A stretch of DNA of 64,000 bases from Thermobaculum terrenum ATCC BAA-798. GTDB taxonomy: Bacteria; Chloroflexota; Chloroflexia; Thermobaculales; Thermobaculaceae. Of the stretch, positions 1 to 64,000 are shown one piece after another. The translations under genes were made by a program, and so were the position numbers. Location of the stretch: NCBI RefSeq assembly GCF_000025005.1, contig NC_013526.1, positions 186,001 to 250,000 of the forward strand, given 5' to 3'. The first letter of the stretch is position 1; each line of letters begins with the position of its first letter. Under the pieces are notes generated by a model. That model ran no database searches. It saw only the letters and a list, made by a program, of their open reading frames with translations, and was not told the origin of the DNA.

Positions 1-156
1 TGCTACCCCATAGCGATCGACATGATCCGCAAGGGCAGGCTGCCGTTGGACGAGATCGTCACCCACAGGCTCCCCCTGGAAGATTTCCACAGGGGGATAG
101 AGATCATGATGTCGCGCGAGCACTCGATCAAGGTGGTGCTCGAGCCCAACGCTTGA
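1..156 (+). CDS. 3' end of a zinc-type MDR alcohol dehydrogenase (partial)
   Basis: The first 51 codons visible are the C-terminus of a medium-chain dehydrogenase/reductase; the gene begins outside the window. The tail (IDMIRKGRLPLDEIVTHRLP, then an FHRGIEIM helix and a final IKVVLEP strand) matches the end of threonine/sorbitol dehydrogenase-like enzymes, in which this part closes the catalytic domain. The next gene, 39 bases downstream on the same strand, encodes another member of the family and ends with an equivalent segment (ITGHYPLAEAESAM, then VKVMVLP). The two probably belong to one catabolic operon for a sugar, polyol or sugar acid. The substrate cannot be told from this fragment. 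Confidence 0.8.
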   Translation, partial: CYPIAIDMIRKGRLPLDEIVTHRLPLEDFHRGIEIMMSREHSIKVVLEPNA

Positions 157-195
157 AGTACAGGAGATGCTAGCTCAGAAAGGAGAGGCGAGCCA

Positions 196-1224
196 ATGCG
201 TAACGAAGCAGCAGTGCTCTACGGTCCGCACGACGTGCGCCTGGAGGAGCGGCCAGTGCCTGTGCCAGGGCCACGGGAGGTGCTGGTGGAGGTCAGGTCC
301 GTGGGCGTGTGCGGCTCCGACGTACATTACTACGAGCATGGCAGGATAGGTAGCTTCGTCGTTGAGCAGCCCCTGGTGCTGGGGCATGAGTCCATGGGCG
401 TGGTGGTTGGCCTGGGCAGCGAGGTCACGAAGCACCATGTGGGCGAGAGGGTGGCGCTGGAGCCGGGCGTGCCGTGCGGCACCTGCCGGGAGTGCCGTGC
501 CGGCAGGTACAACCTGTGCCCGTACGTCAAGTTCTTCGCGACCCCTCCGGTGGACGGGGCCTTCGCGAGGTACGTCACCATCCACGAGGACTTCGCCTAC
601 GCCCTGCCCGATGAGATCTCGGACGATGCCGGCGCGCTGGTGGAGCCGGTCTCGGTGGGGCTGTGGGCGTGCAGGAAGGCGCGGCTGCGAGGCGGGGAGC
701 ACGTGCTGGTGACCGGTGCCGGCCCGATCGGCCTGCTCGCCATGCAGGCGGCCTTCGCTCTGGGGGCTGCCAGGGTGACGGTGACCGACGTGGTCGACGA
801 GCGCCTGCAGTTCGCCCGCAAGGTCGGAGCGACGGCCACGGTCAACGTCCGCAGCACACCCCTCGTCGAGGCCGGGGTCGAGGCCGACGTCCTCATAGAG
901 TGCTCCGGCAGCCCCACCGCGGTCGCCGATGGCCTGAGGTGCCTCCGTCCCGCGGGTACGGCTGTGTTGGTGGGCATGGGGCCCGGGGAGACGGTCGAGA
1001 TACCTGTGGCGTACCTGCAGCAGCACGAGATCTGGCTCACCGGCACCTTCCGGTACGCCAACACCTATCCCGACGCCATCGAGCTGATCCGGGCAGGCAA
1101 GATACGCCCTGAGGAGATCATCACCGGGCATTACCCGCTCGCCGAGGCCGAGAGCGCGATGCAGGCGACCAGGCGGGACCCCTCCCAGGTCAAGGTCATG
1201 GTGCTGCCCCAGCTGGAGGCCTAG
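196..1224 (+). CDS. Zinc-dependent sorbitol/polyol dehydrogenase-like MDR enzyme
   Basis: This 342-residue cytoplasmic NAD(P)-dependent dehydrogenase belongs to the sorbitol/L-iditol dehydrogenase branch. Catalytic zinc ligands are visible at Cys39, His64-Glu65 and Glu150. A structural zinc site is formed by Cys94, 97, 100 and 108 (C-x2-C-x2-C-x7-C). The Rossmann fold starts with GAGPIG at 174-179. Length is typical for the family. The ATG is chosen because an AAGGAGAGG ribosome site lies just upstream. It is followed after 3 bases by a 2-hydroxyacid dehydrogenase, which suggests sequential oxidation and reduction of a sugar-derived substrate. The GntR/LacI regulator at 2836 is a plausible controller. 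The polyol or sugar used is unknown. Confidence 0.88.
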   Translation: MRNEAAVLYGPHDVRLEERPVPVPGPREVLVEVRSVGVCGSDVHYYEHGRIGSFVVEQPLVLGHESMGVVVGLGSEVTKHHVGERVALEPGVPCGTCRECRAGRYNLCPYVKFFATPPVDGAFARYVTIHEDFAYALPDEISDDAGALVEPVSVGLWACRKARLRGGEHVLVTGAGPIGLLAMQAAFALGAARVTVTDVVDERLQFARKVGATATVNVRSTPLVEAGVEADVLIECSGSPTAVADGLRCLRPAGTAVLVGMGPGETVEIPVAYLQQHEIWLTGTFRYANTYPDAIELIRAGKIRPEEIITGHYPLAEAESAMQATRRDPSQVKVMVLPQLEA

Positions 1225-1227
1225 CGG

Positions 1228-2172
1228 ATGCCCAGGTACAGGGTGCTGCTGCTCGAGCCGATCCACGAGAGCGGCATGCGCAAGCTGGCGGAGCACGTCG
1301 AGCTGGTGCTGGCCGATGGCCTGGACGAGGAGGCGCTGTGCCGGCAGGTGAGGGGCGTCCATGCCTTGGTGGTGAGGGCCGGCGGGAGGATCACGCGGAG
1401 GGTGCTGGAGGCGGCGGATAGCCTCCGGGTGATAGGCCGGCACGGCGTGGGCCTGGACAACATCGACCTGGAGGCGGCCCGCGAGCTGGGCGTGGCCGTG
1501 GTGTACACCCCTCTGGCCAACGCCGAGTCGGTCGCCGAGCACGCGGTGGGGATGATGCTGGCGCTCGCCAAGCGGCTGCGGGAGGGCGATGCGGCGCTGC
1601 GCAGGGGCGAGTGGGGCGCCCGCTACTCGCTCACGGGCAGGGAGCTGCTCGGCAAGGCCCTGGGCGTGGTGGGCATGGGCAGGATAGGTCGCCGCGTGGC
1701 CGAGATCTGCTCCCTGGCCTTCTCGATGGAGGTGATGTTCCACGACGTCGTGGAGCCCCAGCTGCCGCCCGGCCTGCGGGCGATCAGGGTGGACCTGGAG
1801 GAGCTGCTGTCCAGGGCGGACTTCGTCAGCCTCCACGTGCCCTTGCTCCCGTCCACGTACCACATGCTGGGGGAGAGGGAGCTGAGGCTCATGCCCAGCA
1901 CCTCGTGCCTGGTGAACACCTCCAGGGGTGGGGTGGTGGACCAGGACGCTCTGGCCAAGGCGTTGCGCGAGGGCTGGATCGCCGGGGCGGCGCTGGACGT
2001 GTTCGAGGCCGAGCCCCTGCCGCCGGATAGCCCCCTGCTGGAGCTGCCCAACGTGCTGGTCACCCCTCACATGGCCTCCCATACCGAGGAGTCCCTGCGG
2101 AGGATGAGCGAGGTCGTGGACGACGTCCTCGCCGTGCTGGAGGGGCGACAGCCCAGGTTCAGGGCGGTGTAG
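1228..2172 (+). CDS. D-2-hydroxyacid dehydrogenase (phosphoglycerate dehydrogenase-like)
   Basis: This 314-residue enzyme interconverts a 2-oxoacid and a D-2-hydroxyacid with NAD(P). The nucleotide fold carries GMGRIG at 149-154. The catalytic triad is in place: Arg233 (TSRGGVVD), Glu262 (DVFEAEP) and His281 (TPHMAS). It lacks the ACT/ASB extension of serine-pathway SerA, so it is better read as a glyoxylate, hydroxypyruvate or sugar-acid reductase than as a dedicated serine biosynthetic enzyme. The start lies 3 bases after the preceding dehydrogenase, so the two are cotranscribed and probably translationally coupled. It converges on the Fur gene with 2 bases between stop codons. Confidence 0.88.
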   Translation: MPRYRVLLLEPIHESGMRKLAEHVELVLADGLDEEALCRQVRGVHALVVRAGGRITRRVLEAADSLRVIGRHGVGLDNIDLEAARELGVAVVYTPLANAESVAEHAVGMMLALAKRLREGDAALRRGEWGARYSLTGRELLGKALGVVGMGRIGRRVAEICSLAFSMEVMFHDVVEPQLPPGLRAIRVDLEELLSRADFVSLHVPLLPSTYHMLGERELRLMPSTSCLVNTSRGGVVDQDALAKALREGWIAGAALDVFEAEPLPPDSPLLELPNVLVTPHMASHTEESLRRMSEVVDDVLAVLEGRQPRFRAV

Positions 2173-2174
2173 CG

Positions 2175-2612
2175 CTACCGGCAGCGCTCGCAGCGGCCGT
2201 AGATCGCGTAGTGTACCATCAGGGCGTCGAAGCTGTAGCGCTCCATGATCTGCCGGTGCACCTCGTCGAACGTGTCCTGAGGTATCTCCCACATCTCGCC
2301 GCATCCCAGACATATCAGGTGATGGTGGTCGGCGCGGTCTATGGGATGGTAGCTCCACGTGCCCTTGCCGAGGTCCGTCTGGGTGATGAGCCCGGCGTCC
2401 CTGAGCAGCTCGAGGGTCCTGTAGACCGTGGAGAAGCTGATGTGGGGGTACATCAGCTTGACCTGCTCGTAGAGCTCCTCGGCGGTCACGTGGTCGTCGG
2501 TGGACAGCAGGTACTCCAGGATCATGATGCGCTGCGGGGTTATCCTGCAGCCCTGCCGCTTGAGCACCTCCACGGCGCTCTCCATCGTCATCTTGGGAGC
2601 TTGGTCGGCCAT
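2175..2612 (-). CDS. Fur-family metal-responsive repressor
   Basis: The 145-residue protein has an N-terminal winged helix (residues about 10-85, including TPQRIMILEYL and STVYRTLELL). A metal-binding dimerisation domain follows, with His96-98 (DHHHLICLGC). Two CxxC pairs, Cys101/104 and Cys141/144, are the usual structural zinc site. Members sense Fe, Zn, Mn or peroxide; the specific metal cannot be called. GGAGGTGATAC precedes the ATG. An AT-rich promoter region and an inverted repeat (2651-2666) lie upstream, suggesting autoregulation. No iron or zinc uptake gene is adjacent, so its targets are likely elsewhere. Confidence 0.93.
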   Translation of the reverse strand: MADQAPKMTMESAVEVLKRQGCRITPQRIMILEYLLSTDDHVTAEELYEQVKLMYPHISFSTVYRTLELLRDAGLITQTDLGKGTWSYHPIDRADHHHLICLGCGEMWEIPQDTFDEVHRQIMERYSFDALMVHYAIYGRCERCR

Positions 2613-2650
2613 GTATCACCTCCCTCTGGCCATACTGCATGTTTTTCTTA

Positions 2651-2666
2651 TTGCACTTTACTGCAA
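2651..2666. promoter_or_regulatory. Candidate operator upstream of the Fur gene
   Basis: TTGCA and TGCAA form a perfect 5-bp inverted repeat around a 6-base spacer in a short AT-rich stretch about 40 bases before the Fur start. Fur-family repressors bind AT-rich palindromes of this kind and often control their own gene. Assignment is by position only. Confidence 0.35.
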
Positions 2667-2835
2667 ATACATATATTTTTCAAGGGGGTTGGCCGAATCC
2701 TAAGAGGAGTATGCTCGGGCCACGATCTTTGCTATATATGCCCGCATGTGCGTTGCTCCAAGGCTATGGGTGTCGAGATCGAGCGCGGATTATGATATAT
2801 TTGATGTGTTGACAAATCAACCGAGGTGGAGCCCG

Positions 2836-3984
2836 ATGAGCTTGGAAGACAGACCGCTGCCAGAGTACTACAAGATCAAGATGGCGCTGCTCAACGAGAT
2901 ACGGCAGGGCAGGTTCGTGCCCGGCCAGTCTTTCATCACCGAGAAGGAGGTGTGCAGGCGCTTCGGGGTCAGCCGCATCACCGCCGCCCGCGCCCTCAAC
3001 GACCTGGTGCGCGAGGGCGTGCTGACCCGCAGGCGCGGGCTGGGGACGTTCGTCACGGGCACGATGGAGTCGCCGCCACAGGGGCACAGGGAGGGCAGGC
3101 TGATAGCCTGCATATTCGAGGTGCTGCACGGGCACCACGTCATCGAGATCCTCAGGGGCATAGAGGAGGTCTGCAGGGCGGAGGGCTTCCACACGCTCCT
3201 GTTCGACTCCATGCTCTCGGCCCAGACCGAGGTGCAGAACCTCAGGCGCGCCAGGCAGGCGGGGGCCGTGGGCGTGATCCTGTACCCGGTGGATGGTTCC
3301 CCCAACGCCGTGCATATAGAGGCCCTGCTGCAGGAGGGCATGCCCGTGGTGATGGTCGACCGCTACTACCCGAACGTGCCGACCGACAGGGTCTTGCCCG
3401 ACAGCTGGTCGGCCGGGTACCTGCTGACCAAGGAGCTCATCGGGCGCGGGCACAAGCACATCGCCACCGTGTGGGGTGAGACCTCGTGCACGAGCGTGCA
3501 GGAGAACCTAGCTGGGCACCTGCAGGCGCTGCGGGAGCACGGGCTCGAGATCATCCCCGACCTGACCGCGCTGCGCCCCTACGACTCGCTACCCGAGGAC
3601 GGCAGGCTGGCGATCCTGCGTGGGTGGATGTCCGCCCCTTACAGGCCCACGGCCATGCTGGCGGCCAACAGCCACGTGCTGACCGTTGTCGCCAAGGACC
3701 TGGCCCGCATCGGGCTGGAGCCCGGACAGGTGGCCCTGGCCTCGGCCGCGGACGACAACCCCGAGGCCCTCTACACGCTCGGGGCGATGACCGCCGTGCT
3801 GCCCTCCAGGCACATGGGCGTGGAGGCCGCTCGCCTGCTCATGGAGCGGATAAAGCAAGGAGGGGAGAGGCCCTACAGGCACGTGGTGCTACCGGTCACG
3901 ATCGTCCCCCATATCTCCACCGACCAGATCCAGGACCTCGCGGGCACCTCTCAGCAGGTCGTGCGGTCCCAGCTGCCTGGCTAG
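2836..3984 (+). CDS. GntR-type DNA-binding / LacI-type sensor hybrid regulator (AraR-like)
   Basis: The 382-residue protein joins an N-terminal GntR winged helix (about 8-75; FGVSRITAARALNDLVREG, then RRRGLGTFV) to a LacI/periplasmic-binding-protein-like sugar sensor (about 95-370). This is the architecture of the arabinose repressor AraR. The start at 2836 is preferred to an earlier in-frame GTG because GAGGTGGA lies just before it and the conserved domain begins soon after. A GTTGA/TCAAC inverted repeat (2808-2821) sits between the candidate -10 and the ribosome site, suggesting autorepression. The neighbouring dehydrogenases make a sugar, polyol or sugar acid the likely effector. Confidence 0.88.
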   Translation: MSLEDRPLPEYYKIKMALLNEIRQGRFVPGQSFITEKEVCRRFGVSRITAARALNDLVREGVLTRRRGLGTFVTGTMESPPQGHREGRLIACIFEVLHGHHVIEILRGIEEVCRAEGFHTLLFDSMLSAQTEVQNLRRARQAGAVGVILYPVDGSPNAVHIEALLQEGMPVVMVDRYYPNVPTDRVLPDSWSAGYLLTKELIGRGHKHIATVWGETSCTSVQENLAGHLQALREHGLEIIPDLTALRPYDSLPEDGRLAILRGWMSAPYRPTAMLAANSHVLTVVAKDLARIGLEPGQVALASAADDNPEALYTLGAMTAVLPSRHMGVEAARLLMERIKQGGERPYRHVVLPVTIVPHISTDQIQDLAGTSQQVVRSQLPG

Positions 3985-4084
3985 GGCTGCCCCCTCCGCC
4001 ACAGCAAGTTCCCCCGGCCTATGCTCCTACTCGTGGGGAGATGGCCTTGCTCGCATCGGATGTGTCCCCTCCAGCCATCGCGAG

Positions 4085-4142
4085 CCTGCATCCCCCCGGG
4101 GTTGCTTCGGGGGGATGCAGGCCTGGGGATCCCGGGATCCCC
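4085..4142. terminator. Strong hairpin plus 18-bp palindrome between convergent genes
   Basis: CCTGCATCCCCCC (4085-4097) pairs perfectly with GGGGGGATGCAGG (4109-4121), a 13-bp stem with an 11-base loop. A separate perfect palindrome, GGGGATCCCGGGATCCCC, follows at 4125-4142. The region lies between the regulator (+) and the protease gene (-), where a bidirectional terminator is expected. Neither side has a clear T-tract, so Rho-independent function is likely but not certain. Confidence 0.6.
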
Positions 4143-4148
4143 TCGGGG

Positions 4149-6712
4149 CTACCTCAGGATGACGAACGCGTCGATGTCCACCCTCGGCCTGCCGGAGGTG
4201 CCCAGCACCTTGACGGTGACCGTGTGGCTGCCGGAGCTGCTCCACGCCTTGGTGTACACCACCTTGCGCGCCTGAGTGCTTGAGGCGTACAGGTCCACGA
4301 TCGCCGCCCTGACCCCGTCCACGCGTATCTCCGCCTTGCCCAGGCTCGCGGCCTTGGGCGTCACCAGGGAGACGCTGCGGCCCCGGAAGCGCAGGGTGGC
4401 CGTGGCTCCGGCCTGCGTGTGGTACTTGACGTAGCCTCCGTAGGCACCGGTCCTGGCGGTCCGCTTCCAGCCACTGGAGTAGCTGATGGCCGAGGAGTTC
4501 TCCTGCACGGCGGCTACCGTCGTTATGGGGCTGGAGGCGAATGCGCTCTCGTTGCCCGCGCGGTCGGTCGCCTGCACGCGGAACCTGTAGGTGCCCGGAG
4601 CCAGGTGCTTCGTGGTGCTGGTGGCCCCGCCCCTGTAGATGGTGCTCCAGGCGGACCATGCGCTCCCGTCGTAGGTCGACATCTGCACTAGGTAGCTCCC
4701 GATGCCGTTGGCGTCGGTCGCGGACCAGGCCACCCTCACCGGGATCTTGCTCGTGCCCAAGGTGGAGCCCGCCGGCAGGCTGACCGTGGGCGCCTTGGCC
4801 ACCGGCCTGGTGGTGTCCAGCACTATGGTATCGGAGACGATCTCCGAGGTGTTGCCCGCGGCGTCCCGGAAGCTAGCGTACACGGTCTTGGGCCCATCGC
4901 CCGCAGGGAGGGTCCAGCTGACGGATTCGCTGTAGGACTGCCACCCGGACGATCTCTCCCCCGCGTTCCAGATGGCCATCGAGCTTACGCCCCACCCCCT
5001 GTCGGTGGCGTTGATCTGGATGGTCACCTGGGCGTTGTTAGTATAATCCGCCCCGCCAGCGATCTGGATGCTGCCCGTGGGTGGCATCTGGTCGCCGGGC
5101 CTTAGGTTCATCTCCGTGGCATCAACGGCCTTCTTCACCTCGCCGCAGTCCGCGGGGGTGATGCCGCGGGTGCCCACCAGGTTGAGGCATGCCTGCTGCA
5201 GCCCCACGTACAGGTCGCCGTAATCGCTGCCGGAGAGCAGGAAGTTGGTTTCCACCTCGTAGTAGATGGCGGCGACCTTGTCTATCCCCAGCCCTCTGAC
5301 GGTCCAACCGTTGAAGCTGCCCCCGTCGACCATGAGGTATGCGGCCTTGTTGTTCACGCCGCTGTTGGTGTGCACCCTGCCGTTGTCCCCGCTGCCCGTG
5401 TAGTAGTACGGGCTGCTCATCCTGTCGGGATCGCCCATCTGCGGGGGATCCGCCATGTTCCGGATGGCCCAGATGGGTGTGTCCTCGCCCTGTAGCCAAC
5501 GCGTGGCCCTGGTGTCCGTGCCCGCGCCGTTCGTGAGGTCGTACAGCTCGCCGAAGACGTCCGACAGCGACTCGTTGATGGCCCCGGACTGGCTGTATTA
5601 TATCAGCCCGGAGGTGAACTGCGTCACTACATGGGTGAGCTCGTGCCCCACGACGTCGTCCGCCGTGAACCCATCGCCGTAGACCACTTGCTGGAAGGAG
5701 CGAGACCAGAAGGCGTCTTCGTAGGGGCACTCGTAGTCGTCAGGGCAGTACCTGACGGTGGACACGATGGGCATCCCCGCCCCGTCCAGGCTGTCCCTGC
5801 CGAACCTGCTGTAGTAGAAGTCGTACACGCCTCCCGAGAAGTCGTAGGCGCGGTCCACCTCGGGCACCGACTTGGGGGGATCGCCCTCCGAGCGGACCGG
5901 GCTGGTGCAGACGTAGGACTCGTAGGGTACGTTGTTGTTGTCGCACACCTGCCGTGACTTGGCCGTCTCCACCTGATTGAAGTGCAGGAGGACTCGGCCG
6001 GTGTGCGCGTCCACCACCACGAACTCGTTTATCTCGCCCAGCCGCCGCCCCCCCGTGCACCTCCAGCCTCCAGACGAGCGATGTGCCGGTGTTGGGGGGA
6101 GCACCTATCAGCCTCGGGTCGTAGACCCACAGCTGTGGCCTGCTGGCACGCAGTCGATGGATGGGCACATGGTGCGCCTCGGCCACCAGCCACAGCGCCT
6201 TGCCCCTAGCGACGTCGGCCGACACGGACGGGTGGACATCCAAGGTCCACACGGGCAGCAGCTCGCCGTTGGCGGATATGACGTTCCCCTCCCGGTCCAG
6301 CTGCACGTACATCTCTCCGGCTATGATGGGTATGCCCTCGTACACCTGCTGGAAGCGCACGCTCCTGCGGCCGCGGTCGAGTTGCCTGACCCGCTTGACT
6401 ACCAGCTCTCTGGCCTGATCTCTTGCCCCGAACAGCGGGCCGTATTCGGCCAGAAACGCGCGTGCCGCCGCGACCGGGGTCGGCCTGTGGAGCCCGCGCA
6501 CGGTAGAGGGGCGAGCTGGGGGTGCCTCGCAGGTAGCTTATCTTGCCGGTGGCGGCGTTGCGGGCGTGAGTGGGGTTGCCCAGCGAGCTCAGCAGCTCCC
6601 GCTCCTGCCGATCGCCGGAGGCCAGGGTGGGCTCGGTGCCTGCCGGCAGGGTGGGCAAGCACAGGGTCATGATCAGCGCACAGACGCACAACCATCTGAG
6701 ATATCTCTTCAT
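4149..6712 (-). pseudogene. Secreted thermolysin-like (M4) metalloprotease, interrupted
   Basis: The reading frame changes twice and meets one stop, yet all parts of an M4 protease are recognisable in order. They are a signal peptide (MKRYLRWLCVCALIMTLCLP), an FTP/PepSY-like propeptide, and the zinc site HELTH (5631-5645) with the downstream INESLSDVFGE glutamate. A GRVHTNSGV active-site segment, Ig-like domains and a C-terminal module ending RPRVDIDAFVILR follow. A +1 shift lies near 6500-6506. A second shift lies at a run of seven C (6048-6054, G on the coding strand). TAA at 5598-5600 replaces a Tyr-like codon between GLI and YSQSG. AGGAG precedes the ATG. Either this is a recently inactivated exoprotease or the sequence has errors; the TAA is not explained by homopolymer miscalling. 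Confidence 0.82.
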
Positions 6713-6930
6713 AGGCTTACTCCTGCTAAGGGTAGTGCTATGGAAATATCTGTGGTTGAGGGCGCGTGAGGCAGCGTTGATTATGCTAGATTATGGTCAT
6801 CTGAGCACCTCCTTGGACGGTCCTATCAATGTACTAATATTGTTTGTGTTTGTTAGTAGATTGTTAGCAGCGCTGACGGACGCTTGGTGTATTCTAGTAG
6901 CTACGAGTAGATGCTGGACTGGAGGAGAGG

Positions 6931-8763
6931 ATGCGTTACTTGGAGGTAACTGGCGAGGAGTATAGGGACAGGGTGTACGGGTGCTGGCTGGGGAAGAACA
7001 GCGGGGGCACGCTTGGAGCACCCCTGGAGCGTGCCTGGGGGCAGAGGGAGCCCTTCGACGTGTGGTGGTATCCCGAACTGCGGGAGGGGGGCATACCCAA
7101 CGACGACCTGGAGATGCAGCTGGTGTGGCTGAAGGCGCTGGAGGAGGTGGGGCCAGGGCTGCGGGCCGTGGACCTGGTGAGCTACTGGCTGGACCATATA
7201 GGGTACAACTTCGATGAGTACGGCCTGTCCAAGACAAACATGCAGCTGGGGTTGCTGCCGCCGGTGTGCGGGGCGTTCAACAACTGGTTTCGGGACTGCA
7301 TGGGCAGCCCCATCCGCTCGGAGATCTGGGCGTGCGTGGCGCCTGGGTTGCCCCGGGTGGCGGCGCGGTACGCCTACGAGGACGCGATCTGCGACCACGC
7401 GGGCGGGGAGGGCGTGTGGGGGGAGATGTTCCACGCGGCTGTGGAGGCCTCGGCGTTCGTGGTGAGGAATAGGCAGGCCTTGCTGGAGGTGGGGCTGTCG
7501 TACGTGCCGCCCTGGAGCAAGGTGAGGGTGGCGATCGAGGCGGTGCTGGAGGCGCGTGCGCGGGGGCTGGGATGGCTGGAGGCCAGGGAGGAGGTGCTGC
7601 GGGTCGTGGGACATCCTGTGGCGCAGTACGCCCCGATCAACCTGGGGTTCGAGGTGATAGGCTGGCTGTGGGGGGAGGACTTTGGGGACGCGCTGTGCAA
7701 GGCGGTCAACTGCGGGTACGACACGGACTGCACCGGGGCGACGCTGGGGGCGATACTGGGGATCATCAGCGGCAGGCGGGGGCTGCCCTCCCGGTGGGTG
7801 GAGCCGCTGGGGGAAGGGATCGCCACCAACGAGAGCTGGGGAGGTATCAAGCACGTCTCGGGAAGCCACCCCGTGCCGCGGGATCTGGGGGAGCTGACGG
7901 AGAGGGTCGTGCGGGTGGCCCAGAGGGTGCTGGCCTGGCATGGGGTGCCTGGGGGCAGGGTGCCCGTGCCCGAGGACCACCACGAGCTGATGGCGGACGA
8001 GGGCATCAGGGAGCTGTGGGAGAGGGATCCGATGAGCTACGAGGTGGAGGGCACGAGCCTGCGCTACAGGGTAAGCTATCCGGAGGGCCCCGCCTACGTG
8101 GGCAGGGGCAAGAGGTTGCGGGTGGAGCTGACCAACCCCCATCCCGAGGCGCTGGCGATAGGGTGCGAGCTGGTGCTGGGCGGCAGGAGCTATGGTAGGA
8201 GGGAGCTGGAGGTGGAGGGCCAGGGCAGCGCGCACCTGGAGTGGGAGCTGAATCCCCCGGAGTGGGAGGGCAACCGCCTGCTGGGGTATCTAGCGTGCGA
8301 GCCGGTGGGCAGGCCCGCCGAGCCCGGGGTGCCCCTGGTGCTGGTGAGGGGGCGCAGGTGGGAGTGGGCGTTGGCCATGGATGGTGGAGCCTCCGGCTGG
8401 CGGGAGTGCTGGGCGGAGGGCAACAGGTTGCCGCTGGAGGTGCTGCCGGCGGGCTGGCGGGAGGCCTACCTGAGGGGGAGGGTCCGGGTGCCCAGGGACC
8501 TGCGGGTGAGGCTCGGGGTGCCCGCAAGCTGCCCCGTGAGGGCGTGGGTGGATGGGGTGCTGGTGGTGGACGTGGGAGACGAGGGGCCTATCAGGCCCAA
8601 CTACTCGGGCTACGGTGGGTACTACGTGGACCTGGAGCTTGCCCGTGGGGAGCACGAGGTGCTGTTGGGGTTCGTGAGGGGCGGGGGAGAGCCCGAGGCC
8701 CATCTCGTGCTCTCCCTGCCCGATAGGCTGTACGCTGGCGACACGGCAGTGGTGTGGGTGTAG
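6931..8763 (+). CDS. ADP-ribosylglycohydrolase-family protein with C-terminal beta domain
   Basis: The N-terminal 360 residues form an ADP-ribosylglycohydrolase (DraG/ARH) fold. Asn57-Asp58-Asp59 (NDDLEMQ) and GYDTDCTGATLGA (around 262-274) supply the dinuclear magnesium site expected of the family. These enzymes remove ADP-ribose from proteins, DNA or small molecules. The remaining roughly 240 residues look like beta-sandwich segments without a motif I recognise; they may bind sugar or protein. Length (610) is well above a minimal family member. GGAGGAGAGG precedes the ATG. No ADP-ribosyltransferase partner is next to it, and some family members in catabolic clusters act on nucleoside- or sugar-like substrates, so the substrate is open. 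Confidence 0.82.
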   Translation: MRYLEVTGEEYRDRVYGCWLGKNSGGTLGAPLERAWGQREPFDVWWYPELREGGIPNDDLEMQLVWLKALEEVGPGLRAVDLVSYWLDHIGYNFDEYGLSKTNMQLGLLPPVCGAFNNWFRDCMGSPIRSEIWACVAPGLPRVAARYAYEDAICDHAGGEGVWGEMFHAAVEASAFVVRNRQALLEVGLSYVPPWSKVRVAIEAVLEARARGLGWLEAREEVLRVVGHPVAQYAPINLGFEVIGWLWGEDFGDALCKAVNCGYDTDCTGATLGAILGIISGRRGLPSRWVEPLGEGIATNESWGGIKHVSGSHPVPRDLGELTERVVRVAQRVLAWHGVPGGRVPVPEDHHELMADEGIRELWERDPMSYEVEGTSLRYRVSYPEGPAYVGRGKRLRVELTNPHPEALAIGCELVLGGRSYGRRELEVEGQGSAHLEWELNPPEWEGNRLLGYLACEPVGRPAEPGVPLVLVRGRRWEWALAMDGGASGWRECWAEGNRLPLEVLPAGWREAYLRGRVRVPRDLRVRLGVPASCPVRAWVDGVLVVDVGDEGPIRPNYSGYGGYYVDLELARGEHEVLLGFVRGGGEPEAHLVLSLPDRLYAGDTAVVWV

Positions 8764-8782
8764 GGGGTGCCCCCTACACCCA
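8755..8782. terminator. Perfect bidirectional hairpin between convergent genes
   Basis: TGGGTGTAGGGGG (8755-8767) is exactly complementary to CCCCCTACACCCA (8770-8782). The stop codon of the ADP-ribosylglycohydrolase gene is inside the left arm. The stem separates it from the convergent gene ending at 8790, so it can serve both. There is no T-tract. Confidence 0.65.
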
Positions 8783-8789
8783 GGGAAGC

Positions 8790-10097
8790 TTAGTCCGTAA
8801 ACGGCTTGATCGAGGCGTTGGCGTGGCCGACGATGATCTCGGTGCCCACGGGCAGGCCGAGCGTGTTGCGGGTGGTGACGTACACGTGGATCATGTTCAC
8901 GCTGACCGAGGCGCCCGTAGAGGTCACGCTCCCGGTCTGCTCGTTGAGGATCACGTAGCCCACGAGGGGCAGTTCTATGCGGGTGTTGGGCGCCACGTTC
9001 ACGGGCAAGGGTACACCCAACACCACCAGGTTGGCGAAGCGAGTGCCCGCCGTGGAGGTGGAGAGCCTGCCGTTGGCGCTGCTGGCGGTGGCCACCGCCT
9101 TGAGCCCGTCGAGCCGTATGAGCCCTCCCAGCAGGCTGACGTCGGCCACCTCGCTGGTGGTCGTGACGCTGGTGGAGCTCGTGCCCGTGGTGATCTCGGC
9201 GGTGTTGGTGCCCACGCCGGTGCTCAGGATCCCGCCGGCGATGCTTGCGCCCGCGGTGGTGTTAGTGTATGCTTTGTTGGCGGCGCTCAGGCATCCCAGG
9301 GAAACAAGCGCTACCTTCCCAAGCCTTCCCGTAGTGCTGCCTGCCGCCGCCTTCCCCAGCGCCGTGTAGGCCTGACCACCCGCTATCACGGTGGGCTCCC
9401 GGCGCGTGAAGCCGCTCTTGGCGTAGCCTACCACGATCTCCGCGCCCACGGGCAGGCCGAGGCTGTTGGACGTGGTAACGTACACGTGGATCATCGCGAT
9501 GCTCACGGTGGAGTAGCTGCGGTCGTTACCTCCGCGCTTCACCTCCTGGAGCACCAGGTAGCCCAGCCCAGGCAGATCGATCTGAGTGTTGGCGCGCACC
9601 GAGAGGATACTTCTGCCGTTGACCTTTAGGTTGACGAAGCGTGACGCTCCCCAGAAGCTCTGCACCTTGGTAGTGTCTGCCCTGGTGGTGGCGACGGCCT
9701 TGATAGCGTCTGCCGTGATCAGGCCATTCAGCAGGTTAAGCCCTGTGATCTCCGCGACGTTGCTTACGTACGCCGATGTGGGCTTCTTGTACGCCTGCAC
9801 TGACGCCTTGGCAGCTCCTAGGTTCAGGATGTTGCCTGCGTGCACGCTTGCCAGAGAGTTCGTAATCACCCTACCTCGCGTGCCGTTGCAGGGACACGGC
9901 GTATAGATGGTCTTGCCCAGCTCCGCGTTGATCGCCAGCAGGTTCGCGGACACCTGTGAGCTGTAAGCGCTGCCCATGAAGGACCCCCGCAGATTGTCCT
10001 CGGCCGATGCCTCCGGTGGCACGAGTAGCGTCGCCATCAGTAACACCAGCAAAGTCACCAAGCTCCAAAGCCTTGCTCGAACAGATCCCGTACCCAT
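8790..10097 (-). CDS. Exported protein with two choice-of-anchor-P-like repeats
   Basis: A 435-residue exported protein: basic start, hydrophobic stretch (LWSLVTLLVLLMATLLV) and an Ala-x-Ala-like site near 30. The mature part is a tandem duplication of about 190 residues. Each copy has a GxAY start, a VITNSLASV/TNTAEIT segment, an L-L-x-GLI-(T/R)-x-D-(A/G)-(I/L)-KAVA core and an end of the type VSxxMIHVYVTT-N-(S/T)LGLPVG-(A/T)-EI-(I/V)-VG. This resembles the choice-of-anchor P domain of actinobacterial surface proteins. No sortase or PEP anchor is seen at the C-terminus. Function is unknown; an extracellular structural or adhesive role is inferred. AAGGAGGT precedes the ATG. Confidence 0.72.
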   Translation of the reverse strand: MGTGSVRARLWSLVTLLVLLMATLLVPPEASAEDNLRGSFMGSAYSSQVSANLLAINAELGKTIYTPCPCNGTRGRVITNSLASVHAGNILNLGAAKASVQAYKKPTSAYVSNVAEITGLNLLNGLITADAIKAVATTRADTTKVQSFWGASRFVNLKVNGRSILSVRANTQIDLPGLGYLVLQEVKRGGNDRSYSTVSIAMIHVYVTTSNSLGLPVGAEIVVGYAKSGFTRREPTVIAGGQAYTALGKAAAGSTTGRLGKVALVSLGCLSAANKAYTNTTAGASIAGGILSTGVGTNTAEITTGTSSTSVTTTSEVADVSLLGGLIRLDGLKAVATASSANGRLSTSTAGTRFANLVVLGVPLPVNVAPNTRIELPLVGYVILNEQTGSVTSTGASVSVNMIHVYVTTRNTLGLPVGTEIIVGHANASIKPFTD

Positions 10098-10181
10098 TCT
10101 TGACCTCCTTTTTTACTTGCAAATAGATTTTGGTAATGAATTTGTACACCTATTAAGATAGAAATTCAAGTTAATTCAAAT

Positions 10182-10260
10182 TTTGACTTTGAATATTTGC
10201 ACTAAGTCAAATATAGGCTGTATCTTGACTTCCGATTGTGGGTATGGTACATTTCGTACC
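10182..10260 (+). promoter_or_regulatory. Promoter and inverted repeats for the aroF leader transcript
   Basis: TTGACT (10225-10230), 17 bases, then TACATT (10248-10253) form a good sigma-70-type promoter reading toward the leader peptide. The -10 overlaps a GGTAC/GTACC inverted repeat (10246-10260). Upstream, TTTGACTT (10182-10189) and AAGTCAAA (10204-10211) form an 8-bp inverted repeat that could bind a repressor. Transcription would begin near 10260, giving a short untranslated leader before the ATG at 10284. Confidence 0.6.
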
Positions 10261-10283
10261 AACAACAGATGGCAAGGGAAGAG

Positions 10284-10472
10284 ATGACTTCCGAGCTGGG
10301 CGCAAGCTTACAAACTACGGCAGACCTTGCAGGGACAACCTGGAGTCCGCGCCCGTCGTCGCTTGCCTATCTCCGCCGCCTAGTTAGCCTTCCGGGCTAT
10401 TACTTTGCCTACTACTTTTACTTTTACTTTTTTGGCTACTACGCGTTGCCCGGGAGGTCGGCAGGTGGCTAG
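10284..10472 (+). CDS. Tyr/Phe-rich leader peptide of the DAHP synthase attenuator
   Basis: This 62-codon frame ends in a run YYFAYYFYFYFFGYY (codons at 10398-10442): eight tyrosines and five phenylalanines in fifteen residues. It is followed by ALPGRSAGG and a TAG. Such composition has no obvious structural meaning but is the hallmark of an attenuation leader whose ribosome senses charged tRNA-Tyr and tRNA-Phe. The ATG at 10284 has AAGGGAAGAG just before it and fits a transcription start near 10260; ATG 10269 in the same frame is an alternative. The run sits exactly between two RNA segments that pair with each other (10387-10397 and 10448-10458). The product itself is probably dispensable. 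Confidence 0.75.
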   Translation: MTSELGASLQTTADLAGTTWSPRPSSLAYLRRLVSLPGYYFAYYFYFYFFGYYALPGRSAGG

Positions 10473-10550
10473 GTTGTAGGGATTACGTTAGACCAGCTAA
10501 CTTGGAGAGGGGACCTTCCGGGAGAGCGGAAGGTCCCCTCTCTGTATTTT
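10387..10550 (+). promoter_or_regulatory. Ribosome-dependent transcription attenuator with intrinsic terminator
   Basis: Segment 1 (10387-10397, core CCTTCCGGG) can pair with segment 2 (10448-10458, core CCCGGGAGG), 11 bp with two G-U pairs, looping out all aromatic codons. Segment 2 (CCCGGGAGGTC, 10449-10459) can instead pair with segment 3 (GACCTTCCGGG, 10512-10522), 11 bp with one G-U. Segment 3 is part of the left arm of the terminator, GAGAGGGGACCTTCCG (10505-10520), which pairs perfectly with 10527-10542 and is followed by a T-rich tail (TCTGTATTTT, to 10550). The leader stop codon (10470-10472) is 11 bases beyond segment 2, so a ribosome finishing the leader would cover segment 2 and favour termination. 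Confidence 0.8.
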
Positions 10551-10608
10551 GGGCGGCGGACGTAAGAGTTCTCTTCCCAGAACACAAATACCGAGAGGGA
10601 GGATCGAG

Positions 10609-11664
10609 ATGTTGGTAATAATGAAGTCCAGTGCTACAGAGGAGGAGATAGGGAGGGTGATAGAGAGGATAGAGGTGGAGGGATTGAGTGCGCATGTGAG
10701 TCGAGGGATGGAGAGGACGGTGATAGGGGTGATAGGGCAGGGGGTGGACGTGCATCGGATAGCAGGAGTGCTAGGGGGCATGAGTGGGGTGGAGAGCCTG
10801 GTGCCGATCAGCAAGCCTTTCAAGCTGGCCAGCAGGGAGTTTCATCCCCAGGACACGGTGGTGGAGGTCAACGGGGTGAGGATAGGAGGGGAGGAGGTGG
10901 TGGTGATAGGAGGGCCATGCAGTGTGGAGAGCGAGGAGCAGACGCTGGCGACTGCCAGGGCGGTGAAGGCTGCTGGAGGGAAGCTGTTGAGGGGAGGGGC
11001 CTACAAGCCCAGGACCTCGCCGTACAGTTTTCGAGGGATGGGAGTGAGGGGATTGGAGATACTGGCCAGGGCGAGGGAGGAGACGGGTTTGGGGGTGGTG
11101 ACGGAGGTGATGAGTGTGGAGGAGCTGCCGGTGGTGATGGAGTATGCGGACATGCTGCAGATAGGCACGAGGAACATGCAGAACTATGCGTTGTTGGAGG
11201 CGGTGGGGAGGACGGAGATGCCAGTGCTTTTGAAGCGTGGGATGAGTGCGACGGTAGAGGAGTGGTTGTTGGCAGCGGAGTACATCATGGCGCAGGGCAA
11301 CAGGCGAGTGGTGTTGTGTGAGAGGGGTATAAGGTCGTTTGATCCTTACACGAGGAACGTGTTTGATGTGGGGGCGATAGCGTTGGTGAAGGGGTTATCG
11401 CACCTGCCTGTGATAGGGGATCCCAGTCAGGGGACAGGGAGGGCTAGTTTGGTGGTGCCTGTGAGTTTGGCGGCTGTGGCGGCTGGAGCTGATGGGTTGT
11501 TGGTGGAGGTGCATCCCAATCCGGAGGGTGCGATGAGCGACAACGCCCAGCAGGTGACGTTTGAGGGTTTTGAGGAGCTGATGGCAGGCGTCAGGAGGGT
11601 GGCCAGCGCTATCGGCAGATCCGCCGCCGAGCCCGCACGCGAGCCCCAGGGGGTGAGCGCCTAG
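10609..11664 (+). CDS. aroF: 3-deoxy-7-phosphoheptulonate (DAHP) synthase, type I-beta with N-terminal regulatory domain
   Basis: DAHP synthase condenses phosphoenolpyruvate and erythrose 4-phosphate, the first step of the shikimate pathway. The 351-residue protein has an N-terminal ferredoxin-like (ACT-like) domain (about 1-70) as in the Tyr-inhibited Thermotoga enzyme. A TIM barrel follows with GGPCSVES, GGAYKPRTSPYSFRG, IGTRNMQNY, LKRGM and GDPSQGTGR. The ATG at 10609 has GAGGGAGGA before it; an earlier in-frame start is inside the leader and lacks a ribosome site. Regulation is probably double: feedback through the N-terminal domain and attenuation at 10387-10550. The coding strand is conspicuously G-rich and C-poor up to about 11530 and then returns to C-rich codons. 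Confidence 0.93.
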   Translation: MLVIMKSSATEEEIGRVIERIEVEGLSAHVSRGMERTVIGVIGQGVDVHRIAGVLGGMSGVESLVPISKPFKLASREFHPQDTVVEVNGVRIGGEEVVVIGGPCSVESEEQTLATARAVKAAGGKLLRGGAYKPRTSPYSFRGMGVRGLEILARAREETGLGVVTEVMSVEELPVVMEYADMLQIGTRNMQNYALLEAVGRTEMPVLLKRGMSATVEEWLLAAEYIMAQGNRRVVLCERGIRSFDPYTRNVFDVGAIALVKGLSHLPVIGDPSQGTGRASLVVPVSLAAVAAGADGLLVEVHPNPEGAMSDNAQQVTFEGFEELMAGVRRVASAIGRSAAEPAREPQGVSA

Positions 11665-11708
11665 CGGGACCTGCCCTCCCTGTGCGCGCGGTGCTATAAT
11701 CAGGCGAG

Positions 11709-13199
11709 ATGCGCGCGGCTCAGAACTTGTCTTATGCTTACAGGGCGGCCAAGGGGCGCTGGTCGTGGCTGGCGCCCCTCGGGCGTGGGCGGTGGTCGGG
11801 CTACCTGCTGGCGATCGGGGGGGTGGCGGCGATCACCCGCCTCATCTCCCTGGTGTTCACTCGCTGGCACATCGCCAACATCTCCATGATCTACCTGCTG
11901 CTGGTGCTCGCCCTGGCGGTGCTGTACGGGAGCGGTCCAGCGGTGCTGGCCTCGGTGGCGGCCTTCCTGGCGTTCGACTGGTTCTTCGTGCAGCCCACGT
12001 GGTCCCTCACGATCCGCGATCCCGACGAGTGGCTGGCCCTCTGCCTCTTCCTGGTCACCGCGCTCATCACCGGGCAGCTGGCGGGCAACCTGAGGTCGCG
12101 CGAGGCTCAGCTCCACAGGCGGGCTCGAGAGCTGGAGGTGGTCAACGACCTGACGCGCTCCATCCTGCTGGACGTCAACCTGGAGGGACTGCTGCGGCGG
12201 CTGGTGACCAACATCTCGGAGATGCTTGGGCTGTCGGCCTGCAAGGTGATCATCCCGGACGAGAATGGCAGGCTGCGGACCGTCGTCCAGTGGCCCGCGC
12301 CTGTCGCGGGGGAGGATCCGCCCCACAGGGTGGCAGTGCCCCTGATGCTGGAGGATCGGTCGAGGGGCGTGCTGATGGCCTACCGAGACGCGCAGGGGCT
12401 GCCCTTCAGCGCCGATGAGCTGCGGGTGCTGAGGGCCTGTGCCGATCAGGTGGCGGTGGCGATGGAGCGCGAGAGGCTGATGGCCGAGGAGCAGCGGGCA
12501 GCGCTGCTGGAGGAGTCGGACCGCATGAAGAGCGCGCTGCTCTCCTCGATGTCGCATGAGCTGCGGACACCGCTATCCGTTATCCGGGCGGCGGCGGGCG
12601 GCATGCTGGAGGCGCCGGAGATGCCCCCGGCGCTGCGCGAGCTCGCGCTATCCATAGACCGCGAGGCGTCCCGCCTCGACCGCCTGGTAGGCAACCTGCT
12701 GGACATGTCCAGGATAGAGGCCGGGGTGCTCAGGCCCCACCCGGAGCCGCAAGCCCTGGATGAGATAGTGGGGGCCGTGCTCCAGCGCCTGCGGCCCCTG
12801 CTGGGGGAGCGTCCCGTGCTGCTGGATTTCCCCCCCGATCTGCCCTTGGTGGCCTTTGACGCCCTGCAGATCGACCAGGTGCTCACCAACCTCCTGGACA
12901 ACGCCTGCAAGTTCTCTCCCCCGGGGACCGAGATCCAGGTCGGCGCCGCCGTCGAGGCGCTGCAGGTGCGCGTGTGGGTGCGCAACCGCACATGTCGACC
13001 CCTGAGCGACGAGGAGCTGCGTCGGGTGTTCGACAAGTTCTACCGCGCCGGCGGGGAGAACCCGGGCAGCGGGCTGGGGCTGACCATCTGCAAGGCCATC
13101 GTGGAGGCCCACGGCGGCAGCGTGCGCGCCGCCCGCGTCGGGGAAGGCCAGGTGGAGTTCTCCTTTGCGCTCCCCCTGCAGGGCACGGACGGGAGGTAG
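11709..13199 (+). CDS. Membrane sensor histidine kinase with KdpD-like DUF4118 domain
   Basis: This 496-residue kinase carries a DUF4118 four-helix membrane domain (about 28-120; FLAFDWFFVQPTWSLTIRDP is its hallmark). A GAF-like domain (about 150-255), HisKA with the phosphorylated His in SHELRTPLS, and HATPase_c (NLLDNACKFSPP, GSGLGLTICKAIVEAHGG) follow. It lacks the cytoplasmic KdpD/USP head of classical KdpD. It is closely similar in its membrane part to the kinase at 38947-40566, so the two are paralogues. The cognate response regulator starts 3 bases after it and a KimA-like potassium transporter follows, so sensing of potassium or turgor is likely. Confidence 0.9.
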   Translation: MRAAQNLSYAYRAAKGRWSWLAPLGRGRWSGYLLAIGGVAAITRLISLVFTRWHIANISMIYLLLVLALAVLYGSGPAVLASVAAFLAFDWFFVQPTWSLTIRDPDEWLALCLFLVTALITGQLAGNLRSREAQLHRRARELEVVNDLTRSILLDVNLEGLLRRLVTNISEMLGLSACKVIIPDENGRLRTVVQWPAPVAGEDPPHRVAVPLMLEDRSRGVLMAYRDAQGLPFSADELRVLRACADQVAVAMERERLMAEEQRAALLEESDRMKSALLSSMSHELRTPLSVIRAAAGGMLEAPEMPPALRELALSIDREASRLDRLVGNLLDMSRIEAGVLRPHPEPQALDEIVGAVLQRLRPLLGERPVLLDFPPDLPLVAFDALQIDQVLTNLLDNACKFSPPGTEIQVGAAVEALQVRVWVRNRTCRPLSDEELRRVFDKFYRAGGENPGSGLGLTICKAIVEAHGGSVRAARVGEGQVEFSFALPLQGTDGR

Positions 13200-13202
13200 G
13201 TT

Positions 13203-13904
13203 GTGTCCCAGCGACAGCCCAAGGCTAGGGTGCTGGTGATCGACGACGAGCACGAGATCCTGCGCATCCTCAAGTCGGTGCTGACAAACGCTGGCTACGC
13301 CGTCAGCGTGGCCTCATCTGGGGAGGAGGGGATGGAGCTGTTCGGGCTGCAGCCGTTCGACGCCGTGCTGCTCGACCTCCGGATGCCCGGGCTCAGTGGG
13401 TTGGAGGTGTGCGCCTGGCTGCGGGCGAGGTCCGACGTGCCGATCATCGTGCTCTCCGTGATGGGGGAGGAGAACGACAAGGTAAGGGCTCTGGACACGG
13501 GCGCCGACGACTACCTGGTGAAGCCCTTCGGGGTGGCCGAGCTGCTGGCAAGGCTCCGGGCAGCGCTGCGGCGAGCCGGCAGCAAGGGGCAGCCGGAGAT
13601 GATCGTGCGCAGCGGGGACCTGACCATAGACCTTGAGCGGCGGGCGGTCTATGTGGCGGGGCAGCTGGTGCGCCTGACTCCCACGGAGTACGACGTCCTC
13701 AAGTGCCTGGCGGTGCACGGCGGCAAGGTGGTGACGCATCGCATGCTCCTGCGGGAGGTGTGGGGCTCCGAGCAGCCGGCGGATACCTCCAACCTGCGGT
13801 ACACCATCACCCAGATCAGGCGCAAGCTGGGCGATGATCCCACTCACCCCCGCTACATCCTCACGGAACCCGGGGTGGGCTACCGGCTGATGGTCGACGG
13901 CTAA
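13203..13904 (+). CDS. OmpR/KdpE-family response regulator
   Basis: The 233-residue regulator has a receiver domain (about 8-120: acidic pocket IDDEHE, phospho-accepting Asp in VLLDLRMPG, KPFG lysine) and a C-terminal OmpR-type winged helix (LTPTEYDVLKCLAVHGG, then VWGSEQ and YILTEPGVGYRLMV). It starts with GTG 3 bases after the kinase stop. It is related to the KdpE at 38258. Four direct pentamer boxes (13908-13955) begin just past its stop and precede the promoter of the next genes; they are its most likely binding site. Confidence 0.92.
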   Translation: MSQRQPKARVLVIDDEHEILRILKSVLTNAGYAVSVASSGEEGMELFGLQPFDAVLLDLRMPGLSGLEVCAWLRARSDVPIIVLSVMGEENDKVRALDTGADDYLVKPFGVAELLARLRAALRRAGSKGQPEMIVRSGDLTIDLERRAVYVAGQLVRLTPTEYDVLKCLAVHGGKVVTHRMLLREVWGSEQPADTSNLRYTITQIRRKLGDDPTHPRYILTEPGVGYRLMVDG

Positions 13905-13907
13905 GCT

Positions 13908-13972
13908 CTAACATCTTCCTAACAGCTTGCCGGCTTTTCCCAACATCTCCCTAACGCCCCGGCTGCCATACT
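13908..13972 (+). promoter_or_regulatory. Four-box direct-repeat operator and -10 for the KimA-like operon
   Basis: CTAAC occurs at 13908 and 13919, then CCAAC at 13940 and CTAAC at 13951. Spacings are 11, 21 and 11 bp, so all boxes lie on the same DNA face. Eleven bases after the last box is CATACT (13967-13972), a plausible -10 with no -35. This is the layout of an OmpR/PhoB-class activator site replacing the -35. The gene starting at 13989 follows with GGAGG. Confidence 0.62.
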
Positions 13973-13988
13973 CTACTGGAGGCAGCTG

Positions 13989-14345
13989 GTGGAGCAAGCA
14001 GAAGCACGACACATATACGTCCTCTACATGGGCAGGAGCTCCCGAGATGAGCTCGAGGCGGCCTGCGTGCTGGCGGCATCGGACCCTTCCTGGAGGGTCG
14101 TGGTGCTCCTACCCGAGCTGGAGCCGCTGCCAGGCTTTGAGCTGGCGCTGTTGGAGGCGACCCTCCGCGAGCTCGCCACCGCCTACGGCGTCGAGGTGGA
14201 GGTGAGGCCGCGCGTCGACCAGGAGGCGTCCGCCGTGTACGCACCGGTGACGTGCCGCCGGCCAGGACTGCGCTCCACCGTCGGGGGTATCGGCAGCCGC
14301 CTGCGCAGGTATGGAGGGCGGCTGTTCAGCAGGGGCAAGCGCTAG
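13989..14345 (+). CDS. Small hypothetical protein in the potassium operon
   Basis: A 118-residue basic, cytoplasmic-looking protein with no motif I can name. The first 70 residues alternate strand and helix (HIYVLYMGRSSRDELEAA, then WRVVVLLPELEPLPG and VEVEVRPRVD), loosely like a universal-stress-protein half. The C-terminus is Arg/Gly-rich. The GTG start has GGAGG seven bases upstream, and the gene lies immediately behind the four-box operator and 28 bases before the transporter start, so it is probably a real first gene of that operon. A role in controlling the transporter is only inference. Confidence 0.6.
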   Translation: MEQAEARHIYVLYMGRSSRDELEAACVLAASDPSWRVVVLLPELEPLPGFELALLEATLRELATAYGVEVEVRPRVDQEASAVYAPVTCRRPGLRSTVGGIGSRLRRYGGRLFSRGKR

Positions 14346-14373
14346 ATATGGCTTCCGGAGGTTTGTGCGGGCT

Positions 14374-16392
14374 ATGAACGGGAACGATGGACGAGGGACC
14401 TCCAGCAGGAGGATCTCCTACAGCGACCTGGAGAAAAGGCAGCTAGTGCGTGGGGCCAAACCTGGCAACCGTTTCGTGCGCGTCCAGCCGAGCCAGGAGT
14501 TCTACCGTACCGGGCCTGGCTGGCTGGTGCCTCGCCCGGACGTGGTGGAGCCCAAGGGGTTGCTGGGCAGGCTGCGACGGTTGATAGTGGGCAGGCCGAT
14601 CCCCTCAGCGCTGGAGGTGCACGAGAGGTTGAACAAGATCAAGGGGTTGGCTGTGCTCTCCTCAGATGCCATCTCCTCGGTGGCCTACGGTCCCGAGGCG
14701 ACGATGAGGATACTGATCACGGCTGGCCTGGCCTACCTGTCGTTTACCTGGCCCATAGCTATCGCCATAGCCCTGCTCATAGCCATAGTAGCCTTCTCTT
14801 ACCGTCAGACCATCAAGGCTTATCCCTCGGGAGGCGGCAGCTACATAGTGGCCAGCGAGAACCTGGGGCCCATACCTGGCCTGGTGGCGGCCTCCTCGCT
14901 CCTGTTCGACTACATCCTGACGGTGGCGGTCTCGATCGCCTCCGGCACGGCGGCCATCACCTCCCTCTTCCCCAGGCTGCTGCCCTACACCGTGGAGATC
15001 ACGGTGGCTGCCATCCTGTTCATCATGATCGTGAACCTGAGGGGGATCAGGGAGTCCGGGACAGTGTTCACCCTGCCCCCCTACGTGTTCATAGTCAGCG
15101 TGTACGTCACGATCCTGGTGGGGCTGTACAAGCTCACGCTGGGTGGGGGGATCCACTACACCCCGCCGCCCTCGGCGGTGCACCCTGGTGGTCGGCAGTT
15201 CGGCCTCCTCCTGCTGCTGGCGGCTTTCTCCGAGGGCTGCTCGGCCATGACCGGGACCGAGGCCATAGCCAACGGCGTCCCCGCATTCAAACCTCCCGAG
15301 TGGCGTAATGCGCGCACGACGATGTCCTGGATGGCCATTATCTTGGCAACGCTCGTATTGGGTGTGGGTTTCCTGGCCACGCACATGCATGTGCTGCCGG
15401 CCACTGATGAGACGGTCTTGTCTCAGATAGGGCGCTCGATCTTCGGCCCTGGCCCGATGTGGTGGGTCCTGCAGGTATCTACGGCGCTCATCCTGGTGCT
15501 CGCCGCCACCACGGCCTTCATGGACTTCCCGCGCCTGATGTCCATCCTGGCCAAGGACCGCTACGCGCCCAGGGTGTTCCAGTACCGAGGCGACAGGTTG
15601 GCCTTCACGAGCGGGATAATCGCCCTGTCCGTGGTGGCGATAGTGCTGGAGCTGGTGTTCAAGGGCAGCGTGGAGAAGCTGATCCCGCTGTATGCCGTGG
15701 GCGTGTTCACCAGCTTCACCCTCTCGCAGGCGGGCATGGTGGTGCACTGGCGGCGCGAGCGCGAGCGGGGATGGCGGCGTTCGGCCATCATCAACGGTGT
15801 GGGCGCGGTGATCACGGGCATCGTGACGCTGATCATAGGCATCACCAAGTTCACCCACGGCGCCTGGCTCGTGATAGTGCTGGTGCCCGTGGCGGTGCTG
15901 ACCTTATGGGCGATCCACAAGCACTACGTGCGGTTGGAGACCACCAGGAAGACCGAGATACCAATGGACCCGCAGCAGATACGCCTGCGCGCGGTGGTGC
16001 CCATCAGGGATCTAGGGGTGCAAGCCAAGCAGGCCGTGGCCTTCGCGCAGGCGATCACCAGGCAGAACGCGCAGGTGGTGGCCGTGCACGTGGAGGACGA
16101 TCCACAGGAGGCCGAGGAGCTGCGCAAGGCGTGGTACCGCTGGAACCCAGAGGTGGAGCTGCTCATCATAGAGTCACCGTATAGGTCGCTGCTGAGGCCG
16201 CTGTTGGCTTACATCAGCGCCCTCAAGGAGACGTATCCGGACGATACGGTGGTGGTGGTGCTGCCCGAGTTCGTGCCCTCCCACTGGTGGGAGCAGCTGC
16301 TGCACAACCAGACTGCGCTCCGGATAAAGGCCGCGCTGCTGTTCTACCCTGGCGTGGTGGTGGCTAACGTGCCCTATCACCTGGAGAAGTAG
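14374..16392 (+). CDS. KimA-like APC-family potassium transporter
   Basis: The 672-residue protein has about 12 membrane segments (about 90-520) of the amino acid-polyamine-organocation superfamily and a soluble C-terminal domain (about 540-670, starting RLRAVVPIRDLG). Typical signatures are LSSDAISSVAYGPEATM near the first helix and SGGGSYIVASENLG. This combination is that of KimA (YdaO), a proton-coupled high-affinity potassium importer. ATG 14374 is chosen; a GTG at 14365 is too close to GGAGG, and an earlier in-frame start would overlap the preceding gene. The two-component system upstream supports a potassium role. The last 29 bases overlap the convergent DedA gene. Confidence 0.85.
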   Translation: MNGNDGRGTSSRRISYSDLEKRQLVRGAKPGNRFVRVQPSQEFYRTGPGWLVPRPDVVEPKGLLGRLRRLIVGRPIPSALEVHERLNKIKGLAVLSSDAISSVAYGPEATMRILITAGLAYLSFTWPIAIAIALLIAIVAFSYRQTIKAYPSGGGSYIVASENLGPIPGLVAASSLLFDYILTVAVSIASGTAAITSLFPRLLPYTVEITVAAILFIMIVNLRGIRESGTVFTLPPYVFIVSVYVTILVGLYKLTLGGGIHYTPPPSAVHPGGRQFGLLLLLAAFSEGCSAMTGTEAIANGVPAFKPPEWRNARTTMSWMAIILATLVLGVGFLATHMHVLPATDETVLSQIGRSIFGPGPMWWVLQVSTALILVLAATTAFMDFPRLMSILAKDRYAPRVFQYRGDRLAFTSGIIALSVVAIVLELVFKGSVEKLIPLYAVGVFTSFTLSQAGMVVHWRRERERGWRRSAIINGVGAVITGIVTLIIGITKFTHGAWLVIVLVPVAVLTLWAIHKHYVRLETTRKTEIPMDPQQIRLRAVVPIRDLGVQAKQAVAFAQAITRQNAQVVAVHVEDDPQEAEELRKAWYRWNPEVELLIIESPYRSLLRPLLAYISALKETYPDDTVVVVLPEFVPSHWWEQLLHNQTALRIKAALLFYPGVVVANVPYHLEK

Positions 16393-17011
16393 CCTCCGAC
16401 CGCTCCATCGTGGCCATGAGGCGGGACTCCCCCTTCCTGATGGCCACGGCGACCAGCAGCAGGGCGGCCACCAGCCCGGCGACGGACACAAGCCTCATGG
16501 GTCCCTCCAGCTCGGAGATGCGGGCCCCGAGGAAGTAGCTCAGGAGGCCGTAGGCCGTGGCCCAGGTGATGCCACCGAGGGCGTTGTACAGCAGGAAGGA
16601 CTCCCAGAGCATGGCGTTGACGCCCGCCAGGAAGGCCGCCCAAGTCCGCAGGATGGACACGAAGCGCCCAAAGAACACGATCCGTCCTCCATAGCGGGCG
16701 AAGAGCCACCTGCCCAGCGCCAGCCGCCTCTCGTCCAGCCGGAGGTACCTGCCGAAGCGCTCCAGCAGCCTTTGGCCGCCGGTGCGCCCGATCCAGTAGC
16801 CCAGGTTGTCGCCCGCGATCGCCGCGGCCGAGGCCGTGAGTATCACCCACCGGACGTCCAGGACGTGGGAGGTGCCGGCCAGCACGCCGGCGGCGATCAG
16901 CATAGTCTCCCCGGGCACAGGGATGCCGGTGCTCTCCGCGGCGACGAGCAGGAAGAGCGCCAGGTAGCCGTACGTGCCCAACAGGTGGCCAGCGTCCAGG
17001 TGCGGTGCCAT
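16364..17011 (-). CDS. DedA-family membrane protein
   Basis: A 215-residue inner-membrane protein of the DedA/SNARE-associated family. It has the N-terminal re-entrant motif (ESTGIPVPGETMLIAAG), the conserved GYWIGRTGGQRLLERFG and FFGRFVSILRTWAAFLAGVN segments, and several membrane helices. Family members are linked to lipid scrambling/flipping and membrane homeostasis; the substrate here is unknown. Its 3' end overlaps that of the transporter gene on the other strand by 29 bases. It is separated from the upstream HAD gene by about 90 bases, so they may share a transcript. Confidence 0.88.
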   Translation of the reverse strand: MAPHLDAGHLLGTYGYLALFLLVAAESTGIPVPGETMLIAAGVLAGTSHVLDVRWVILTASAAAIAGDNLGYWIGRTGGQRLLERFGRYLRLDERRLALGRWLFARYGGRIVFFGRFVSILRTWAAFLAGVNAMLWESFLLYNALGGITWATAYGLLSYFLGARISELEGPMRLVSVAGLVAALLLVAVAIRKGESRLMATMERSEATSPGDRAR

Positions 17012-17102
17012 ATCAGCCCCACCAACCGGGAGGGGCGAGCGATGTGCGAGGGCATGCGTGCCTCATAATGAGAGTATGAGACAAGATGGCCCCGGAGGCA
17101 AG

Positions 17103-17903
17103 CTACGGGCTGCCCGCTGCCGACCGCACGGCGGACAGGAAGTGGTCCACGAAGTCCGGGAAGGAGTCGTGCACCTCGTCCGGTGGGGGGTCGTAGCGCG
17201 CCTCGTCGCCCGGACGGTACTTCCCGGTCCGCACCAACACGCCCAGGCCAGCACCAGCCCTCTTGGCGGCGGCCACGTCCACGTCGGCGTCGTCGCCCAC
17301 CATCGCCACATCCCCCAGCTTGAGCCTCATCGAGTGGGCGGCCTCCTCGAACATCTTGGGCTCGGGCTTGCCGAACACGATCGCCTGCCTCCCCGTGGCC
17401 TCCTCGAACAGCGCCACGAAGGGCCCCACGTCCAGGGCTGGACCATCGGGAGCTCGCCAGATGCGTGTCCTCCCGAGGGCTATGAGCTGGGAGCCCCCTA
17501 GCAGAAACCTCAGGATGCGGTTCAACCGGCCGTACGTCACGTCCTCCCCCATGTCGCCGAGCACGACGTAGCGCGGGCGCCTGTCGTCCTCGCGCACGCC
17601 CACCTCCTGGAAGTCCTCCTTGGCCTCGTCCCTGACGGCCAGGTAGGCGGAAGCCCGCTTGGAGACGAGGAACCTAGCTGCAGCCACCGCGGGGGTGAAT
17701 ATCTCCTCGGTGTCCACTGAGTAGCCCATGGACTGCAGTCGCATCGCCAGCGCCCGCCTGCTGCGCTGGGAGGAGTTGGAGACTAAGCGGTAGGGAACGC
17801 CCTCGGAGGCGAGGGCCCTTAGAGCCTCAGGCCCGCGGGGCACGGACCTACCCGCGTCCACCAACACCCCATCTATATCCAGTAGCAAACCTTTGATCTG
17901 CAT
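17103..17903 (-). CDS. HAD-superfamily (subclass IIA) phosphatase
   Basis: The 266-residue protein shows HAD motif I at the extreme N-terminus (LLLDIDGVLVD; nucleophile Asp9, acid/base Asp11), motif II in LVSNSSQ, motif III Lys in FGKPEPKMF and motif IV in MVGDDADVDV. The C2a cap lies between motifs II and III. It resembles the TIGR01458/HDHD2-type branch of p-nitrophenyl/phospholysine phosphatases. The physiological substrate is not predictable. The start ATG has a GGTGGTAGG-like ribosome site, and a perfect ATTGTACAAT palindrome lies at 17936-17945 upstream. Confidence 0.87.
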   Translation of the reverse strand: MQIKGLLLDIDGVLVDAGRSVPRGPEALRALASEGVPYRLVSNSSQRSRRALAMRLQSMGYSVDTEEIFTPAVAAARFLVSKRASAYLAVRDEAKEDFQEVGVREDDRRPRYVVLGDMGEDVTYGRLNRILRFLLGGSQLIALGRTRIWRAPDGPALDVGPFVALFEEATGRQAIVFGKPEPKMFEEAAHSMRLKLGDVAMVGDDADVDVAAAKRAGAGLGVLVRTGKYRPGDEARYDPPPDEVHDSFPDFVDHFLSAVRSAAGSP

Positions 17904-17977
17904 TACCTACCACCTGCCTAATGATCCTACAGCCGATTGTACAATAATTGTGGAATGGAAATTATCCCTGGCAGCTC

Positions 17978-18006
17978 TTGACAAAAAAATGCATAAGATA
18001 TATCTT
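17978..18006 (+). promoter_or_regulatory. Promoter of the peptide transporter operon
   Basis: TTGACA (17978-17983), 17 bases, then TATCTT (18001-18006) in an AT-rich stretch about 70 bases before the GTG of the ATPase gene. Near-consensus -35 and optimal spacing suggest a strong vegetative promoter. Confidence 0.65.
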
Positions 18007-18078
18007 TTACCGCAGGTAGTAAACGAACCATATAATTTAGTCTCTTTATAATCTTTAGTTTACAGGAAGGGAGCATTA

Positions 18079-19125
18079 GTGGCAGGAGAAGATAGGAATG
18101 GGCACTTGCCTATCTTGCGGATACGCCATCTCACGAAGCACTTCCCCGTTGGCACGCTCTTCTCGCGCAAGAGCGTGCACGCCCTGGAGGACGTGAGCTT
18201 CGACATAGGTAAGGGCAAGGTGGTCGCCCTGGTAGGGGAGTCGGGCAGCGGCAAGAGCACCACTGCTCGACTCATAGCCAGGCTCATACCGGCGACGAGC
18301 GGCGAGATCGTCTTCAAGGGTCGGAACGTCCTCAAGGAGGAGCCCCGCAAGGCCTCGCTGGAGTACCGCAGCCAGGTGCAGATGGTGTTCCAGGACCCCT
18401 TTGGGTCGCTCAACCCCGTGCACACGATCCGACATCACCTGGAGCGCCCGCTGCTGATCCACAAGAAGGTGCGGGGCAAGGAGGAGCTCCGGGACAGGGT
18501 GCATGAGCTGTTGGCGTCCGTGGGGCTCAATCCCCCCGAGGACTTCGCCTCCAAGTACCCCCACCAGCTCTCGGGCGGGCAGAGGCAGAGGGTGGCGTTT
18601 GCCCGGGCCCTGGCCGTGGATCCCGAGCTGATGCTCGCGGACGAGCCCATCTCGATGCTGGACGTCTCGATCCGCATAGGCATCCTCAACCTCATGGAGC
18701 GCCTGAAGGAGGAGCGGGGCATCAGCTATCTTTACATAACTCATGATATCGCCAGCGCCCGCTACATAGGGGACGAGGTCAACGTCATGTACGCCGGCCG
18801 CATGGTGGAGGGCGGGGACAGCGAGGCGGTGATCACGCGTCCCGCGCACCCCTACACGCGCCTGCTGCTCTCGGCGGTGCCGGATCCCCATGCGGGGCTG
18901 CGCAAGCGAGGAGTGGAGGCTAGGGGAGAGGTGCCATCGCTTATAGATCCTCCCCCTGGATGTCCGTTTGCCCCCAGGTGCCCTCACGTCATGGACATCT
19001 GTAGGAAGGTGATGCCCGGGGTCGAGGTGGTGGAGCCCAACCACTGGGTGCGCTGCCATCTGTACGGCCCTGGGAGGGACGTGGAGGTCGATAGCTCTCG
19101 AGCTGTGAGCTCATCTAGTACCTGA
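18079..19125 (+). CDS. Oligopeptide-type ABC transporter ATPase (OppF-like)
   Basis: This 348-residue ATP-binding subunit belongs to a peptide/nickel-class importer. Walker A is GESGSGKST, the signature is LSGGQRQR and Walker B is LMLADEP. The C-terminal oligopeptide-transporter extension (CPFAPRCPHVMDIC, then WVRCHLYG) carries the four cysteines that in this family can hold an iron-sulfur cluster. Start is GTG with GGAAGGGAG upstream. It is the first gene of a five-gene unit whose order (ATPase, binding protein, permease, permease, ATPase) is unusual, since the two ATPases flank the set. Confidence 0.92.
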   Translation: MAGEDRNGHLPILRIRHLTKHFPVGTLFSRKSVHALEDVSFDIGKGKVVALVGESGSGKSTTARLIARLIPATSGEIVFKGRNVLKEEPRKASLEYRSQVQMVFQDPFGSLNPVHTIRHHLERPLLIHKKVRGKEELRDRVHELLASVGLNPPEDFASKYPHQLSGGQRQRVAFARALAVDPELMLADEPISMLDVSIRIGILNLMERLKEERGISYLYITHDIASARYIGDEVNVMYAGRMVEGGDSEAVITRPAHPYTRLLLSAVPDPHAGLRKRGVEARGEVPSLIDPPPGCPFAPRCPHVMDICRKVMPGVEVVEPNHWVRCHLYGPGRDVEVDSSRAVSSSST

Positions 19126-19142
19126 GGGTTGTTGTGCGCTGT

Positions 19143-19156
19143 AAAGGAGGTGATCC
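19143..19156 (+). other. Extended Shine-Dalgarno sequence without a start codon
   Basis: AAAGGAGGTGATCC is fully complementary to the universal 3' end of bacterial 16S rRNA over 14 bases. No ATG, GTG or TTG frame of any length starts at the normal distance. It sits about 100 bases before the real start of the binding-protein gene (19255), which has its own ribosome site. It may act as a ribosome standby site or mRNA stabiliser, or be the remnant of a lost gene. Confidence 0.5.
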
Positions 19157-19254
19157 TATAGGGTAGGTCTGCAGCCCTTTTCTCTGGTCTTGCCCACATA
19201 CTGTCCATATCAGTGTTCGATTCACATACATGTTTACAGAAAGGAGTAGCTAGT

Positions 19255-21138
19255 ATGGCAGAAGGCAACAAGCTCGACAGGAGGAAGTTCCTGCGCATGT
19301 CAGCTGCGGCGGCCGGCAGTGTGGTGTTGGTGGCGTGTGGGGGCGGGGCCGGTGGGACTCCCACTACTACTACCGGAGGGGCGGCTTCTCCTAGCCCATC
19401 TGGAGCATCTCCCAGCCCTTCCGCGGCCTCACCATCACCCAGCCCCTCTGGTGCCTCGCCCAGCCCGTCCGGAGCTTCTCCCAGCTCATCAGCCGCATCG
19501 CCATCCCCTTCACCTGCGCAGACGCCAGCTGCTTCCCCGGCAGCAAGCACGACCCCAGGTGGCACTACAGGGGGCGGCAAGGCGCTCACGGTCTCCGCGC
19601 AGCTGCAGTCTACCTGGATACGTAACTTCAACCCGTTCTCGGCCAACAACCTTTGGCCGACTACCAACGGCATTTACGAACCCTTAATCATATACAACAC
19701 TGTCAAGCAGCAGGTGGTGCCATGGCTCGCCACTAAGTGGGAGTGGAGTGATGACAACAAGACCCTTACTTTCACCATACGCGATGGTGTCAAGTGGTCC
19801 GATGGTCAACCCATGACTGCCAAGGACGTAGAGTTTACATTTAATTATATGCACCAGAACAAAGGTCTTGTAGGTGGTGGGTCTGGAGCCTGGGAGTACC
19901 TAGCTTCGGTCAAGGCGCTGGACGAGAAGACCGTGCAGTTCAAGTTCAAGAAGCTCTATACCATCGGCTTCTACGATATAGGTGGGCAGGTAATCGTGCC
20001 GGAGCACATCTGGAAAGATATCAAGGATCCTGCGAAGTTCACCAACCCCAATCCTGTAGCTACCGGACCGTTCACGCAGGTCAAGACCTTCCGAAATCAG
20101 GTGTACGAGCTGGGGAAGAACCCTAACTACTGGCAGCAGGGCAAGCCCTACGTAGAGGTCCTACGCATGCCGGCTTATCCAGGTAATGATCAGGCCAACC
20201 TGGCGACGATCAAGGGAGAGGTGGATTGGGCTGCAAACTTCATCCCCGACATCCAGCGCACCTTTGTGGCCAAGGACCCGCAGCACTTCGGCTATTGGTT
20301 CCCAGCCTTGGGTGCGGATGTGATGCTCTACTTGAATACTACTAAGAAGCCCTTCGATGACCCCAACGTTCGCAAGGCCATCAGCATGGCGATCAACCGT
20401 GACCAGATAGCCAAGGTTGCTGAGTACAATTACACTCACCCAGCAGACGCCACAGGGCTGAGCGACGCCTACAGTACCTGGAAGAGCCAGGAGGCCGTAC
20501 AGAAGGGAGATTGGGTCAAGTACGACCCCAACAAGGCCAACCAGATGCTGGACGCTGCCGGCCTCAGGAGAGGAGCTGGAGGCATCCGCACCTTCCAGGG
20601 CAGGCCGCTGGTTTATCAGCTGTACGTGGTTGCTGGGTGGACGGACTGGGTGTCTGCTTGCCAGATAATGGCGCAGAACCTTAAGCAGGTGGGCATCAAC
20701 GTATCCGTCAAGAGCTACGACTACAACGTCTGGTTCGACAAGGTGCAGAAGGGAGACTTCGATATGTCCATCGGCTGGAGCTCAGGTGGCCCCACGCCCT
20801 TCAACTTCTATAGAGGACAGATGTCGCGTCTGACTTACCAACCTATAGGTACGCCCTCGGGCGAGAACTGGCACAGGTACAAGAACGATCAGGCCGACAA
20901 GCTACTGGATCAGTTCGCTTCGACCTCGGACATTAACGAGCAGAAGAAGATCGCTGAGCAGTTGCAGCTGCTGTTCGTGGAGAATGCGCCCTCCCTGCCA
21001 TTATTCCCGGGCCCGATGTGGTACGAATACAACACCCGCAGGTTTACAGACTTCCCCAACGAGAAAAACCCCTATGCTGTAGGATCCACCTGGATGCCCG
21101 AGGCATTGATAGTGCTAACCACGGTTAAGCCGGAGTAG
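19255..21138 (+). CDS. Peptide-binding lipoprotein (SBP family 5), Tat-exported
   Basis: This 627-residue extracytoplasmic receptor feeds the transporter encoded around it. The N-terminus has a twin-arginine motif (DRRKFLRMS) and a lipobox ending LVAC, so it should be folded before export and anchored by lipid. Residues about 30-115 form a Ser/Pro/Ala/Gly tether built from repeats of the type SPSPSGA. The family 5 fold follows, with the typical WSDDNKTLTFTIRDGVKWSDG segment near the start. ATG 19255 has AAAGGAG upstream. Ligand class (peptide, sugar oligomer or other) is not predictable from the sequence alone. Confidence 0.92.
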   Translation: MAEGNKLDRRKFLRMSAAAAGSVVLVACGGGAGGTPTTTTGGAASPSPSGASPSPSAASPSPSPSGASPSPSGASPSSSAASPSPSPAQTPAASPAASTTPGGTTGGGKALTVSAQLQSTWIRNFNPFSANNLWPTTNGIYEPLIIYNTVKQQVVPWLATKWEWSDDNKTLTFTIRDGVKWSDGQPMTAKDVEFTFNYMHQNKGLVGGGSGAWEYLASVKALDEKTVQFKFKKLYTIGFYDIGGQVIVPEHIWKDIKDPAKFTNPNPVATGPFTQVKTFRNQVYELGKNPNYWQQGKPYVEVLRMPAYPGNDQANLATIKGEVDWAANFIPDIQRTFVAKDPQHFGYWFPALGADVMLYLNTTKKPFDDPNVRKAISMAINRDQIAKVAEYNYTHPADATGLSDAYSTWKSQEAVQKGDWVKYDPNKANQMLDAAGLRRGAGGIRTFQGRPLVYQLYVVAGWTDWVSACQIMAQNLKQVGINVSVKSYDYNVWFDKVQKGDFDMSIGWSSGGPTPFNFYRGQMSRLTYQPIGTPSGENWHRYKNDQADKLLDQFASTSDINEQKKIAEQLQLLFVENAPSLPLFPGPMWYEYNTRRFTDFPNEKNPYAVGSTWMPEALIVLTTVKPE

Positions 21139-21146
21139 TAAGTACG

Positions 21147-21175
21147 TGGTGTCGGGGTTTTCTCTCCCGACACCA
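21147..21175 (+). terminator. Intercistronic stem-loop after the binding-protein gene
   Basis: TGGTGTCGGG pairs perfectly with CCCGACACCA around a 9-base loop, nine bases after the binding-protein stop. No T-tract follows. Such structures commonly protect the binding-protein mRNA end or partly terminate, giving excess receptor over permease. Confidence 0.6.
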
Positions 21176-21208
21176 TCGATCCTTTGAGTGAGGGAAAGGA
21201 ACGGTGCT

Positions 21209-22186
21209 ATGAGGTTCTTGCTAAGGAGGATAAGTTTCTACTTGATAGCAGCCTGGGCTTCCATCACGCTGAACTTCTTCCTGCCGCGCGCCATGCCGGG
21301 GGACCCGGCATCGGTGATCTTCGCGTCCTTCAGGGGGCAGCTTCGGCCCGAGCAGCTGCAGAGCCTCAAGGAGGCCTACGGCTTCGTGGAGGGTCCACTG
21401 TGGAAGCAGTACCTAACGTACCTGGGGCAGATAGCATCCCTCAACTTCGGGATCTCCATCTCGTCCTTCCCGGCGAAGGTTACCACCGTGATATCCACGG
21501 GCCTAGCCTGGACCCTACTGCTGGGCGCTGTGACCCTCGTCATAGGCTTCCTCCTGGGGAACTTCCTGGGGGTGCTGGCAGCCTGGAAGCGGGGAGGTTG
21601 GGTGGACACGGTGCTGCCTCCTCTGACTATATTCGTGGGGTCATTCCCGTACTTCTGGTTAGCGATGCTACTCCTCTTCCTGTTGGGATTCAAAATGGGC
21701 GTATTCCCTATGGGGCATGCGTACGCCGATAACCTGGCGCCCCAGCTCAGCCTGAGGTTCGTATGGAGCGTGATCTACCACATGATCCTGCCAGCCCTCA
21801 CGATCATCGTCGTCTCGATCGGTGGGTGGCTGCTCGGGATGCGCAACACGATGATCTCGGTGCTCGGGGAGGACTACGTGACGATGGCCGAGGCCAAGGG
21901 GTTACCCCAGCGGCGGGTGATGCTGAACTACGCCGCCCGCAACGCCCTGCTGCCGAGCGTCACCTCGTTCGGCATGGCGCTGGGCTTCGTCGTCAGCGGC
22001 CAAATAGTCACGGAGATAGTGTTCAGCTACCCGGGGGTTGGCTATCAGCTCTACAGGGCTGTGCAGAACCTCGACTACCCACTCATGCAGGCGCTGTTCC
22101 TGATGATCACCCTGGCGGTGCTCGTGGCCAATCTGTTGGTGGATATACTCTATGTAAGGCTTGATCCTCGCGTGAGGGTCAGGTAG
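21209..22186 (+). CDS. Peptide ABC transporter permease (OppB-like)
   Basis: A 325-residue inner-membrane permease with six predicted helices. It carries the N-terminal OppB hallmark (TLNFFLPRAMPGDP) and the cytoplasmic coupling loop EDYVTMAEAKGLPQRRVM (EAA-like motif). ATG 21209 is preferred over a GTG 21 bases earlier because AAAGGAA is at the proper distance. It lies directly after the stem-loop that follows the binding-protein gene. It forms the pore with the second permease 16 bases downstream. Confidence 0.92.
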   Translation: MRFLLRRISFYLIAAWASITLNFFLPRAMPGDPASVIFASFRGQLRPEQLQSLKEAYGFVEGPLWKQYLTYLGQIASLNFGISISSFPAKVTTVISTGLAWTLLLGAVTLVIGFLLGNFLGVLAAWKRGGWVDTVLPPLTIFVGSFPYFWLAMLLLFLLGFKMGVFPMGHAYADNLAPQLSLRFVWSVIYHMILPALTIIVVSIGGWLLGMRNTMISVLGEDYVTMAEAKGLPQRRVMLNYAARNALLPSVTSFGMALGFVVSGQIVTEIVFSYPGVGYQLYRAVQNLDYPLMQALFLMITLAVLVANLLVDILYVRLDPRVRVR

Positions 22187-22202
22187 AGCTGCGGAGGTAG
22201 AG

Positions 22203-23237
22203 ATGGCAACTACGGATCCCAAGGACAAGGTAGATACCGTGGAGGTGTCGCCCACGGGGCAGGCGACCGTGATCCCCACCGGCCTGCCGGCTGCCAGGGC
22301 CGAGCGCTGGCGCTGGGTGAGGATGATGCTCTCCAACCGCAAGGCCCTGGTGGGGTTCGTGATCATAGGCGTGTTCATCCTGATGGCGATCTTCGCGCCT
22401 ATCATAGCCCCCGGCGACCCCAACGCCTTCGTCGGCCCGCCCAATCAGCCTCCCTCCAGGCAGTACATCCTGGGCACCAACGGCCAGGGGGCCGACATGT
22501 TCGCCCAGCTGGTGTGGGGCGCCAGGACATCCCTGGGCATAGCGTTCGCGGTCGGTATAGTCACCACGCTCGTAGGCATAGTGATAGGCATGACCGCCGG
22601 CTACGTCGGCGGCAGAGTGGACGACGTCCTGTCGATGTTCATGAACATCGTGCTGATCATCCCGGGGCTGCCGCTGTTGGTGGTCCTGGCCACCTTCCTG
22701 CCTCCCGGGCCGCTGACGATAGTGCTGGTGCTGGCGGCCACCGGTTGGCCCTGGGGTGCCAGGGTGCTCCGATCGCAGACGCTGTCGTTGCGGGAGAAGG
22801 ACTTCGTGGCCGCGGCGATCGTGAGCGGTGAGAGCACCCCGCGCATCATCTTCAGGGAGATACTGCCCAACATGACCTCCATCGTCGTGGCCGGCTTCTT
22901 CGGGAGCGTGACCTACGCTATAGGTGCCGAGGCAGGGCTCGAGTTCCTGGGCCTGGGCAACGTGAGCACCGTCACCTGGGGCACGATCCTGTTCTGGGCG
23001 CAAAACAATGCAGGGCTGCTCACCGGCGCCTGGTGGACGTTCGTCCCCGCTGGCCTGGCCATAGCCCTGGTGGCTTTCGCATTCTCTCTAATCAACTACG
23101 CTGTGGATGAGATCACGAATCCGAGACTTCGAGCAGAAAGGGAAGGTTCCTATGTCCTCAGAAAGCACAAGATCCCGTTCAGCAGAGCCACGCCTGTCCT
23201 CAGAGCCGAGCAGGAAAGCGCTGCTGGAGGTCGATGA
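22203..23237 (+). CDS. Peptide ABC transporter permease (OppC-like)
   Basis: The 344-residue partner permease has a long cytoplasmic N-terminal tail, the OppC N-domain (LVGFVIIGVFILMAIFAPII then YILGTNGQGADMF) and a BPD-type coupling loop (REKDFVAAAIVSGESTPRII). Six helices are predicted. Its C-terminal tail extends well past the last helix (NPRLRAEREGSYVLRKHKI) and its final 86 bases overlap the start of the downstream ATPase gene in another frame. Confidence 0.92.
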   Translation: MATTDPKDKVDTVEVSPTGQATVIPTGLPAARAERWRWVRMMLSNRKALVGFVIIGVFILMAIFAPIIAPGDPNAFVGPPNQPPSRQYILGTNGQGADMFAQLVWGARTSLGIAFAVGIVTTLVGIVIGMTAGYVGGRVDDVLSMFMNIVLIIPGLPLLVVLATFLPPGPLTIVLVLAATGWPWGARVLRSQTLSLREKDFVAAAIVSGESTPRIIFREILPNMTSIVVAGFFGSVTYAIGAEAGLEFLGLGNVSTVTWGTILFWAQNNAGLLTGAWWTFVPAGLAIALVAFAFSLINYAVDEITNPRLRAEREGSYVLRKHKIPFSRATPVLRAEQESAAGGR

Positions 23238-24246
23238 CCTGCATGTGGAGTACGTCACCGGCAGGGGGCCGGTGAGGGCGGTCGAGGGGGTCTCCTTCTC
23301 GATCGCCCCGGGCGAGGTGTTCGGGCTGGCAGGTGAGTCAGGCTGCGGCAAGTCCACGGTGGCACACGCGATCATGCGCATTTTGCGCCCGCCGGCGATC
23401 ATCACCGGCGGCAGGATAGCCTTCCAGGGTAGGGACGTGCTGGCCATGAGTGACGAGGAGCTGGAGCGCTTCCGCTGGGCGTCCGTGTCCATGGTCTTCC
23501 AGAGCGCCATGAACTCGCTCAACCCCGTCATGACCATCGGAGACCAGATCGTGGACGCGATCACCTCTCACTCGGACCTCTCCAAGAAGCAGGCCTGGGA
23601 GAGAGCGGCCGAGCTGCTGGAGATCGTGGGCATAGAGCCCTCCCGCCTGCGCTCCTACCCCCACCAGCTGTCGGGAGGCATGCGGCAGAGGGCGGTCATA
23701 GCGACGGCCCTGGCGCTCAACCCGCCCCTCATGATCATGGACGAGCCCACCACGGCGCTCGATGTGGTGGTGCAGAAGGAGATCATGCAGCAGATAGAGG
23801 AGCTCAAGGACAGGCTCGGCTTCTCCATCCTGTTCATCACGCACGACCTGTCGCTCCTGGTGGAGTTCTCCGATCGCATAGCCATCATGTACGCGGGCGA
23901 GATCGTCGAGATGGCCCCGGCGCGCGAGCTGTTCAGCAACCCGCTGCATCCCTACACCTACGGCCTGATGAACTCCTTCCCGTCCATCAGCGGCGAGAAG
24001 CGTAAGCTGACCGGCATCCCGGGATCCCCTCCAGACCTGCTGCACCCTCCCAGCGGGTGCAGGTTCCACCCCAGATGCCCGTACGTCCAGCCCATGTTCA
24101 AGGAGGTAGCGCCCCGCCTGCGTGAGGTGACGCCGGGGCACTTCGTGGCCTGCCACCTGTACGATGGTTGTCAGCCCGGCCAGAGCCAAGTCTCCCTCAA
24201 GGCTGCGGTGGGCGGGGAGCTAAAGTTCGGGGAGATGCCCAAGTAG
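23152..24246 (+). CDS. Oligopeptide-type ABC transporter ATPase (OppD-like)
   Basis: This 364-residue ATPase pairs with the subunit at 18079. Walker A is GESGCGKST, the signature is LSGGMRQR and Walker B is LMIMDEPT. The C-terminal oligopeptide extension contains the Cys residues of GCRFHPRCPYVQ and VACHLYDG. ATG 23152 is chosen for its AAGGGAAGG ribosome site. This makes an 86-base overlap with the permease gene, much longer than the usual 4-base coupling. The gene ends in a 15-bp hairpin shared with the convergent arsR-type gene. Confidence 0.9.
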   Translation: MSSESTRSRSAEPRLSSEPSRKALLEVDDLHVEYVTGRGPVRAVEGVSFSIAPGEVFGLAGESGCGKSTVAHAIMRILRPPAIITGGRIAFQGRDVLAMSDEELERFRWASVSMVFQSAMNSLNPVMTIGDQIVDAITSHSDLSKKQAWERAAELLEIVGIEPSRLRSYPHQLSGGMRQRAVIATALALNPPLMIMDEPTTALDVVVQKEIMQQIEELKDRLGFSILFITHDLSLLVEFSDRIAIMYAGEIVEMAPARELFSNPLHPYTYGLMNSFPSISGEKRKLTGIPGSPPDLLHPPSGCRFHPRCPYVQPMFKEVAPRLREVTPGHFVACHLYDGCQPGQSQVSLKAAVGGELKFGEMPK

Positions 24247-24249
24247 GGT

Positions 24250-24289
24250 ACGGGGAGAGGGTGCTAGTAGGAGGGCACCCCCTCCCCGT
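24250..24289. terminator. Bidirectional hairpin between the ABC operon and the ArsR-type gene
   Basis: ACGGGGAGAGGGTGC (24250-24264) pairs with GCACCCCCTCCCCGT (24275-24289) with a single mismatch. It follows the oppD-like stop by a few bases and overlaps the last codons of the convergent regulator, so it can end both transcripts. Confidence 0.65.
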
Positions 24290-24632
24290 CGAGCTTGCCA
24301 CAGCTGGCGAGCGACCGGGCGAAGTGCTCCACCCTGTCGTTGGCGATCTCCAGCAGCTCCCGGAGCTGCTCGTCGGCTAGGCTGTAGTAGATGAAGCTGC
24401 CCTTGCGGCGGACGGACACCAACCCACACCAGCGCAAGCACGCCAGGTGGTTCGATACCCTGCTCTGGGACATGCCCAGCCTGCTCACGATCTCGGAGAC
24501 GTTCTTCTCCCCCTCCAGCAGGAGCTCCAGGATGCCCATGCGCACGGGGTCCCCCAACACGCGGAAGAACCTGGCCTTGAGCTCCGTGCTGCTGTAGGGC
24601 TCGGGTGCCCCCTGGGTCATGGACTCACTCAA
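24264..24632 (-). CDS. ArsR/SmtB metal-sensing repressor, CmtR-like cysteine pattern
   Basis: A 122-residue winged-helix repressor. The recognition helix region reads MSQSRVSNHLACLRWCGLV. Cys65 and Cys69 in that helix and Cys111 near the C-terminus reproduce, in spacing, the Cys-x3-Cys plus distal Cys site of the Cd/Pb sensor CmtR. Soft metals such as Hg, Cd or Pb are therefore likely inducers. A TCTAT/ATAGA inverted repeat overlapping a TATAAT lies just upstream (24664-24676), suggesting autorepression. It borders the mercury gene island and is the only regulator found there, so it is the best candidate for controlling it. Confidence 0.88.
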   Translation of the reverse strand: MSESMTQGAPEPYSSTELKARFFRVLGDPVRMGILELLLEGEKNVSEIVSRLGMSQSRVSNHLACLRWCGLVSVRRKGSFIYYSLADEQLRELLEIANDRVEHFARSLASCGKLDGEGVPSY

Positions 24633-24663
24633 ACGACGATCCTCCTGTGCGATGTATCCACCC

Positions 24664-24676
24664 TCTATTATATAGA
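24664..24676 (-). promoter_or_regulatory. Candidate ArsR-type operator over a -10
   Basis: TCTAT and ATAGA flank TAT in an inverted repeat that contains TATAAT on the minus strand, 32 bases before the repressor start. Overlap of operator and -10 is typical for autorepressed arsR-family genes. No clear -35 is seen. Confidence 0.45.
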
Positions 24677-24837
24677 CAGAGCAAGCGCCGGGCCTAATCC
24701 CGGGTCTCGGGCGCCCATCAGGGTGTGGCTGGTCCCCACCTAGATGCCGGGGCTGGGCGGGGTCAGCCCTGCCGATCCGAGGGGATCCTCGAGCTGTGGG
24801 GTGCCGAGCGCGGCGGGCGCTGATGCACCCCCGCCGT

Positions 24838-25902
24838 TTAGGTCGCCATGACCGCCGCGGCGATAGCTGCGGCGAGCACCCCGCACGCGCACGTGAGCGC
24901 GGACAATAGCAGGAGCACCCTCCTGGGGAAGCTCGTCCAGACCATGGCGATCGAGGGCAAGCTGATAGGCGCCAGCGTCATCAGCAGTGCCGCCGCGGGG
25001 GCCGGCCCAAGCCCCGCAGCCAGCATCGCCTGGACGATCGGGACCTCGCCGGCGGTGGGGATCACGAACAGAGTGCCCAGCAGCGCCAGCAGGATCACGC
25101 CCCACCAGGGTACGGATGCGCTCTGCAGATCGGGGAAGAAGTAGGCCCTCAGCGCCCCCAGCAGCAGCACTATCACCACGTATTCGGGCACCAGCTTCAC
25201 GAGCAGGCTCACGAAGTTGCGGACCCACCTCTGGATGGGGTTGCCCTCGCCCACGGTGGGCTGGGGGTCGTACACCCCAGCCAGGTCCACCCGTTCGGAG
25301 TCCGCCAGCCTGCCCGCGATCGCCGCTGACCCGAGCACCAGCGCCAGGCCCAGCACCAGGCGCAGCAGCGCCCAGCGCCAACCGAGCACGAAGAGCATGA
25401 ACACGATCACCGCGGGGTTGAGCGTCGGGTTGCCCAGGAAGAACGCTGTCGCGCTGCCCACGGACGCCCCACGCCTCCGGATGCCCCTGACCACCGGGGC
25501 GACGCAGCAGGTACACATCATGCACGGCAGCGCCAGCAGCGCCCCCAGGGCGGAGGCCCGCAGCCCACGGCTGCCCAGGAGCCGCATCAGCCAATCGCGC
25601 GGGATGAAGGTCTCGATGGTGGTGGCCATCAGCAGCCCCAACAGCATAGCCTGCCACACGGCCTTGAAGTAGGTCAGGGCGTAGCCCACGCCGCTCGCCA
25701 GCGATGGGCGCGGCATGCTCCCCGAGCGGTCGTAGACTATGGGGTTGCCCAGCGAGTGGGTCGCCAGCGCCCGCAGCGCCTTGTGGAAGTACGGATCCCA
25801 TTTGACGAGGTACAGGCCAACCAGTGCCAGGCCCAGCAGCAGAGCTACGCCGACCAAGCCCTCGCGCCGGTAGCTCCGCACAGGGGTCAGCTCGGAGCTC
25901 AT
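24838..25902 (-). CDS. ArsP/DUF318-type membrane permease with cysteine cluster
   Basis: This 354-residue protein has about eight membrane helices in two related halves, as in the permease family that includes the methylarsenite exporter ArsP. Conserved parts are ALPCMMCTCCVAPVVRGIRR and FFLGNPTLNPAVIVF in the first half and GTLFVIPTAGEVPIVQAML in the second. Four cysteines packed into CMMCTCC are a plausible soft-metal path. ATG 25902 has GGAGGTGG upstream; an in-frame start eight codons earlier is less well placed. It follows the ccdA-like gene in the minus-strand mercury cluster, so export of an organomercury, arsenic or other thiophilic species is inferred. Confidence 0.8.
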   Translation of the reverse strand: MSSELTPVRSYRREGLVGVALLLGLALVGLYLVKWDPYFHKALRALATHSLGNPIVYDRSGSMPRPSLASGVGYALTYFKAVWQAMLLGLLMATTIETFIPRDWLMRLLGSRGLRASALGALLALPCMMCTCCVAPVVRGIRRRGASVGSATAFFLGNPTLNPAVIVFMLFVLGWRWALLRLVLGLALVLGSAAIAGRLADSERVDLAGVYDPQPTVGEGNPIQRWVRNFVSLLVKLVPEYVVIVLLLGALRAYFFPDLQSASVPWWGVILLALLGTLFVIPTAGEVPIVQAMLAAGLGPAPAAALLMTLAPISLPSIAMVWTSFPRRVLLLLSALTCACGVLAAAIAAAVMAT

Positions 25903-25973
25903 CTCCACCTCCTGCAGCACAAGCAACTTATGATAGGTAACTATGTAACTACTCGGTAGTATACCTCAGACCG

Positions 25974-26663
25974 TTACCGCAGGGCGAGCAAGCTCAGCTG
26001 GTAGTAGATCAGGTACAGGCCGGCCAGCAGGACGATCGCCGCGCTCACCCTCTGCACGTACGGGAGCACCCCCTTCAGCCACGCCACGGCGATGCTCCCA
26101 GCGGCAGCGACCGCCACCGCGACCCCCGTCACCACGACGCCCATGCCCAGCGCGTAGCTCACGAACGCCAGCAGCCCGGCGAGCGCTCCCCCGGCGGCGA
26201 CCGATGCCCCGATCGCCACCAGGAAGATGGGCAGGGTGCAGGAGAGGGAGGCGAGTGCGTACCCCACCCCCAAAGCGAAGAACGAAGCCACCCCGCCTCC
26301 TCTGCGCACCCGCACGCCCGGCACCCACCGCAGGTGCAGCTGATGTCCCGTCAGGAGGTAGGCCCCCAGCAGCACCAAGGCCGCTCCCACCAGGAGCGAG
26401 ACGTACGGCATGTAGCCCATGATGGCCCTGCTGCCCAGGGTCAGCAGCACCCCGAACACGAGGAACACGCCGATGAACCCCAGGGTCATCGTCAGGCCGA
26501 ACAGCAGCCCCGCGGCCAGCCTGCCCGCACTTGGGCGCTCGGTGGGGGAGGCGACCTCATGCAGGATGTAGGCCAGCAGCGCCGGCAACATGGCGAAGCC
26601 GCAGGGGTTGAACGCCGCCACTAACCCCGCCGAGAAGGCCAGCGCGATGGGGGCCGAGCTCAT
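25974..26663 (-). CDS. CcdA/DsbD-type thiol-disulfide membrane transporter
   Basis: The 229-residue membrane protein has six helices. The two redox cysteines expected of CcdA are in FNPCGFAMLP (helix 1) and LSCTLPIFL (helix 4). It moves reducing equivalents from cytoplasmic thioredoxin across the membrane. Its start overlaps the stop of the TlpA-like gene by four bases (ATGA), so the pair is translationally coupled and is probably one electron relay. In this cluster it could keep periplasmic mercury-binding cysteines reduced. A cytochrome c role is less likely, since no other cyt c maturation gene is nearby. Confidence 0.88.
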   Translation of the reverse strand: MSSAPIALAFSAGLVAAFNPCGFAMLPALLAYILHEVASPTERPSAGRLAAGLLFGLTMTLGFIGVFLVFGVLLTLGSRAIMGYMPYVSLLVGAALVLLGAYLLTGHQLHLRWVPGVRVRRGGGVASFFALGVGYALASLSCTLPIFLVAIGASVAAGGALAGLLAFVSYALGMGVVVTGVAVAVAAAGSIAVAWLKGVLPYVQRVSAAIVLLAGLYLIYYQLSLLALR

Positions 26664-27259
26664 CTCAGCGCCTCCTGTACTGCCGCCTCGAGCTCCCCGG
26701 GGGAAGTGCCGCCCTCGAACCTGGCGACCACCCTCCCCTGACGGTCGATGATCACCTTGGTGTCCGCGACCTGCACGCCGTAGGCCGTGGTTACCTTGTA
26801 GTCGCGGTCGACCGCCCAGCCGTAGTCGCCGCCGTTGGTCTGCTGCTTGAACCTCAGGAGGTCTCCCCTGCCGTCGTCGCTCTCGACGTCCAGCACCAGT
26901 ACCTGCAGCCCCTGGCCGTGGTACTTGTCGTACAGCTGGTTCAGTTTAGCTATCTCGGGGATGCAGGAGTAGCACCAGGGGGCGGTGAACATGAGCACCA
27001 CCGCCTTGCCCCTGTGGGCGGAGAGCGAGAAGGTACTCCCATCCAGGGTGGTCACGCTGAAGTCCGGAGCCAGCTGCCGGGACGAGCTCGCCGTCTGCCC
27101 CGGTCCCTGGGCCGACCCTGGCTGCCTCCCGTTAGATAGCAGCAGGGCTCCCACCACGGCCGTGGCCAGCACGAGCACCGCAACGGGCAGGATCAACCCG
27201 GCGCCGCGCCAGCCGGCAGTGGCCCTCTGAGCACCGACCTTCTTATTTGTGGACGACAT
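26660..27259 (-). CDS. Membrane-anchored TlpA/ResA-type thioredoxin
   Basis: A 199-residue protein with one N-terminal membrane anchor (LILPVAVLVLATAVVGALLL), a Gln/Ser-rich linker and an AhpC/TSA-like thioredoxin fold with the active site APWCYSCIPE. The motif WCYSC fits an extracytoplasmic reductant. It overlaps the ccdA-like gene (4 bases) and the upstream merE-like gene (17 bases), so all three are one coupled unit. It probably receives electrons from the CcdA-like protein and reduces thiols of the mercury-handling proteins outside the membrane. Confidence 0.88.
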   Translation of the reverse strand: MSSTNKKVGAQRATAGWRGAGLILPVAVLVLATAVVGALLLSNGRQPGSAQGPGQTASSSRQLAPDFSVTTLDGSTFSLSAHRGKAVVLMFTAPWCYSCIPEIAKLNQLYDKYHGQGLQVLVLDVESDDGRGDLLRFKQQTNGGDYGWAVDRDYKVTTAYGVQVADTKVIIDRQGRVVARFEGGTSPGELEAAVQEALR

Positions 27260-27563
27260 CCTCGACCTCCTGCCTTTGTTGAGACTCCGCAGAGAGGGGC
27301 GCGGCGCTGCAGCAATCCATCTCCTGGCTCTGGGCGGCGCGCTCGCCTCCGCCCGAGCCCAGCAGCTTGACGCCCATGGCGATCGCGAACACGAAGTAGG
27401 CCAACGCGCCGAGCCCGATGATCAGGGGGTTGCTGGTCAACAGGGACCCCAGGGCAGTGCCGCCGAGCAGCCCCACTAGCAGGGGCAGGGTCAGCGGCAG
27501 ATGGCATGGGCAGGCGATAACCCCAGTGCCCAGCAGCAACAACCCGACGGCTTTACGTAACAT
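27243..27563 (-). CDS. merE: MerE-like mercury transport protein
   Basis: The 106-residue protein has two membrane helices with the sequence GVIACPCHLPLTLPLLVGLL. CPCHLP is the signature of MerE, a small carrier for inorganic and methyl mercury. A second cysteine pair (MDCCSAAP) lies in the C-terminal tail, which is longer than in classical MerE. Its end overlaps the TlpA-like gene by 17 bases. Together with merA and merB across the divergent region it defines a mercury locus. Confidence 0.72.
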   Translation of the reverse strand: MLRKAVGLLLLGTGVIACPCHLPLTLPLLVGLLGGTALGSLLTSNPLIIGLGALAYFVFAIAMGVKLLGSGGGERAAQSQEMDCCSAAPLSAESQQRQEVEDVVHK

Positions 27564-27587
27564 AGGCCAAACCTCCCTCAGTGATTC

Positions 27588-28205
27588 CTAGTTGGTCGGT
27601 GGCAGGGGACACCCGCAGCCCACGGGCAGAGGCTTCCCCCGCCTGTCCACGAGCACCAGCCTGACCTTGACGTCCTTCCCCAGATGGGCCTTGATCTGGT
27701 GCGTGATGAGGTCGAGCGCCGGGGCTGGGTCCGGGCGCCTGGGGCTCAGGCGCAGGTAGATGGACGCGCCCACTGGGGAACCACCGGCCCTGGCTTCTTC
27801 CAGCAGCCTTACCAGCCGAGCGCGAAACCTGGCGTCTCGCAGCGCTGGGCTGCTGATGCGCACCTCTCGCAGCCGGGGCCACACCAGCACATCCACCGTG
27901 CGCGGGCGCACCCACTGCTTGGTCGCCCGCGATGGCGGCTTGCCGGGGCCACCGGCCCTTCGAGGTGCAGCGGGCCTGGCTCCCACCCTCGCCTGCGTGC
28001 TGCTCTCCCTGAGGGCTGAACCCTTCGTGGGAGTGGGACGCGCTCGCGTGGCCCCAGGGTTGGGTCTGAGGTCGATGGCAGCTTGCGCGACCGGCGTCGG
28101 CCCCTCACCTAGCGCATGGGTCGTCTTGTCCCCGCAGCCGGCTATAAGTGCTCCCAGGAGCATCCAGGCCAGCAGGCCAAGAGCTACCTTGATGTATCTG
28201 CCCAC
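27588..28205 (-). CDS. Lipoprotein of unknown function heading the merE operon
   Basis: A 205-residue exported lipoprotein with a short basic start, a hydrophobic stretch and the lipobox LIAGC. A Pro/Arg/Ala-rich linker leads to a C-terminal half with alternating strands (VDVLVWPRLREVRI, VKVRLVLVDRRGKPLP) and a terminal Cys-x-Cys (VGCGCPLPP). I do not recognise the family. GTG 28205 with GAGGTG upstream is preferred to an ATG at 28253, which falls in the AT-rich promoter region. It is first in a four-gene coupled minus-strand operon with MerE, TlpA and CcdA-like proteins, so the C-x-C may bind mercury. Confidence 0.68.
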   Translation of the reverse strand: MGRYIKVALGLLAWMLLGALIAGCGDKTTHALGEGPTPVAQAAIDLRPNPGATRARPTPTKGSALRESSTQARVGARPAAPRRAGGPGKPPSRATKQWVRPRTVDVLVWPRLREVRISSPALRDARFRARLVRLLEEARAGGSPVGASIYLRLSPRRPDPAPALDLITHQIKAHLGKDVKVRLVLVDRRGKPLPVGCGCPLPPTN

Positions 28206-28364
28206 GGTCCCGCACCTCGTCCTTTGCAATAATTCATGCAACAGTGATATCATAAATTACTGATATAACTTATACCCGGAAGACCTGGGTGTCAAGCGCC
28301 AGGGGTGGCAAGCTCCATGTTATATCAAGTATGGATGATATATTAGCCCCTTGCAGGAGGTGTA
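28206..28364. promoter_or_regulatory. Divergent promoter region of the mercury island with repeated TGATAT motifs
   Basis: This AT-rich gap separates the minus-strand merE operon from the plus-strand rhodanese/merA operon. It holds a TGATATCA palindrome (28245-28252) and a 9-bp inverted repeat TGATATAAC/GTTATATCA (28261-28269 and 28319-28327). A minus-strand TTGACA (28295-28290) precedes AT-rich -10-like bases. On the plus strand TATATT (28339-28344) may be the -10. The repeats are plausible sites for the ArsR-type repressor. No MerR-type 19-bp-spaced promoter is obvious. Confidence 0.45.
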
Positions 28365-29041
28365 ATGATGCCGAAAGCGGTGGATCGGCGAGAGGTGATG
28401 GCCCTGCGGGAAGCGGGCGCCCAGCTGGTGGAAGTGCTCTCCAGGGAGGAGTACGAGCTGGAGTATCTGCCGGGTGCGGTCAGCCTGCCGCTGCGGGAGC
28501 TGGGTGGACGTGCCAGGGTGATCCTGGATCTCTCCAGGCCGGTCGTGGTCTACTGCCACAACCACCAGTGAGACATGAGCGCAAGGCCGCGTGGCGGCTC
28601 GAGAGCCTGGGTTTTGAGGAGGTGTACAGGTACACGGCCGGCAAAGCCGATTGGATGGCCGCTGGCTTGCCATTGGAGGGCGAGAGGGCGGGCATACCCA
28701 GGGTGGGCGGTGTGGCCAGGAGGGACGTGCCGACCTGCGAGCTGGGCGAGAGGGTGAGCGACTTCCTGGAGCGAGCGCAGGGATCCGGCTGGCCTTTGGC
28801 CGTGGTGGTGAACGAGGTGCGCGTGGTGCTGGGGCTGTTGGACCTCGAGCGCATCGATCGGGGTGCCTCAGTCATGCTGGTGCAGGACGTGATGGTTGAG
28901 GGACCGGTTACCTACAGGCCGTCGGTGCCCGCAGTGGAGGCCGCCGGTCGTCTCAGGGAGAGGGGTGTGTCGTACGTGCTGGTAACGACCAGTGATGGTG
29001 AGCTGGTGGGCGTCTTCTTCGCCCAGGATGTGAGGGGGTAA
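28365..29041 (+). CDS. Rhodanese-CBS protein with in-frame UGA at a cysteine position and a frameshift
   Basis: The N-terminal part is a rhodanese-like domain (LVEVLSREEYELEYLPGAVS, then RPVVVYCHNHQ). UGA (28569-28571) follows Gln, then DMS. The sequence then continues in another frame as AAWRLESLGFEEVYRYTAGK and a two-CBS-like segment ending VGVFFAQDVRG at 29041. A Cys would be expected where UGA stands (C-x3-Q-C-D-x-S). One missing base near 28578-28584 would restore the frame. A GGCCGC-GTG-GCGGCT hairpin starts 13 bases after the UGA. AGGAGG precedes ATGATG. Options are a selenocysteine gene with a sequencing error, or a decayed gene. Sulfur transfer or thiol sensing is the inferred role. 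Confidence 0.6.
28585..28599 (+). promoter_or_regulatory. Possible SECIS-like hairpin after the rhodanese UGA
   Basis: GGCCGC (28585-28590) pairs with GCGGCT (28594-28599), with one G-U, around a GUG loop. The loop begins 19 bases after the UGA, within the range of bacterial SECIS elements, and has G and U at its first two positions. The loop is very short, so this is weaker than the element at 29120. Confidence 0.3.
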
Positions 29042-29043
29042 GC

Positions 29044-29349
29044 ATGGCACGAGATCGAGGTCTGCTGCAGAGGACGCTGCTGGAGGTCGATGACATGACC
29101 TGAGAGCGCTGTGGCGAGAGGGTGCGGTCTGCACTCATAGAGCTTGTGGGCGTCGTGCGAGCGGATGTGGATTGGCAGACCGGCACGGCCGAGGTGTACC
29201 ACGCCGCGGAGCTGGCGCCGGAGGCGTTGGTGCGAGCGGTCGAGGAGGCATCCAGGGGCACGGTGCACCACTACACCGCCCGGGTGGTGAGCTCGGAGCA
29301 ACAAGAGCATCAAACATGTATAGGAGATATCTGCGATGACAACGGATGA
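29044..29349 (+). CDS. MerP-like HMA metal-binding protein with UGA for the first metal ligand (putative selenoprotein)
   Basis: From ATG 29044 the frame reads LLEVDDMT, UGA (29101-29103), ERCGERVRSALIELVGVV and continues open for 81 further codons. The beta-alpha-beta-beta-alpha-beta pattern is that of a heavy-metal-associated domain. In that domain the metal loop is MTCxxC; here the first Cys codon is UGA, giving MT-U-ERC. A hairpin with GGUCU loop follows (29120-29136). Translation restarting after the UGA would lose the first strand and the metal loop. The gene begins 2 bases after the rhodanese gene and overlaps merA by 14 bases, so it looks maintained as part of the operon. Selenocysteine is inferred; a nonsense mutation is the alternative. 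Confidence 0.65.
29120..29136 (+). promoter_or_regulatory. Candidate bacterial SECIS hairpin
   Basis: GGGTGC (29120-29125) pairs with GCACTC (29131-29136), six pairs with one G-U, and presents the loop GGTCT. The loop starts 22 bases after the UGA. The loop and following GCAC closely match the apical part of the E. coli fdhF element as I remember it. Bacterial SelB requires an apical loop with G-U at about this distance. Confidence 0.55.
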
Positions 29350-30988
29350 GGCTAGGCACTACAGGATGAGGATACAGGGCATGACCTGCAGCCACTGCGC
29401 CGAGGTGGTCACGGGGGCGCTGGAGGGAGCAGGAGCCCAGGAGGTGAGCGTGGATTACCTCAAGGGTGAGGCTAACTTCCGCTTCGCGGGGGACCTGAGC
29501 ACCCTGCGGCAGGCGGTGATCGAGGCCGGCTACGTGCCCGACGGCGTGGTCGACGTGACCCAGGAGGGGCGCGGCGGGGCGATGCACGACGGTCACGACT
29601 ACGACCTCGTGGTGGTGGGCTCGGGCGGTGCAGCCTTCGCTGGCGCCATCAGGGCGACGGAGCTGGGCGCCCGGGTGCTCATGATCGAGAGGGGTACCGT
29701 GGGCGGTACCTGCGTCAACGTGGGTTGCATCCCCAGCAAGTTCCTCCTGCGCTCGGCGGAGGTGTACCACGAGGCGGCCCATCACCCCTACCGTGGCGTC
29801 GAGACCCGCGCCTCCTCGGTCGACCTGGGAGAGCTCGTCCGGCAGAAGGGGGAGCTCACCGAGCGGCTCCGCCAGGAGAAGTACCTGGACCTGATAGGTG
29901 AGTACGGCTGGGAGCTGGAGCTGGGCGAGGCTCGCTTCGTTGACGAGGGCACCCTGGAGGTGAACGGCCACAGGGTGAGGGGCAGGCACTACCTGTTGGC
30001 GACTGGTGCTCGCCCCGCCGTGCCCCCGATACCGGGGCTGGAGGAGGCGGGCTACATCACGAGCACCACCGCGATGGAGCTGGATCACGTCCCCGAGTCG
30101 CTGCTCATCATAGGGGCGGGGTACGTGGCGCTCGAGCTGGGGATGGTCTTCCGCCGGCTGGGGAGCCAGGTGACGATCATGCAGCGGGGAGGCAGGATAC
30201 TGAGGGAGTACGATCCCGAGGTGTCGGATGCGGTGATGGAGGTGCTCCGGCGGGAGGGGATATCAGTGCTCACCGGGGCAAGGGTCCAGCGCGTCCTGCG
30301 CGACGGCGGCTCCAAGCTCCTGGAGGTGCGTACCGGAGACGGCACCCTCACCCTGAGGGGAGAGGAGGTCCTCGTGGCCACCGGCAGGAGCCCCAACGTG
30401 GAGGCGCTGGATCTCCCCGTGGCCGGCGTGCAGCTGGACGATACCGGCGCGGTAGCCGTGGACGAGGCCCAGAGGACCACCAACCCCAGGGTGTGGGCTG
30501 CGGGCGACGTCACCCGGACGCCACAGTTCGTGTACGTGGCCGCCTACGAGGGCGGGCTGGCGGCGGGCAACGCGCTCACGGGCGCCAGGACCTACAGGGA
30601 CCTGAGTGCCCTCCCCAGCGTGATCTTCACCCAGCCCCAGATAGCCTCGGTGGGGATGACCGAGGCGGAGGCCAGGGCCAAGGGCCTGGAGGTCAGGACG
30701 TCGACCCTGCCGCTGGACGCCGTGCCCAGGGCCCGGGTGAACGGGGACGGCCTGGGGCTCTTCAAGCTCGTGGCCGAGGCCTCCTCCGACAGGCTGCTCG
30801 GCGCCCAGGTGGTGGCGGAGAACGCGGGCGACGTGATCTACGCCGCGGTGCTGGCGACGAGGTTCGGGCTGAGGGTCTCCGACCTGCTCGACACCTTCGC
30901 CCCCTACCTCACGATGGCGGAGGGGCTCAAGCTCGCGGCGCAGTCCTTCAGCCGCGACGTAAAGAAGCTGTCCTGCTGCGCAGCCTAG
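29336..30988 (+). CDS. merA: Mercuric reductase with N-terminal HMA domain
   Basis: The 550-residue FAD/NAD(P)H enzyme reduces Hg(II) to Hg(0). Residues 1-67 form an HMA domain with GMTCSHC. The flavoprotein core begins with VVGSGGAAFAGAIRA. The redox-active disulfide is in GGTCVNVGCIPSK (about 122-134), the NAD fold is IGAGYVALELG and the dimerisation domain follows. The C-terminus ends LSCCAA, the vicinal cysteines that pass Hg(II) to the active site, which distinguishes MerA from lipoamide dehydrogenase. AGGAG precedes the ATG, which lies inside the last codons of the MerP-like gene. This firmly identifies the region as a mercury resistance locus. Confidence 0.96.
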   Translation: MTTDEARHYRMRIQGMTCSHCAEVVTGALEGAGAQEVSVDYLKGEANFRFAGDLSTLRQAVIEAGYVPDGVVDVTQEGRGGAMHDGHDYDLVVVGSGGAAFAGAIRATELGARVLMIERGTVGGTCVNVGCIPSKFLLRSAEVYHEAAHHPYRGVETRASSVDLGELVRQKGELTERLRQEKYLDLIGEYGWELELGEARFVDEGTLEVNGHRVRGRHYLLATGARPAVPPIPGLEEAGYITSTTAMELDHVPESLLIIGAGYVALELGMVFRRLGSQVTIMQRGGRILREYDPEVSDAVMEVLRREGISVLTGARVQRVLRDGGSKLLEVRTGDGTLTLRGEEVLVATGRSPNVEALDLPVAGVQLDDTGAVAVDEAQRTTNPRVWAAGDVTRTPQFVYVAAYEGGLAAGNALTGARTYRDLSALPSVIFTQPQIASVGMTEAEARAKGLEVRTSTLPLDAVPRARVNGDGLGLFKLVAEASSDRLLGAQVVAENAGDVIYAAVLATRFGLRVSDLLDTFAPYLTMAEGLKLAAQSFSRDVKKLSCCAA

Positions 30989-31053
30989 CATCAGATGTAA
31001 GGCAGCCAAGGGCCGGTCAATGACAGCCAGATATGTAAGATGAAAGATATCTG

Positions 31054-31556
31054 ATGAGCTATAGGCAGATAGAGCTACCTGAAGAGCTAATAGAGCGCCT
31101 CGCGCAGGTCCTAGATCTACCGGAGGATGCTCGGCACGAACACTAGGGGATCTTGTGGATGCCCTCTCCAAGGAGACGCCGAGGATACGCCCCGAGGTGG
31201 ATGCGGGCGGGAAACGCCTCTACGTGCACTGCTTCATGGACGCTCTGATGGCGCCGACCGTGCTGGGGTATGAGTCGGTCAGCGTGCGCTCCGATAGCCC
31301 GTCGGGCGGGCAGGTGATGGCGCACGTGACCGGGCGGACTGTGGAGGCCTGGCCGGAGGGTGAGGTGGTGTCCTTCGGTGCGGCGCGGTCCGGGAAGGGG
31401 CCGGTGCAGGAGCTCCTCTGCCCCTACATCAACGCCTTTCCGTCCCGCCAGGACTACGAGCGGTGGGCGCGCGAGACCCCCGAGGCCGTCACCATAGCCC
31501 TGTCGCTGGAGGAGGCGTTCGCCCTTGCTCGCGGCCTGGCCGCCACGAGGCCGTGA
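31054..31556 (+). pseudogene. merB: Organomercurial lyase, apparently frameshifted after the N-terminal helix
   Basis: The catalytic part (in frame from GTG 31155) matches Mer[12 protein letters not shown] has the Cys and the Asp three residues later that correspond to Cys96 and Asp99, and [11 protein letters not shown] has the Cys159 equivalent. This enzyme cleaves carbon-mercury bonds. Upstream, ATG 31054 opens a frame [19 protein letters not shown], helical and plausible as the N-terminus, which stops at TAG 31144. A one-base shift near 31130-31143 would join it to [12 protein letters not shown]. Either merB is broken, or a short form from GTG 31155 is made, or a base is missing in the sequence. 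A CAGATAT/ATATCTG inverted repeat (31028-31053) precedes it. Confidence 0.72.
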
Positions 31557-31818
31557 GCGGCTACAGGTTGCTGGCTGCGTTACGGCCGCGCTGCTGATGG
31601 GAGTAGATGCACACCCTGGGTAGTGGCAGGTGGCGTGATCCTCCCGTATCCGGCCGCCTCCGATGGTGGCCTCGGCTTATCCGTCAACCACCGGCGCCCA
31701 TTGGTGCTCCTTGGGAGCGCCCGCGTCTCCCGACAGCTTTCCCCATGCCGGGCTCGTTGCTGACTCTGCTCTTGGCTGAGGTGAGTACCTGGAGGGCGAC
31801 TGTGGAGTCGTGCCCGAG
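31557..31818. other. Intergenic stretch between merB and the kdp operon
   Basis: The two flanking genes converge here. Short open frames exist but have no ribosome site, unlike codon use and no recognisable product. I see no T-tract terminator and no repeat worth naming. Confidence 0.5.
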
Positions 31819-32973
31819 CTAGTCCTGCTCGGCCTGGTCAGCTACGATGATCAGGTCGATGTCCTTGGCCTTCCACAGCAGCCGCTCGGGGACGGACCCC
31901 CTTAGCAGGTGCCGCCAGCGGGACCCCCTCGGCCTGCCGAGCACTACGGTGCCGACGTTGTGCTCTTTGGCCAGCTCCAGCAGTTGCGCGGCGATATCTT
32001 GCCCTTGGGAGCGCAGGCATTTAGCTCCCAGGTCTTCCGCGTACTGCAGCAGCTGTGCCAGCTGGCGCCGCGCTTCGGGGCTGGCCCTGGCCCAGGCGGG
32101 GGTCTCCACAAAGGCCACTAGCAGGTCCGTACCGTACCGCTGGGCTCGCCGCCAGCCCCTCTGTATGAGGATGCGGGATCGCGGGTGCGCGTCGATCGCC
32201 ACCAGCACTTTATCCCCCACAGGCCATATCTGCTCGATGTCGTGTTGGCGCATGTACGCTTCCAGGTCCTGCTCCGCCCTTTCGGCCATCTTGCGCAACG
32301 CCAGCTCGCGCAGCGCGGAGAGGTTGCCCTCTCGGAAGAAGCCCCTCAGGGCGGCCTCCACCTGCTCCGGGGGATAGACGTTGCCGTGGCGTATCCGCTG
32401 TCGCAGGGAGTGAGGTGACATGTCCACGAGCTCCAGCTCGTCCGCCTGGTCCACCACCCAGTCGGGCACCCGCTCCCTAACAGGCGAGCCCGTGATGTCC
32501 TCCACCAGGTCGGCGAAGCTCTCTATGTGCTGGACGTTGAGCGTCGAGATCACCGTGATGCCGTGGTCCAGGATATCTTGGACCTCTTGCCAGCGCTTCT
32601 CATGTCGAGCACAACCCGGCACGTTCGTGTGTGCTAGCTCGTCCACCAGCGCCACCGCCGGGCGTCGCCGGATGATCGCCTCGGTGTCCATCTCCTCGAC
32701 CATCCTTCCCTTGTACTCGCACCGACGGGGCGGCACTACCTCCAGTCCCCTTAACGCCTCCAGTGTCTTGGGCCTCCCGTGGGTCTCCACCCAGCCGACG
32801 ACGCAGTCCGTGCCCCGGGACTTGCGTCGGTGCAGCTCCATGAGAGCGGCGTACGTCTTGCCGACCCCGGCGGCCATCCCCAGGTAGATCTTCAGCCTCC
32901 CCCTGGAGCCGCTACCTGCCTGGCGCCGCACACGCTCGAGCATCTCCTCTGCTGACGGCCGCCGCTCCTCCAT
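31819..32973 (-). CDS. KdpD N-terminal half (KdpD/USP domains) without kinase
   Basis: A 384-residue cytoplasmic protein equal to the sensory head of KdpD. The KdpD domain has the Walker A GMAAGVGKTYAAL and a Walker B-like VDELAHTNVPG (about 20-230). A universal-stress-protein domain follows (about 245-375; VLVAIDAHPRSRILIQRGWR). It ends before the membrane and kinase domains of classical KdpD. ATG 32973 has GGAGG upstream. It is the last gene of the kdp operon, 2 bases after kdpC. The missing transmitter half is plausibly the kinase at 38947-40566. ATP, c-di-AMP or potassium binding is inferred from family knowledge. Confidence 0.9.
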   Translation of the reverse strand: MEERRPSAEEMLERVRRQAGSGSRGRLKIYLGMAAGVGKTYAALMELHRRKSRGTDCVVGWVETHGRPKTLEALRGLEVVPPRRCEYKGRMVEEMDTEAIIRRRPAVALVDELAHTNVPGCARHEKRWQEVQDILDHGITVISTLNVQHIESFADLVEDITGSPVRERVPDWVVDQADELELVDMSPHSLRQRIRHGNVYPPEQVEAALRGFFREGNLSALRELALRKMAERAEQDLEAYMRQHDIEQIWPVGDKVLVAIDAHPRSRILIQRGWRRAQRYGTDLLVAFVETPAWARASPEARRQLAQLLQYAEDLGAKCLRSQGQDIAAQLLELAKEHNVGTVVLGRPRGSRWRHLLRGSVPERLLWKAKDIDLIIVADQAEQD

Positions 32974-32975
32974 AG

Positions 32976-33563
32976 CTAACCTCCGAGCCTGTCCAGCGCT
33001 GAGTTGAGCTCGACCACGTTGACCCTCGGCTCTCCCAGTATCCACAGCTGCCGGCCACGGGCGTGCTGCAGGACCAGGTTGCGCAGCCTGGCCTGCGGCA
33101 CGCCGCGTGCGCGCGCCACCCTCGGCACCTGGAGTAGGGCGTTCTCCAGGGAGATGTCCGGGTCCAGGCCACTGCCCGACGCCGTGACCGCGTCCGCCGG
33201 TACTGCTTGCCCCGGACTCAGGGCGTTCTCCTGCCTGTACTGGGCCGTCCTCTGCGCCACCAGCGTCAACCATCTCTGGTTGGTGGGCGCTAGGTTAGAC
33301 CCGCCTGATGCCAGCGGATCGTAGCCTCCTTCCCCGGCTGCGGAGGGCCTCGGGTGGAAATACCTCGGGCTCGTGAAGCTTTGACCTATGAGCTCGGAGC
33401 CACGCACCCGTCCGCTGGCGTCCATCAGCAGGCTGCCGCCCGCTTGGTGGGGGAAGGCCAGCTGAGCCACGGCCGTCAACAGCAGGGGGTAGCCCAGCCC
33501 GGTGAGCACGGTGAGCGCGGCCAACAGCAGCAGCGCGCTAGCTAGGTTCGATCGCAGGGACAT
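32976..33563 (-). CDS. kdpC: Potassium-transporting ATPase subunit KdpC
   Basis: The 195-residue subunit has one N-terminal membrane helix (SALLLLAALTVLTGLGYPLL) and a soluble domain with the family sequences LIGQSFTSPRYFHPRPSA, ASGGSNLAPTN, VPADAVTASGSGLDPDIS and RVNVVELN. KdpC stabilises the KdpFABC complex and raises affinity during potassium import. GGAGGTG precedes the ATG. It follows kdpB after 11 bases. Confidence 0.96.
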   Translation of the reverse strand: MSLRSNLASALLLLAALTVLTGLGYPLLLTAVAQLAFPHQAGGSLLMDASGRVRGSELIGQSFTSPRYFHPRPSAAGEGGYDPLASGGSNLAPTNQRWLTLVAQRTAQYRQENALSPGQAVPADAVTASGSGLDPDISLENALLQVPRVARARGVPQARLRNLVLQHARGRQLWILGEPRVNVVELNSALDRLGG

Positions 33564-33574
33564 CCTCGCACCTC

Positions 33575-35614
33575 CTAAGATAGACCTAGAGCTGTGACCA
33601 GTATGTCGATCAGCTTGATGCCCATGAAGGGTGCCACCACTCCCCCCAGCCCGTAGATCAGCAGGTTGCGCCTCAGCAGCTGGGCCGCCGGGGCTGGCCT
33701 GTAGGCGACTCCGCGCATGGCCAGCGGTACCAGGGCGATGATGATCAGCGCGTTGAAGATCACCGCCGACAGGATGGCGCTGTGGGGATCGTGCAGCCCC
33801 ATCAAGTTGAGCGCCGAGAGCTGCGGGTAGGCCCGCGCGAAGATCGCCGGCACGATCGCGAAGTACTTGGCCACGTCGTTGGCTATGGAGAAGGTGGTGA
33901 TGGCTCCCCTGGTGATCAGCAGCTGCTTGCCCAGGATGATCACCTCGATCAGCTTGGTGGGGTTGGAGTCGAGGTCTACCATATTGGCCGCCTCCTTGGC
34001 GGCGGCCGTGCCGGAGTGCATGGCCAGGGCCACGTCCGCCTGCGCCAGCGCTGGGGCGTCGTTGGTGCCGTCGCCGGTCATGGCCACTACGTGACCCGCT
34101 GCCTGCTGCTCCCGGATTATCTGGATCTTGTCCTCCGGCTTGGCCTCGGCCACGAAGTCGTCCACTCCCGCCTCGCGAGCTATGGTGCGAGCGGTCAATG
34201 GGTTGTCCCCGGTGACCATGATGGTCTTGACTCCCATCTTCCGGAACTCCTCGAATCGCTGCCGTAGGCCTGGTTTGACGGTGTCTTTGAGGTACACCAC
34301 CCCGACCACGCGGGAGTCCTGCGTCACCAGGAGGGGGGTACCCCCCTCCTGCGCTATCGCCTCCACCCGGGCCCGCACCTCCGGCCCCACCGAGTACGAG
34401 GTGGTGGCCAAGATGGCGTCCGGTGCTCCCTTGAGGTACTCATGGCCCTGGGTGCGCAGGCCGCTGAGCCGCCTCTGTGCGCTGAAAGGTATGACCTCGG
34501 CGTCCCTGGGCATCTCCAGCTGGACGCCCAACCTGGTGCACAGCTCGAGCAGGCTCTTGCCCTCCGGGGTGTCGTCCCCCAGGCTGGCCAGGTAGGCTGC
34601 GGTGGCCGCCTCCTGCTGGGAGGCCCCGCCCACCGGGACGACCTCGGCCGCCAGGCGGTTGCCGTAGGTGATGGTGCCCGTCTTGTCCAGGAGCAGGACG
34701 TCGACGTCGCCGGCCGCCTCGATGGCCCTGCCGGACATCGCCATCACGTTGAACCTCGCGACGCGGTCCATGCCAGCTATGCCTATCGCCGAGAGCAGCC
34801 CACCGATGGTGGTGGGGATGAGGCACACAAACAGCGCCGCCAGCTCCGTGAGCGAGACGCTCGCGCCCGAGTATTGCCCAAAGGGGGGCAGGGTGCCCAC
34901 CACCAGCAGGAATATCAGGGTGAGGCCCGCCAGCAGGATGGTCAGCGCGAGCTCGTTGGGTGTCTTCTGGCGCTGGGCGCCCTCCACCAGGGCGATCATC
35001 CTGTCCAGGAAGCTCTCCCCGGGGTCGGCTGTGACCACTATCTTGAGCCAGTCGGCGACCACTCTGGTGCCCGCCGTGACGGTGGATCGCGTGTCGGTGC
35101 CGGGCTCCTTGAGCACCGGCGTGGACTCCCCGGTGATGGCGGACTCGTTCACGAGGGCCACGCCCTCCACTACCTCCCCGTCGGCGGGTATGATCTCCTC
35201 CGCTCGGACCAGGACCACGTCCCCCTTGCGGAGATGGCCGGCATCTACCAGCTCCTCCCGGCCATCTCGGAGCCTCCTGGCCACAGTCTCCTGCTTCGTC
35301 GCCCTCAGGGCGTCGGCCTGGGCCTTCCCCCTAGCCTCGGCCAGCGACTCGGCCAAGTTGGCGAACAGCACCGTGAACCAGAGCCAGGCGCTGATCTGTA
35401 GGCTGAAGAGCCTGCCTCCCGAGGCCGCGCCGCCCGGCGCCCACCAGGCGGCCAACGTAGCCAGGGAGACGGCGATGCTCACCATCTCCACGACGAATAT
35501 CACCGGGCTGCGCACCAGCTGCCAGGGCGCCAGTTTGCGCAGCGCATCCAGCGCGGCCCTGGTCAGCAGCTGTCGGGACCAGGTGTTGACCTTAGCCTGC
35601 TTGTGCCTCGCCAT
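33575..35614 (-). CDS. kdpB: Potassium-transporting P-type ATPase subunit KdpB
   Basis: The 679-residue catalytic subunit has the phosphorylation motif [13 protein letters not shown] (Asp near 307), the actuator motif GESTPV, and the P-domain [10 protein letters not shown] and [22 protein letters not shown]. Seven membrane helices are expected. ATG 35614 is chosen because GGAGG lies eight bases upstream; an in-frame GTG nine bases earlier is too close to it. It follows kdpA by 5 bases. It energises KdpA-bound potassium transport. Confidence 0.97.
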
Positions 35615-35619
35615 CAGCT

Positions 35620-37338
35620 TCACCTCCCTCCGAAGGCCTTGCCGGCCGCCATGATCAGTTGCTCAGCTACGGGTCCCAGGGACAGCACGAGGAAGAAGGT
35701 CAGCGCCCCCACTATCAGTATGGTGCCCACGAGGAGCGCGACGAACGTGCCCCCGTTGGTGGGGAAGGTGCCCAGGCTGGGAGGCACCGCTCGCTTGCGC
35801 GCCATCGATCCGGCTATCGCCAGCACCGGCAGCAGCAGGAGGAACCTCCCACCCAGCATCGCTAGCCCCAGCGTCAGGTTGTAGAAGGCGGTGTTGGCGC
35901 TCAGCCCCGCGAAGGCCGAGCCGTTGTTCCCGGTTGCCGAGCTGTAGGCGTACACTATCTCCGAGAGGCCGTGCGGCCCCGGATTCAGCACCTGCCCTCG
36001 ACCGTAGCTGGCCGCTGCAGCCCAAGCGCTCAGCAGCAATATGATCGCGGCGAAGGCCAGCATGTACACCACGGACATCTTGATCTCGAACGCCTCGATC
36101 TTCTTCCCCAGGTACTCCGGCGTCCTCCCCACCATCAGCCCGGCTATGAACACCGCGAGCATAGCGTAGATCACCAGCCCATACAGCCCGGAGCCCACGC
36201 CACCGAAGATGATCTCCCCCAGCTGCATGTTGAATAGGGCGACCCCTCCGGCCAGGGGGCTCAAGCTGGAGAGCATCCCGTTGACGGCCCCGCAGGACGC
36301 GGCCGTGGTGACCACGGAGAAGAGCAGTGTGCCGGGCAGCCCGAGCCTGATCTCCTTGCCCTCCATGCTCACCCCCGCCAGCCCTCCTTGGCCGACGTGC
36401 AGCCCCGCCAGCAGAGGGTTCCCCGCGCGCTCGGCCCACGACGCCACCCCGAGCCCCGCCAGGAACAGGAGCGCGGAGGCCACCCACAGGGCCCACCCCT
36501 GCCTGGTGTCGCCCGTCATCTTGCCGAAGGTGTACAAGAGCGCCGCGGGCACCACGAATATGTACAGCGCCTCCAGGAAGTTCGTCAGGGGTGTGGGGTT
36601 CTCGTAGGGATGGGCCGAGTTGGCGTTGAAGAAGCCCCCGCCGTTGGTGCCCAGCAGCTTGATGGCCTCTTGGCTGGCCACCGGCCCCTGGGGGAGGATC
36701 TGCCTGTGCCCCTCCACGGTCTCCGCTGCCACGTAGGGGGACAGATTCTGGGGCACTCCCTGCCAGACCAGGAGCAGTGCGCCCAGGATGGCCAGCGGCA
36801 GGAGCACGTACAGCACCGAGCGGGTGACGTCTACCCAGAAGTTGCCCAGCTGGCGGGTGGACCGCCGCGTCAGCCCCCTGGCCAGCGCCACCGCCGCCGC
36901 CAGACCCACGGCGGCGGACAGGAAGTTCTGCACGGTCAGGCCGGCCATCTGAGTCAGGTAGCTCATCGTGGTCTCCCCGGCGTAGGCTTGCCAGTTGGTG
37001 TTGGTGACGAAGGAGGCCGCGGTGTTGAAGGCCAGATCCGGCGCCACGCCCGGCAGGTGCTCGGGATTGAGCGGTAGCCAGGCCTGCAAGCGTTGCAGCG
37101 CGTACAGGGCCAGCATCCCCGATAGGTTGAACAGCAGCAGAGCCAGGGCGTACCCTCGCCAATCCTGCTCGCGGTCTGGGTCCACCCTGGCCACGCGGTA
37201 GATCGCCCGCTCCAGGGGCGCCAGGGCCGGGCTGAGGAAGGTGCGTTCCCCTTGATACACCCGCGCCATGTAGCTCCCCAGGGGCTTGGTGATGGCCAGC
37301 AACACTAGCAAGAAAGCCGGTATCTGGAGCCAGCTCAC
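35620..37338 (-). CDS. kdpA: Potassium-transporting ATPase subunit KdpA
   Basis: The 572-residue channel-like subunit has about ten membrane helices and the four selectivity-filter-like loops, seen in [33 protein letters not shown]-like (ASCGAVNG) and [12 protein letters not shown]. Start is GTG with GGAGGTGAG upstream and overlaps the preceding small gene by four bases, indicating coupling. Transcription comes from the four-box promoter upstream of 38172. Confidence 0.97.
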
Positions 37339-37577
37339 CTTGGCTCACCTCCTCCCTTTGGGTGCTGCCGGCTGATGCGCACCTCTAGCCAGTGGCCTCG
37401 TGCCCGGCACGCGGACCAGAGCATGTGCTCCGAGCTGAACGCTTCCAAGAGCCTCGACAGGCGATTAGGAACCACTTGGCCCTGATACGGGATCAGGGCG
37501 TGGACGGCCTGCACATCTTCCCTCCCAGCCAGCCTTAGGTACAGGTTGCACAGCGATAACACCTCTTCGTCCAACAT
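37335..37577 (-). CDS. Small soluble protein between kdpF and kdpA
   Basis: An 80-residue predicted helical cytoplasmic protein ([19 protein letters not shown], then [20 protein letters not shown] and WLEVRISRQ). I do not recognise a family. ATG 37577 has GGGGGAGA upstream; the stop overlaps the kdpA GTG by four bases, so it is coupled to kdpA translation. Its fixed place inside the operon suggests an accessory role in Kdp assembly or control, but that is inference. Confidence 0.65.
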
Positions 37578-37600
37578 CCGTCTCCCCCTTGCTTGATGGT

Positions 37601-37690
37601 TCAAAACTTCTCAGGCCGCAGCAGGACGTAGAACAGGTACAACCCCATGAGCACGCCCCCTGTGGCCGTCAATCCCCATATCCATCCCAT
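37601..37690 (-). CDS. kdpF: KdpF, single-helix stabilising peptide
   Basis: A 29-residue peptide: MGWIWGLTATGGVLMGLYLF followed by YVLLRPEKF. One hydrophobic helix ending in a short basic/Phe tail (LRPEKF) is the usual form of KdpF, which binds lipidically at the KdpAB interface. GGAGGTG lies at the right distance before the ATG. Its position upstream of kdpA supports the call, although here an extra small gene separates them. Confidence 0.85.
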   Translation of the reverse strand: MGWIWGLTATGGVLMGLYLFYVLLRPEKF

Positions 37691-37694
37691 GGCT

Positions 37695-37787
37695 TCACAC
37701 CTCCATCAGCTTCTCCATGGCTAGCAGCAGGCACCCGCACAGCACGAAGAAGGTCAAGGTCAGCAGGACGAGCGCGATATCAACCAT
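37695..37787 (-). CDS. 30-residue membrane peptide upstream of kdpF
   Basis: The peptide starts MVDIALVLLTLTFFVLCGC and ends LLLAMEKLMEV: one membrane helix with Cys-Gly-Cys at its end. GGAGGTTT precedes the ATG, which overlaps the stop of the response regulator gene by eight bases, and its stop is four bases before the kdpF ATG. Similar unnamed micro-proteins with a Phe-x-Leu-Cys helix occur before kdpF in other high-GC bacteria, as far as I recall. It may be a second Kdp micro-subunit. Confidence 0.7.
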   Translation of the reverse strand: MVDIALVLLTLTFFVLCGCLLLAMEKLMEV

Positions 37788-38172
37788 TAGAAACCTCCTC
37801 CCCCAGGATGTGGTGCAGCAGCGCATCTAGAGGGAAGGGCTTGATGAGCATGGCAAGGGGTTGAAACTCCCGCCTGCGGGCCTCGGGCACGCGGACGGCC
37901 GTCACCACTATGGTCGGTATCTCCACCCCGCGCCTCTGCAGCACCCGCAACAGCTCCCAGCCGGTGTCGTCCGGCAGATGGATGTCCAGCAGGAGCAGGT
38001 CGGGGTTCTCCGACTCGATGGTCCGCAGGGCGGCCGCCACGGTGTCGGCTTCCAGGACCCTGAGCCCGTGCTTTGAGAGGTTACGGGCCAGGATCTTCCT
38101 GAAGGGAGCCTCATCCTCTACGATGAGTATGTTGTGGTAGCGCGGCGATCCGGCCTTGCTCCAGGTCATCAT
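37780..38172 (-). CDS. Single-domain response regulator at the head of the kdp operon
   Basis: A 130-residue receiver domain alone: acidic pocket VEDEAPF, phospho-accepting Asp in LLLLDIHLPD, Thr/Ser in VVTAVR and Lys in LIKPFPLD. No output domain follows. It is the first gene after the four-box operator and is coupled to the micro-protein gene by an overlapping ATG. It could be a phosphate sink or a CheY-like modulator for the paired kinase 38947-40566. A truncated second KdpE is less likely because the C-terminus is complete for a receiver. Confidence 0.82.
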   Translation of the reverse strand: MMTWSKAGSPRYHNILIVEDEAPFRKILARNLSKHGLRVLEADTVAAALRTIESENPDLLLLDIHLPDDTGWELLRVLQRRGVEIPTIVVTAVRVPEARRREFQPLAMLIKPFPLDALLHHILGEEVSNG

Positions 38173-38196
38173 GCCCTCTCTCTGTTGCCTGCCACC

Positions 38197-38261
38197 AGCT
38201 TAGCCGGATGCCGCTCAAAGAATCCTCAACAGAGGGGTGTCTGGGCTCAACAAAGGCTCAA
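38197..38261 (-). promoter_or_regulatory. Four-box direct-repeat operator and -10 of the kdp operon
   Basis: On the minus strand TTGAG boxes lie at 38261, 38250, 38229 and 38218 (5' ends), spaced 11, 21 and 11 bp. After the last box come 11 bases and TAAGCT (38202-38197), a plausible -10. The same geometry is found before the KimA-like operon, with different boxes. KdpE encoded just upstream is the expected ligand; the first box overlaps the end of its gene. Confidence 0.62.
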
Positions 38262-38953
38262 AGTTCCTCGGGCGAGAGCAGCCTGTAGCCCACCCCAGGC
38301 TCCGTCACCAGGTACTTGGCTGCCGGGCCGAGCTTCCTGCGCAGGCGCGAGACGTACACGTGGAGGTAATGGGGCTCCGAACCGTAGGCCTGCCCCCACA
38401 CCTCGTTCAACAGCTGGGAGTCCGTCAGCACCTTGTTGAGGTGCACAGCCAGCACCTTGAGCAGCGCGTACTCGGTGGGCGTTAGTTGCACCTGCTGGCC
38501 ATCGACCGTCACCCTCCGGTTGGCGAGGTCCAAGGTGAGCTCTCCCACGCGCACCTCCGGTTCCCCCGAGGCTTTGCCGGCCGCCCTCCTAAGGGCCACC
38601 CGGATGCGGGCCAGCAGCTCCTTGACCCCGAAGGGCTTCGTCAGGTAGTCGTCCGCGCCCATCTCCAGCGCTGCCACCTTCTGCCCCTCTTCTCCGTAGG
38701 CCGATAGCACGATGATCGGCACGGTGGAGGTCAACCTCACCTGGCGGATGAGCTCCTCCCCCCGGCCGTCAGGCAGCCTCAGGTCCAGGAGGATCACGTC
38801 CGGTCTGAAGGTCGCGTGCTTCTCCATCGCCTCCCGGAGGGTAGCGGCCGTGAGCACCTGCATGCCGTGGCTGCGCAGGTTGGAGGCGAGCATCCGCAGG
38901 ATGGGGGGCTCGTCCTCCACCACCAAGACCCTGGCGCCTCGCGGACCTAACAT
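38258..38953 (-). CDS. kdpE: KdpE-type OmpR-family response regulator
   Basis: The 231-residue regulator has a receiver (VVEDEPPIL, Asp in VILLDLRLPDG, KPFG) and a C-terminal winged helix (LTPTEYALLKVLAVHLNKV, then RRKLGPAAKYLVTEPGVGYR). It overlaps the end of the kinase gene by seven bases. Phosphorylated KdpE activates kdpFABC under potassium limitation; the four-box site just downstream of this gene is well placed for that. It is paralogous to the regulator at 13203. Confidence 0.92.
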   Translation of the reverse strand: MLGPRGARVLVVEDEPPILRMLASNLRSHGMQVLTAATLREAMEKHATFRPDVILLDLRLPDGRGEELIRQVRLTSTVPIIVLSAYGEEGQKVAALEMGADDYLTKPFGVKELLARIRVALRRAAGKASGEPEVRVGELTLDLANRRVTVDGQQVQLTPTEYALLKVLAVHLNKVLTDSQLLNEVWGQAYGSEPHYLHVYVSRLRRKLGPAAKYLVTEPGVGYRLLSPEEL

Positions 38954-40566
38954 GGCGGAGGGACTCCTGCTGGGGATAGTGGCAGGGTGAAGGAGAACAC
39001 GGCCCCACCTCCCGGACGGTTCTCGCCCCAGATGCGGCCACCATGCGCCTCGATCAATCCCTTGGCTACCGATAGCCCCAAACCCATGCCCTGGGGGGCA
39101 GGGCTTGAGCCCTGCACTCGGTAGAACTTGTCGAAGATGCGGCTTAGATCCTGGGGTGGGATACCGGGGCCTCGGTCTGCTATAGCTACGCGCACCTCAT
39201 CCCCCTGCCGGCGCACCTGGATGTCGATGGTCGTGCCTTGGGGAGCGTACTTGATAGCGTTCTCCAGGAGGTTGGACACCACCTGTCCTATCTCCACGTA
39301 GTCCAGCAGGACCGGCGGCAGGTCCTCCTCAACCTCCAGGTGCAGTTGATGGTGGGCGGTGAGGCTGCCCAACCTGTCGATGGTCTCCTCTACCAAGGCC
39401 CCCAGATCGCACCACGACTTATGCGGGCGCAGGCTGCCTCCCTCTAGCCGGGACATGTCCAGCAGGTTGTCCACCAGCCTGCCCAGTCGCCGGGACTCCT
39501 CCGCTATGTCCCGGACGAACCCCCTGCGCTCCTCCTCGCTCCACTCGACGTCCTGCCTCAACAGGCTGTCCGCGGCCGCGCTGATGGTGGCCAGGGGGGT
39601 GCGCAGGTCGTGCGACACCGCGTTGATCAGAGAGGTCTTGAGCTCATCGGCCCGCTTGATGGCTTCCATCTCCATGGCTCTACGCCTCAACGCCGCCCGC
39701 TCCAAGGTGCGGCCTAGCTGCTGTGCCACGGCCGAGAGCAGCCGAACATCGGCATCCGACAGCGATCCACCTCCGACCAGGTTGATCGACCCCAGCCGCC
39801 TGCCCTCCGTGTGTATGTACACCACGCGCAGCAGATCCCTGTGCGCTCTTCCCATCTGAGGCAAGTTGGGTGCGACGTGCAACCACGTGGACCTGGGCGC
39901 TCCCCCGTTGGTCGGCGCCCCATCCTCCAGCACGTACCTGCGGCTGCCGCTGAGCGTGAGCAACTGCAGCCGCGCGCGCTTGCTGCCGCTGAACACCCTG
40001 ATCGGGCCCCCGTTGTCCAGCGAGCTGATCTCTATGCCCACGCCCTCGAGCCTGAGCTCGCGCCTGATCTGCTCTGCTGCGGACTCCAGCGCCACCCCTA
40101 TCTCTTCCTCCCCCAGCACCCTCAGCAGCTCGTACAGCAGGTTGGCCTCCCTCTCCCGCCTGCTGGCTTCCTCGGCCCTGCGCCTCAGCAGCGCGGCCAG
40201 CTGGCCCGTCACTATGGCGGTGATCAGGAACAGCAGCAACGCCAGCCACTCGTCAGGATCGCGGATGGTCAGCGACCACGTGGGCTGCACGAAGAAGAAG
40301 TCGAAGGCCAGGAAGGAGAGCACCGATGCGATGATCGCCGGCACACTGCCGCACGTGACGGCCACCACCATCACCGCCAACAGGTACAGCATAGATATGT
40401 TGGCCAGGCGCACCCTGTCCGTCATCAGCCATATCAGGGCCGTGACCAGGGCCACGCTGCCCACGGTGAACAGGTAGCGAGATAGCGCCCTGAGCAGTCG
40501 TTGCCAGTTGTCTGTCGTTGGTTGGGCTACCCTCGGAGTGATGAGGGTCGACCAAGCCTCTCTCAT
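38947..40566 (-). CDS. KdpD C-terminal half: DUF4118 membrane sensor histidine kinase
   Basis: This 539-residue kinase has the DUF4118 four-helix domain (FLAFDFFFVQPTWSLTIRDP), a GAF-like domain (about 155-300), HisKA (SHDLRTPLATISAAADSLL) and HATPase_c (NLLENAIKYAPQG, GMGLGLSVAKGLIEAHGG). It is what remains of KdpD after removal of the N-terminal KdpD/USP part, which is encoded separately at 31819. The two halves may associate, or the kinase may work alone. It lies directly upstream of kdpE, with a 7-base overlap. Confidence 0.9.
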   Translation of the reverse strand: MREAWSTLITPRVAQPTTDNWQRLLRALSRYLFTVGSVALVTALIWLMTDRVRLANISMLYLLAVMVVAVTCGSVPAIIASVLSFLAFDFFFVQPTWSLTIRDPDEWLALLLFLITAIVTGQLAALLRRRAEEASRREREANLLYELLRVLGEEEIGVALESAAEQIRRELRLEGVGIEISSLDNGGPIRVFSGSKRARLQLLTLSGSRRYVLEDGAPTNGGAPRSTWLHVAPNLPQMGRAHRDLLRVVYIHTEGRRLGSINLVGGGSLSDADVRLLSAVAQQLGRTLERAALRRRAMEMEAIKRADELKTSLINAVSHDLRTPLATISAAADSLLRQDVEWSEEERRGFVRDIAEESRRLGRLVDNLLDMSRLEGGSLRPHKSWCDLGALVEETIDRLGSLTAHHQLHLEVEEDLPPVLLDYVEIGQVVSNLLENAIKYAPQGTTIDIQVRRQGDEVRVAIADRGPGIPPQDLSRIFDKFYRVQGSSPAPQGMGLGLSVAKGLIEAHGGRIWGENRPGGGAVFSFTLPLSPAGVPPPC

Positions 40567-41234
40567 GGCCCTAGCCTCCGAAGCTTACCGAGCGCCCGAG
40601 GGCGCCGGGGTGGACTCATCATTATGAGTATACATCCTTATTGACCGTAGTCGTCGAGGCTTGTGCATCGATGATCGTTCGCCCGAGCACCATGGGCCAG
40701 AGCCGGGTGCGTGCTGAGCCCCCTGGCACCCGCAGCTCGTGTGCTGCCGCAAGCTAGATATCGCTGGGGCGGCCGCTAACTTGGGCTACGGCCAGCTTGG
40801 ACGGATCCCCCACCAGCGGGTGGCCCAGCCGCCTCCCAAGCACGGGGAGGTGACCCTACGTCCCTCAGGCTACCTTGGCCTCGTGGGGAGAGGAGGCGCC
40901 CTGGATACGGGCGCGCAGCCCCCCAGCCGAGCAGGTGGACGCGGGCTACCGCTGAGGTGCGGCTCGGGGCCCAGCGCCAGATTCTAACCTTTTTCTAACC
41001 CCTTGACTCTCCCTGCGGGGAACTTGTGGGGTGGGAGTTCAGTCCAATTGGCGGATCTCCCAGAACCACCATCAACGAGGCGCGCCACAGGTGATCTTGG
41101 CGGGGAGGTCAGTCGAGAGTCAGCGGGCCTGGTCCATCGACCTCTGGGCTCGAAGGGGGTGATGGCTATAGGTAGAAGGTTTACGGGCTGTGTGAGGGCT
41201 TCGACTACCAAGAGCATTCATAAGGAGGATGGAG
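40567..41234. other. 668-base non-coding interval with regulatory motifs
   Basis: No convincing gene is seen. It holds a GCGCCC-GA-GGGCGC palindrome (40592-40605) and an ACTCAT/ATGAGT inverted repeat (40614-40629) close to the kdpD-kinase start. A CGGGTGC/GCACCCG repeat lies near 40700. A CTAAC-N6-CTAAC pair (40984-40999) is identical in type to the boxes before the KimA-like operon, and a TTGACT (41003) follows, but no matching -10 is obvious. The middle part looks like neither coding sequence nor a known RNA. Confidence 0.5.
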
Positions 41235-41822
41235 ATGTTCAGAGCAGTGCGTGTCCTGTTGTCTACGATGCTGGGGGCTATCCTGTTGCTGGGCCTTACG
41301 GCTGTGTCCTGGGCCAAGACCGAGGCTACCGTGATCGTGACCCATAACAAGGAGTACGGGAACATACTCACCGACTCCAGCGGGAGGTCGCTGTACATCT
41401 TCTCTCACGACAAGCAGCACGAGAGCACCTGCTACGGCAGCTGCGCGCAGACCTGGCAGCCTTTCGTGCTCAAGTCTGGGCAACCGGTGGCCGGCAAAGG
41501 GGTCACCGCCAAGCTGGGCACGATCACCCGCAAGGACGGCAGCCGCCAGGTGACCGCTAACGGCATGCCGCTGTACTACTTCGCCGGCGACAAGAAGCCG
41601 GGAGATACCAACGGACAAGCGGTCAACAAGGTCTGGTGGCTTGTGTCGCCCTCTGGCCAGCCGGTCAAGTCCGAGGCCGCGGGGAAGCTGATCCCCAAGC
41701 ATGCGCCGGCAACGGGTGCTGGCGGGATGGCCACGCGAGGCTCGGCGCTGCCTTCCCTGGCGATCGCCCTGCTGTTGCTGACAACGGCCGCCGGCGTCCT
41801 GGGACTCCGTAGAGCTCATTAA
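41235..41822 (+). CDS. Secreted protein with COG4315-type YxFxxD repeats and C-terminal membrane tail
   Basis: A 195-residue exported protein: signal peptide (VLLSTMLGAILLLGLTAVSWA), then two Lipoprotein_15/COG4315 repeats. Their conserved pieces are SLYIFSHDK with CYGSCAQTWQPF, and PLYYFAGDKKPGDTNGQ with KVWWLVSP. A C-terminal helix and LRR-basic tail follow (LAIALLLLTTAAGVLGLRR), suggesting surface anchoring. Function of the family is unknown; some members may bind haem or metal. ATG 41235 is chosen because AGGAGG lies six bases before it, whereas the ATG two codons earlier abuts that site. Confidence 0.82.
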   Translation: MFRAVRVLLSTMLGAILLLGLTAVSWAKTEATVIVTHNKEYGNILTDSSGRSLYIFSHDKQHESTCYGSCAQTWQPFVLKSGQPVAGKGVTAKLGTITRKDGSRQVTANGMPLYYFAGDKKPGDTNGQAVNKVWWLVSPSGQPVKSEAAGKLIPKHAPATGAGGMATRGSALPSLAIALLLLTTAAGVLGLRRAH

Positions 41823-41827
41823 CCCCT

Positions 41828-41852
41828 GCTGCGTGGGCATTGCCCACGCAGC
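41828..41852 (+). terminator. Hairpin after the COG4315 gene
   Basis: GCTGCGTGGGC pairs perfectly with GCCCACGCAGC around an ATT loop, six bases after the stop codon. No T-tract is present, as for most hairpins in this window. Confidence 0.6.
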
Positions 41853-41970
41853 CACACCCTGCTCCTGCCGAGCTAGTACTATTTGGCTATTAGCGTCGCT
41901 CCCAGCCGCTTGCTACAATCTGTAGGTATACGCCTACTTGAAATGTACATAACTCTATGCTGCAACATCC

Positions 41971-44177
41971 GTGTGGGAGTACGCTTCGGGTGATCGGTGT
42001 ATATGTCTAGTGGTGGTCTACCTCCTGGCCCTAGTGGTCGCCTCCATCCAGCCTCGCCCTGCCGTGGCCGCGTCCGATCCCGTGATCGTGGCCGCTGGGG
42101 ACATAGCCTGTAACGGGGATCAGAGGGCATCCCAGCCCTGCAAGGATTTGGATACCTTCGAGCTGCTGCCTAGCGCCATCAACCCAGATGCTGTGTTGGC
42201 GCTGGGAGACTTGCAGTACGAGAACGGCCTGTATGATGATTTCCTGGCGTACTTTGACAGGTCGTGGGGCAGGGTGAAGGACAAGATCTATCCCTTGCCA
42301 GGCAACCACGAGTACTACGATGCTACGTGCAGCGGGAGCCGAGCCTGCGGCTACTTCGACTACTTCAACGGTGTGGGCAACCCGAGCGGCAGGGCTGGAG
42401 ACAGGGACAAGGGCTACTACGCCTTCACGCTTGGGGCCTGGCGCATCTACGCCATCAACAGCAACTGCGCCAGGGTGTCCCGTGCGCAGGGCTCGCCCCA
42501 GGAGCGGTGGCTCCGCCAGGACCTCGCCGAGCACCAGGGGATGTGCCAGCTCATGTTCATGCACCACCCATACGTGGCGTCCACCGCCATCTCCCCCATC
42601 GATGGCAGGACGGACACCTTCGACACGCCGGCCGTCAAGCCCCTGTGGCAGGCCTTCTACGACGCGGGTGGGGATGTGGTGCTGGCGGGGCATTCGCACC
42701 TCTACGAGCGTTTCGCGCTGCTTGCCCCGGACCGATCGAGCGACGGCAAAGGTATCCGCCAGTTCGTGGTGGGCACCGGTGGCAAGAACCTGTGGCGCCT
42801 GGCAACGGCCGCGGCTGGCAGCGAGGTGCAGAACGACCAGGCATTTGGGGTGCTCAAGCTCACGCCGCACCCCGAGAGCTACGATTGGGAGTTCGTCCCG
42901 ATAGCCGGACAGAGCTGGAGCGATGCCGGCACCGGCCAGTGCCACCCGGACACCATAGCGCCCGACACCACCCTCAGCTCTGGGCCGTCCGGCGCGTTCC
43001 GCAGCACGTCCGCCACCTTCGGGTTCTCCTCGCCTGAGCCCGACACCACCTTCGAGTGCAGCCTGGACGGTGCCCCTTCGCGGCCTGTACTTCTCCCAAG
43101 ACCTATACAGGGCTCGCCCAGGGCACCCACACCTTCCAGGTGCGGGCGATCGACGCGGCGGGCAACGTCGATCCCACTCCGGCCAGCAGGAGCTGGCGGG
43201 TCGACACCCTGCCCCCAGAGGGCAGCATCACCATTAACGGTGGCGCCGCCTACACCAAGACCACCTCGGTCACCCTGTCGATCTCTGCTGCGGACCCTGC
43301 GCCGGGTTCGGGAGTCCTCCTGGTGCGCTTCCGCAACGCCGGGGATCCAGCGCCCACGGAGTGGGAGTCCTACACCACCCGCAAGGCGTGGATCCTCTCG
43401 AGCGGGGACGGAGAGAAGACCGTGTACGTGCGCTTCAAGGACGCCGCGGGCAACATCTCCGGAGCCGTCTCCGACCAGATAGTGCTGGACACAGCGAGCC
43501 CCGAGGTGACCGCCCCTTCCCAGGAGCTGCTGGTGGGAGCCGCGCTGGGCACGACGGCCGTGCCGGTGAGGCTGAGGTGGTCGGGAGGTGACGCCACCAG
43601 CGGGGTGGCCAGGTACCAGCTGCAGCAGAGGCGGTACGTGCACGGGGCCTGGCAGCCCTGGAGCTGGGTGACTAGCGGGACCACGGCGACCAGGCTGGAG
43701 AGGCAGCTCGACCCGGGTAGGTACCAGTTCCGGGTGCGGGCCGTAGATAGGGCGGGCAACTGGAGCCCGTGGAGGGAGGGAGCGGCCTTCACCTTGGTCG
43801 CCTATCAAGAGAGGAGCAGGGCGATCTCCTACAGCGGCTCCTGGAGCATTTGGGAGGTGCCCAGCGCCTACGGCGGGTACACGCGGTACACCGGCAGGCG
43901 GGGATACGCCGCCACCTTCCAATTCAGGGGCAGGCAGGTGGCGTGGGTGGCTCCCAGGGCAGGCAACCGCGGTTACGCCTACGTGTACCTGGATGGCGTG
44001 AAGGTGGCCACGGTGAACCTCTACTCCAGCTCGTACCTGGCGCGGCGCCTGGTGTACGTGCGCCGGGGCCTGGATCCGAGCGTCCGGCACACCCTGCGGG
44101 TGTACGTGATGGGCATCGGGCCCGCGGGCTCGACGGGCACGCGGGTGGACGTGGACGCATTCCTCGTGCTCAGGTAG
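41971..44177 (+). pseudogene. Secreted calcineurin-like phosphoesterase with Ig-like domains and surface module, frameshifted
   Basis: The first part encodes a signal peptide and a metallophosphoesterase with all metal motifs: AAGDIAC, LGDLQYENG, PGNHEYY, FMHHPY and AGHSHLYER. After DTTFECSLDGAP the frame changes at a CCCC run (43073-43076) and continues as FAACTSPKTYTG, then Ig-like domains and a C-terminal module ending TRVDVDAFLVLR. One extra C would restore a single protein of about 735 residues. The C-terminal module is homologous to that of the M4 protease at 4149. The GTG start is tentative, since no clear ribosome site is seen. All catalytic residues are intact, so a sequencing deletion is as likely as true decay. 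Confidence 0.78.
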
Positions 44178-44197
44178 CTACCGGGCAGCTGGTGGGG

Positions 44198-44743
44198 CTA
44201 GCGCGCACGCCTGTATGTGCCGACGAGCTCTCCCCACCCCAGGACGTGGCCCCTCATGGCCTCCAGCAGCTGCGGACGCCGGGCGTCGGGGCCCAGGTCC
44301 AGCTGGGTGTCCAGCGCGTAGAGGCGGAAGCGATACCTATGTGAACCCCTTGGGGGGCAAGGCCCTTGGTAGCCCGTGCGCCTCAGGTCGTTGCGTCCTT
44401 GTAGGGCGCCGTTCGGCAGACGCTGCTCTCTGGGCACGCCCTCGGGCAGCTCCCTGACGTCTGGGGGGAGGTTGAACAGCACCCAGTGCCCCCAGGTGCC
44501 CAGGGGAGCGTCCGGGTCATCCACCAGGAGCGCCAGGCTGACGGTGCCCTCGGGGACTCCCTCCCACCATAGGGGAGGTGAGACGTCCTCCCCGTCGCAG
44601 GTGTAGCGGCTGGGGATCTCCTCACCGTCGCCGAAGACGCTCCGTAGCTGGATGCGCACCCCCTGTTGCAGCTCAGAAGCTGCCTCGGGCCCAGGGCGCC
44701 TCCCGCCAGATAGCATGTCCACGAGTCGTCTTAGCGCCTCCAT
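44198..44743 (-). CDS. YbhB/YbcL-type PEBP (Raf kinase inhibitor-like) protein
   Basis: A 181-residue cytoplasmic protein of the phosphatidylethanolamine-binding fold. LLVDDPDAPLGTWGHWVLFN is the central PEBP signature, and GYQGPCPPRGSHRYRFRLYA is the second conserved ligand-site segment. Bacterial members have no agreed function. ATG 44743 is preferred to a GTG four codons earlier, with AAGGCGG upstream. Confidence 0.9.
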   Translation of the reverse strand: MEALRRLVDMLSGGRRPGPEAASELQQGVRIQLRSVFGDGEEIPSRYTCDGEDVSPPLWWEGVPEGTVSLALLVDDPDAPLGTWGHWVLFNLPPDVRELPEGVPREQRLPNGALQGRNDLRRTGYQGPCPPRGSHRYRFRLYALDTQLDLGPDARRPQLLEAMRGHVLGWGELVGTYRRAR

Positions 44744-44777
44744 GCCGCCTTCCACCGCATATCCCTTGCCAGGTCGC

Positions 44778-45191
44778 CTAGTATCTGAAGAGGGTGGTCA
44801 CGGCGCCCACGCGGTTGTACATCCAGAAGGCCAGCGGGATGCCTATCACGGACAGCATCAGCAGGTAGGCTACCGACATCCACAGCCCGCACAGCCACCA
44901 CCCCACCAGCAGGAAGTAGATGGCCCGCACCAGGAATGGGAGCTGTCGCCTGGTGGACCTGACGATCGTCCCGCCCTGCACCAGGAGGTGCTCGTCGGGC
45001 AAGCGCAGCGTCATGAGCGTGGGCAGCCTGTTTATCAGGTAGATGCCGAGCGGCAGGCCGATGATCGAGATCACCAGCAGCCAGGCCAGCCCCGACACCA
45101 CCCCACCAAGCCACCATCCCACGAGCAGGAAGTACGCTGCTCGGATAAGGATGTTTGGGCTCTGCCTCACCCTGACCTCTCTGTTCGCCAT
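44778..45191 (-). CDS. YccF-domain (DUF307) inner-membrane protein
   Basis: The 137-residue protein consists of two tandem YccF repeats. Each has AYFLLVGWWLGG or IYFLLVGWWLCG, followed by a hydrophobic stretch and a GLPLGIYLINRLP- or GIPLAFWMYNRVG-like end; four helices are expected. Function is unknown. ATG 45191 is chosen with GAGAGGTGG upstream; an earlier in-frame start is not supported by the domain. It may share a transcript with the PEBP gene, 34 bases downstream. Confidence 0.88.
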   Translation of the reverse strand: MANREVRVRQSPNILIRAAYFLLVGWWLGGVVSGLAWLLVISIIGLPLGIYLINRLPTLMTLRLPDEHLLVQGGTIVRSTRRQLPFLVRAIYFLLVGWWLCGLWMSVAYLLMLSVIGIPLAFWMYNRVGAVTTLFRY

Positions 45192-45295
45192 CTCTGCCAC
45201 CTCTCCGCTGGATTGTAGCATACCTGCAGGGCGTTGACCTGCGAGCGCCTCTGGTGCTACCATCAGGCCGTCGATCTGCAACGGAGGGTATCAAG

Positions 45296-47212
45296 ATGCT
45301 GCGTCGATGTAATCTTTTCCTGATCCTGCTGCTGGTGGTGTGCCTGCTGGGGGCGTTGCTGCCGCCGCGTCCGGTGGCTGCTAGGTCCGATCCCTACAGG
45401 CTGCAGAGGGCGTTCTCCAAGGCCGCCAGGGAGTTTCACGTGCCGCTCCCGGTGTTGCTTGCGGTGGCCTACAACAAGTCGCTCTGGGAGCACCACGACG
45501 GGCGGCCCAGCGCAGATGGGGCCTACGGCGTAATGGCGCTCTCGGACGTCGATCGGGTACCGGTCGTCGACGGCCGAGGACAGGATGGTCGCGTGGAACG
45601 CCGATGGGTCTCGGTCGAGTCCGTGCCTCGCTACCACACGCTGGAGGCAGCTGCCAGGCTGCTGGGGGTATCCCCCGAGGTGCTCAAGCGCGACCCCGCG
45701 CAGAACATCCGGGGAGGGGCGGCGCTCCTGGCGAGCTATGAGCAACAGCTCATTGGGGCCACGCCGAGCGATCCAGCCAAGTGGTACGGGGCCGTCGCCA
45801 AGTTCAGCGGCTCGGACGTGCTGCAGGCTGCCAAGGCCTTCGCCGACGACGTGTACGCCACGATCAACAGCGGCGCAGCCCGAGTGCTTGCGGATGGGCA
45901 GGTGGTGCGCCTCCGAGCCCAGCACGTGGTGCCCGCTAGGAGCACCGCCAAGCGGCTGCACCTGCGCAGCCTCAGGGAGGGCGAGGCTGAGTGCCCGCCC
46001 GGTCTGGCCTGTAACTACGTGCCCGCGCTCTACACCCAGTTCTCGAGCGACCCCGGGGACTACGGTAACTACGACCTGGCGAACAGGCCCGCTGATGGCC
46101 TCGAGATCCAGTACATAGTCATCCACGACACTGAGGGCTCCTACGCCAGCGCGCTGTCGACCTTCACCTCGCAGAGCTACGTGAGCGCCCACTACCTCAT
46201 CAGGTCGTCCGATGGTTTGGTGACGCAGCTTGTGCCCACCAAGGACGTCGCCTGGCAGGCGGGAAACTGGTACGTCAACATCCACTCCATCGGCATCGAG
46301 CACGAGGGCTTTGCGGTGGAGGGCGCCACCTGGTACACCGAGCAGATGTACAGGTCCTCTGCCAGGCTGGTGAGGTATCTGGCCGCGAGGTTCCATATCC
46401 CTCTGGACCGGGCACACATCTTGGGGCACGACGACGTGCCCGGTCCGGGGCCGGCCTACCAGGGGCGTATGCACTGGGATCCGGGCCCGTATTGGGACTG
46501 GGCGCACTATATGGCCCTGCTCGGGATTGCTCCCAGGTCTCAGCGGGCGCACGGGGTGACCGCTGGGAGGATCGTCATGATCGCGCCCAATTTCCACACG
46601 AACAAGCCCACCGTGACGTACACCGACTCGGAGGGCAATATGTACACGCTACCCAGCCAGCCGGCGAACTTCGTGTACCTGCACACCGCGCCGAGCTTCG
46701 ATGCCCCGCTGATCAGCGATCCCGCGCTGCACCCTGACGGCTCGGCGGGCACGACGCTCGCCTATGACTGGGGCGACAAGGCGGTGACCGGTCAGCGGTT
46801 CTACCTGGCCGAGCAGAGGGGCGACTGGAGCGCGATCTTCTACGGCGGTAAGAAGGCCTGGTTCTACAACCCGGGCGGCAGGACCAACACCGTGCGGAGC
46901 AGTGGGCTGCTGGTGACGCCCAAGCCGGGCGCGGCGTCCGTGCAGGTGTACGGGGCGGCCTACCCCTCGCCCGAGGACTACGCCTCCGCGGGCGTGCCCA
47001 CCATCCACACGCTCCAGCCCCTGCAGTACGCCATACCCGCCGGGCAGTACTACGTGGCGTGGGGACCCGTCAGGGCCCAGGACTACTACGCCGTGACCTT
47101 CAACGCTCCGGAGGACTACAGGGTGGTGGACGGGCACGAGCTGTTCTACGTGATAGCCTTCAACCACAGGATCGCCTTCGTGCGCGCCAGCGACGTAGCG
47201 GTGATCCCCTAG
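45296..47212 (+). CDS. Secreted N-acetylmuramoyl-L-alanine amidase with N-terminal lysozyme-like region
   Basis: A 638-residue exported cell-wall enzyme. After a signal peptide (LFLILLLVVCLLGALLPP) comes a region like a lytic transglycosylase/goose-lysozyme fold (FHVPLPVLLAVAYNKSLWE, GAYGVMALSD). The Amidase_2 domain follows: IQYIVIHDTEGSYASAL with the zinc His, SAHYLIRSSDG, and HILGHDDVPGPG with MHWDPG. The remaining roughly 200 residues contain SH3-like strands. It should cleave the stem peptide from N-acetylmuramic acid. ATG 45296 has CGGAGGG upstream. Confidence 0.87.
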   Translation: MLRRCNLFLILLLVVCLLGALLPPRPVAARSDPYRLQRAFSKAAREFHVPLPVLLAVAYNKSLWEHHDGRPSADGAYGVMALSDVDRVPVVDGRGQDGRVERRWVSVESVPRYHTLEAAARLLGVSPEVLKRDPAQNIRGGAALLASYEQQLIGATPSDPAKWYGAVAKFSGSDVLQAAKAFADDVYATINSGAARVLADGQVVRLRAQHVVPARSTAKRLHLRSLREGEAECPPGLACNYVPALYTQFSSDPGDYGNYDLANRPADGLEIQYIVIHDTEGSYASALSTFTSQSYVSAHYLIRSSDGLVTQLVPTKDVAWQAGNWYVNIHSIGIEHEGFAVEGATWYTEQMYRSSARLVRYLAARFHIPLDRAHILGHDDVPGPGPAYQGRMHWDPGPYWDWAHYMALLGIAPRSQRAHGVTAGRIVMIAPNFHTNKPTVTYTDSEGNMYTLPSQPANFVYLHTAPSFDAPLISDPALHPDGSAGTTLAYDWGDKAVTGQRFYLAEQRGDWSAIFYGGKKAWFYNPGGRTNTVRSSGLLVTPKPGAASVQVYGAAYPSPEDYASAGVPTIHTLQPLQYAIPAGQYYVAWGPVRAQDYYAVTFNAPEDYRVVDGHELFYVIAFNHRIAFVRASDVAVIP

Positions 47213-47225
47213 GGGGTGAGGTACC

Positions 47226-47822
47226 ATCGGCAGGCTGAGACGTATCTACGATGCGATCGCTCCCCTGTACGACCTGTTGCTGCTGCCCCTCGACGCACTG
47301 CTGCTAAGAGGGGCACGCGCTCGGCTCTGCTCTAGGGCGGAGGGGAAGGTGCTGGAGGTGGCGCTCGGTACCGGCCTCAACCTGCCGTACTACCCGAGCG
47401 GGGTGCAGCTGGTGGGCGTGGACCAGAGCCCCGGCATGCTCGCGAGGGCGCACCGTCGGGCGAGGCGAGCGGGCCGCCGGGTCAAGCTGCTGGTGGGGGA
47501 TGCCCAGCACCTGGATCTACCGGACGGCGCCTTTGACACGGTGGTCATCACCTTGGGGCTGTGCACCATCCCGGATCCCGCTGCCGCCCTGCGGGAGGCC
47601 AGGAGGGTGCTGCGCCCCGGCGGCCGGCTGCTCCTCCTGGAGCACGTGCGGAGCCCCGTGCCGCTGGTGAGGGCCCTCCAGCGGGCGCTGGAGCCCGTGG
47701 CCAGGCTGTGGGGCGACCACCTGCTGCGCGATCCCTTGGACCACCTGGAGGGTTTCTCTGTAGAGCGCCTGGAGCGCAGGGCGCTCGGTCTGTTGGAGCT
47801 GGTCGAGGCGCGTCGGACTTGA
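47226..47822 (+). CDS. SAM-dependent methyltransferase with apparent ATC start
   Basis: A class I methyltransferase: the SAM loop is EVALGTGLNLPYYP, then GVDQSPGML, GDAQHLDLPDGAFD and ARRVLRPGGRLLLLEHV. Homology requires the N-terminus GRLRRIYDAIAPLYDLLLLP, yet the only codon in front of it at the right distance from the GGGGGTGAGG site is ATC (47226-47228). A stop lies three codons further upstream. Starts within the frame (CTG, or TTG 47277) would remove the conserved helix. Either ATC is used, as in infC, or an ATG was mutated or misread. It resembles phospholipid/quinone methyltransferases (UbiE/PmtA-like). Confidence 0.82.
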   Translation: MGRLRRIYDAIAPLYDLLLLPLDALLLRGARARLCSRAEGKVLEVALGTGLNLPYYPSGVQLVGVDQSPGMLARAHRRARRAGRRVKLLVGDAQHLDLPDGAFDTVVITLGLCTIPDPAAALREARRVLRPGGRLLLLEHVRSPVPLVRALQRALEPVARLWGDHLLRDPLDHLEGFSVERLERRALGLLELVEARRT

Positions 47823-47826
47823 GCCG

Positions 47827-48489
47827 TTATTCGTTGTACTGCCACCACAGCAGGGCGGCGGAGGCCACAGGCAGCCCCCACAACACCAGCTCGATAGCCG
47901 GCGGCGCGTGGCCGAAGGCTATCACCAGGAGCGCCACCAACTTGAAGATGAGGAAGGCTGCGCCGGCGATGAGCGCGTCGCGCGCCTGCCTGGGCCTGCG
48001 CTCCATGAACGCCAGGACGGCGTGCGTGCCTCCCACCGAGAGCAGCAGGCCGAGCATGAGCTCGATCGCCACCAACGCCCACAGCACGTATCGGTGCAGG
48101 TGTAGATCCTTGGGTGGGCCGGGAGCGGTCGTGGCGTGCGTCGCCCCGGCGTATCCCGTGCTCCCCGGTGGGTTCGAGCCGCCGGCGCCCCAGGAAGCGT
48201 ACTGGCCGTACGAGCGGGAGCTGGCTCCGGGGGAGTAGCCGCCGTAGGAGTAGCTGCCGGCGGCCTGCTGGCTGTAGGCGTACTCCCTGTCCAGGTCGTA
48301 GCTCGCCCGCCTGTAGGGGTCGCTCAGCACCTCGTAAGCCTCGTTGATCTCCTTGAACTTCTCGTTGGCGTAGGGATCGTACGGGTTCAGGTCGGGATGA
48401 TACTGCTTGGCGAGCCTGCGATAGGCTTGCCTGATCTCGTCGTAGCTCGCTTTGGGGGACACGCCCAGTATACCGTAGTAGTCCTTCAT
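47827..48489 (-). CDS. Membrane-anchored J-domain protein
   Basis: The 220-residue protein starts with a J domain ([23 protein letters not shown] in YHPDLNPYD, then [14 protein letters not shown]). A linker rich in Tyr, Ser and Gly follows (about 72-115), then three or four membrane helices. The J domain stimulates a DnaK-type Hsp70; membrane tethering would recruit it to a particular site. It lacks the zinc and C-terminal domains of DnaJ, so it is a specialised co-chaperone with unknown client. Confidence 0.88.
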
Positions 48490-48545
48490 CCTCTCAGGCC
48501 ATCAACGATATTATACGCTGCGTATATAGCTGCATCAATAGGTGC

Positions 48546-49304
48546 CTATCTGCTCACCTTGATGGCCTCGAATACGCAGTGCAGGGGCACGTCCGCTATC
48601 CAGACCTGGGGGGACTCCTGCAGGAACACCTCGGTGGGCTTGGGCTCTTCGAGCGCCGTGACGGCCAGCCCTGCCTCGCGCAGCCTCCGGAAGTACCAGG
48701 AGAGCGGGCGGTGGTACGTCCAGGTCTCCCAGGTCTCTCCCTGAGGTCCCCGCCAGGGTACCTTGGCGGCCTGCTGCTGCCTGTACCCCCGGACCTTGCG
48801 CCAGGCTATGCGCTGGGTGCCCACCATCTCTATCTGCCAGCCGGAGGATTCCCAGATGTCGAAGCAGGGATGCGACAGGCTGGCGACGAAGCGGCCGCCA
48901 GGTCGCAGGACCCGCGAGGCCTCGTGGATGGCGCCCTCGGCGTGCTCCACGTTCATGAGGACCATGTTGCTCACCACGAGGTCGTAGCTGGACGAGGCCA
49001 GCGCGTCCAGGCGCGCCGCGTCGGCCACGAGGTAGGTTATCCCCAGGGGCTGCCGGGCCTCGTGCGCCCGAGCCCGCTCGACCATCGCCGGGGAGGCATC
49101 CACGCCGGTGACCCTGGCCCCGGCGCGGGCCATCCTCCTGGCTACGTAGCCGTTGCCGCAGCCCAAGTCCAGCACGTCCAAGCCCGCGGGGTCACCGATG
49201 ACCCGCCACAGCGTGGGGTCGATCAGCTCGCGGTGCCACAGGTCGCCCTCCTCCCCCTGCTTGTCGTCGTACCAGCGGGCCATAGCGTCCCAACCCTCGG
49301 CCAT
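48546..49304 (-). CDS. SAM-dependent methyltransferase (Methyltransf_11/25 type)
   Basis: A 252-residue cytoplasmic methyltransferase. Motifs are VLDLGCGNGYVARRMARAG, VTGVDASPAMVERARAHE, DLVVSNMVLMNVEHAEGAI and ASRVLRPGGRFVASLSHPCF. The C-terminal region (TYHRPLSWYFRRLREAGLAV) is typical of this small-molecule methyltransferase subfamily. ATG 49304 has GGGGGGTGAG before it; open sequence upstream is non-coding. Substrate unknown. It diverges from the flavoprotein gene at 49398. Confidence 0.88.
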   Translation of the reverse strand: MAEGWDAMARWYDDKQGEEGDLWHRELIDPTLWRVIGDPAGLDVLDLGCGNGYVARRMARAGARVTGVDASPAMVERARAHEARQPLGITYLVADAARLDALASSSYDLVVSNMVLMNVEHAEGAIHEASRVLRPGGRFVASLSHPCFDIWESSGWQIEMVGTQRIAWRKVRGYRQQQAAKVPWRGPQGETWETWTYHRPLSWYFRRLREAGLAVTALEEPKPTEVFLQESPQVWIADVPLHCVFEAIKVSR

Positions 49305-49397
49305 GTACTCACCCCCCAAGCGTGATGCGCAGCCATGATACAGGCTGGGGCACGCTTCCTGCAACACGCGGGGCGTACAGACCTGTGGAGGTGGCAG

Positions 49398-50744
49398 ATG
49401 GAGGACTTCGATGTGGTGGTGCTGGGGGCGGGCACCGCCGGGGAGACGCTGGCCCTGGAGCTGGCGAGCGAGGGGGTGCGCGTGGCGGTGGTAGCCGACG
49501 GCCTGGTGGGAGGGGAGTGCCCGTTCCTGGCGTGCATGCCCAGCAAGGCGATGCTGCACTCGGCCCGCAGGCACCGGCTGTGCGGCGGCCCGGACGCCGA
49601 GGCCTTCCGGGAGGCGATCGCCTGGAGGGACGAGGTCGCGGAGCACCGCGATGACTCCGCCCACGCCGAGGAGCTGGCAAGAGCCGGAGCGCGCCTCTTC
49701 CGTGGTCGTGGGAAGGTCTCCCGCCCGGGTGTGGTGGAGGTGGGAAGGCTGGAGATCGGCTGGCGCGACCTCGTGGTGTGTACGGGCTCGCGTCCCAGGT
49801 TGCCTCGCATACTGGGGCTGGAGGACTTGCCCTGCTGGACGAGCGACCAGGCGCTGAGCTCGCCCGAGCTGCCTGGGTCGCTGGCGATACTGGGCGGGGG
49901 TGCGGTGGCCTGCGAGCTGGCGCAGGTGTACGCGGCGTTCGGCACCGAGGTCACGGTGGTGCAGCGCTCGCCGCGGCTGCTGAGCAGGGAGTCTCCCTGG
50001 GTAGGGGAGCTCATGGCCGAGGTGCTCGGCTCCCAGGGGGTGAGGGTGCTGACCGGCAGAAGTGTCCTGGGGGCCAGGACGACCTCCTCCGGCGTGGCGC
50101 TCGAGCTCGAGGGGGGAGGTGAGGTGCCCGCCGACAGGCTGCTCGTGGCCGTCGGTCGGGATCCCAACACCCGTGGCTTGGGGCTGGAGCAGCTGGGCAT
50201 AGCCACGGCGGGCCCTTTAAAGGTGGATGCCCGCTGCCGGGTGGAGGGGCAGGCACACGTGTGGGCCGCCGGGGACGTGACCGGGGTGGCCCCTTATACG
50301 CACACGGCGAACTACCAGGCGAGGGTGGTCGCGGCCAACCTCCTGGGAAGAAGAGCCCTGGCCGATTACCGCGCCGTGCCCAGGACGGTGTACACCCACC
50401 CGCCCGTAGCAGCTGTGGGGCTCACCAGGGAGCGGGCCGAGGAGGCAGGGGTCGAGGTGGTGTCGGCGCGCGTGGAGCTGTCGGAGGTGGCGCGAGCTTC
50501 GGCTGAGGGGGAAAGGATCGGCAGGCTGGAGCTGGTGGCCGATGCCGCGCGCGGGGTGCTGGTGGGTGCCTCTGCGCTGGGCCCGAGAGCCGATGAGTGG
50601 ATCGGCGAGGCTGCGCTGGCGATCCGTGCCGAGGTGCCCGTGGAGGTCCTGGCCGACGTGGTGCGCCCTTTCCCGACCTACAGCGAGGCCTACACCGAGG
50701 CGTTACGGGGGATCCTGCGCGAGCTGCGAGCCGGCGTAGGCTAG
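49398..50744 (+). CDS. Pyridine nucleotide-disulfide oxidoreductase (MerA/lipoamide dehydrogenase-like)
   Basis: This 448-residue FAD enzyme has VVVLGAGTAGETLALELASE at the N-terminus, the redox cysteine pair in GGECPFLACMPSK (Cys-x4-Cys as in the family), NAD fold AILGGGAVACELAQVY and FAD end VWAAGDVTGVAPYTHTA. The dimerisation domain contains RPFPTYSEAY. It has no HMA domain and no C-terminal Cys pair, so it is not a classical MerA. The residues between the cysteines (PFLA) differ from the usual VNVG. Its substrate disulfide is unknown. GGAGG precedes ATG 49398. Confidence 0.88.
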   Translation: MEDFDVVVLGAGTAGETLALELASEGVRVAVVADGLVGGECPFLACMPSKAMLHSARRHRLCGGPDAEAFREAIAWRDEVAEHRDDSAHAEELARAGARLFRGRGKVSRPGVVEVGRLEIGWRDLVVCTGSRPRLPRILGLEDLPCWTSDQALSSPELPGSLAILGGGAVACELAQVYAAFGTEVTVVQRSPRLLSRESPWVGELMAEVLGSQGVRVLTGRSVLGARTTSSGVALELEGGGEVPADRLLVAVGRDPNTRGLGLEQLGIATAGPLKVDARCRVEGQAHVWAAGDVTGVAPYTHTANYQARVVAANLLGRRALADYRAVPRTVYTHPPVAAVGLTRERAEEAGVEVVSARVELSEVARASAEGERIGRLELVADAARGVLVGASALGPRADEWIGEAALAIRAEVPVEVLADVVRPFPTYSEAYTEALRGILRELRAGVG

Positions 50745-52210
50745 CCGTCCCAGAGCTCGTCGAACTCCCCGAGCAGCCGCCTGCACCCCTCCAGCTGCCC
50801 CCTGTCGGCCTCCACCCTGGCCTGGTCCAGCAGCAGGTACGCGCGTCGGCTGATGGGCTGCCCGCGCCCGAGCGCCTCGAACAGCTCCTCGTAGCGGGCC
50901 TGCACCTCCCCCACGCTCTCGATGTAGCGCTCGGGATCGGGGGCGAAGGGCCCCTGGGCGCGACCGGATATCAGGTAGCGGCGCCATTCCTGGTCGAGCT
51001 GCGCCAGCGGCTTCCCGTAGGTGCCCAGGTAGTCGCCGCTGACGTAGACCTGCTTGAACTTGGCCAGGCCGTAGGTCCGGACGAGGTACCCCACGAACGA
51101 GCCGGCCTCATCGTACGGGTGGCGGCGGAGCAGCCTGCCCATGAAGCGCACCCTGCCGCTCGCCAGCTGCTCCAGGGGGATGAGCGTCCCCGTGGCCAGC
51201 GCCGCCCGCGCGAACCCGTCCAGCGACACCTGCCCGTCTCGCAGAAGGTACTCCTCGGAGGCGTACATCGCCAGCCCTTCGGACAGCATCACGGAGGAGC
51301 TGGGGCCTATACCGTCGCTGGCCAGCTGGTGGGTGAGCTCGTGGGTGCTCAGGTACTGCCTCTCCAACGGGGTGCCCACGCCGTCGTACAGCTGGAATAT
51401 GGCGCGGTCGCGAGCTCGGGAGTACCCCCTCAAGCCCGGGTCCGGGTTGGGGAACGGCGCGTACGCCAGGTAGAAGGTGACATCGCCTGCCAGGCGCACG
51501 CCCAGGAGGCGCTCAGCGTGGGCCAGCCCCTCCTGGGCCGCTTGCGCGAACTCGGATACGTGGGTGGCCGCGAAGGTGCCCGGCCGGTACCTGACCACCA
51601 GGTGCTCCGTACGGTAGGACCCAGGGAGCAGCTCCTCCAGCCGATACCAGTCCAGGTCGGCCGTGGCTGGGTAGATGGGGAAGGATGCCCTGACCTCGCC
51701 GTCCGGTGGCTGAGCCGGTGTTGGGGTGGGCTTGGGCGTGGGCGGTGGGGCGATCGACAATACCTCGGCGGGCATGTAGCCCCAGCGCCCCATGTACCTG
51801 ACCCGGTACCAGCTACGCCCGTCTGCGCCCTCGATGGGCATGGCAACCGCTATCACCGCTCGCCCGTTGGGGACGATCTGCCTGACGGGTGCTCCCGCGC
51901 TGGGTCGGCCGCGCAGCGGGGATCCGGCACGGCCGTACCTGCTGGCGTCCACGTACAGCAGCGATGTGCTGGGGGTCACCGTGGGGGAGGGGACGGTGGT
52001 TGGTGTCGGTGTGGGTGGGGCGCCGGGACCTCGAGGGGGGTCGGCCTTGCTGGCTTGGGAGATGATCGCCGTTGCCGTGGCGTGCGCTCCCGAGATCAGC
52101 TCGGCTCGCCCAGCCATCGGGGATGGGGTGGGCGCTGGCTGTGGGCCCCGCCCGCTGCACCCACAGAGCGTGAGGGCCAGCAGCAGGAGGGTGCACAACC
52201 TCGAGGTCAT
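50741..52210 (-). CDS. SH3-domain lipoprotein with gluzincin-type metallopeptidase domain
   Basis: A 489-residue lipoprotein (lipobox LTLCGC) with Pro/Thr linkers, one SH3-like domain (LLYVDASRYGRAGSPLRGRP to YMGRWGYMPAEVL) and a peptidase domain. THELTHQLA is HExxH and LSEGLAMYASEEY supplies the third zinc ligand, as in gluzincins/peptidase MA-like proteins. Substrates are unknown. ATG 52210 overlaps the stop of the SH3 serine protease by four bases. Both share an N-terminal ATA-x-AI-rich helix, suggesting common origin. The stop overlaps that of the convergent flavoprotein by four bases. Confidence 0.85.
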   Translation of the reverse strand: MTSRLCTLLLLALTLCGCSGRGPQPAPTPSPMAGRAELISGAHATATAIISQASKADPPRGPGAPPTPTPTTVPSPTVTPSTSLLYVDASRYGRAGSPLRGRPSAGAPVRQIVPNGRAVIAVAMPIEGADGRSWYRVRYMGRWGYMPAEVLSIAPPPTPKPTPTPAQPPDGEVRASFPIYPATADLDWYRLEELLPGSYRTEHLVVRYRPGTFAATHVSEFAQAAQEGLAHAERLLGVRLAGDVTFYLAYAPFPNPDPGLRGYSRARDRAIFQLYDGVGTPLERQYLSTHELTHQLASDGIGPSSSVMLSEGLAMYASEEYLLRDGQVSLDGFARAALATGTLIPLEQLASGRVRFMGRLLRRHPYDEAGSFVGYLVRTYGLAKFKQVYVSGDYLGTYGKPLAQLDQEWRRYLISGRAQGPFAPDPERYIESVGEVQARYEELFEALGRGQPISRRAYLLLDQARVEADRGQLEGCRRLLGEFDELWDG

Positions 52211-53681
52211 GACCGGTACTGCCCGAAGGCACGCTGGTCGAGAGCGGCCGAGGCAGGCTCTCGCAGGAGCGAGCCCAGGATGTAGGCCACCTGCCCGTCG
52301 TACTTCACCCTGTACCAGGCTTGTCCGTCCTCGCCCGTGACGGGCCGTGGATAGGCCTCCACGAGGGCCCCGTTGGGCAGGTAGCCGATCTTGGCCGAGC
52401 TCGTCGTGGGGCGCTCGCGAACGTTGGCGCCGGTGTACCCCAGGTATCCTCCATCGACCTGCAGGATCACCACCGTGTCCTCCGGGTCGGTGATCGTCGG
52501 TGGGATCTCGCTCAGCAGCGAGCCCAGGATGTAGGCCGTGCGGCCCTGGTAGAACACCTTGTACCAGATCTCGCCCTTGGAGTTGGTCACCGTATCGGGA
52601 TAGGCCGCGACCGCCTCCCCGTTGTCCAGGTAGCCGACCTTGAGGGAGTCGATGCTCGGGCGAGCCCGCACGTTGGCGCCGGTGTAGCCCTGGGCGGCGG
52701 CATCCACGTACAGCGTTACGGTCCGGCGCGTGGGGCGGGTCGTGATGGCGATCTCCCTGCCGGCCAACACTTGGGCGATGATGGTCTTGGCGTTGTTGAT
52801 GGGCACGAGGTAGCCCACCTTCCCGGCGTTGTCCACCACGCCCGCTGTGGGCACGCCGATCAACCTGCCCTGGTTGTCCACCGCCGCCCCGCCGCTGGAG
52901 CCGTGGGTGAACTCGGCATCGGTCTTGATGAGCGTCTGGCCGTACAGCGGCAGGAATCCGGAGACCACTCCCCGGGTGTAGGTGACGGAGTCCCCGCCCA
53001 CGCTGGGGAACCCGAACACGCGCACCTCGTCCCCCAGCTGCACGGTATCGGAGTCGCCCAGCGGCAATGCTGTCTCCAGTCGGAAGCCGGCTGGCAGGTC
53101 TCTCCCTCGTATGTCGGAGACTACGCGGAGCACCGCCAGGTCGTGCTCCCGGTCCAGCTGCACCACCTTGGCCAGGTAAGCCGGCCTGGCTGGCAGGTGG
53201 GGATCCTCGGTGACGTACACCTCGGCGAGGCCGCTCCAGTTGTAGAACTGCCTGAGGTCCAGGTCGTACACGACGTGAGCGTTCGTGAGGATGTAGCCCC
53301 TGGGGTGGATGATGGATCCCGAGCCCCCAAAGGTCGTGCCCGCGTAGTCCCCCTGCCCCTCCACCAGCAGCTTGACGGTGGCCAGCTCCACCTCGCCCGG
53401 GAGGCCGGCACCGCGGTCGGGGCCGCGGTAGGGGTAGGCGTTGCCTGGGGTGTCGGGGTTGGACGAGCGGAGGGGGGTCTCCTGGACATGGCCTCGGCGG
53501 TAGCCTTCGCGCTGCCCACTATGGCCTGTGCGGTGGCCTCCGCGTTAGCGCGAGCGATGATGGCTTTGGCCGTGGCCTCGGCCGGGCTCACCCCGCCCTC
53601 CTCCGAAGGCGCGTTGGCCTTCCCACACCCAGCCGCCAGCAGCAGGCAGATCCACAAGCAGAGCCAAGTCCTCCAGCGCAA
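52207..53681 (-). CDS. Trypsin-like serine protease lipoprotein with two SH3 domains, frameshifted in the linker
   Basis: Start TTG 53681 has GGAGGT five bases upstream. The lipobox is LLAAGC, followed by an AEATAKAIIARANAEATAQA helix and a Pro/Thr/Ala linker. The frame then changes near 53399-53405 (CCCGGG) and continues as ELATVKLLVEGQGDYAGT, the protease domain (His in TNAHVVYD, Asp in HDLAVLRV, Ser in THGSSGGAAV) and two SH3 repeats of the type GYTGANVR-x-RP. The catalytic triad is complete. One missing C or G would restore continuity; alternatively an ATP-free secondary start would give a protein lacking its signal. It is likely envelope quality control, cotranscribed with the metallopeptidase. 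Confidence 0.8.
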
Positions 53682-53719
53682 GGGGTGACCTCCATCGCAC
53701 GATCGATAGCAAGCATACG

Positions 53720-53739
53720 GGTATATATTACTATATACC
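53720..53739. promoter_or_regulatory. 20-bp palindrome in the protease/NUDIX divergent region
   Basis: GGTATATA (53720-53727) and TATATACC (53732-53739) form a perfect inverted repeat around TTAC. It lies 39 bases upstream of the protease start and about 85 upstream of the NUDIX start, where promoters for both are expected. It is a likely repressor operator; the regulator is unknown. Confidence 0.45.
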
Positions 53740-53824
53740 AATAGTCAATACAAGTTTATGCGCGGTTTCTGTTATCCTGGCCTCAGGGCCTCTGGATTAA
53801 CTTTGAGTTGGAGATGACGAGGGC

Positions 53825-54298
53825 ATGATCAGCTTTGAGGTAGGTGACTTCATATTTAATTACAGGGTAGCCGCCGTGTGTAGGAGGGCGGGGCGCGTCC
53901 TGCTGGTGCAGCAGGAGGGGACGGATTTCTGGTTTCTACCAGGCGGCAGGTGTGAGGCAGGCGAGTCCTCCAGGGACGCTTTGCGCAGAGAGCTTAGAGA
54001 AGAGCTGGCGGTGGACGTCAGGATCGAGGGGCTGCTGTGGGTGGTGGAGAACTTCTTCGAGCTCGGCGGCCGCAGCTTCCATGAGCTGTCGCTGTACTAC
54101 GAGTGCCTCTTGCCCGAGAGCTTCCATCGCGTGGATCTGGATACCAGCTATCCGTGGACGGAGGTCAACGGCGCATCGTTCGTCTTGCGGTGGTTTCCCA
54201 TCTCAGGGTTATCCGAGATAAAGCTGCTGCCGGAGTTTCTCCAGCAGGGACTGCAGCACCCTCCCGAGCACGTGCAGCACCTGATCTGCAGGGGATAG
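53825..54298 (+). CDS. NUDIX hydrolase
   Basis: A 157-residue hydrolase acting on nucleoside diphosphates linked to another group. The Nudix box is complete: GGRCEAGESSRDALRRELRE followed by EL. The N-terminal strand VAAVCRRAGRVLLVQQEG and WFLPGG are typical. Substrate cannot be predicted; the subgroup resembles ADP-ribose/8-oxo-dGTP-type housecleaning enzymes. ATG follows GGAGATGACGAGGG. It is separate from the glycosidase gene by an AT-rich gap. Confidence 0.9.
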   Translation: MISFEVGDFIFNYRVAAVCRRAGRVLLVQQEGTDFWFLPGGRCEAGESSRDALRRELREELAVDVRIEGLLWVVENFFELGGRSFHELSLYYECLLPESFHRVDLDTSYPWTEVNGASFVLRWFPISGLSEIKLLPEFLQQGLQHPPEHVQHLICRG

Positions 54299-54385
54299 CC
54301 AAGACCCTCTTGTGTTTAAAGCAATAATATGTATGATTTAATGCATAAATAAATATGTTAATGCTTTATATTTGGGAGGGTGACG

Positions 54386-57300
54386 ATGGGCAGGAAGGGT
54401 GTCCCCGCGATGTTGGTGCTGGTGCTCCTGTTGGCTCTGTGGCCTGCGAGCCACAACGGCCGCGCACAGGAGACGGGCCTCGACAATCCGGGGTTCGAGG
54501 CAGGTCCCTGGGAGGCCAACCATCCTGAGAGGGTGGCCACGGATACCACCCAGGTACATGGTGGACAGAGGTCGGTGCGGGTGCTACCGCTCCCCGGCGA
54601 CGACGTCTTTATGCTGAGTAACCTCGTGCCGATAGACGTGGAGCTCTCCTACGTCTTCAGTGTGTGGATCAGGACCGACTCACTGCCCAGCAACGCCGTG
54701 AGCGTGAGGGTGCTGGAGGTGGACCCCAACAACGTGGCCATAGGGTGGCACGTGCTCTCGAGCGGAGACAATCGCCTGGTGACGACCGGCGGCACGCACG
54801 ATTGGCAGCGGTTCGACGTAGAATTATCGGGGTTCAACTCCAGAACCTCCTACCTCAAGTTCTACCTGTGGGTGGCGCCCGCGGAGGCGGGTACCGCTTG
54901 GTTCGATGACGCGGCCTTCGCCAGGTCCTCCAGGCCGGGCGAGGATCTCAGGTTGAGCGTCACGACCCCGCGATTGGGCAACGTCTTCTCGCCTGGAGAA
55001 GAGGTAAGCGGGATTGTGACCGTACGCTCCCTGGCGGACGAGCCTCGGGAAGTGGTGTTGCGGCAGCACGTCGAGTACAAGGACGGCACGGTCGTGCTCG
55101 ACAGGGACACGAGCCTGACGATTCCTCCAAGAGGTACGGTCGACGTGCACTTGGCCTTTACTCCGAGGCTCAAGGGGGTGTACTACGGTAGGTTCGCCCT
55201 GCTGGACCAACAGGGCGAAGAGCTCCGCGTGCTGGAGACCAGCTTCGGGGTGATAGAGCCTCTGGATGCCCACGACTACAGCAGGTTGTCCCCGTTCGGG
55301 GCGCAGACCCACTTCGGACAGTACAAGGGTGATCCCGAGAAGAACCTGCGGCTCATGAGCATGGCCGGCATCAACTGGACCCGCGACGAGATGTACTGGT
55401 CGGAGCTTGAGAAGACGAAGGGCGTCTTCACCTTCCCACCTCAGTTCGACGCCTACGTCGCGGAGAACGTCCGGCAGGGCTTGGATCCCCTGATCATCCT
55501 GGACTACCACAACCGTCTGTACGACCTCAACGAGAGCGGCAGCCCTCGCGCTCCCCATACCGAGGCAGGTCTGCGCGGCTGGGCGAGGTACGTGGCCGAG
55601 ATGGTGACCAGGTACCGAGATCAGGTCAGGTACTGGGAGGTCTGGAACGAGCCCAATGGGCAGCAGTTCTGGGGGGATGAGCCGAGCGCCCGCGAGTACG
55701 CCGCCGTCCTCAAGACCGCTTACACCACGATCAAGAGGCTGGACCCCGATGCCGTGGTCATAGGAGGCGCGATAGCGGGCACCGACCTCAATTACTTACG
55801 GGAGCTGTTCGACGCTGGAGGGCTGAACTACATGGACGTCCTCTCGATACACCCCTACAGGGTGGGCGGCCCCGACGAGACGGATCTGCTGCGGGACCTG
55901 CGGTTCCACCAGGAGCTGATGCACGAGTACGGCTACGAGAAGCCGATATGGCTGACCGAGATAGGCTGGGCCACCGACACCGGCCCGTACGGGGTGAGCG
56001 AGGCCCAGCAGGCGCAGTACCTGGTGCGCACCTACCTGCTGGCGCTGTCCACGGGGTACGTGCGGGAGGTCAACTGGTACGACTTCCAGGACGACGGGCC
56101 CGACCCAGCCAACCACGAGCACAGGTTTGGGATAGTCAGGCTGGATCTCTCCCCCAAGCCCGCCTACACCGCCTACGCCAACCTGGTGAGGCAGATAGGC
56201 GCCGGCCACTACGTGGGCGACCTGTCCCTGCCGGAGGGAGTGCGGGGCGAGGTGTTCGCGCGCCGGGGAGAGGCCATCCTGGTCCTGTGGGCCACCTCCG
56301 CCCGGCAGGTGTCCCTCCGGACCAGTGCGTCCCGCTTGGAGGTGTACGACATCGACGGCAACGAGAGGGATGTACCGGTGGATGGAGGCTCGGCCTCCTT
56401 GACGGTGGGTCCCGATCCCATGTACGTGCATGGTCTGGGAGCCGGTGTCCTCCTGCAGGCGGCAGCGAACACCTTCGAGGAGGCGCTGGCTGCCGCCCGC
56501 CTGGACCTGAGAGGTAGGGAATTCGCGCCCGAGGTGGAGTCCCACCTGGAGCGCGCCTCCTCCAGGGTTGAGCACTACCTGACCCATCGCAGCCCCGGGG
56601 ATCTCGTGGCCGCGCTCGGGGAGCTCGACAGGGCGCGTGGTATCTGGATAGATAGCGCGCACACGGCGGGGGGTGATGCCTGGAGGTCGGCCCTGGTGAA
56701 CGTGTACTCGCTCGCCAGGGCGAGCGGCGCCCTGGCGGACATGGCCTACGCCTCGAGGGCGCGGGGTCAGGCCCTGATTGGCCAGGGCTCGGGCAAGATC
56801 ACCGCCCTCCCGAGTGGGGCGGACGCCAGCAGGCCGCACGCCGAGGCGCTGTGGCAGGATGCCTCCAGGTACCTCGAGGAGTCGCGGGAGATGCGCCAGC
56901 AGGACCCGGTGGCGGCCTGGCGCGCGGCGGTGCTCGGGCGCAGCTTGGCGCGCGCCTCCCAGCAGGTGTACAGGTACGAGGAGCCTGTGTACCCCTGGGT
57001 CTACCTCAGCACTCCCGACTACAACCTCTCGGCCGTGGTCGGGGAGCTGCCCCCGCTGCCGGTCACGGTGCACAACGCTTTGGACAGGAGCGTCGCGTTC
57101 GACCTGACGGTGGACGCTCCTCTGGGCTGGGATGTCGCGGGCGCTGGAGTGGTCTCGTTGGCGCCCGGGGAGCGTCGCACGGTCGAGCTGCGGGTGGTGC
57201 CCCCGACGGACGTCGCCGTCGGCAGCTACAGGATAGCTATCGGGGGGAGGTACGATGGCGTGAAGGCGGTCGTCCCCATAGAGGTGGACCTCGAGCTCCG

Positions 57301-58216
57301 TCCGGCGCTGGAGCTCGAGGTGTTGCCCCTGCGGGAGCGACCCGCGGCCGGCACGGAGCTCAGGGTGCGCGTAGCCAACGCCAGCGCGCACGCCCAGTCG
57401 GGCACGCTGGCTCTCCAGCTGCCGGCCGGCTGGTCGGCCTCGCCGTCCTCGGCCGCGTACGGGCCACTGGCGCCGGGGGAGTCGCAGACCATGAGCTTCG
57501 AACTGACCGCCGTGCGCCAGGCCGACTTCAACGAGTACGAGGTGGGCATCTCCGCCACCTACACTGCGGGTGTGGTTAGCGCCAGCCAGGCGCTGGATTT
57601 CCTGGCGATCCCCAGGGGGCGGGCGGCCGTGGATGGTGATCTGTCCGACTGGCGAGCGGCCCTGCCCATCCACCTAGACAGGGCCTCACAGGTGGCGGAG
57701 AAGAAGGGCTGGACTCCCCAGGACCTCTCCGCCGTGGGCTACACGATGTGGGACGATGACTACCTCTACGTCGCGGTGAGGGTGACGGACAACGCCTTCC
57801 GCCAGACCTACACGGGCGGCGACGTCTGGCGTGGGGACGGCGTGCAGTTCGCGATCGACGCGCTCAACAACAAGTCCGACAGCTACGACTCGGACGACTC
57901 GGAGTGGGGGCTGACCCTCACCCCTGCCGGGCCTCAGGTGTGGCGGTGGTACGGCAGCGGCGGGCTGCCGGGCAACGTGCTGGTCGAGTCGGCCAGGCTG
58001 AGCGTGGTCAGGCAGGGCGACCAGACGGTGTACGAGGCAGCGATCCCGATCTCGGAGATCAGGCCGCTGGTCCCAAGCCCCGGTGGGCAGATCGGGTTCG
58101 ACCTGCTGGTCAACGACGACGATGGCTCCGGCAGGTCGGGTTGGATCGAGTGGACGCCCGGGATAGGCTACGGCAAGGTGCCCCGCCTGTTCGACTCCTT
58201 CACCTTCCTGCCATGA
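54386..58216 (+). CDS. Giant secreted clan-A glycoside hydrolase with CBM-like domains
   Basis: The 1276-residue exported protein begins with a signal peptide (AMLVLVLLLALWPASHNGRA). Next are a jelly-roll carbohydrate-binding-like domain (about 30-180) and a TIM-barrel glycosidase (about 290-620). The predicted acid/base Glu is in YWEVWNEPNGQQFW and the nucleophile Glu in PIWLTEIGWA, a GH39/GH5-like layout. A helical segment (about 690-860), NEW3-like beta domains (about 870-1075) and a CBM9-like domain follow (VDGDLSDWRAALP, then YLYVAVRVTDNAF). It probably attacks a plant-type polysaccharide or glycan. GGGAGGG precedes ATG 54386. Confidence 0.85.
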   Translation: MGRKGVPAMLVLVLLLALWPASHNGRAQETGLDNPGFEAGPWEANHPERVATDTTQVHGGQRSVRVLPLPGDDVFMLSNLVPIDVELSYVFSVWIRTDSLPSNAVSVRVLEVDPNNVAIGWHVLSSGDNRLVTTGGTHDWQRFDVELSGFNSRTSYLKFYLWVAPAEAGTAWFDDAAFARSSRPGEDLRLSVTTPRLGNVFSPGEEVSGIVTVRSLADEPREVVLRQHVEYKDGTVVLDRDTSLTIPPRGTVDVHLAFTPRLKGVYYGRFALLDQQGEELRVLETSFGVIEPLDAHDYSRLSPFGAQTHFGQYKGDPEKNLRLMSMAGINWTRDEMYWSELEKTKGVFTFPPQFDAYVAENVRQGLDPLIILDYHNRLYDLNESGSPRAPHTEAGLRGWARYVAEMVTRYRDQVRYWEVWNEPNGQQFWGDEPSAREYAAVLKTAYTTIKRLDPDAVVIGGAIAGTDLNYLRELFDAGGLNYMDVLSIHPYRVGGPDETDLLRDLRFHQELMHEYGYEKPIWLTEIGWATDTGPYGVSEAQQAQYLVRTYLLALSTGYVREVNWYDFQDDGPDPANHEHRFGIVRLDLSPKPAYTAYANLVRQIGAGHYVGDLSLPEGVRGEVFARRGEAILVLWATSARQVSLRTSASRLEVYDIDGNERDVPVDGGSASLTVGPDPMYVHGLGAGVLLQAAANTFEEALAAARLDLRGREFAPEVESHLERASSRVEHYLTHRSPGDLVAALGELDRARGIWIDSAHTAGGDAWRSALVNVYSLARASGALADMAYASRARGQALIGQGSGKITALPSGADASRPHAEALWQDASRYLEESREMRQQDPVAAWRAAVLGRSLARASQQVYRYEEPVYPWVYLSTPDYNLSAVVGELPPLPVTVHNALDRSVAFDLTVDAPLGWDVAGAGVVSLAPGERRTVELRVVPPTDVAVGSYRIAIGGRYDGVKAVVPIEVDLELRPALELEVLPLRERPAAGTELRVRVANASAHAQSGTLALQLPAGWSASPSSAAYGPLAPGESQTMSFELTAVRQADFNEYEVGISATYTAGVVSASQALDFLAIPRGRAAVDGDLSDWRAALPIHLDRASQVAEKKGWTPQDLSAVGYTMWDDDYLYVAVRVTDNAFRQTYTGGDVWRGDGVQFAIDALNNKSDSYDSDDSEWGLTLTPAGPQVWRWYGSGGLPGNVLVESARLSVVRQGDQTVYEAAIPISEIRPLVPSPGGQIGFDLLVNDDDGSGRSGWIEWTPGIGYGKVPRLFDSFTFLP

Positions 58217-58244
58217 AGGCTGGAGGTCTGGGCGAGCGGAGATC

Positions 58245-59960
58245 CTAGCGCTGCCGGGCGATGCCGACGGCCGCCAGTAGCTCCTGTGGGGTGAGGGGCA
58301 GGGGGGCTAGCCCCAGGCGCTGGCCTATCAGCAGCGCTGCCGGCGGGTGGACGTGGGTGCGGGCGAGCACCTCCGCCTGCGCGAACACCTCTCTGGGCCC
58401 GCCATCGAGCAGCACCCTCCCCGCGTGCAGGGCGATGGCGCGGTCGGCGTGCTCGGCGGCGAACTCCACGTCGTGGGTGACCACCACGACCAGCTTCCCC
58501 TCCCCCACCAGGTGCTCCACCAGCGCCCCCAGGAGCTGTATCCCCTCGGCGTCCTGACCCCCAGTGGGCTCGTCGAGCACGACCACCGGCGAGGCCATGG
58601 TGAGCACCGAGGCGATCGCCACCCGCTTGCGCCACGAGAGCCCCAGGTCGTAGGGCTTGCGGTGCCTGACATCCCGCAGCTGCAGCAGGTCGAGCGCCCT
58701 CTCCACCAGCTTCTCGGCCTCCTCGGGAGGGAAGCCCATGTTCTCCGCGCCGAAGCGCACCTCCCGCTCGACGCTGCTCCGGAAGAGCTGGTCGTCGGGG
58801 TTCTGGAAGGCCAGCGCCACGTGGCGCGCCAGGTGGGCCACGCGGTGGTCTCGCGTGTCCTCCCCGCGCACGAGCACCCGCCCGCTGCTGGGCTTGAGGA
58901 GGCCGTTGAGGTGCTTCATGAGCGTGGTCTTGCCCGAGCCGTTCTGCCCCAGGATGCAGACGCATCCCGCATCCATCTCCAGCGACACGTCCTCCAGCGC
59001 CCTCACCTGGCCCCCGTAGGAGAAGCTTACCCCCTCCAGCCTCACCTGCGGCTCGCCCGATCGGCCCTCGCGCACGGGGTCGACGGCTTGGAGGTCGGAG
59101 CCCCTCGCCTGCAGCACCCCCTCGATCTCCGCCGCGGCCTCCTCAACGGTGAGGGGCAGCGGCCGGGACACGGGGACCGCCTCGGCCTGACGCAGCTGCC
59201 AGCCCACCGCGGCGGGCACGGGCATCACGAGCGGCAGCCCCGACGCCAGCGCCCGCCCCAGCACCTCTCGGGGCTCGCCCTCCAGCACTATCCTGCCGCC
59301 CCGCATCACCAACAGGCGGTCGGCGTACCTCGAGAGCCTCTCCAAGTCCTGGCTGACCATGATCACGGTGAGGCCCTGCTGGTGCAGCTTAAGCACCGTC
59401 TCGAACACCTCCTCCGCGCCCACGGGATCGAGCTGGGAGGTGGGCTCGTCCAGGAGGAGGATCTCGGGGCGCATGGCCAGCACGGAGGCGATGGCCACCC
59501 GCTGAGACTGCCCACCCGACAGGCGCATGGGGTGGCGATCCGCCAGGTGATCTATGCCCATCAGCCGCATGCTCTCCCATGCCCTGCGCTCGATCTCCTC
59601 GCGCGGCAGCCCCATGTTCTCGAGCGCGAACGCCACCTCCTCCAGCACCGTCAGGGAGGCGCCGGTGAGCTGGTCGAACGGGTTCTCGAACACGTAGCCC
59701 ACCTTGCCCGCCAGCTCCTCCACGGGCACCCGCCGGGTGGGCGCTCCGTCCACGACCACCTCACCGGAGAGCTCGCCGTCGAACAAGTGCGGGATGTAGC
59801 CGGCGATGAGGCGGCAGAGGGAGGTCTTGCCCGCGTCCGCGGGGCCCGTGATCCCCACGAAGCTGCCGCGCTCGATGACGCAGCTCACGCCGTCCAGCGC
59901 CCTCACTCCCGGTTGGGCGGCGTAGGTGAAGGCTACGTCCGCGATCTCTATCAGGCTCAT
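58245..59960 (-). CDS. ECF transporter fused ATPases (EcfA1-EcfA2 in one chain)
   Basis: The 571-residue protein contains two ABC ATPase domains. The first (about 1-255) has Walker A GPADAGKTS, signature LSGGQSQR and Walker B LLLDEPTSQLD. The second (about 305-540) has Walker A GQNGSGKTT, a degenerate signature LSWRKR and Walker B VVLDEPTGGQD. A Q-helix-like ENPFDQL/QNPDDQL typical of ECF ATPases is in both. ATG 59960 overlaps the T-component stop by four bases. It energises uptake of a vitamin or similar micronutrient with the two genes upstream. Unequal motifs suggest functional asymmetry between the two sites. Confidence 0.9.
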   Translation of the reverse strand: MSLIEIADVAFTYAAQPGVRALDGVSCVIERGSFVGITGPADAGKTSLCRLIAGYIPHLFDGELSGEVVVDGAPTRRVPVEELAGKVGYVFENPFDQLTGASLTVLEEVAFALENMGLPREEIERRAWESMRLMGIDHLADRHPMRLSGGQSQRVAIASVLAMRPEILLLDEPTSQLDPVGAEEVFETVLKLHQQGLTVIMVSQDLERLSRYADRLLVMRGGRIVLEGEPREVLGRALASGLPLVMPVPAAVGWQLRQAEAVPVSRPLPLTVEEAAAEIEGVLQARGSDLQAVDPVREGRSGEPQVRLEGVSFSYGGQVRALEDVSLEMDAGCVCILGQNGSGKTTLMKHLNGLLKPSSGRVLVRGEDTRDHRVAHLARHVALAFQNPDDQLFRSSVEREVRFGAENMGFPPEEAEKLVERALDLLQLRDVRHRKPYDLGLSWRKRVAIASVLTMASPVVVLDEPTGGQDAEGIQLLGALVEHLVGEGKLVVVVTHDVEFAAEHADRAIALHAGRVLLDGGPREVFAQAEVLARTHVHPPAALLIGQRLGLAPLPLTPQELLAAVGIARQR

Positions 59961-60718
59961 GCTACCACCTTCCATGCTATCAGGAGCAACAGCAAGGCCG
60001 GAGCCGCCCAGCGCAGGAGGCGGTCCACGCCCCCATCGGGCACCTCCAGGAGGCTGGTCCGCTGGCCCTTACGGCCGAACCCCCTGGCCTCGAGCGCCAG
60101 GAAGCGCGTCTCCGCTGCGATGAGCGCCCCCGCGATGAGGGGCACCAGCATGACGGTCAGCGATCCCAACCGCCTCCAGAGGTTGGCGCGGGTGTCTAGC
60201 CCCCTGGCCTGCTGCGCCTCGGAGATGATGAGGGCGCGCCGCTGCATCTCGGGGATGAACTGGAGCGAGGCCAGGAAGACGTAGGCCAGCTTGGGGGACA
60301 TCCCGCGCTGGACCAGCGCCACCGACAGGGCCTTGGGATGGGTAGTGAGCATCAGCAGCAGGAACGCGAGGATGATCACCGCGATCCGGCAGGTGAAGGT
60401 GAGGGCGTACAGCAATCCCTCGCGCCAGAAGGTGATCGGCCCCACGGTGACCACCGGGGTCTGCCTGCCGGGATAGAACATCCCCTGGATGAGCAGGAGG
60501 GCGATCGCCAGGGGGGCGAGGATGGAGAGCGTGGGTCGGATGGCCCTGCCGGCCACCCCTGCCAGCCAAGCGCAGGCCAGCAGGAGCAGAGCTACCACGA
60601 GCGAGGGCGCGAAGCCCGGCATGAGAAAGGTGGCCACCACCAGGCACGTGGCTACCACCAGCTTGGTGACGGGGTTGAGCCTGTGGAGGAAGCTGTCTCC
60701 CTGGACGTACTCCAGCAT
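59957..60718 (-). CDS. ECF transporter T component (EcfT)
   Basis: The 253-residue membrane scaffold couples the ATPases to the substrate subunit. The two diagnostic Ala-Arg-Gly coupling motifs are visible in SEAQQARGLDTRAN and LALEARGFGRKG. LHRLNPVTKLV at the N-terminus is also typical. Five to six helices are expected. It lies 9 bases after the S-component gene and overlaps the ATPase gene by four bases. Confidence 0.92.
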   Translation of the reverse strand: MLEYVQGDSFLHRLNPVTKLVVATCLVVATFLMPGFAPSLVVALLLLACAWLAGVAGRAIRPTLSILAPLAIALLLIQGMFYPGRQTPVVTVGPITFWREGLLYALTFTCRIAVIILAFLLLMLTTHPKALSVALVQRGMSPKLAYVFLASLQFIPEMQRRALIISEAQQARGLDTRANLWRRLGSLTVMLVPLIAGALIAAETRFLALEARGFGRKGQRTSLLEVPDGGVDRLLRWAAPALLLLLIAWKVVA

Positions 60719-60727
60719 CTGGGCCTC

Positions 60728-61354
60728 CTACTCCGGCAGGGTCTGCCTGGCCTTGGGAGGGCGGTACCTGGCGGGGATGGCCCTGGCTATGAAGAACGCA
60801 AGGTACGAGCTGATGATCTTGTCTATGGGCTCCACGATGAAGCTGGTCTTGAGCACGCTGGACAGCAGCTGGTTCCCCGTGGCCAGGAAGTAGCCGACTA
60901 TCAGGTCGGTGCCGTGGCCCGTGACGCCGCCGAAGACGAACACCGTGATGGGCGCGCTCACCACCACTGCCACGATCGTGATGATGATGCCGCTCACCGC
61001 GACCTTCCAGTAGGACTTGAACCATCCCGTGACGGCGAGTATCCCTGCCACCAGGCCTATCGCTAGGTTGGTGGCGCTGTAGGGCAGCAGCGTTGGGTTG
61101 ACCACCAGCCCCGTGACGATGTTGGTCAGGAAGCCCGCCAGGGCACCCACCCAGGGGCCGGCCAGCACTCCCACCAGGATGGTCCCGATCACGTCGAGGA
61201 AGATCGGCAGCCTGAGCACCTGGGCGATGTAACCCCCCACGACGTTGATGCCTATGCCTATGGGGATGAGCACCCAGGCGCGCGTGGTGAAGTCCTCCGA
61301 TATGCTGCGGATGAAGGGCAGGCCGCCAGCTCTGTTAGGGGTAGTATCTGCCAT
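60728..61354 (-). CDS. ECF transporter substrate-binding S component
   Basis: A 208-residue membrane protein with about six helices. LDVIGTILVGVLAGPWVGALAG and TNIVTG-type loops are characteristic of ECF S components. The bound vitamin or metabolite is not deducible from this sequence alone. GGAGGTGTGAG precedes the ATG. It is first in a three-gene operon driven by the promoter at 61459-61431, with a possibly folded leader that may carry ligand-dependent control. Confidence 0.85.
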   Translation of the reverse strand: MADTTPNRAGGLPFIRSISEDFTTRAWVLIPIGIGINVVGGYIAQVLRLPIFLDVIGTILVGVLAGPWVGALAGFLTNIVTGLVVNPTLLPYSATNLAIGLVAGILAVTGWFKSYWKVAVSGIIITIVAVVVSAPITVFVFGGVTGHGTDLIVGYFLATGNQLLSSVLKTSFIVEPIDKIISSYLAFFIARAIPARYRPPKARQTLPE

Positions 61355-61459
61355 CTCACACCTCCTGTCCCGTTGGTAGTGGACCGTTAGAGCTCGGGGA
61401 GTCAGGGCTCAGCGGTTCTAGGGTTACCTAATGATATTGCAGGCACCTCTCCTAGTCAA
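61355..61459 (-). promoter_or_regulatory. Promoter and folded leader of the ECF operon
   Basis: On the minus strand TTGACT (61459-61454), 17 bases, TATCAT (61436-61431) make a good promoter. Transcription would start near 61424, giving a leader of about 70 bases. Within it ACCG/CGGU and GAGC/GCUC can form a two-step hairpin, and GGUA/UACC could close around it. I do not recognise a known riboswitch class, but ECF vitamin operons are often riboswitch-controlled. Confidence 0.5.
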
Positions 61460-61591
61460 CACCTGGAAGGCTTTACCCCTGCTCCAAATGGGTATATCAT
61501 ATACGCACCTAGCGGCGTGCATATATATGTGCTGTCTTGTGACGTCAATGCGAAAGGTGTGTTGAGCTTACGGCGCGGAAAGGAGAGCGAT

Positions 61592-63781
61592 ATGAGGACC
61601 AAGCTATCTAGGAGGCACTTCCTGCGCGCGTCCGCCCTGGCTGCGGGCTCGCTGCTCCTGGGCTGCGGTGGAGGAGGCCAGCGGACCTCGACTCCGACGA
61701 CTACCTCCAGCGCGCCCACTACTCCCGGCGCCTCACCCACGCCCCCTGAGGTTGGGCAGGCGCCCGTCGCCACCCCTCAGCCGTCTGGGCTGCCGCAATC
61801 AATAAGTAGGGCCACCCCCGCATCCTACGCGGGCGAGTACCACGAGGCTCCGATGCTGGCTGAGCTGGTGAAGGCGGGCAAGCTGCCGCCCGTGGAGCAG
61901 AGGCTGCCCAAGCACCCCTACGTCGTGCCCCACAAGTGGGTGCAGCAGGGCAAGTACGGTGGCAGGCTGGAGATGAGCTACTCAGACCAGGAGGGGATCT
62001 CCACCTTCATGCAGGAGTGCATGTACGGCCACTCGCCGCTGCGCTGGCTGGAGGATGGTACCAAGGTGGGCCCTGGGCTGGTAGAGGCCTGGGAGTCCAA
62101 CGACGACGCCAGCCGATGGACGCTGCACTTCCGGGAGGGGATAAAATGGTCGGACGGCAAGCCCTTCACCGTCGATGACGTGTTGTTCTGGTGGGAGGAT
62201 ATGGTGCTCAACGAGGAGCACCCGGCCTTACCTCCGGACGAGTGCAGGTCGGGCAAGGGGACCCTGGCCAAGTTCAAGAAGGTGGATGACTACACCTTGA
62301 TGGTGGAGTTCGATGCTCCCCAGCCCATATTCCCTGAGCTGCTGTGCAAGTACGTCAAGCGTGGTCAGGGAGGCGATTGGCTTCAGCCCAAGCACTACCT
62401 CAAGCAGTTCCATCCCAGGTACAACCCCAAGGTGGGCAAGAACTGGGTGATGGAGTTTGACGAGAAGAAGGACTTTACCCGCAACCCCGACTGCCCCGCC
62501 CTCACAGGCTGGGTGCTGGCCGAGATCAAGCCGCTGGATCACACCCTGTGGGTGCGCAACCCCTACTACTGGTGTGTGGACCGCTGGGGCAACCAGCTGC
62601 CGTACATCGACTCGGTGCGCCTGACGTACGTCCAGGACCCGCAGGTGCTCAGGCTGCGTTATATGCAAGGTAAGGCCGACTACGTGCTCAGTATCTTCAC
62701 GGACCTGACTCTGGCCGACGTGTCCGGCTTCAAGCAGGCGGAGGACAAGAGCGGCATGGAGGTCAGGTTCTGGGACTCCGGCTCGGGCACGGGCTCGATC
62801 TTCTTCTTCAACTTCGACTACAAGAACAAGGCTTATCGGGACCTGATACGCAACACCAAGTTCCGCAAGGCGTTGTCGCACGCCTTCAATCGCCAGGCGG
62901 TGCAGAAGCTCGTCTACTACCAGACGGGTGAGCTCACGACGGGCACGTACAGCCCAAAGACTCTGGAGCTACGAGCGGGCAGTGGGGCTCGCCAGGTGTA
63001 CCAGCAATGGCGGGACAGCGCGATCAAGTATGATCCCGAACTGGCCAAGCAGCTGCTGGACGAGATCGGCGTGGTGGACAAGGACGGCGACGGCTGGCGG
63101 GAGCTGCCCGACGGGGGTAAGCTCCTGATCACCCTGGACTACGGCGCGCCCGGCGGTCCCGAGCACGTGCAGAAGAACGAGCTGCTCTCGAAGGACTGGA
63201 AGGCTATAGGGATCAACGCCCGCCCCAACCCCGTGCCGCCCAGCTCCATAGCTGATCGCTGGGCTGCGGGGCAGCAGTTCTCCCGGGCCGACTGGGAGGT
63301 AGGAGACTCCATGAGCATCTGGGTGAGCCCGCAGTGGCTGTTCCCCATAGAGTCCACGAAATGGGCGCCGCTGCACGGCAGCTGGTGGATGGTCAGGGGC
63401 ACCCCCGAGGAGAAACGACAGACCTCGCTGGATCCCTGGCGCCGGACGCCCCTAAGGATAGGTCCGGAGGACGAGGCTTTCTTCGAGCCCATCGGCCGCA
63501 TGTGGCAGATCTACGATCGCGCCCGGGTGGAAGTGGATCCCGTCAAGCGGGGCAGGATGGCCTGGGACGCCATCAAGATCCACATAGAGGAGGGACCGTT
63601 CATCATGGGCTGCGTGGCCAACTACCCCAGGATCGTGCTCGTCAAGCGGGGGCTGATGAACGTCCCCCGTCGGGAGGACCTCACGCTGCACGGCTTCACC
63701 AACCCCTGGCATCATCCCACACCCGCGGTGTACGATCCTGAGACTTGGTACTGGGACAATCCCCAGGAGCACCAGCCGTGA
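61592..63781 (+). CDS. Peptide-binding lipoprotein (SBP family 5), Tat-exported, second copy
   Basis: A 729-residue receptor for an ABC importer whose other genes presumably lie beyond the window. The N-terminus has a twin-arginine motif (SRRHFLRAS) and a lipobox (LLLGC), then a Thr/Pro-rich tether. The mature part has the family 5 pattern (WTLHFREGIKWSDGKPFTVD). It is about 100 residues longer than the binding protein at 19255, partly through an N-terminal block (EAPMLAELVKAGKLPPVEQR) seen in a subgroup of large Chloroflexota/Thermotogota receptors. ATG 61592 has AAAGGAGAG upstream; a start 25 codons earlier would put extra residues before the Tat motif. Confidence 0.92.
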   Translation: MRTKLSRRHFLRASALAAGSLLLGCGGGGQRTSTPTTTSSAPTTPGASPTPPEVGQAPVATPQPSGLPQSISRATPASYAGEYHEAPMLAELVKAGKLPPVEQRLPKHPYVVPHKWVQQGKYGGRLEMSYSDQEGISTFMQECMYGHSPLRWLEDGTKVGPGLVEAWESNDDASRWTLHFREGIKWSDGKPFTVDDVLFWWEDMVLNEEHPALPPDECRSGKGTLAKFKKVDDYTLMVEFDAPQPIFPELLCKYVKRGQGGDWLQPKHYLKQFHPRYNPKVGKNWVMEFDEKKDFTRNPDCPALTGWVLAEIKPLDHTLWVRNPYYWCVDRWGNQLPYIDSVRLTYVQDPQVLRLRYMQGKADYVLSIFTDLTLADVSGFKQAEDKSGMEVRFWDSGSGTGSIFFFNFDYKNKAYRDLIRNTKFRKALSHAFNRQAVQKLVYYQTGELTTGTYSPKTLELRAGSGARQVYQQWRDSAIKYDPELAKQLLDEIGVVDKDGDGWRELPDGGKLLITLDYGAPGGPEHVQKNELLSKDWKAIGINARPNPVPPSSIADRWAAGQQFSRADWEVGDSMSIWVSPQWLFPIESTKWAPLHGSWWMVRGTPEEKRQTSLDPWRRTPLRIGPEDEAFFEPIGRMWQIYDRARVEVDPVKRGRMAWDAIKIHIEEGPFIMGCVANYPRIVLVKRGLMNVPRREDLTLHGFTNPWHHPTPAVYDPETWYWDNPQEHQP

Positions 63782-63867
63782 CCATCTGGACCCTAACGCC
63801 GACTCCCACCTTGGGACGGAGCACAGCCCCGGGAACAGGCATTTTACATAAAATAGCCGGCTTGTTA

Positions 63868-63984
63868 GGTGCCGTGCTCGGTATCGCGAGGGCTTGTGGG
63901 GGTGCCCACCGAGTTTGACGGCACCTTGGATGGCTTACGCCCGCGCGCACTGGCAGGTGGGGCGAATACGGGCGCAAGACATCC
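63868..63984 (+). other. Two adjacent folded elements of unknown type at the window edge
   Basis: GGTGCCGT (63868-63875) pairs with ACGGCACC (63918-63925). Inside it CTCGGT (63877-63882) pairs with ACCGAG (63908-63913), with a further GGGC/GCCC at the tip. Three bases later GGATG (63928-63932) pairs with CATCC (63980-63984), enclosing CGCCCG/CGGGCG (63938-63943, 63969-63974). There is no gene in 63782-64000. This may be a structured RNA or leader of the next gene, cut by the window end. Confidence 0.4.
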
Positions 63985-64000
63985 TGGGGGACTATCCCGG

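Follow-up and report, generated by a model that had tools for sequence, protein, structure and literature searches.

A predicted selenocysteine-containing HMA protein in the mercury-resistance operon of Thermobaculum terrenum

The HMA-domain protein encoded directly upstream of merA in Thermobaculum terrenum very probably contains selenocysteine (Sec) in place of the first metal-binding cysteine. We consider it likely that this protein is a cytosolic selenoprotein in which the UGA at codon 20 is decoded as Sec, and that it binds Hg(II) and hands it to the mercuric reductase MerA; Sec insertion, the identity of the metal and the hand-off are the parts of this mechanism that we infer from sequence. 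The window, that is the whole stretch of 64,000 nucleotides that was analysed, consisted of bases 186001-250000 of contig C2 of the T. terrenum genome (3,101,581 bp in two contigs). The features discussed below are given in window positions, except for the last line, which gives positions within the loci named.

29044-29349, plus strand: predicted free-standing HMA (NmerA/CopZ-like) selenoprotein gene with the metal loop MT-U-ER-C, 101 residues if the UGA is Sec.
29101-29103, plus strand: predicted Sec codon, UGA, at codon 20, the first metal-ligand position; the orthologue L018 has the same TGA, and relatives have Cys.
29120-29136, plus strand: SECIS-like hairpin GGGUGC-GGUCU-GCACUC with its loop 22 nt after the UGA, with spacing and loop as the published model requires; weak when taken alone.
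28365-29041, plus strand: rhodanese-CBS gene with a UGA in place of the catalytic Cys codon, frameshifted and one base short as deposited; its ordinary open frame covers the CBS part only.
28569-28571, plus strand: UGA codon at the catalytic position of the rhodanese domain, in YCHNHQ-U-DMSA.
28585-28601, plus strand: putative rhodanese SECIS stem-loop GGCCGC-GUG-GCGGCUC, one base missing relative to all relatives.
29336-30988, plus strand: merA, encoding a mercury(II) reductase that carries an HMA domain (MTCSHC) at its N-terminus; TIGR02053 592 bits, cut-off 454.
31155-31556, plus strand: merB-like alkylmercury lyase; PF03243 89.1 bits, cut-off 27.
28244-28342, no strand assigned: promoter region shared by the two divergent arms, containing a related pair of 24-bp elements, 28244-28267 and 28319-28342.
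27243-27563, minus strand: MerE-like small membrane protein of the divergent arm, a weak match (PF05052 19.5 bits, below 22.8).
26660-27259, minus strand: TlpA/ResA-like thioredoxin-fold protein (PF00578 70.7 bits), found beside the rhodanese in other genomes too.
25974-26663, minus strand: CcdA/DsbD-like membrane protein, named by inspection; a homologue adjoins the rhodanese in L088, L124 and L125.
24838-25926, minus strand: ArsP/SO_0444-type permease (PF03773 99.6 bits).
24264-24632, minus strand: ArsR-family regulator (PF01022 60.9 bits).
L118 5998-6666, L119 438-1103 and L117 about 6001-6603: rhodanese-CBS genes on actinobacterial plasmids.

In the HMA gene, 19 sense codons preceded the TGA, which occupied the first ligand position of the MTCxxC metal loop, and 81 followed it before the frame closed with another TGA at 29347-29349. 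This reading confirmed an earlier note on the same DNA, in which an MT-UGA-ERC loop had been described between 19 and 81 sense codons of one frame. The domain had also been called otherwise intact, and it was: with Cys written for U, the protein scored 41.3 bits against PF00403 (cut-off 24.8), and its AlphaFold2 model (pLDDT 83) showed the β-α-β-β-α-β ferredoxin-like fold of HMA domains. The label “MerP-like” given to it in that note did not stand, since the score against the MerP model TIGR02052 was 23.7 bits, far below the curated cut-off of 92.55, and the hydrophobic signal segment expected of periplasmic MerP was not seen on inspection of the N-terminus MARDRGLLQRTLLEVDD; for these two reasons the name MerP is unfit. 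The top family scores were those of CopZ-type copper chaperones (NF047957, 44.9 bits, below the cut-off of 85), and the protein looks closer to a cytosolic, free-standing domain of the NmerA/CopZ type than to MerP.

The genes of the T. terrenum operon were arranged in the order rhodanese-CBS, HMA, merA and merB. The rhodanese-CBS gene ended two bases 5' of the HMA start, and merA began 14 bases inside the end of the HMA gene, an overlap which supports the co-transcription of the HMA gene with merA, with merB nearby. The two 24-bp elements of the divergent promoter region are candidate ArsR operators. In the metagenome-assembled genome (MAG) “Chloroflexia bacterium YX1bin4” (G005), which carried the only orthologue found for the HMA gene, the order was merR, merA, HMA(Sec), a small membrane protein, merB, a conserved small protein and rhodanese-CBS(Sec), so that the orthologue also adjoined merA. 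In both genomes, the operon contained the predicted Sec-HMA gene together with a rhodanese-CBS gene that has UGA for its catalytic Cys. An HMA domain was not seen at the start of MerA in the G005 MAG. The merA gene of this MAG was frameshifted, and a neighbouring gene contained an internal TAG (L096 8584-10024 and 11239-11747); both are probably assembly errors.

In the mechanism that we propose, the codon-20 UGA would be read as Sec by means of SelB, tRNA-Sec and the hairpin just 3' of it, giving a mixed selenolate/thiolate metal site of the form U-x-x-C, and translation of the HMA protein would be tightly coupled to that of merA. This site would bind a soft metal, most likely cytosolic Hg(II) arriving by transport or from the cleavage of organomercurials by MerB, and the protein would pass the metal to MerA or to the HMA domain of MerA; such delivery is plausible. 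With an HMA domain already present in the T. terrenum MerA, it is not obvious why a second Hg carrier would be needed, and other functions are conceivable. A genuine Sec-HMA protein might serve another soft metal, sequester Hg or methyl-Hg, or use U-x-x-C for redox chemistry with TlpA and CcdA, the genes of which lie in the divergent arm. The higher score of the CopZ-type chaperones is in keeping with such a role, and selenolate binds Hg(II) very tightly, which on general chemical grounds might slow the hand-off. The position of the HMA gene beside merA and merB in both genomes argues against it, as does the G005 MerA, which a separate HMA protein could serve as its start has no visible HMA domain. 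A job other than Hg delivery is a possibility to be kept in mind, but on the whole a rather unlikely one. Some decay of the operon is also possible, as the rhodanese-CBS gene of T. terrenum was frameshifted as deposited.

The reading of codon 20 as Sec was supported by the conserved UGA, by Cys-containing relatives and by the Sec genes of the host, in agreement with the proposal of the earlier note. A protein search that read through stops in 158 genomes of the class yielded the single orthologue in G005 (L018), which was 56% identical and had MT-UGA-ARC at the same codon, its other stop being only the natural end. Cys was present at the matching position in the Cys relatives and in the HMA domain of the T. 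terrenum MerA; the exchange of Cys and UGA among orthologues, which that note had named as a check together with the lack of random stops, was therefore seen. A search for selA, selB, selC and selD had been suggested as well, and all four were found, making the Sec trait complete: tRNA-Sec with the anticodon UCA (71.2 bits), SelA (505.6 bits), SelB (320.6 bits, above the curated cut-off, with weaker SelB matches in all controls) and SelD (365.7 bits). With a single in-frame TGA where Sec is expected, in the motif SCAG-U-AAK, selD itself appeared to be a selenoprotein gene (L098 1531-1533, contig C1 of the T. terrenum genome, G000). Since UGA serves as the stop codon of other genes, and of the HMA gene itself, an alternative genetic code was ruled out.

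It is very improbable that the HMA gene is a decaying pseudogene and its UGA a simple nonsense mutation. The one-base deletion in the adjoining rhodanese gene as deposited and the 41 pseudogenes reported for the T. terrenum genome (PMC3035366) would fit such decay, but the same UGA occurred in an orthologue of 56% identity with no further stop or frameshift in either gene, and the codon affected was that of a metal-binding Cys in an organism that decodes Sec. Furthermore, comparison of the T. terrenum and G005 genes by NG86 gave dN 0.49 and dS 2.09 before the UGA and dN 0.37 and dS 1.06 after it, so that dN/dS was below 1 and the gene appears to be under purifying selection on both sides. It is just as hard to regard the UGA as a true stop, either behind a 19-residue leader followed by a restart downstream, for example at the GTG at 29122, or as a device that tunes the translation of merA. 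The start at 29122 does open a 75-residue frame, but a restart there would leave out the first strand and the two metal ligands, although the codons before the UGA were conserved too, and a purine-rich GAGGGGG stretch precedes the start at 29044. A sequencing error at 29101-29103 can practically be dismissed, for in spite of a probable one-base error or mutation 0.5 kb upstream, the T. terrenum YNP1 genome was finished with Sanger, 454 and Illumina data at a stated error rate of <1 in 100,000 (PMC3035366), and the independent G005 genome had the same TGA.

Across about 590 distinct genomes of Chloroflexota, only two members of the Sec-HMA family were found, one of which comes from an error-prone MAG. 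The family was not found in further Chloroflexota classes, in genome sets that contained no positive control, and a tblastn search of plasmids with the HMA protein gave no match. A relative in G162 was rejected as a member, as its apparent TGA was the normal terminal codon and its protein has Cys.

The hairpin 3' of the HMA UGA had the geometry given in the earlier note, with 16 bases between the UGA and the stem and the loop after 22. Its 6-bp stem was formed by GGGTGC (29120-29125) and GCACTC (29131-29136) around the loop GGTCT (29126-29130). The likeness to the tip of the E. coli fdhF element noted there was also verified on the K-12 sequence, where UGC-AGGUCU-GCA differed by one base from UGC-GGUCU-GCA of T. 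terrenum. The isolated hairpin had a folding energy of -7.1 kcal/mol, just short of the -7.5 of the published bacterial SECIS model, and a 36-nt fold reached -11.1; in the G005 orthologue, the loop GGA lay 20 nt after the UGA and the energy was -8.7 kcal/mol. Both hairpins fitted the spacing and loop rules of that model. A stem as long was present at 5.8% of control codons, and a model-fitting hairpin at ≤-7.5 kcal/mol at about 7% of them, so the hairpin is consistent with the Sec reading, but is weak evidence by itself. Searches of 28300-29400 and five related loci against all Rfam families returned nothing real.

Directly 5' of the HMA gene, the rhodanese-CBS gene with its own UGA was absent from the earlier note. 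Sequence comparison clearly points to a selenoprotein family of sulfurtransferases widespread in Chloroflexota. The class search found an internal TGA in each close relative, as did a sample of 400 genomes of the phylum in essentially all rhodanese-CBS matches except the C-terminal piece of T. terrenum; in intact homologues from Chloroflexota and Actinomycetota that were inspected, TGA occupied the catalytic position in 30 of 30. The rhodanese domain was recognized in the relative L027 (PF00581, 49.7 bits). In the 30 intact sequences, the stem-loop GGGCCGC-GUG-GCGGCUC, its loop 20 nt after the UGA, was nearly invariant, and synonymous sites within it were almost frozen (GCG in 14/15, CTC in 15/15 and GCC in 14/15), while those outside varied. 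In the covariation analysis of 15 sequences, the observed score was reached by 32 of 500 shuffles because the stem hardly varies; the case for this SECIS element thus rests on the conserved synonymous sites and on one compensatory change, from a C-G to an A-U pair in one sequence. In T. terrenum, the frame shifted just after the UGA, owing to one base missing from the SECIS stretch, where a G run at 28585-28595 was shortened relative to every relative; the shortened run suggests either a recent mutation or a sequencing error. The CBS part remained open and conserved, with 57-58% identity to G111.

MerA and/or MerB genes were close to the rhodanese at seven loci (T. terrenum, G005, G111, G143, G370, G293 and a Pseudonocardia plasmid), and the G293 and G370 loci also carried ArsR, TlpA and CcdA. 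Among roughly 40 rhodanese-CBS loci, the majority showed no mer gene nearby, and many were on short contigs; the linkage is recurrent, not general. In L088, L124 and L125, TlpA-like and CcdA-like genes adjoined the predicted Sec rhodanese-CBS gene, and two of these loci also contained ArsR and MerA; this recurrence suggests a larger conserved module. The two selenoproteins might even form a joint selenium-based mercury module that makes Hg detoxification selenium-dependent, in which the rhodanese would act on persulfide or perselenide, or else protect or reload the selenolate, and the HMA protein would carry Hg to MerA as a selenolate complex; we regard this as speculative and rather improbable.

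Sec-containing HMA and rhodanese proteins are already known kinds, and their pairing in a mer operon is covered by no NCBIfam selenoprotein model. The belief in the earlier note that Sec forms of MerP had been predicted in metagenome surveys proved right, as the GOS survey lists a Sec-containing MerP in two sequences with no Cys homologue (PMC2398784). By description, both that protein and the T. terrenum HMA protein are small, putatively mercury-binding and predicted to contain Sec, but the former is a metagenomic prediction and the latter comes from an operon in the finished genome of a cultured thermophile and, unlike MerP, lacks a signal peptide and falls below the TIGR02052 cut-off. A 2026 review includes a UxxU metal-binding HMA-like protein, a MerT-like protein and a UxxC cation ATPase among selenoproteins, together with five rhodanese-like forms, one of them with UxxS (PMC13188914). 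The first of these, modelled by NF041115 as a UxxU metal-binding (seleno)protein (“putative mercuric reductase”), is also a stand-alone HMA-like protein with Sec in the metal loop, but the T. terrenum protein reached only 37.1 of the 95 bits required and has UxxC, with one predicted Sec and one Cys in place of two Sec. The MerT/CopZ fusion-like selenoprotein NF045683 and the UxxC cation-transporting ATPase likewise link Sec-containing HMA-type domains to metal transport, whereas the T. terrenum protein has no membrane part and scored 21.7 bits against the NF045683 cut-off of 375. NmerA of mercuric reductase and the CopZ chaperones share the fold and the CxxC loop (the mercuric reductase HMA domain 2kt2 is a solved relative); the T. 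terrenum protein differs from them in the predicted Sec for the first Cys, in being a separate polypeptide and in a conserved C-terminal tail, SRGT(I/V)HHY. The neighbouring rhodanese resembles forms 1-5 of the review in the catalytic position of its predicted Sec, and its UDMS fits “form 1” (UxxS) by motif, but it is fused to CBS. Its relatives scored 23.7-26.2 bits against NF041203 (cut-off 115) and were likewise far below the NF045694 cut-off; they and the HMA protein were below every corresponding NCBIfam selenoprotein cut-off tested.

What is new here is the mer operon, the cultured host and the adjoining Sec rhodanese-CBS family, widely conserved and mis-annotated. Mercury toxicity is often attributed to attack on selenoproteins, and the use of Sec as a mercury ligand in a detoxification operon, if true, would be a striking inversion of this. 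The question can be put to the test in T. terrenum, a cultured isolate in which the Sec pathway is complete and the mer genes form a compact operon. The rhodanese-CBS selenoprotein genes are split or cut at the UGA in RefSeq and are covered by no NCBIfam selenoprotein model. TGA was also present in the Rubrobacter and Pseudonocardia plasmid homologues, the latter split into two proteins in RefSeq and the former annotated for the CBS part only. In Pseudonocardia autotrophica, the predicted Sec rhodanese-CBS gene lay beside MerR and MerB.
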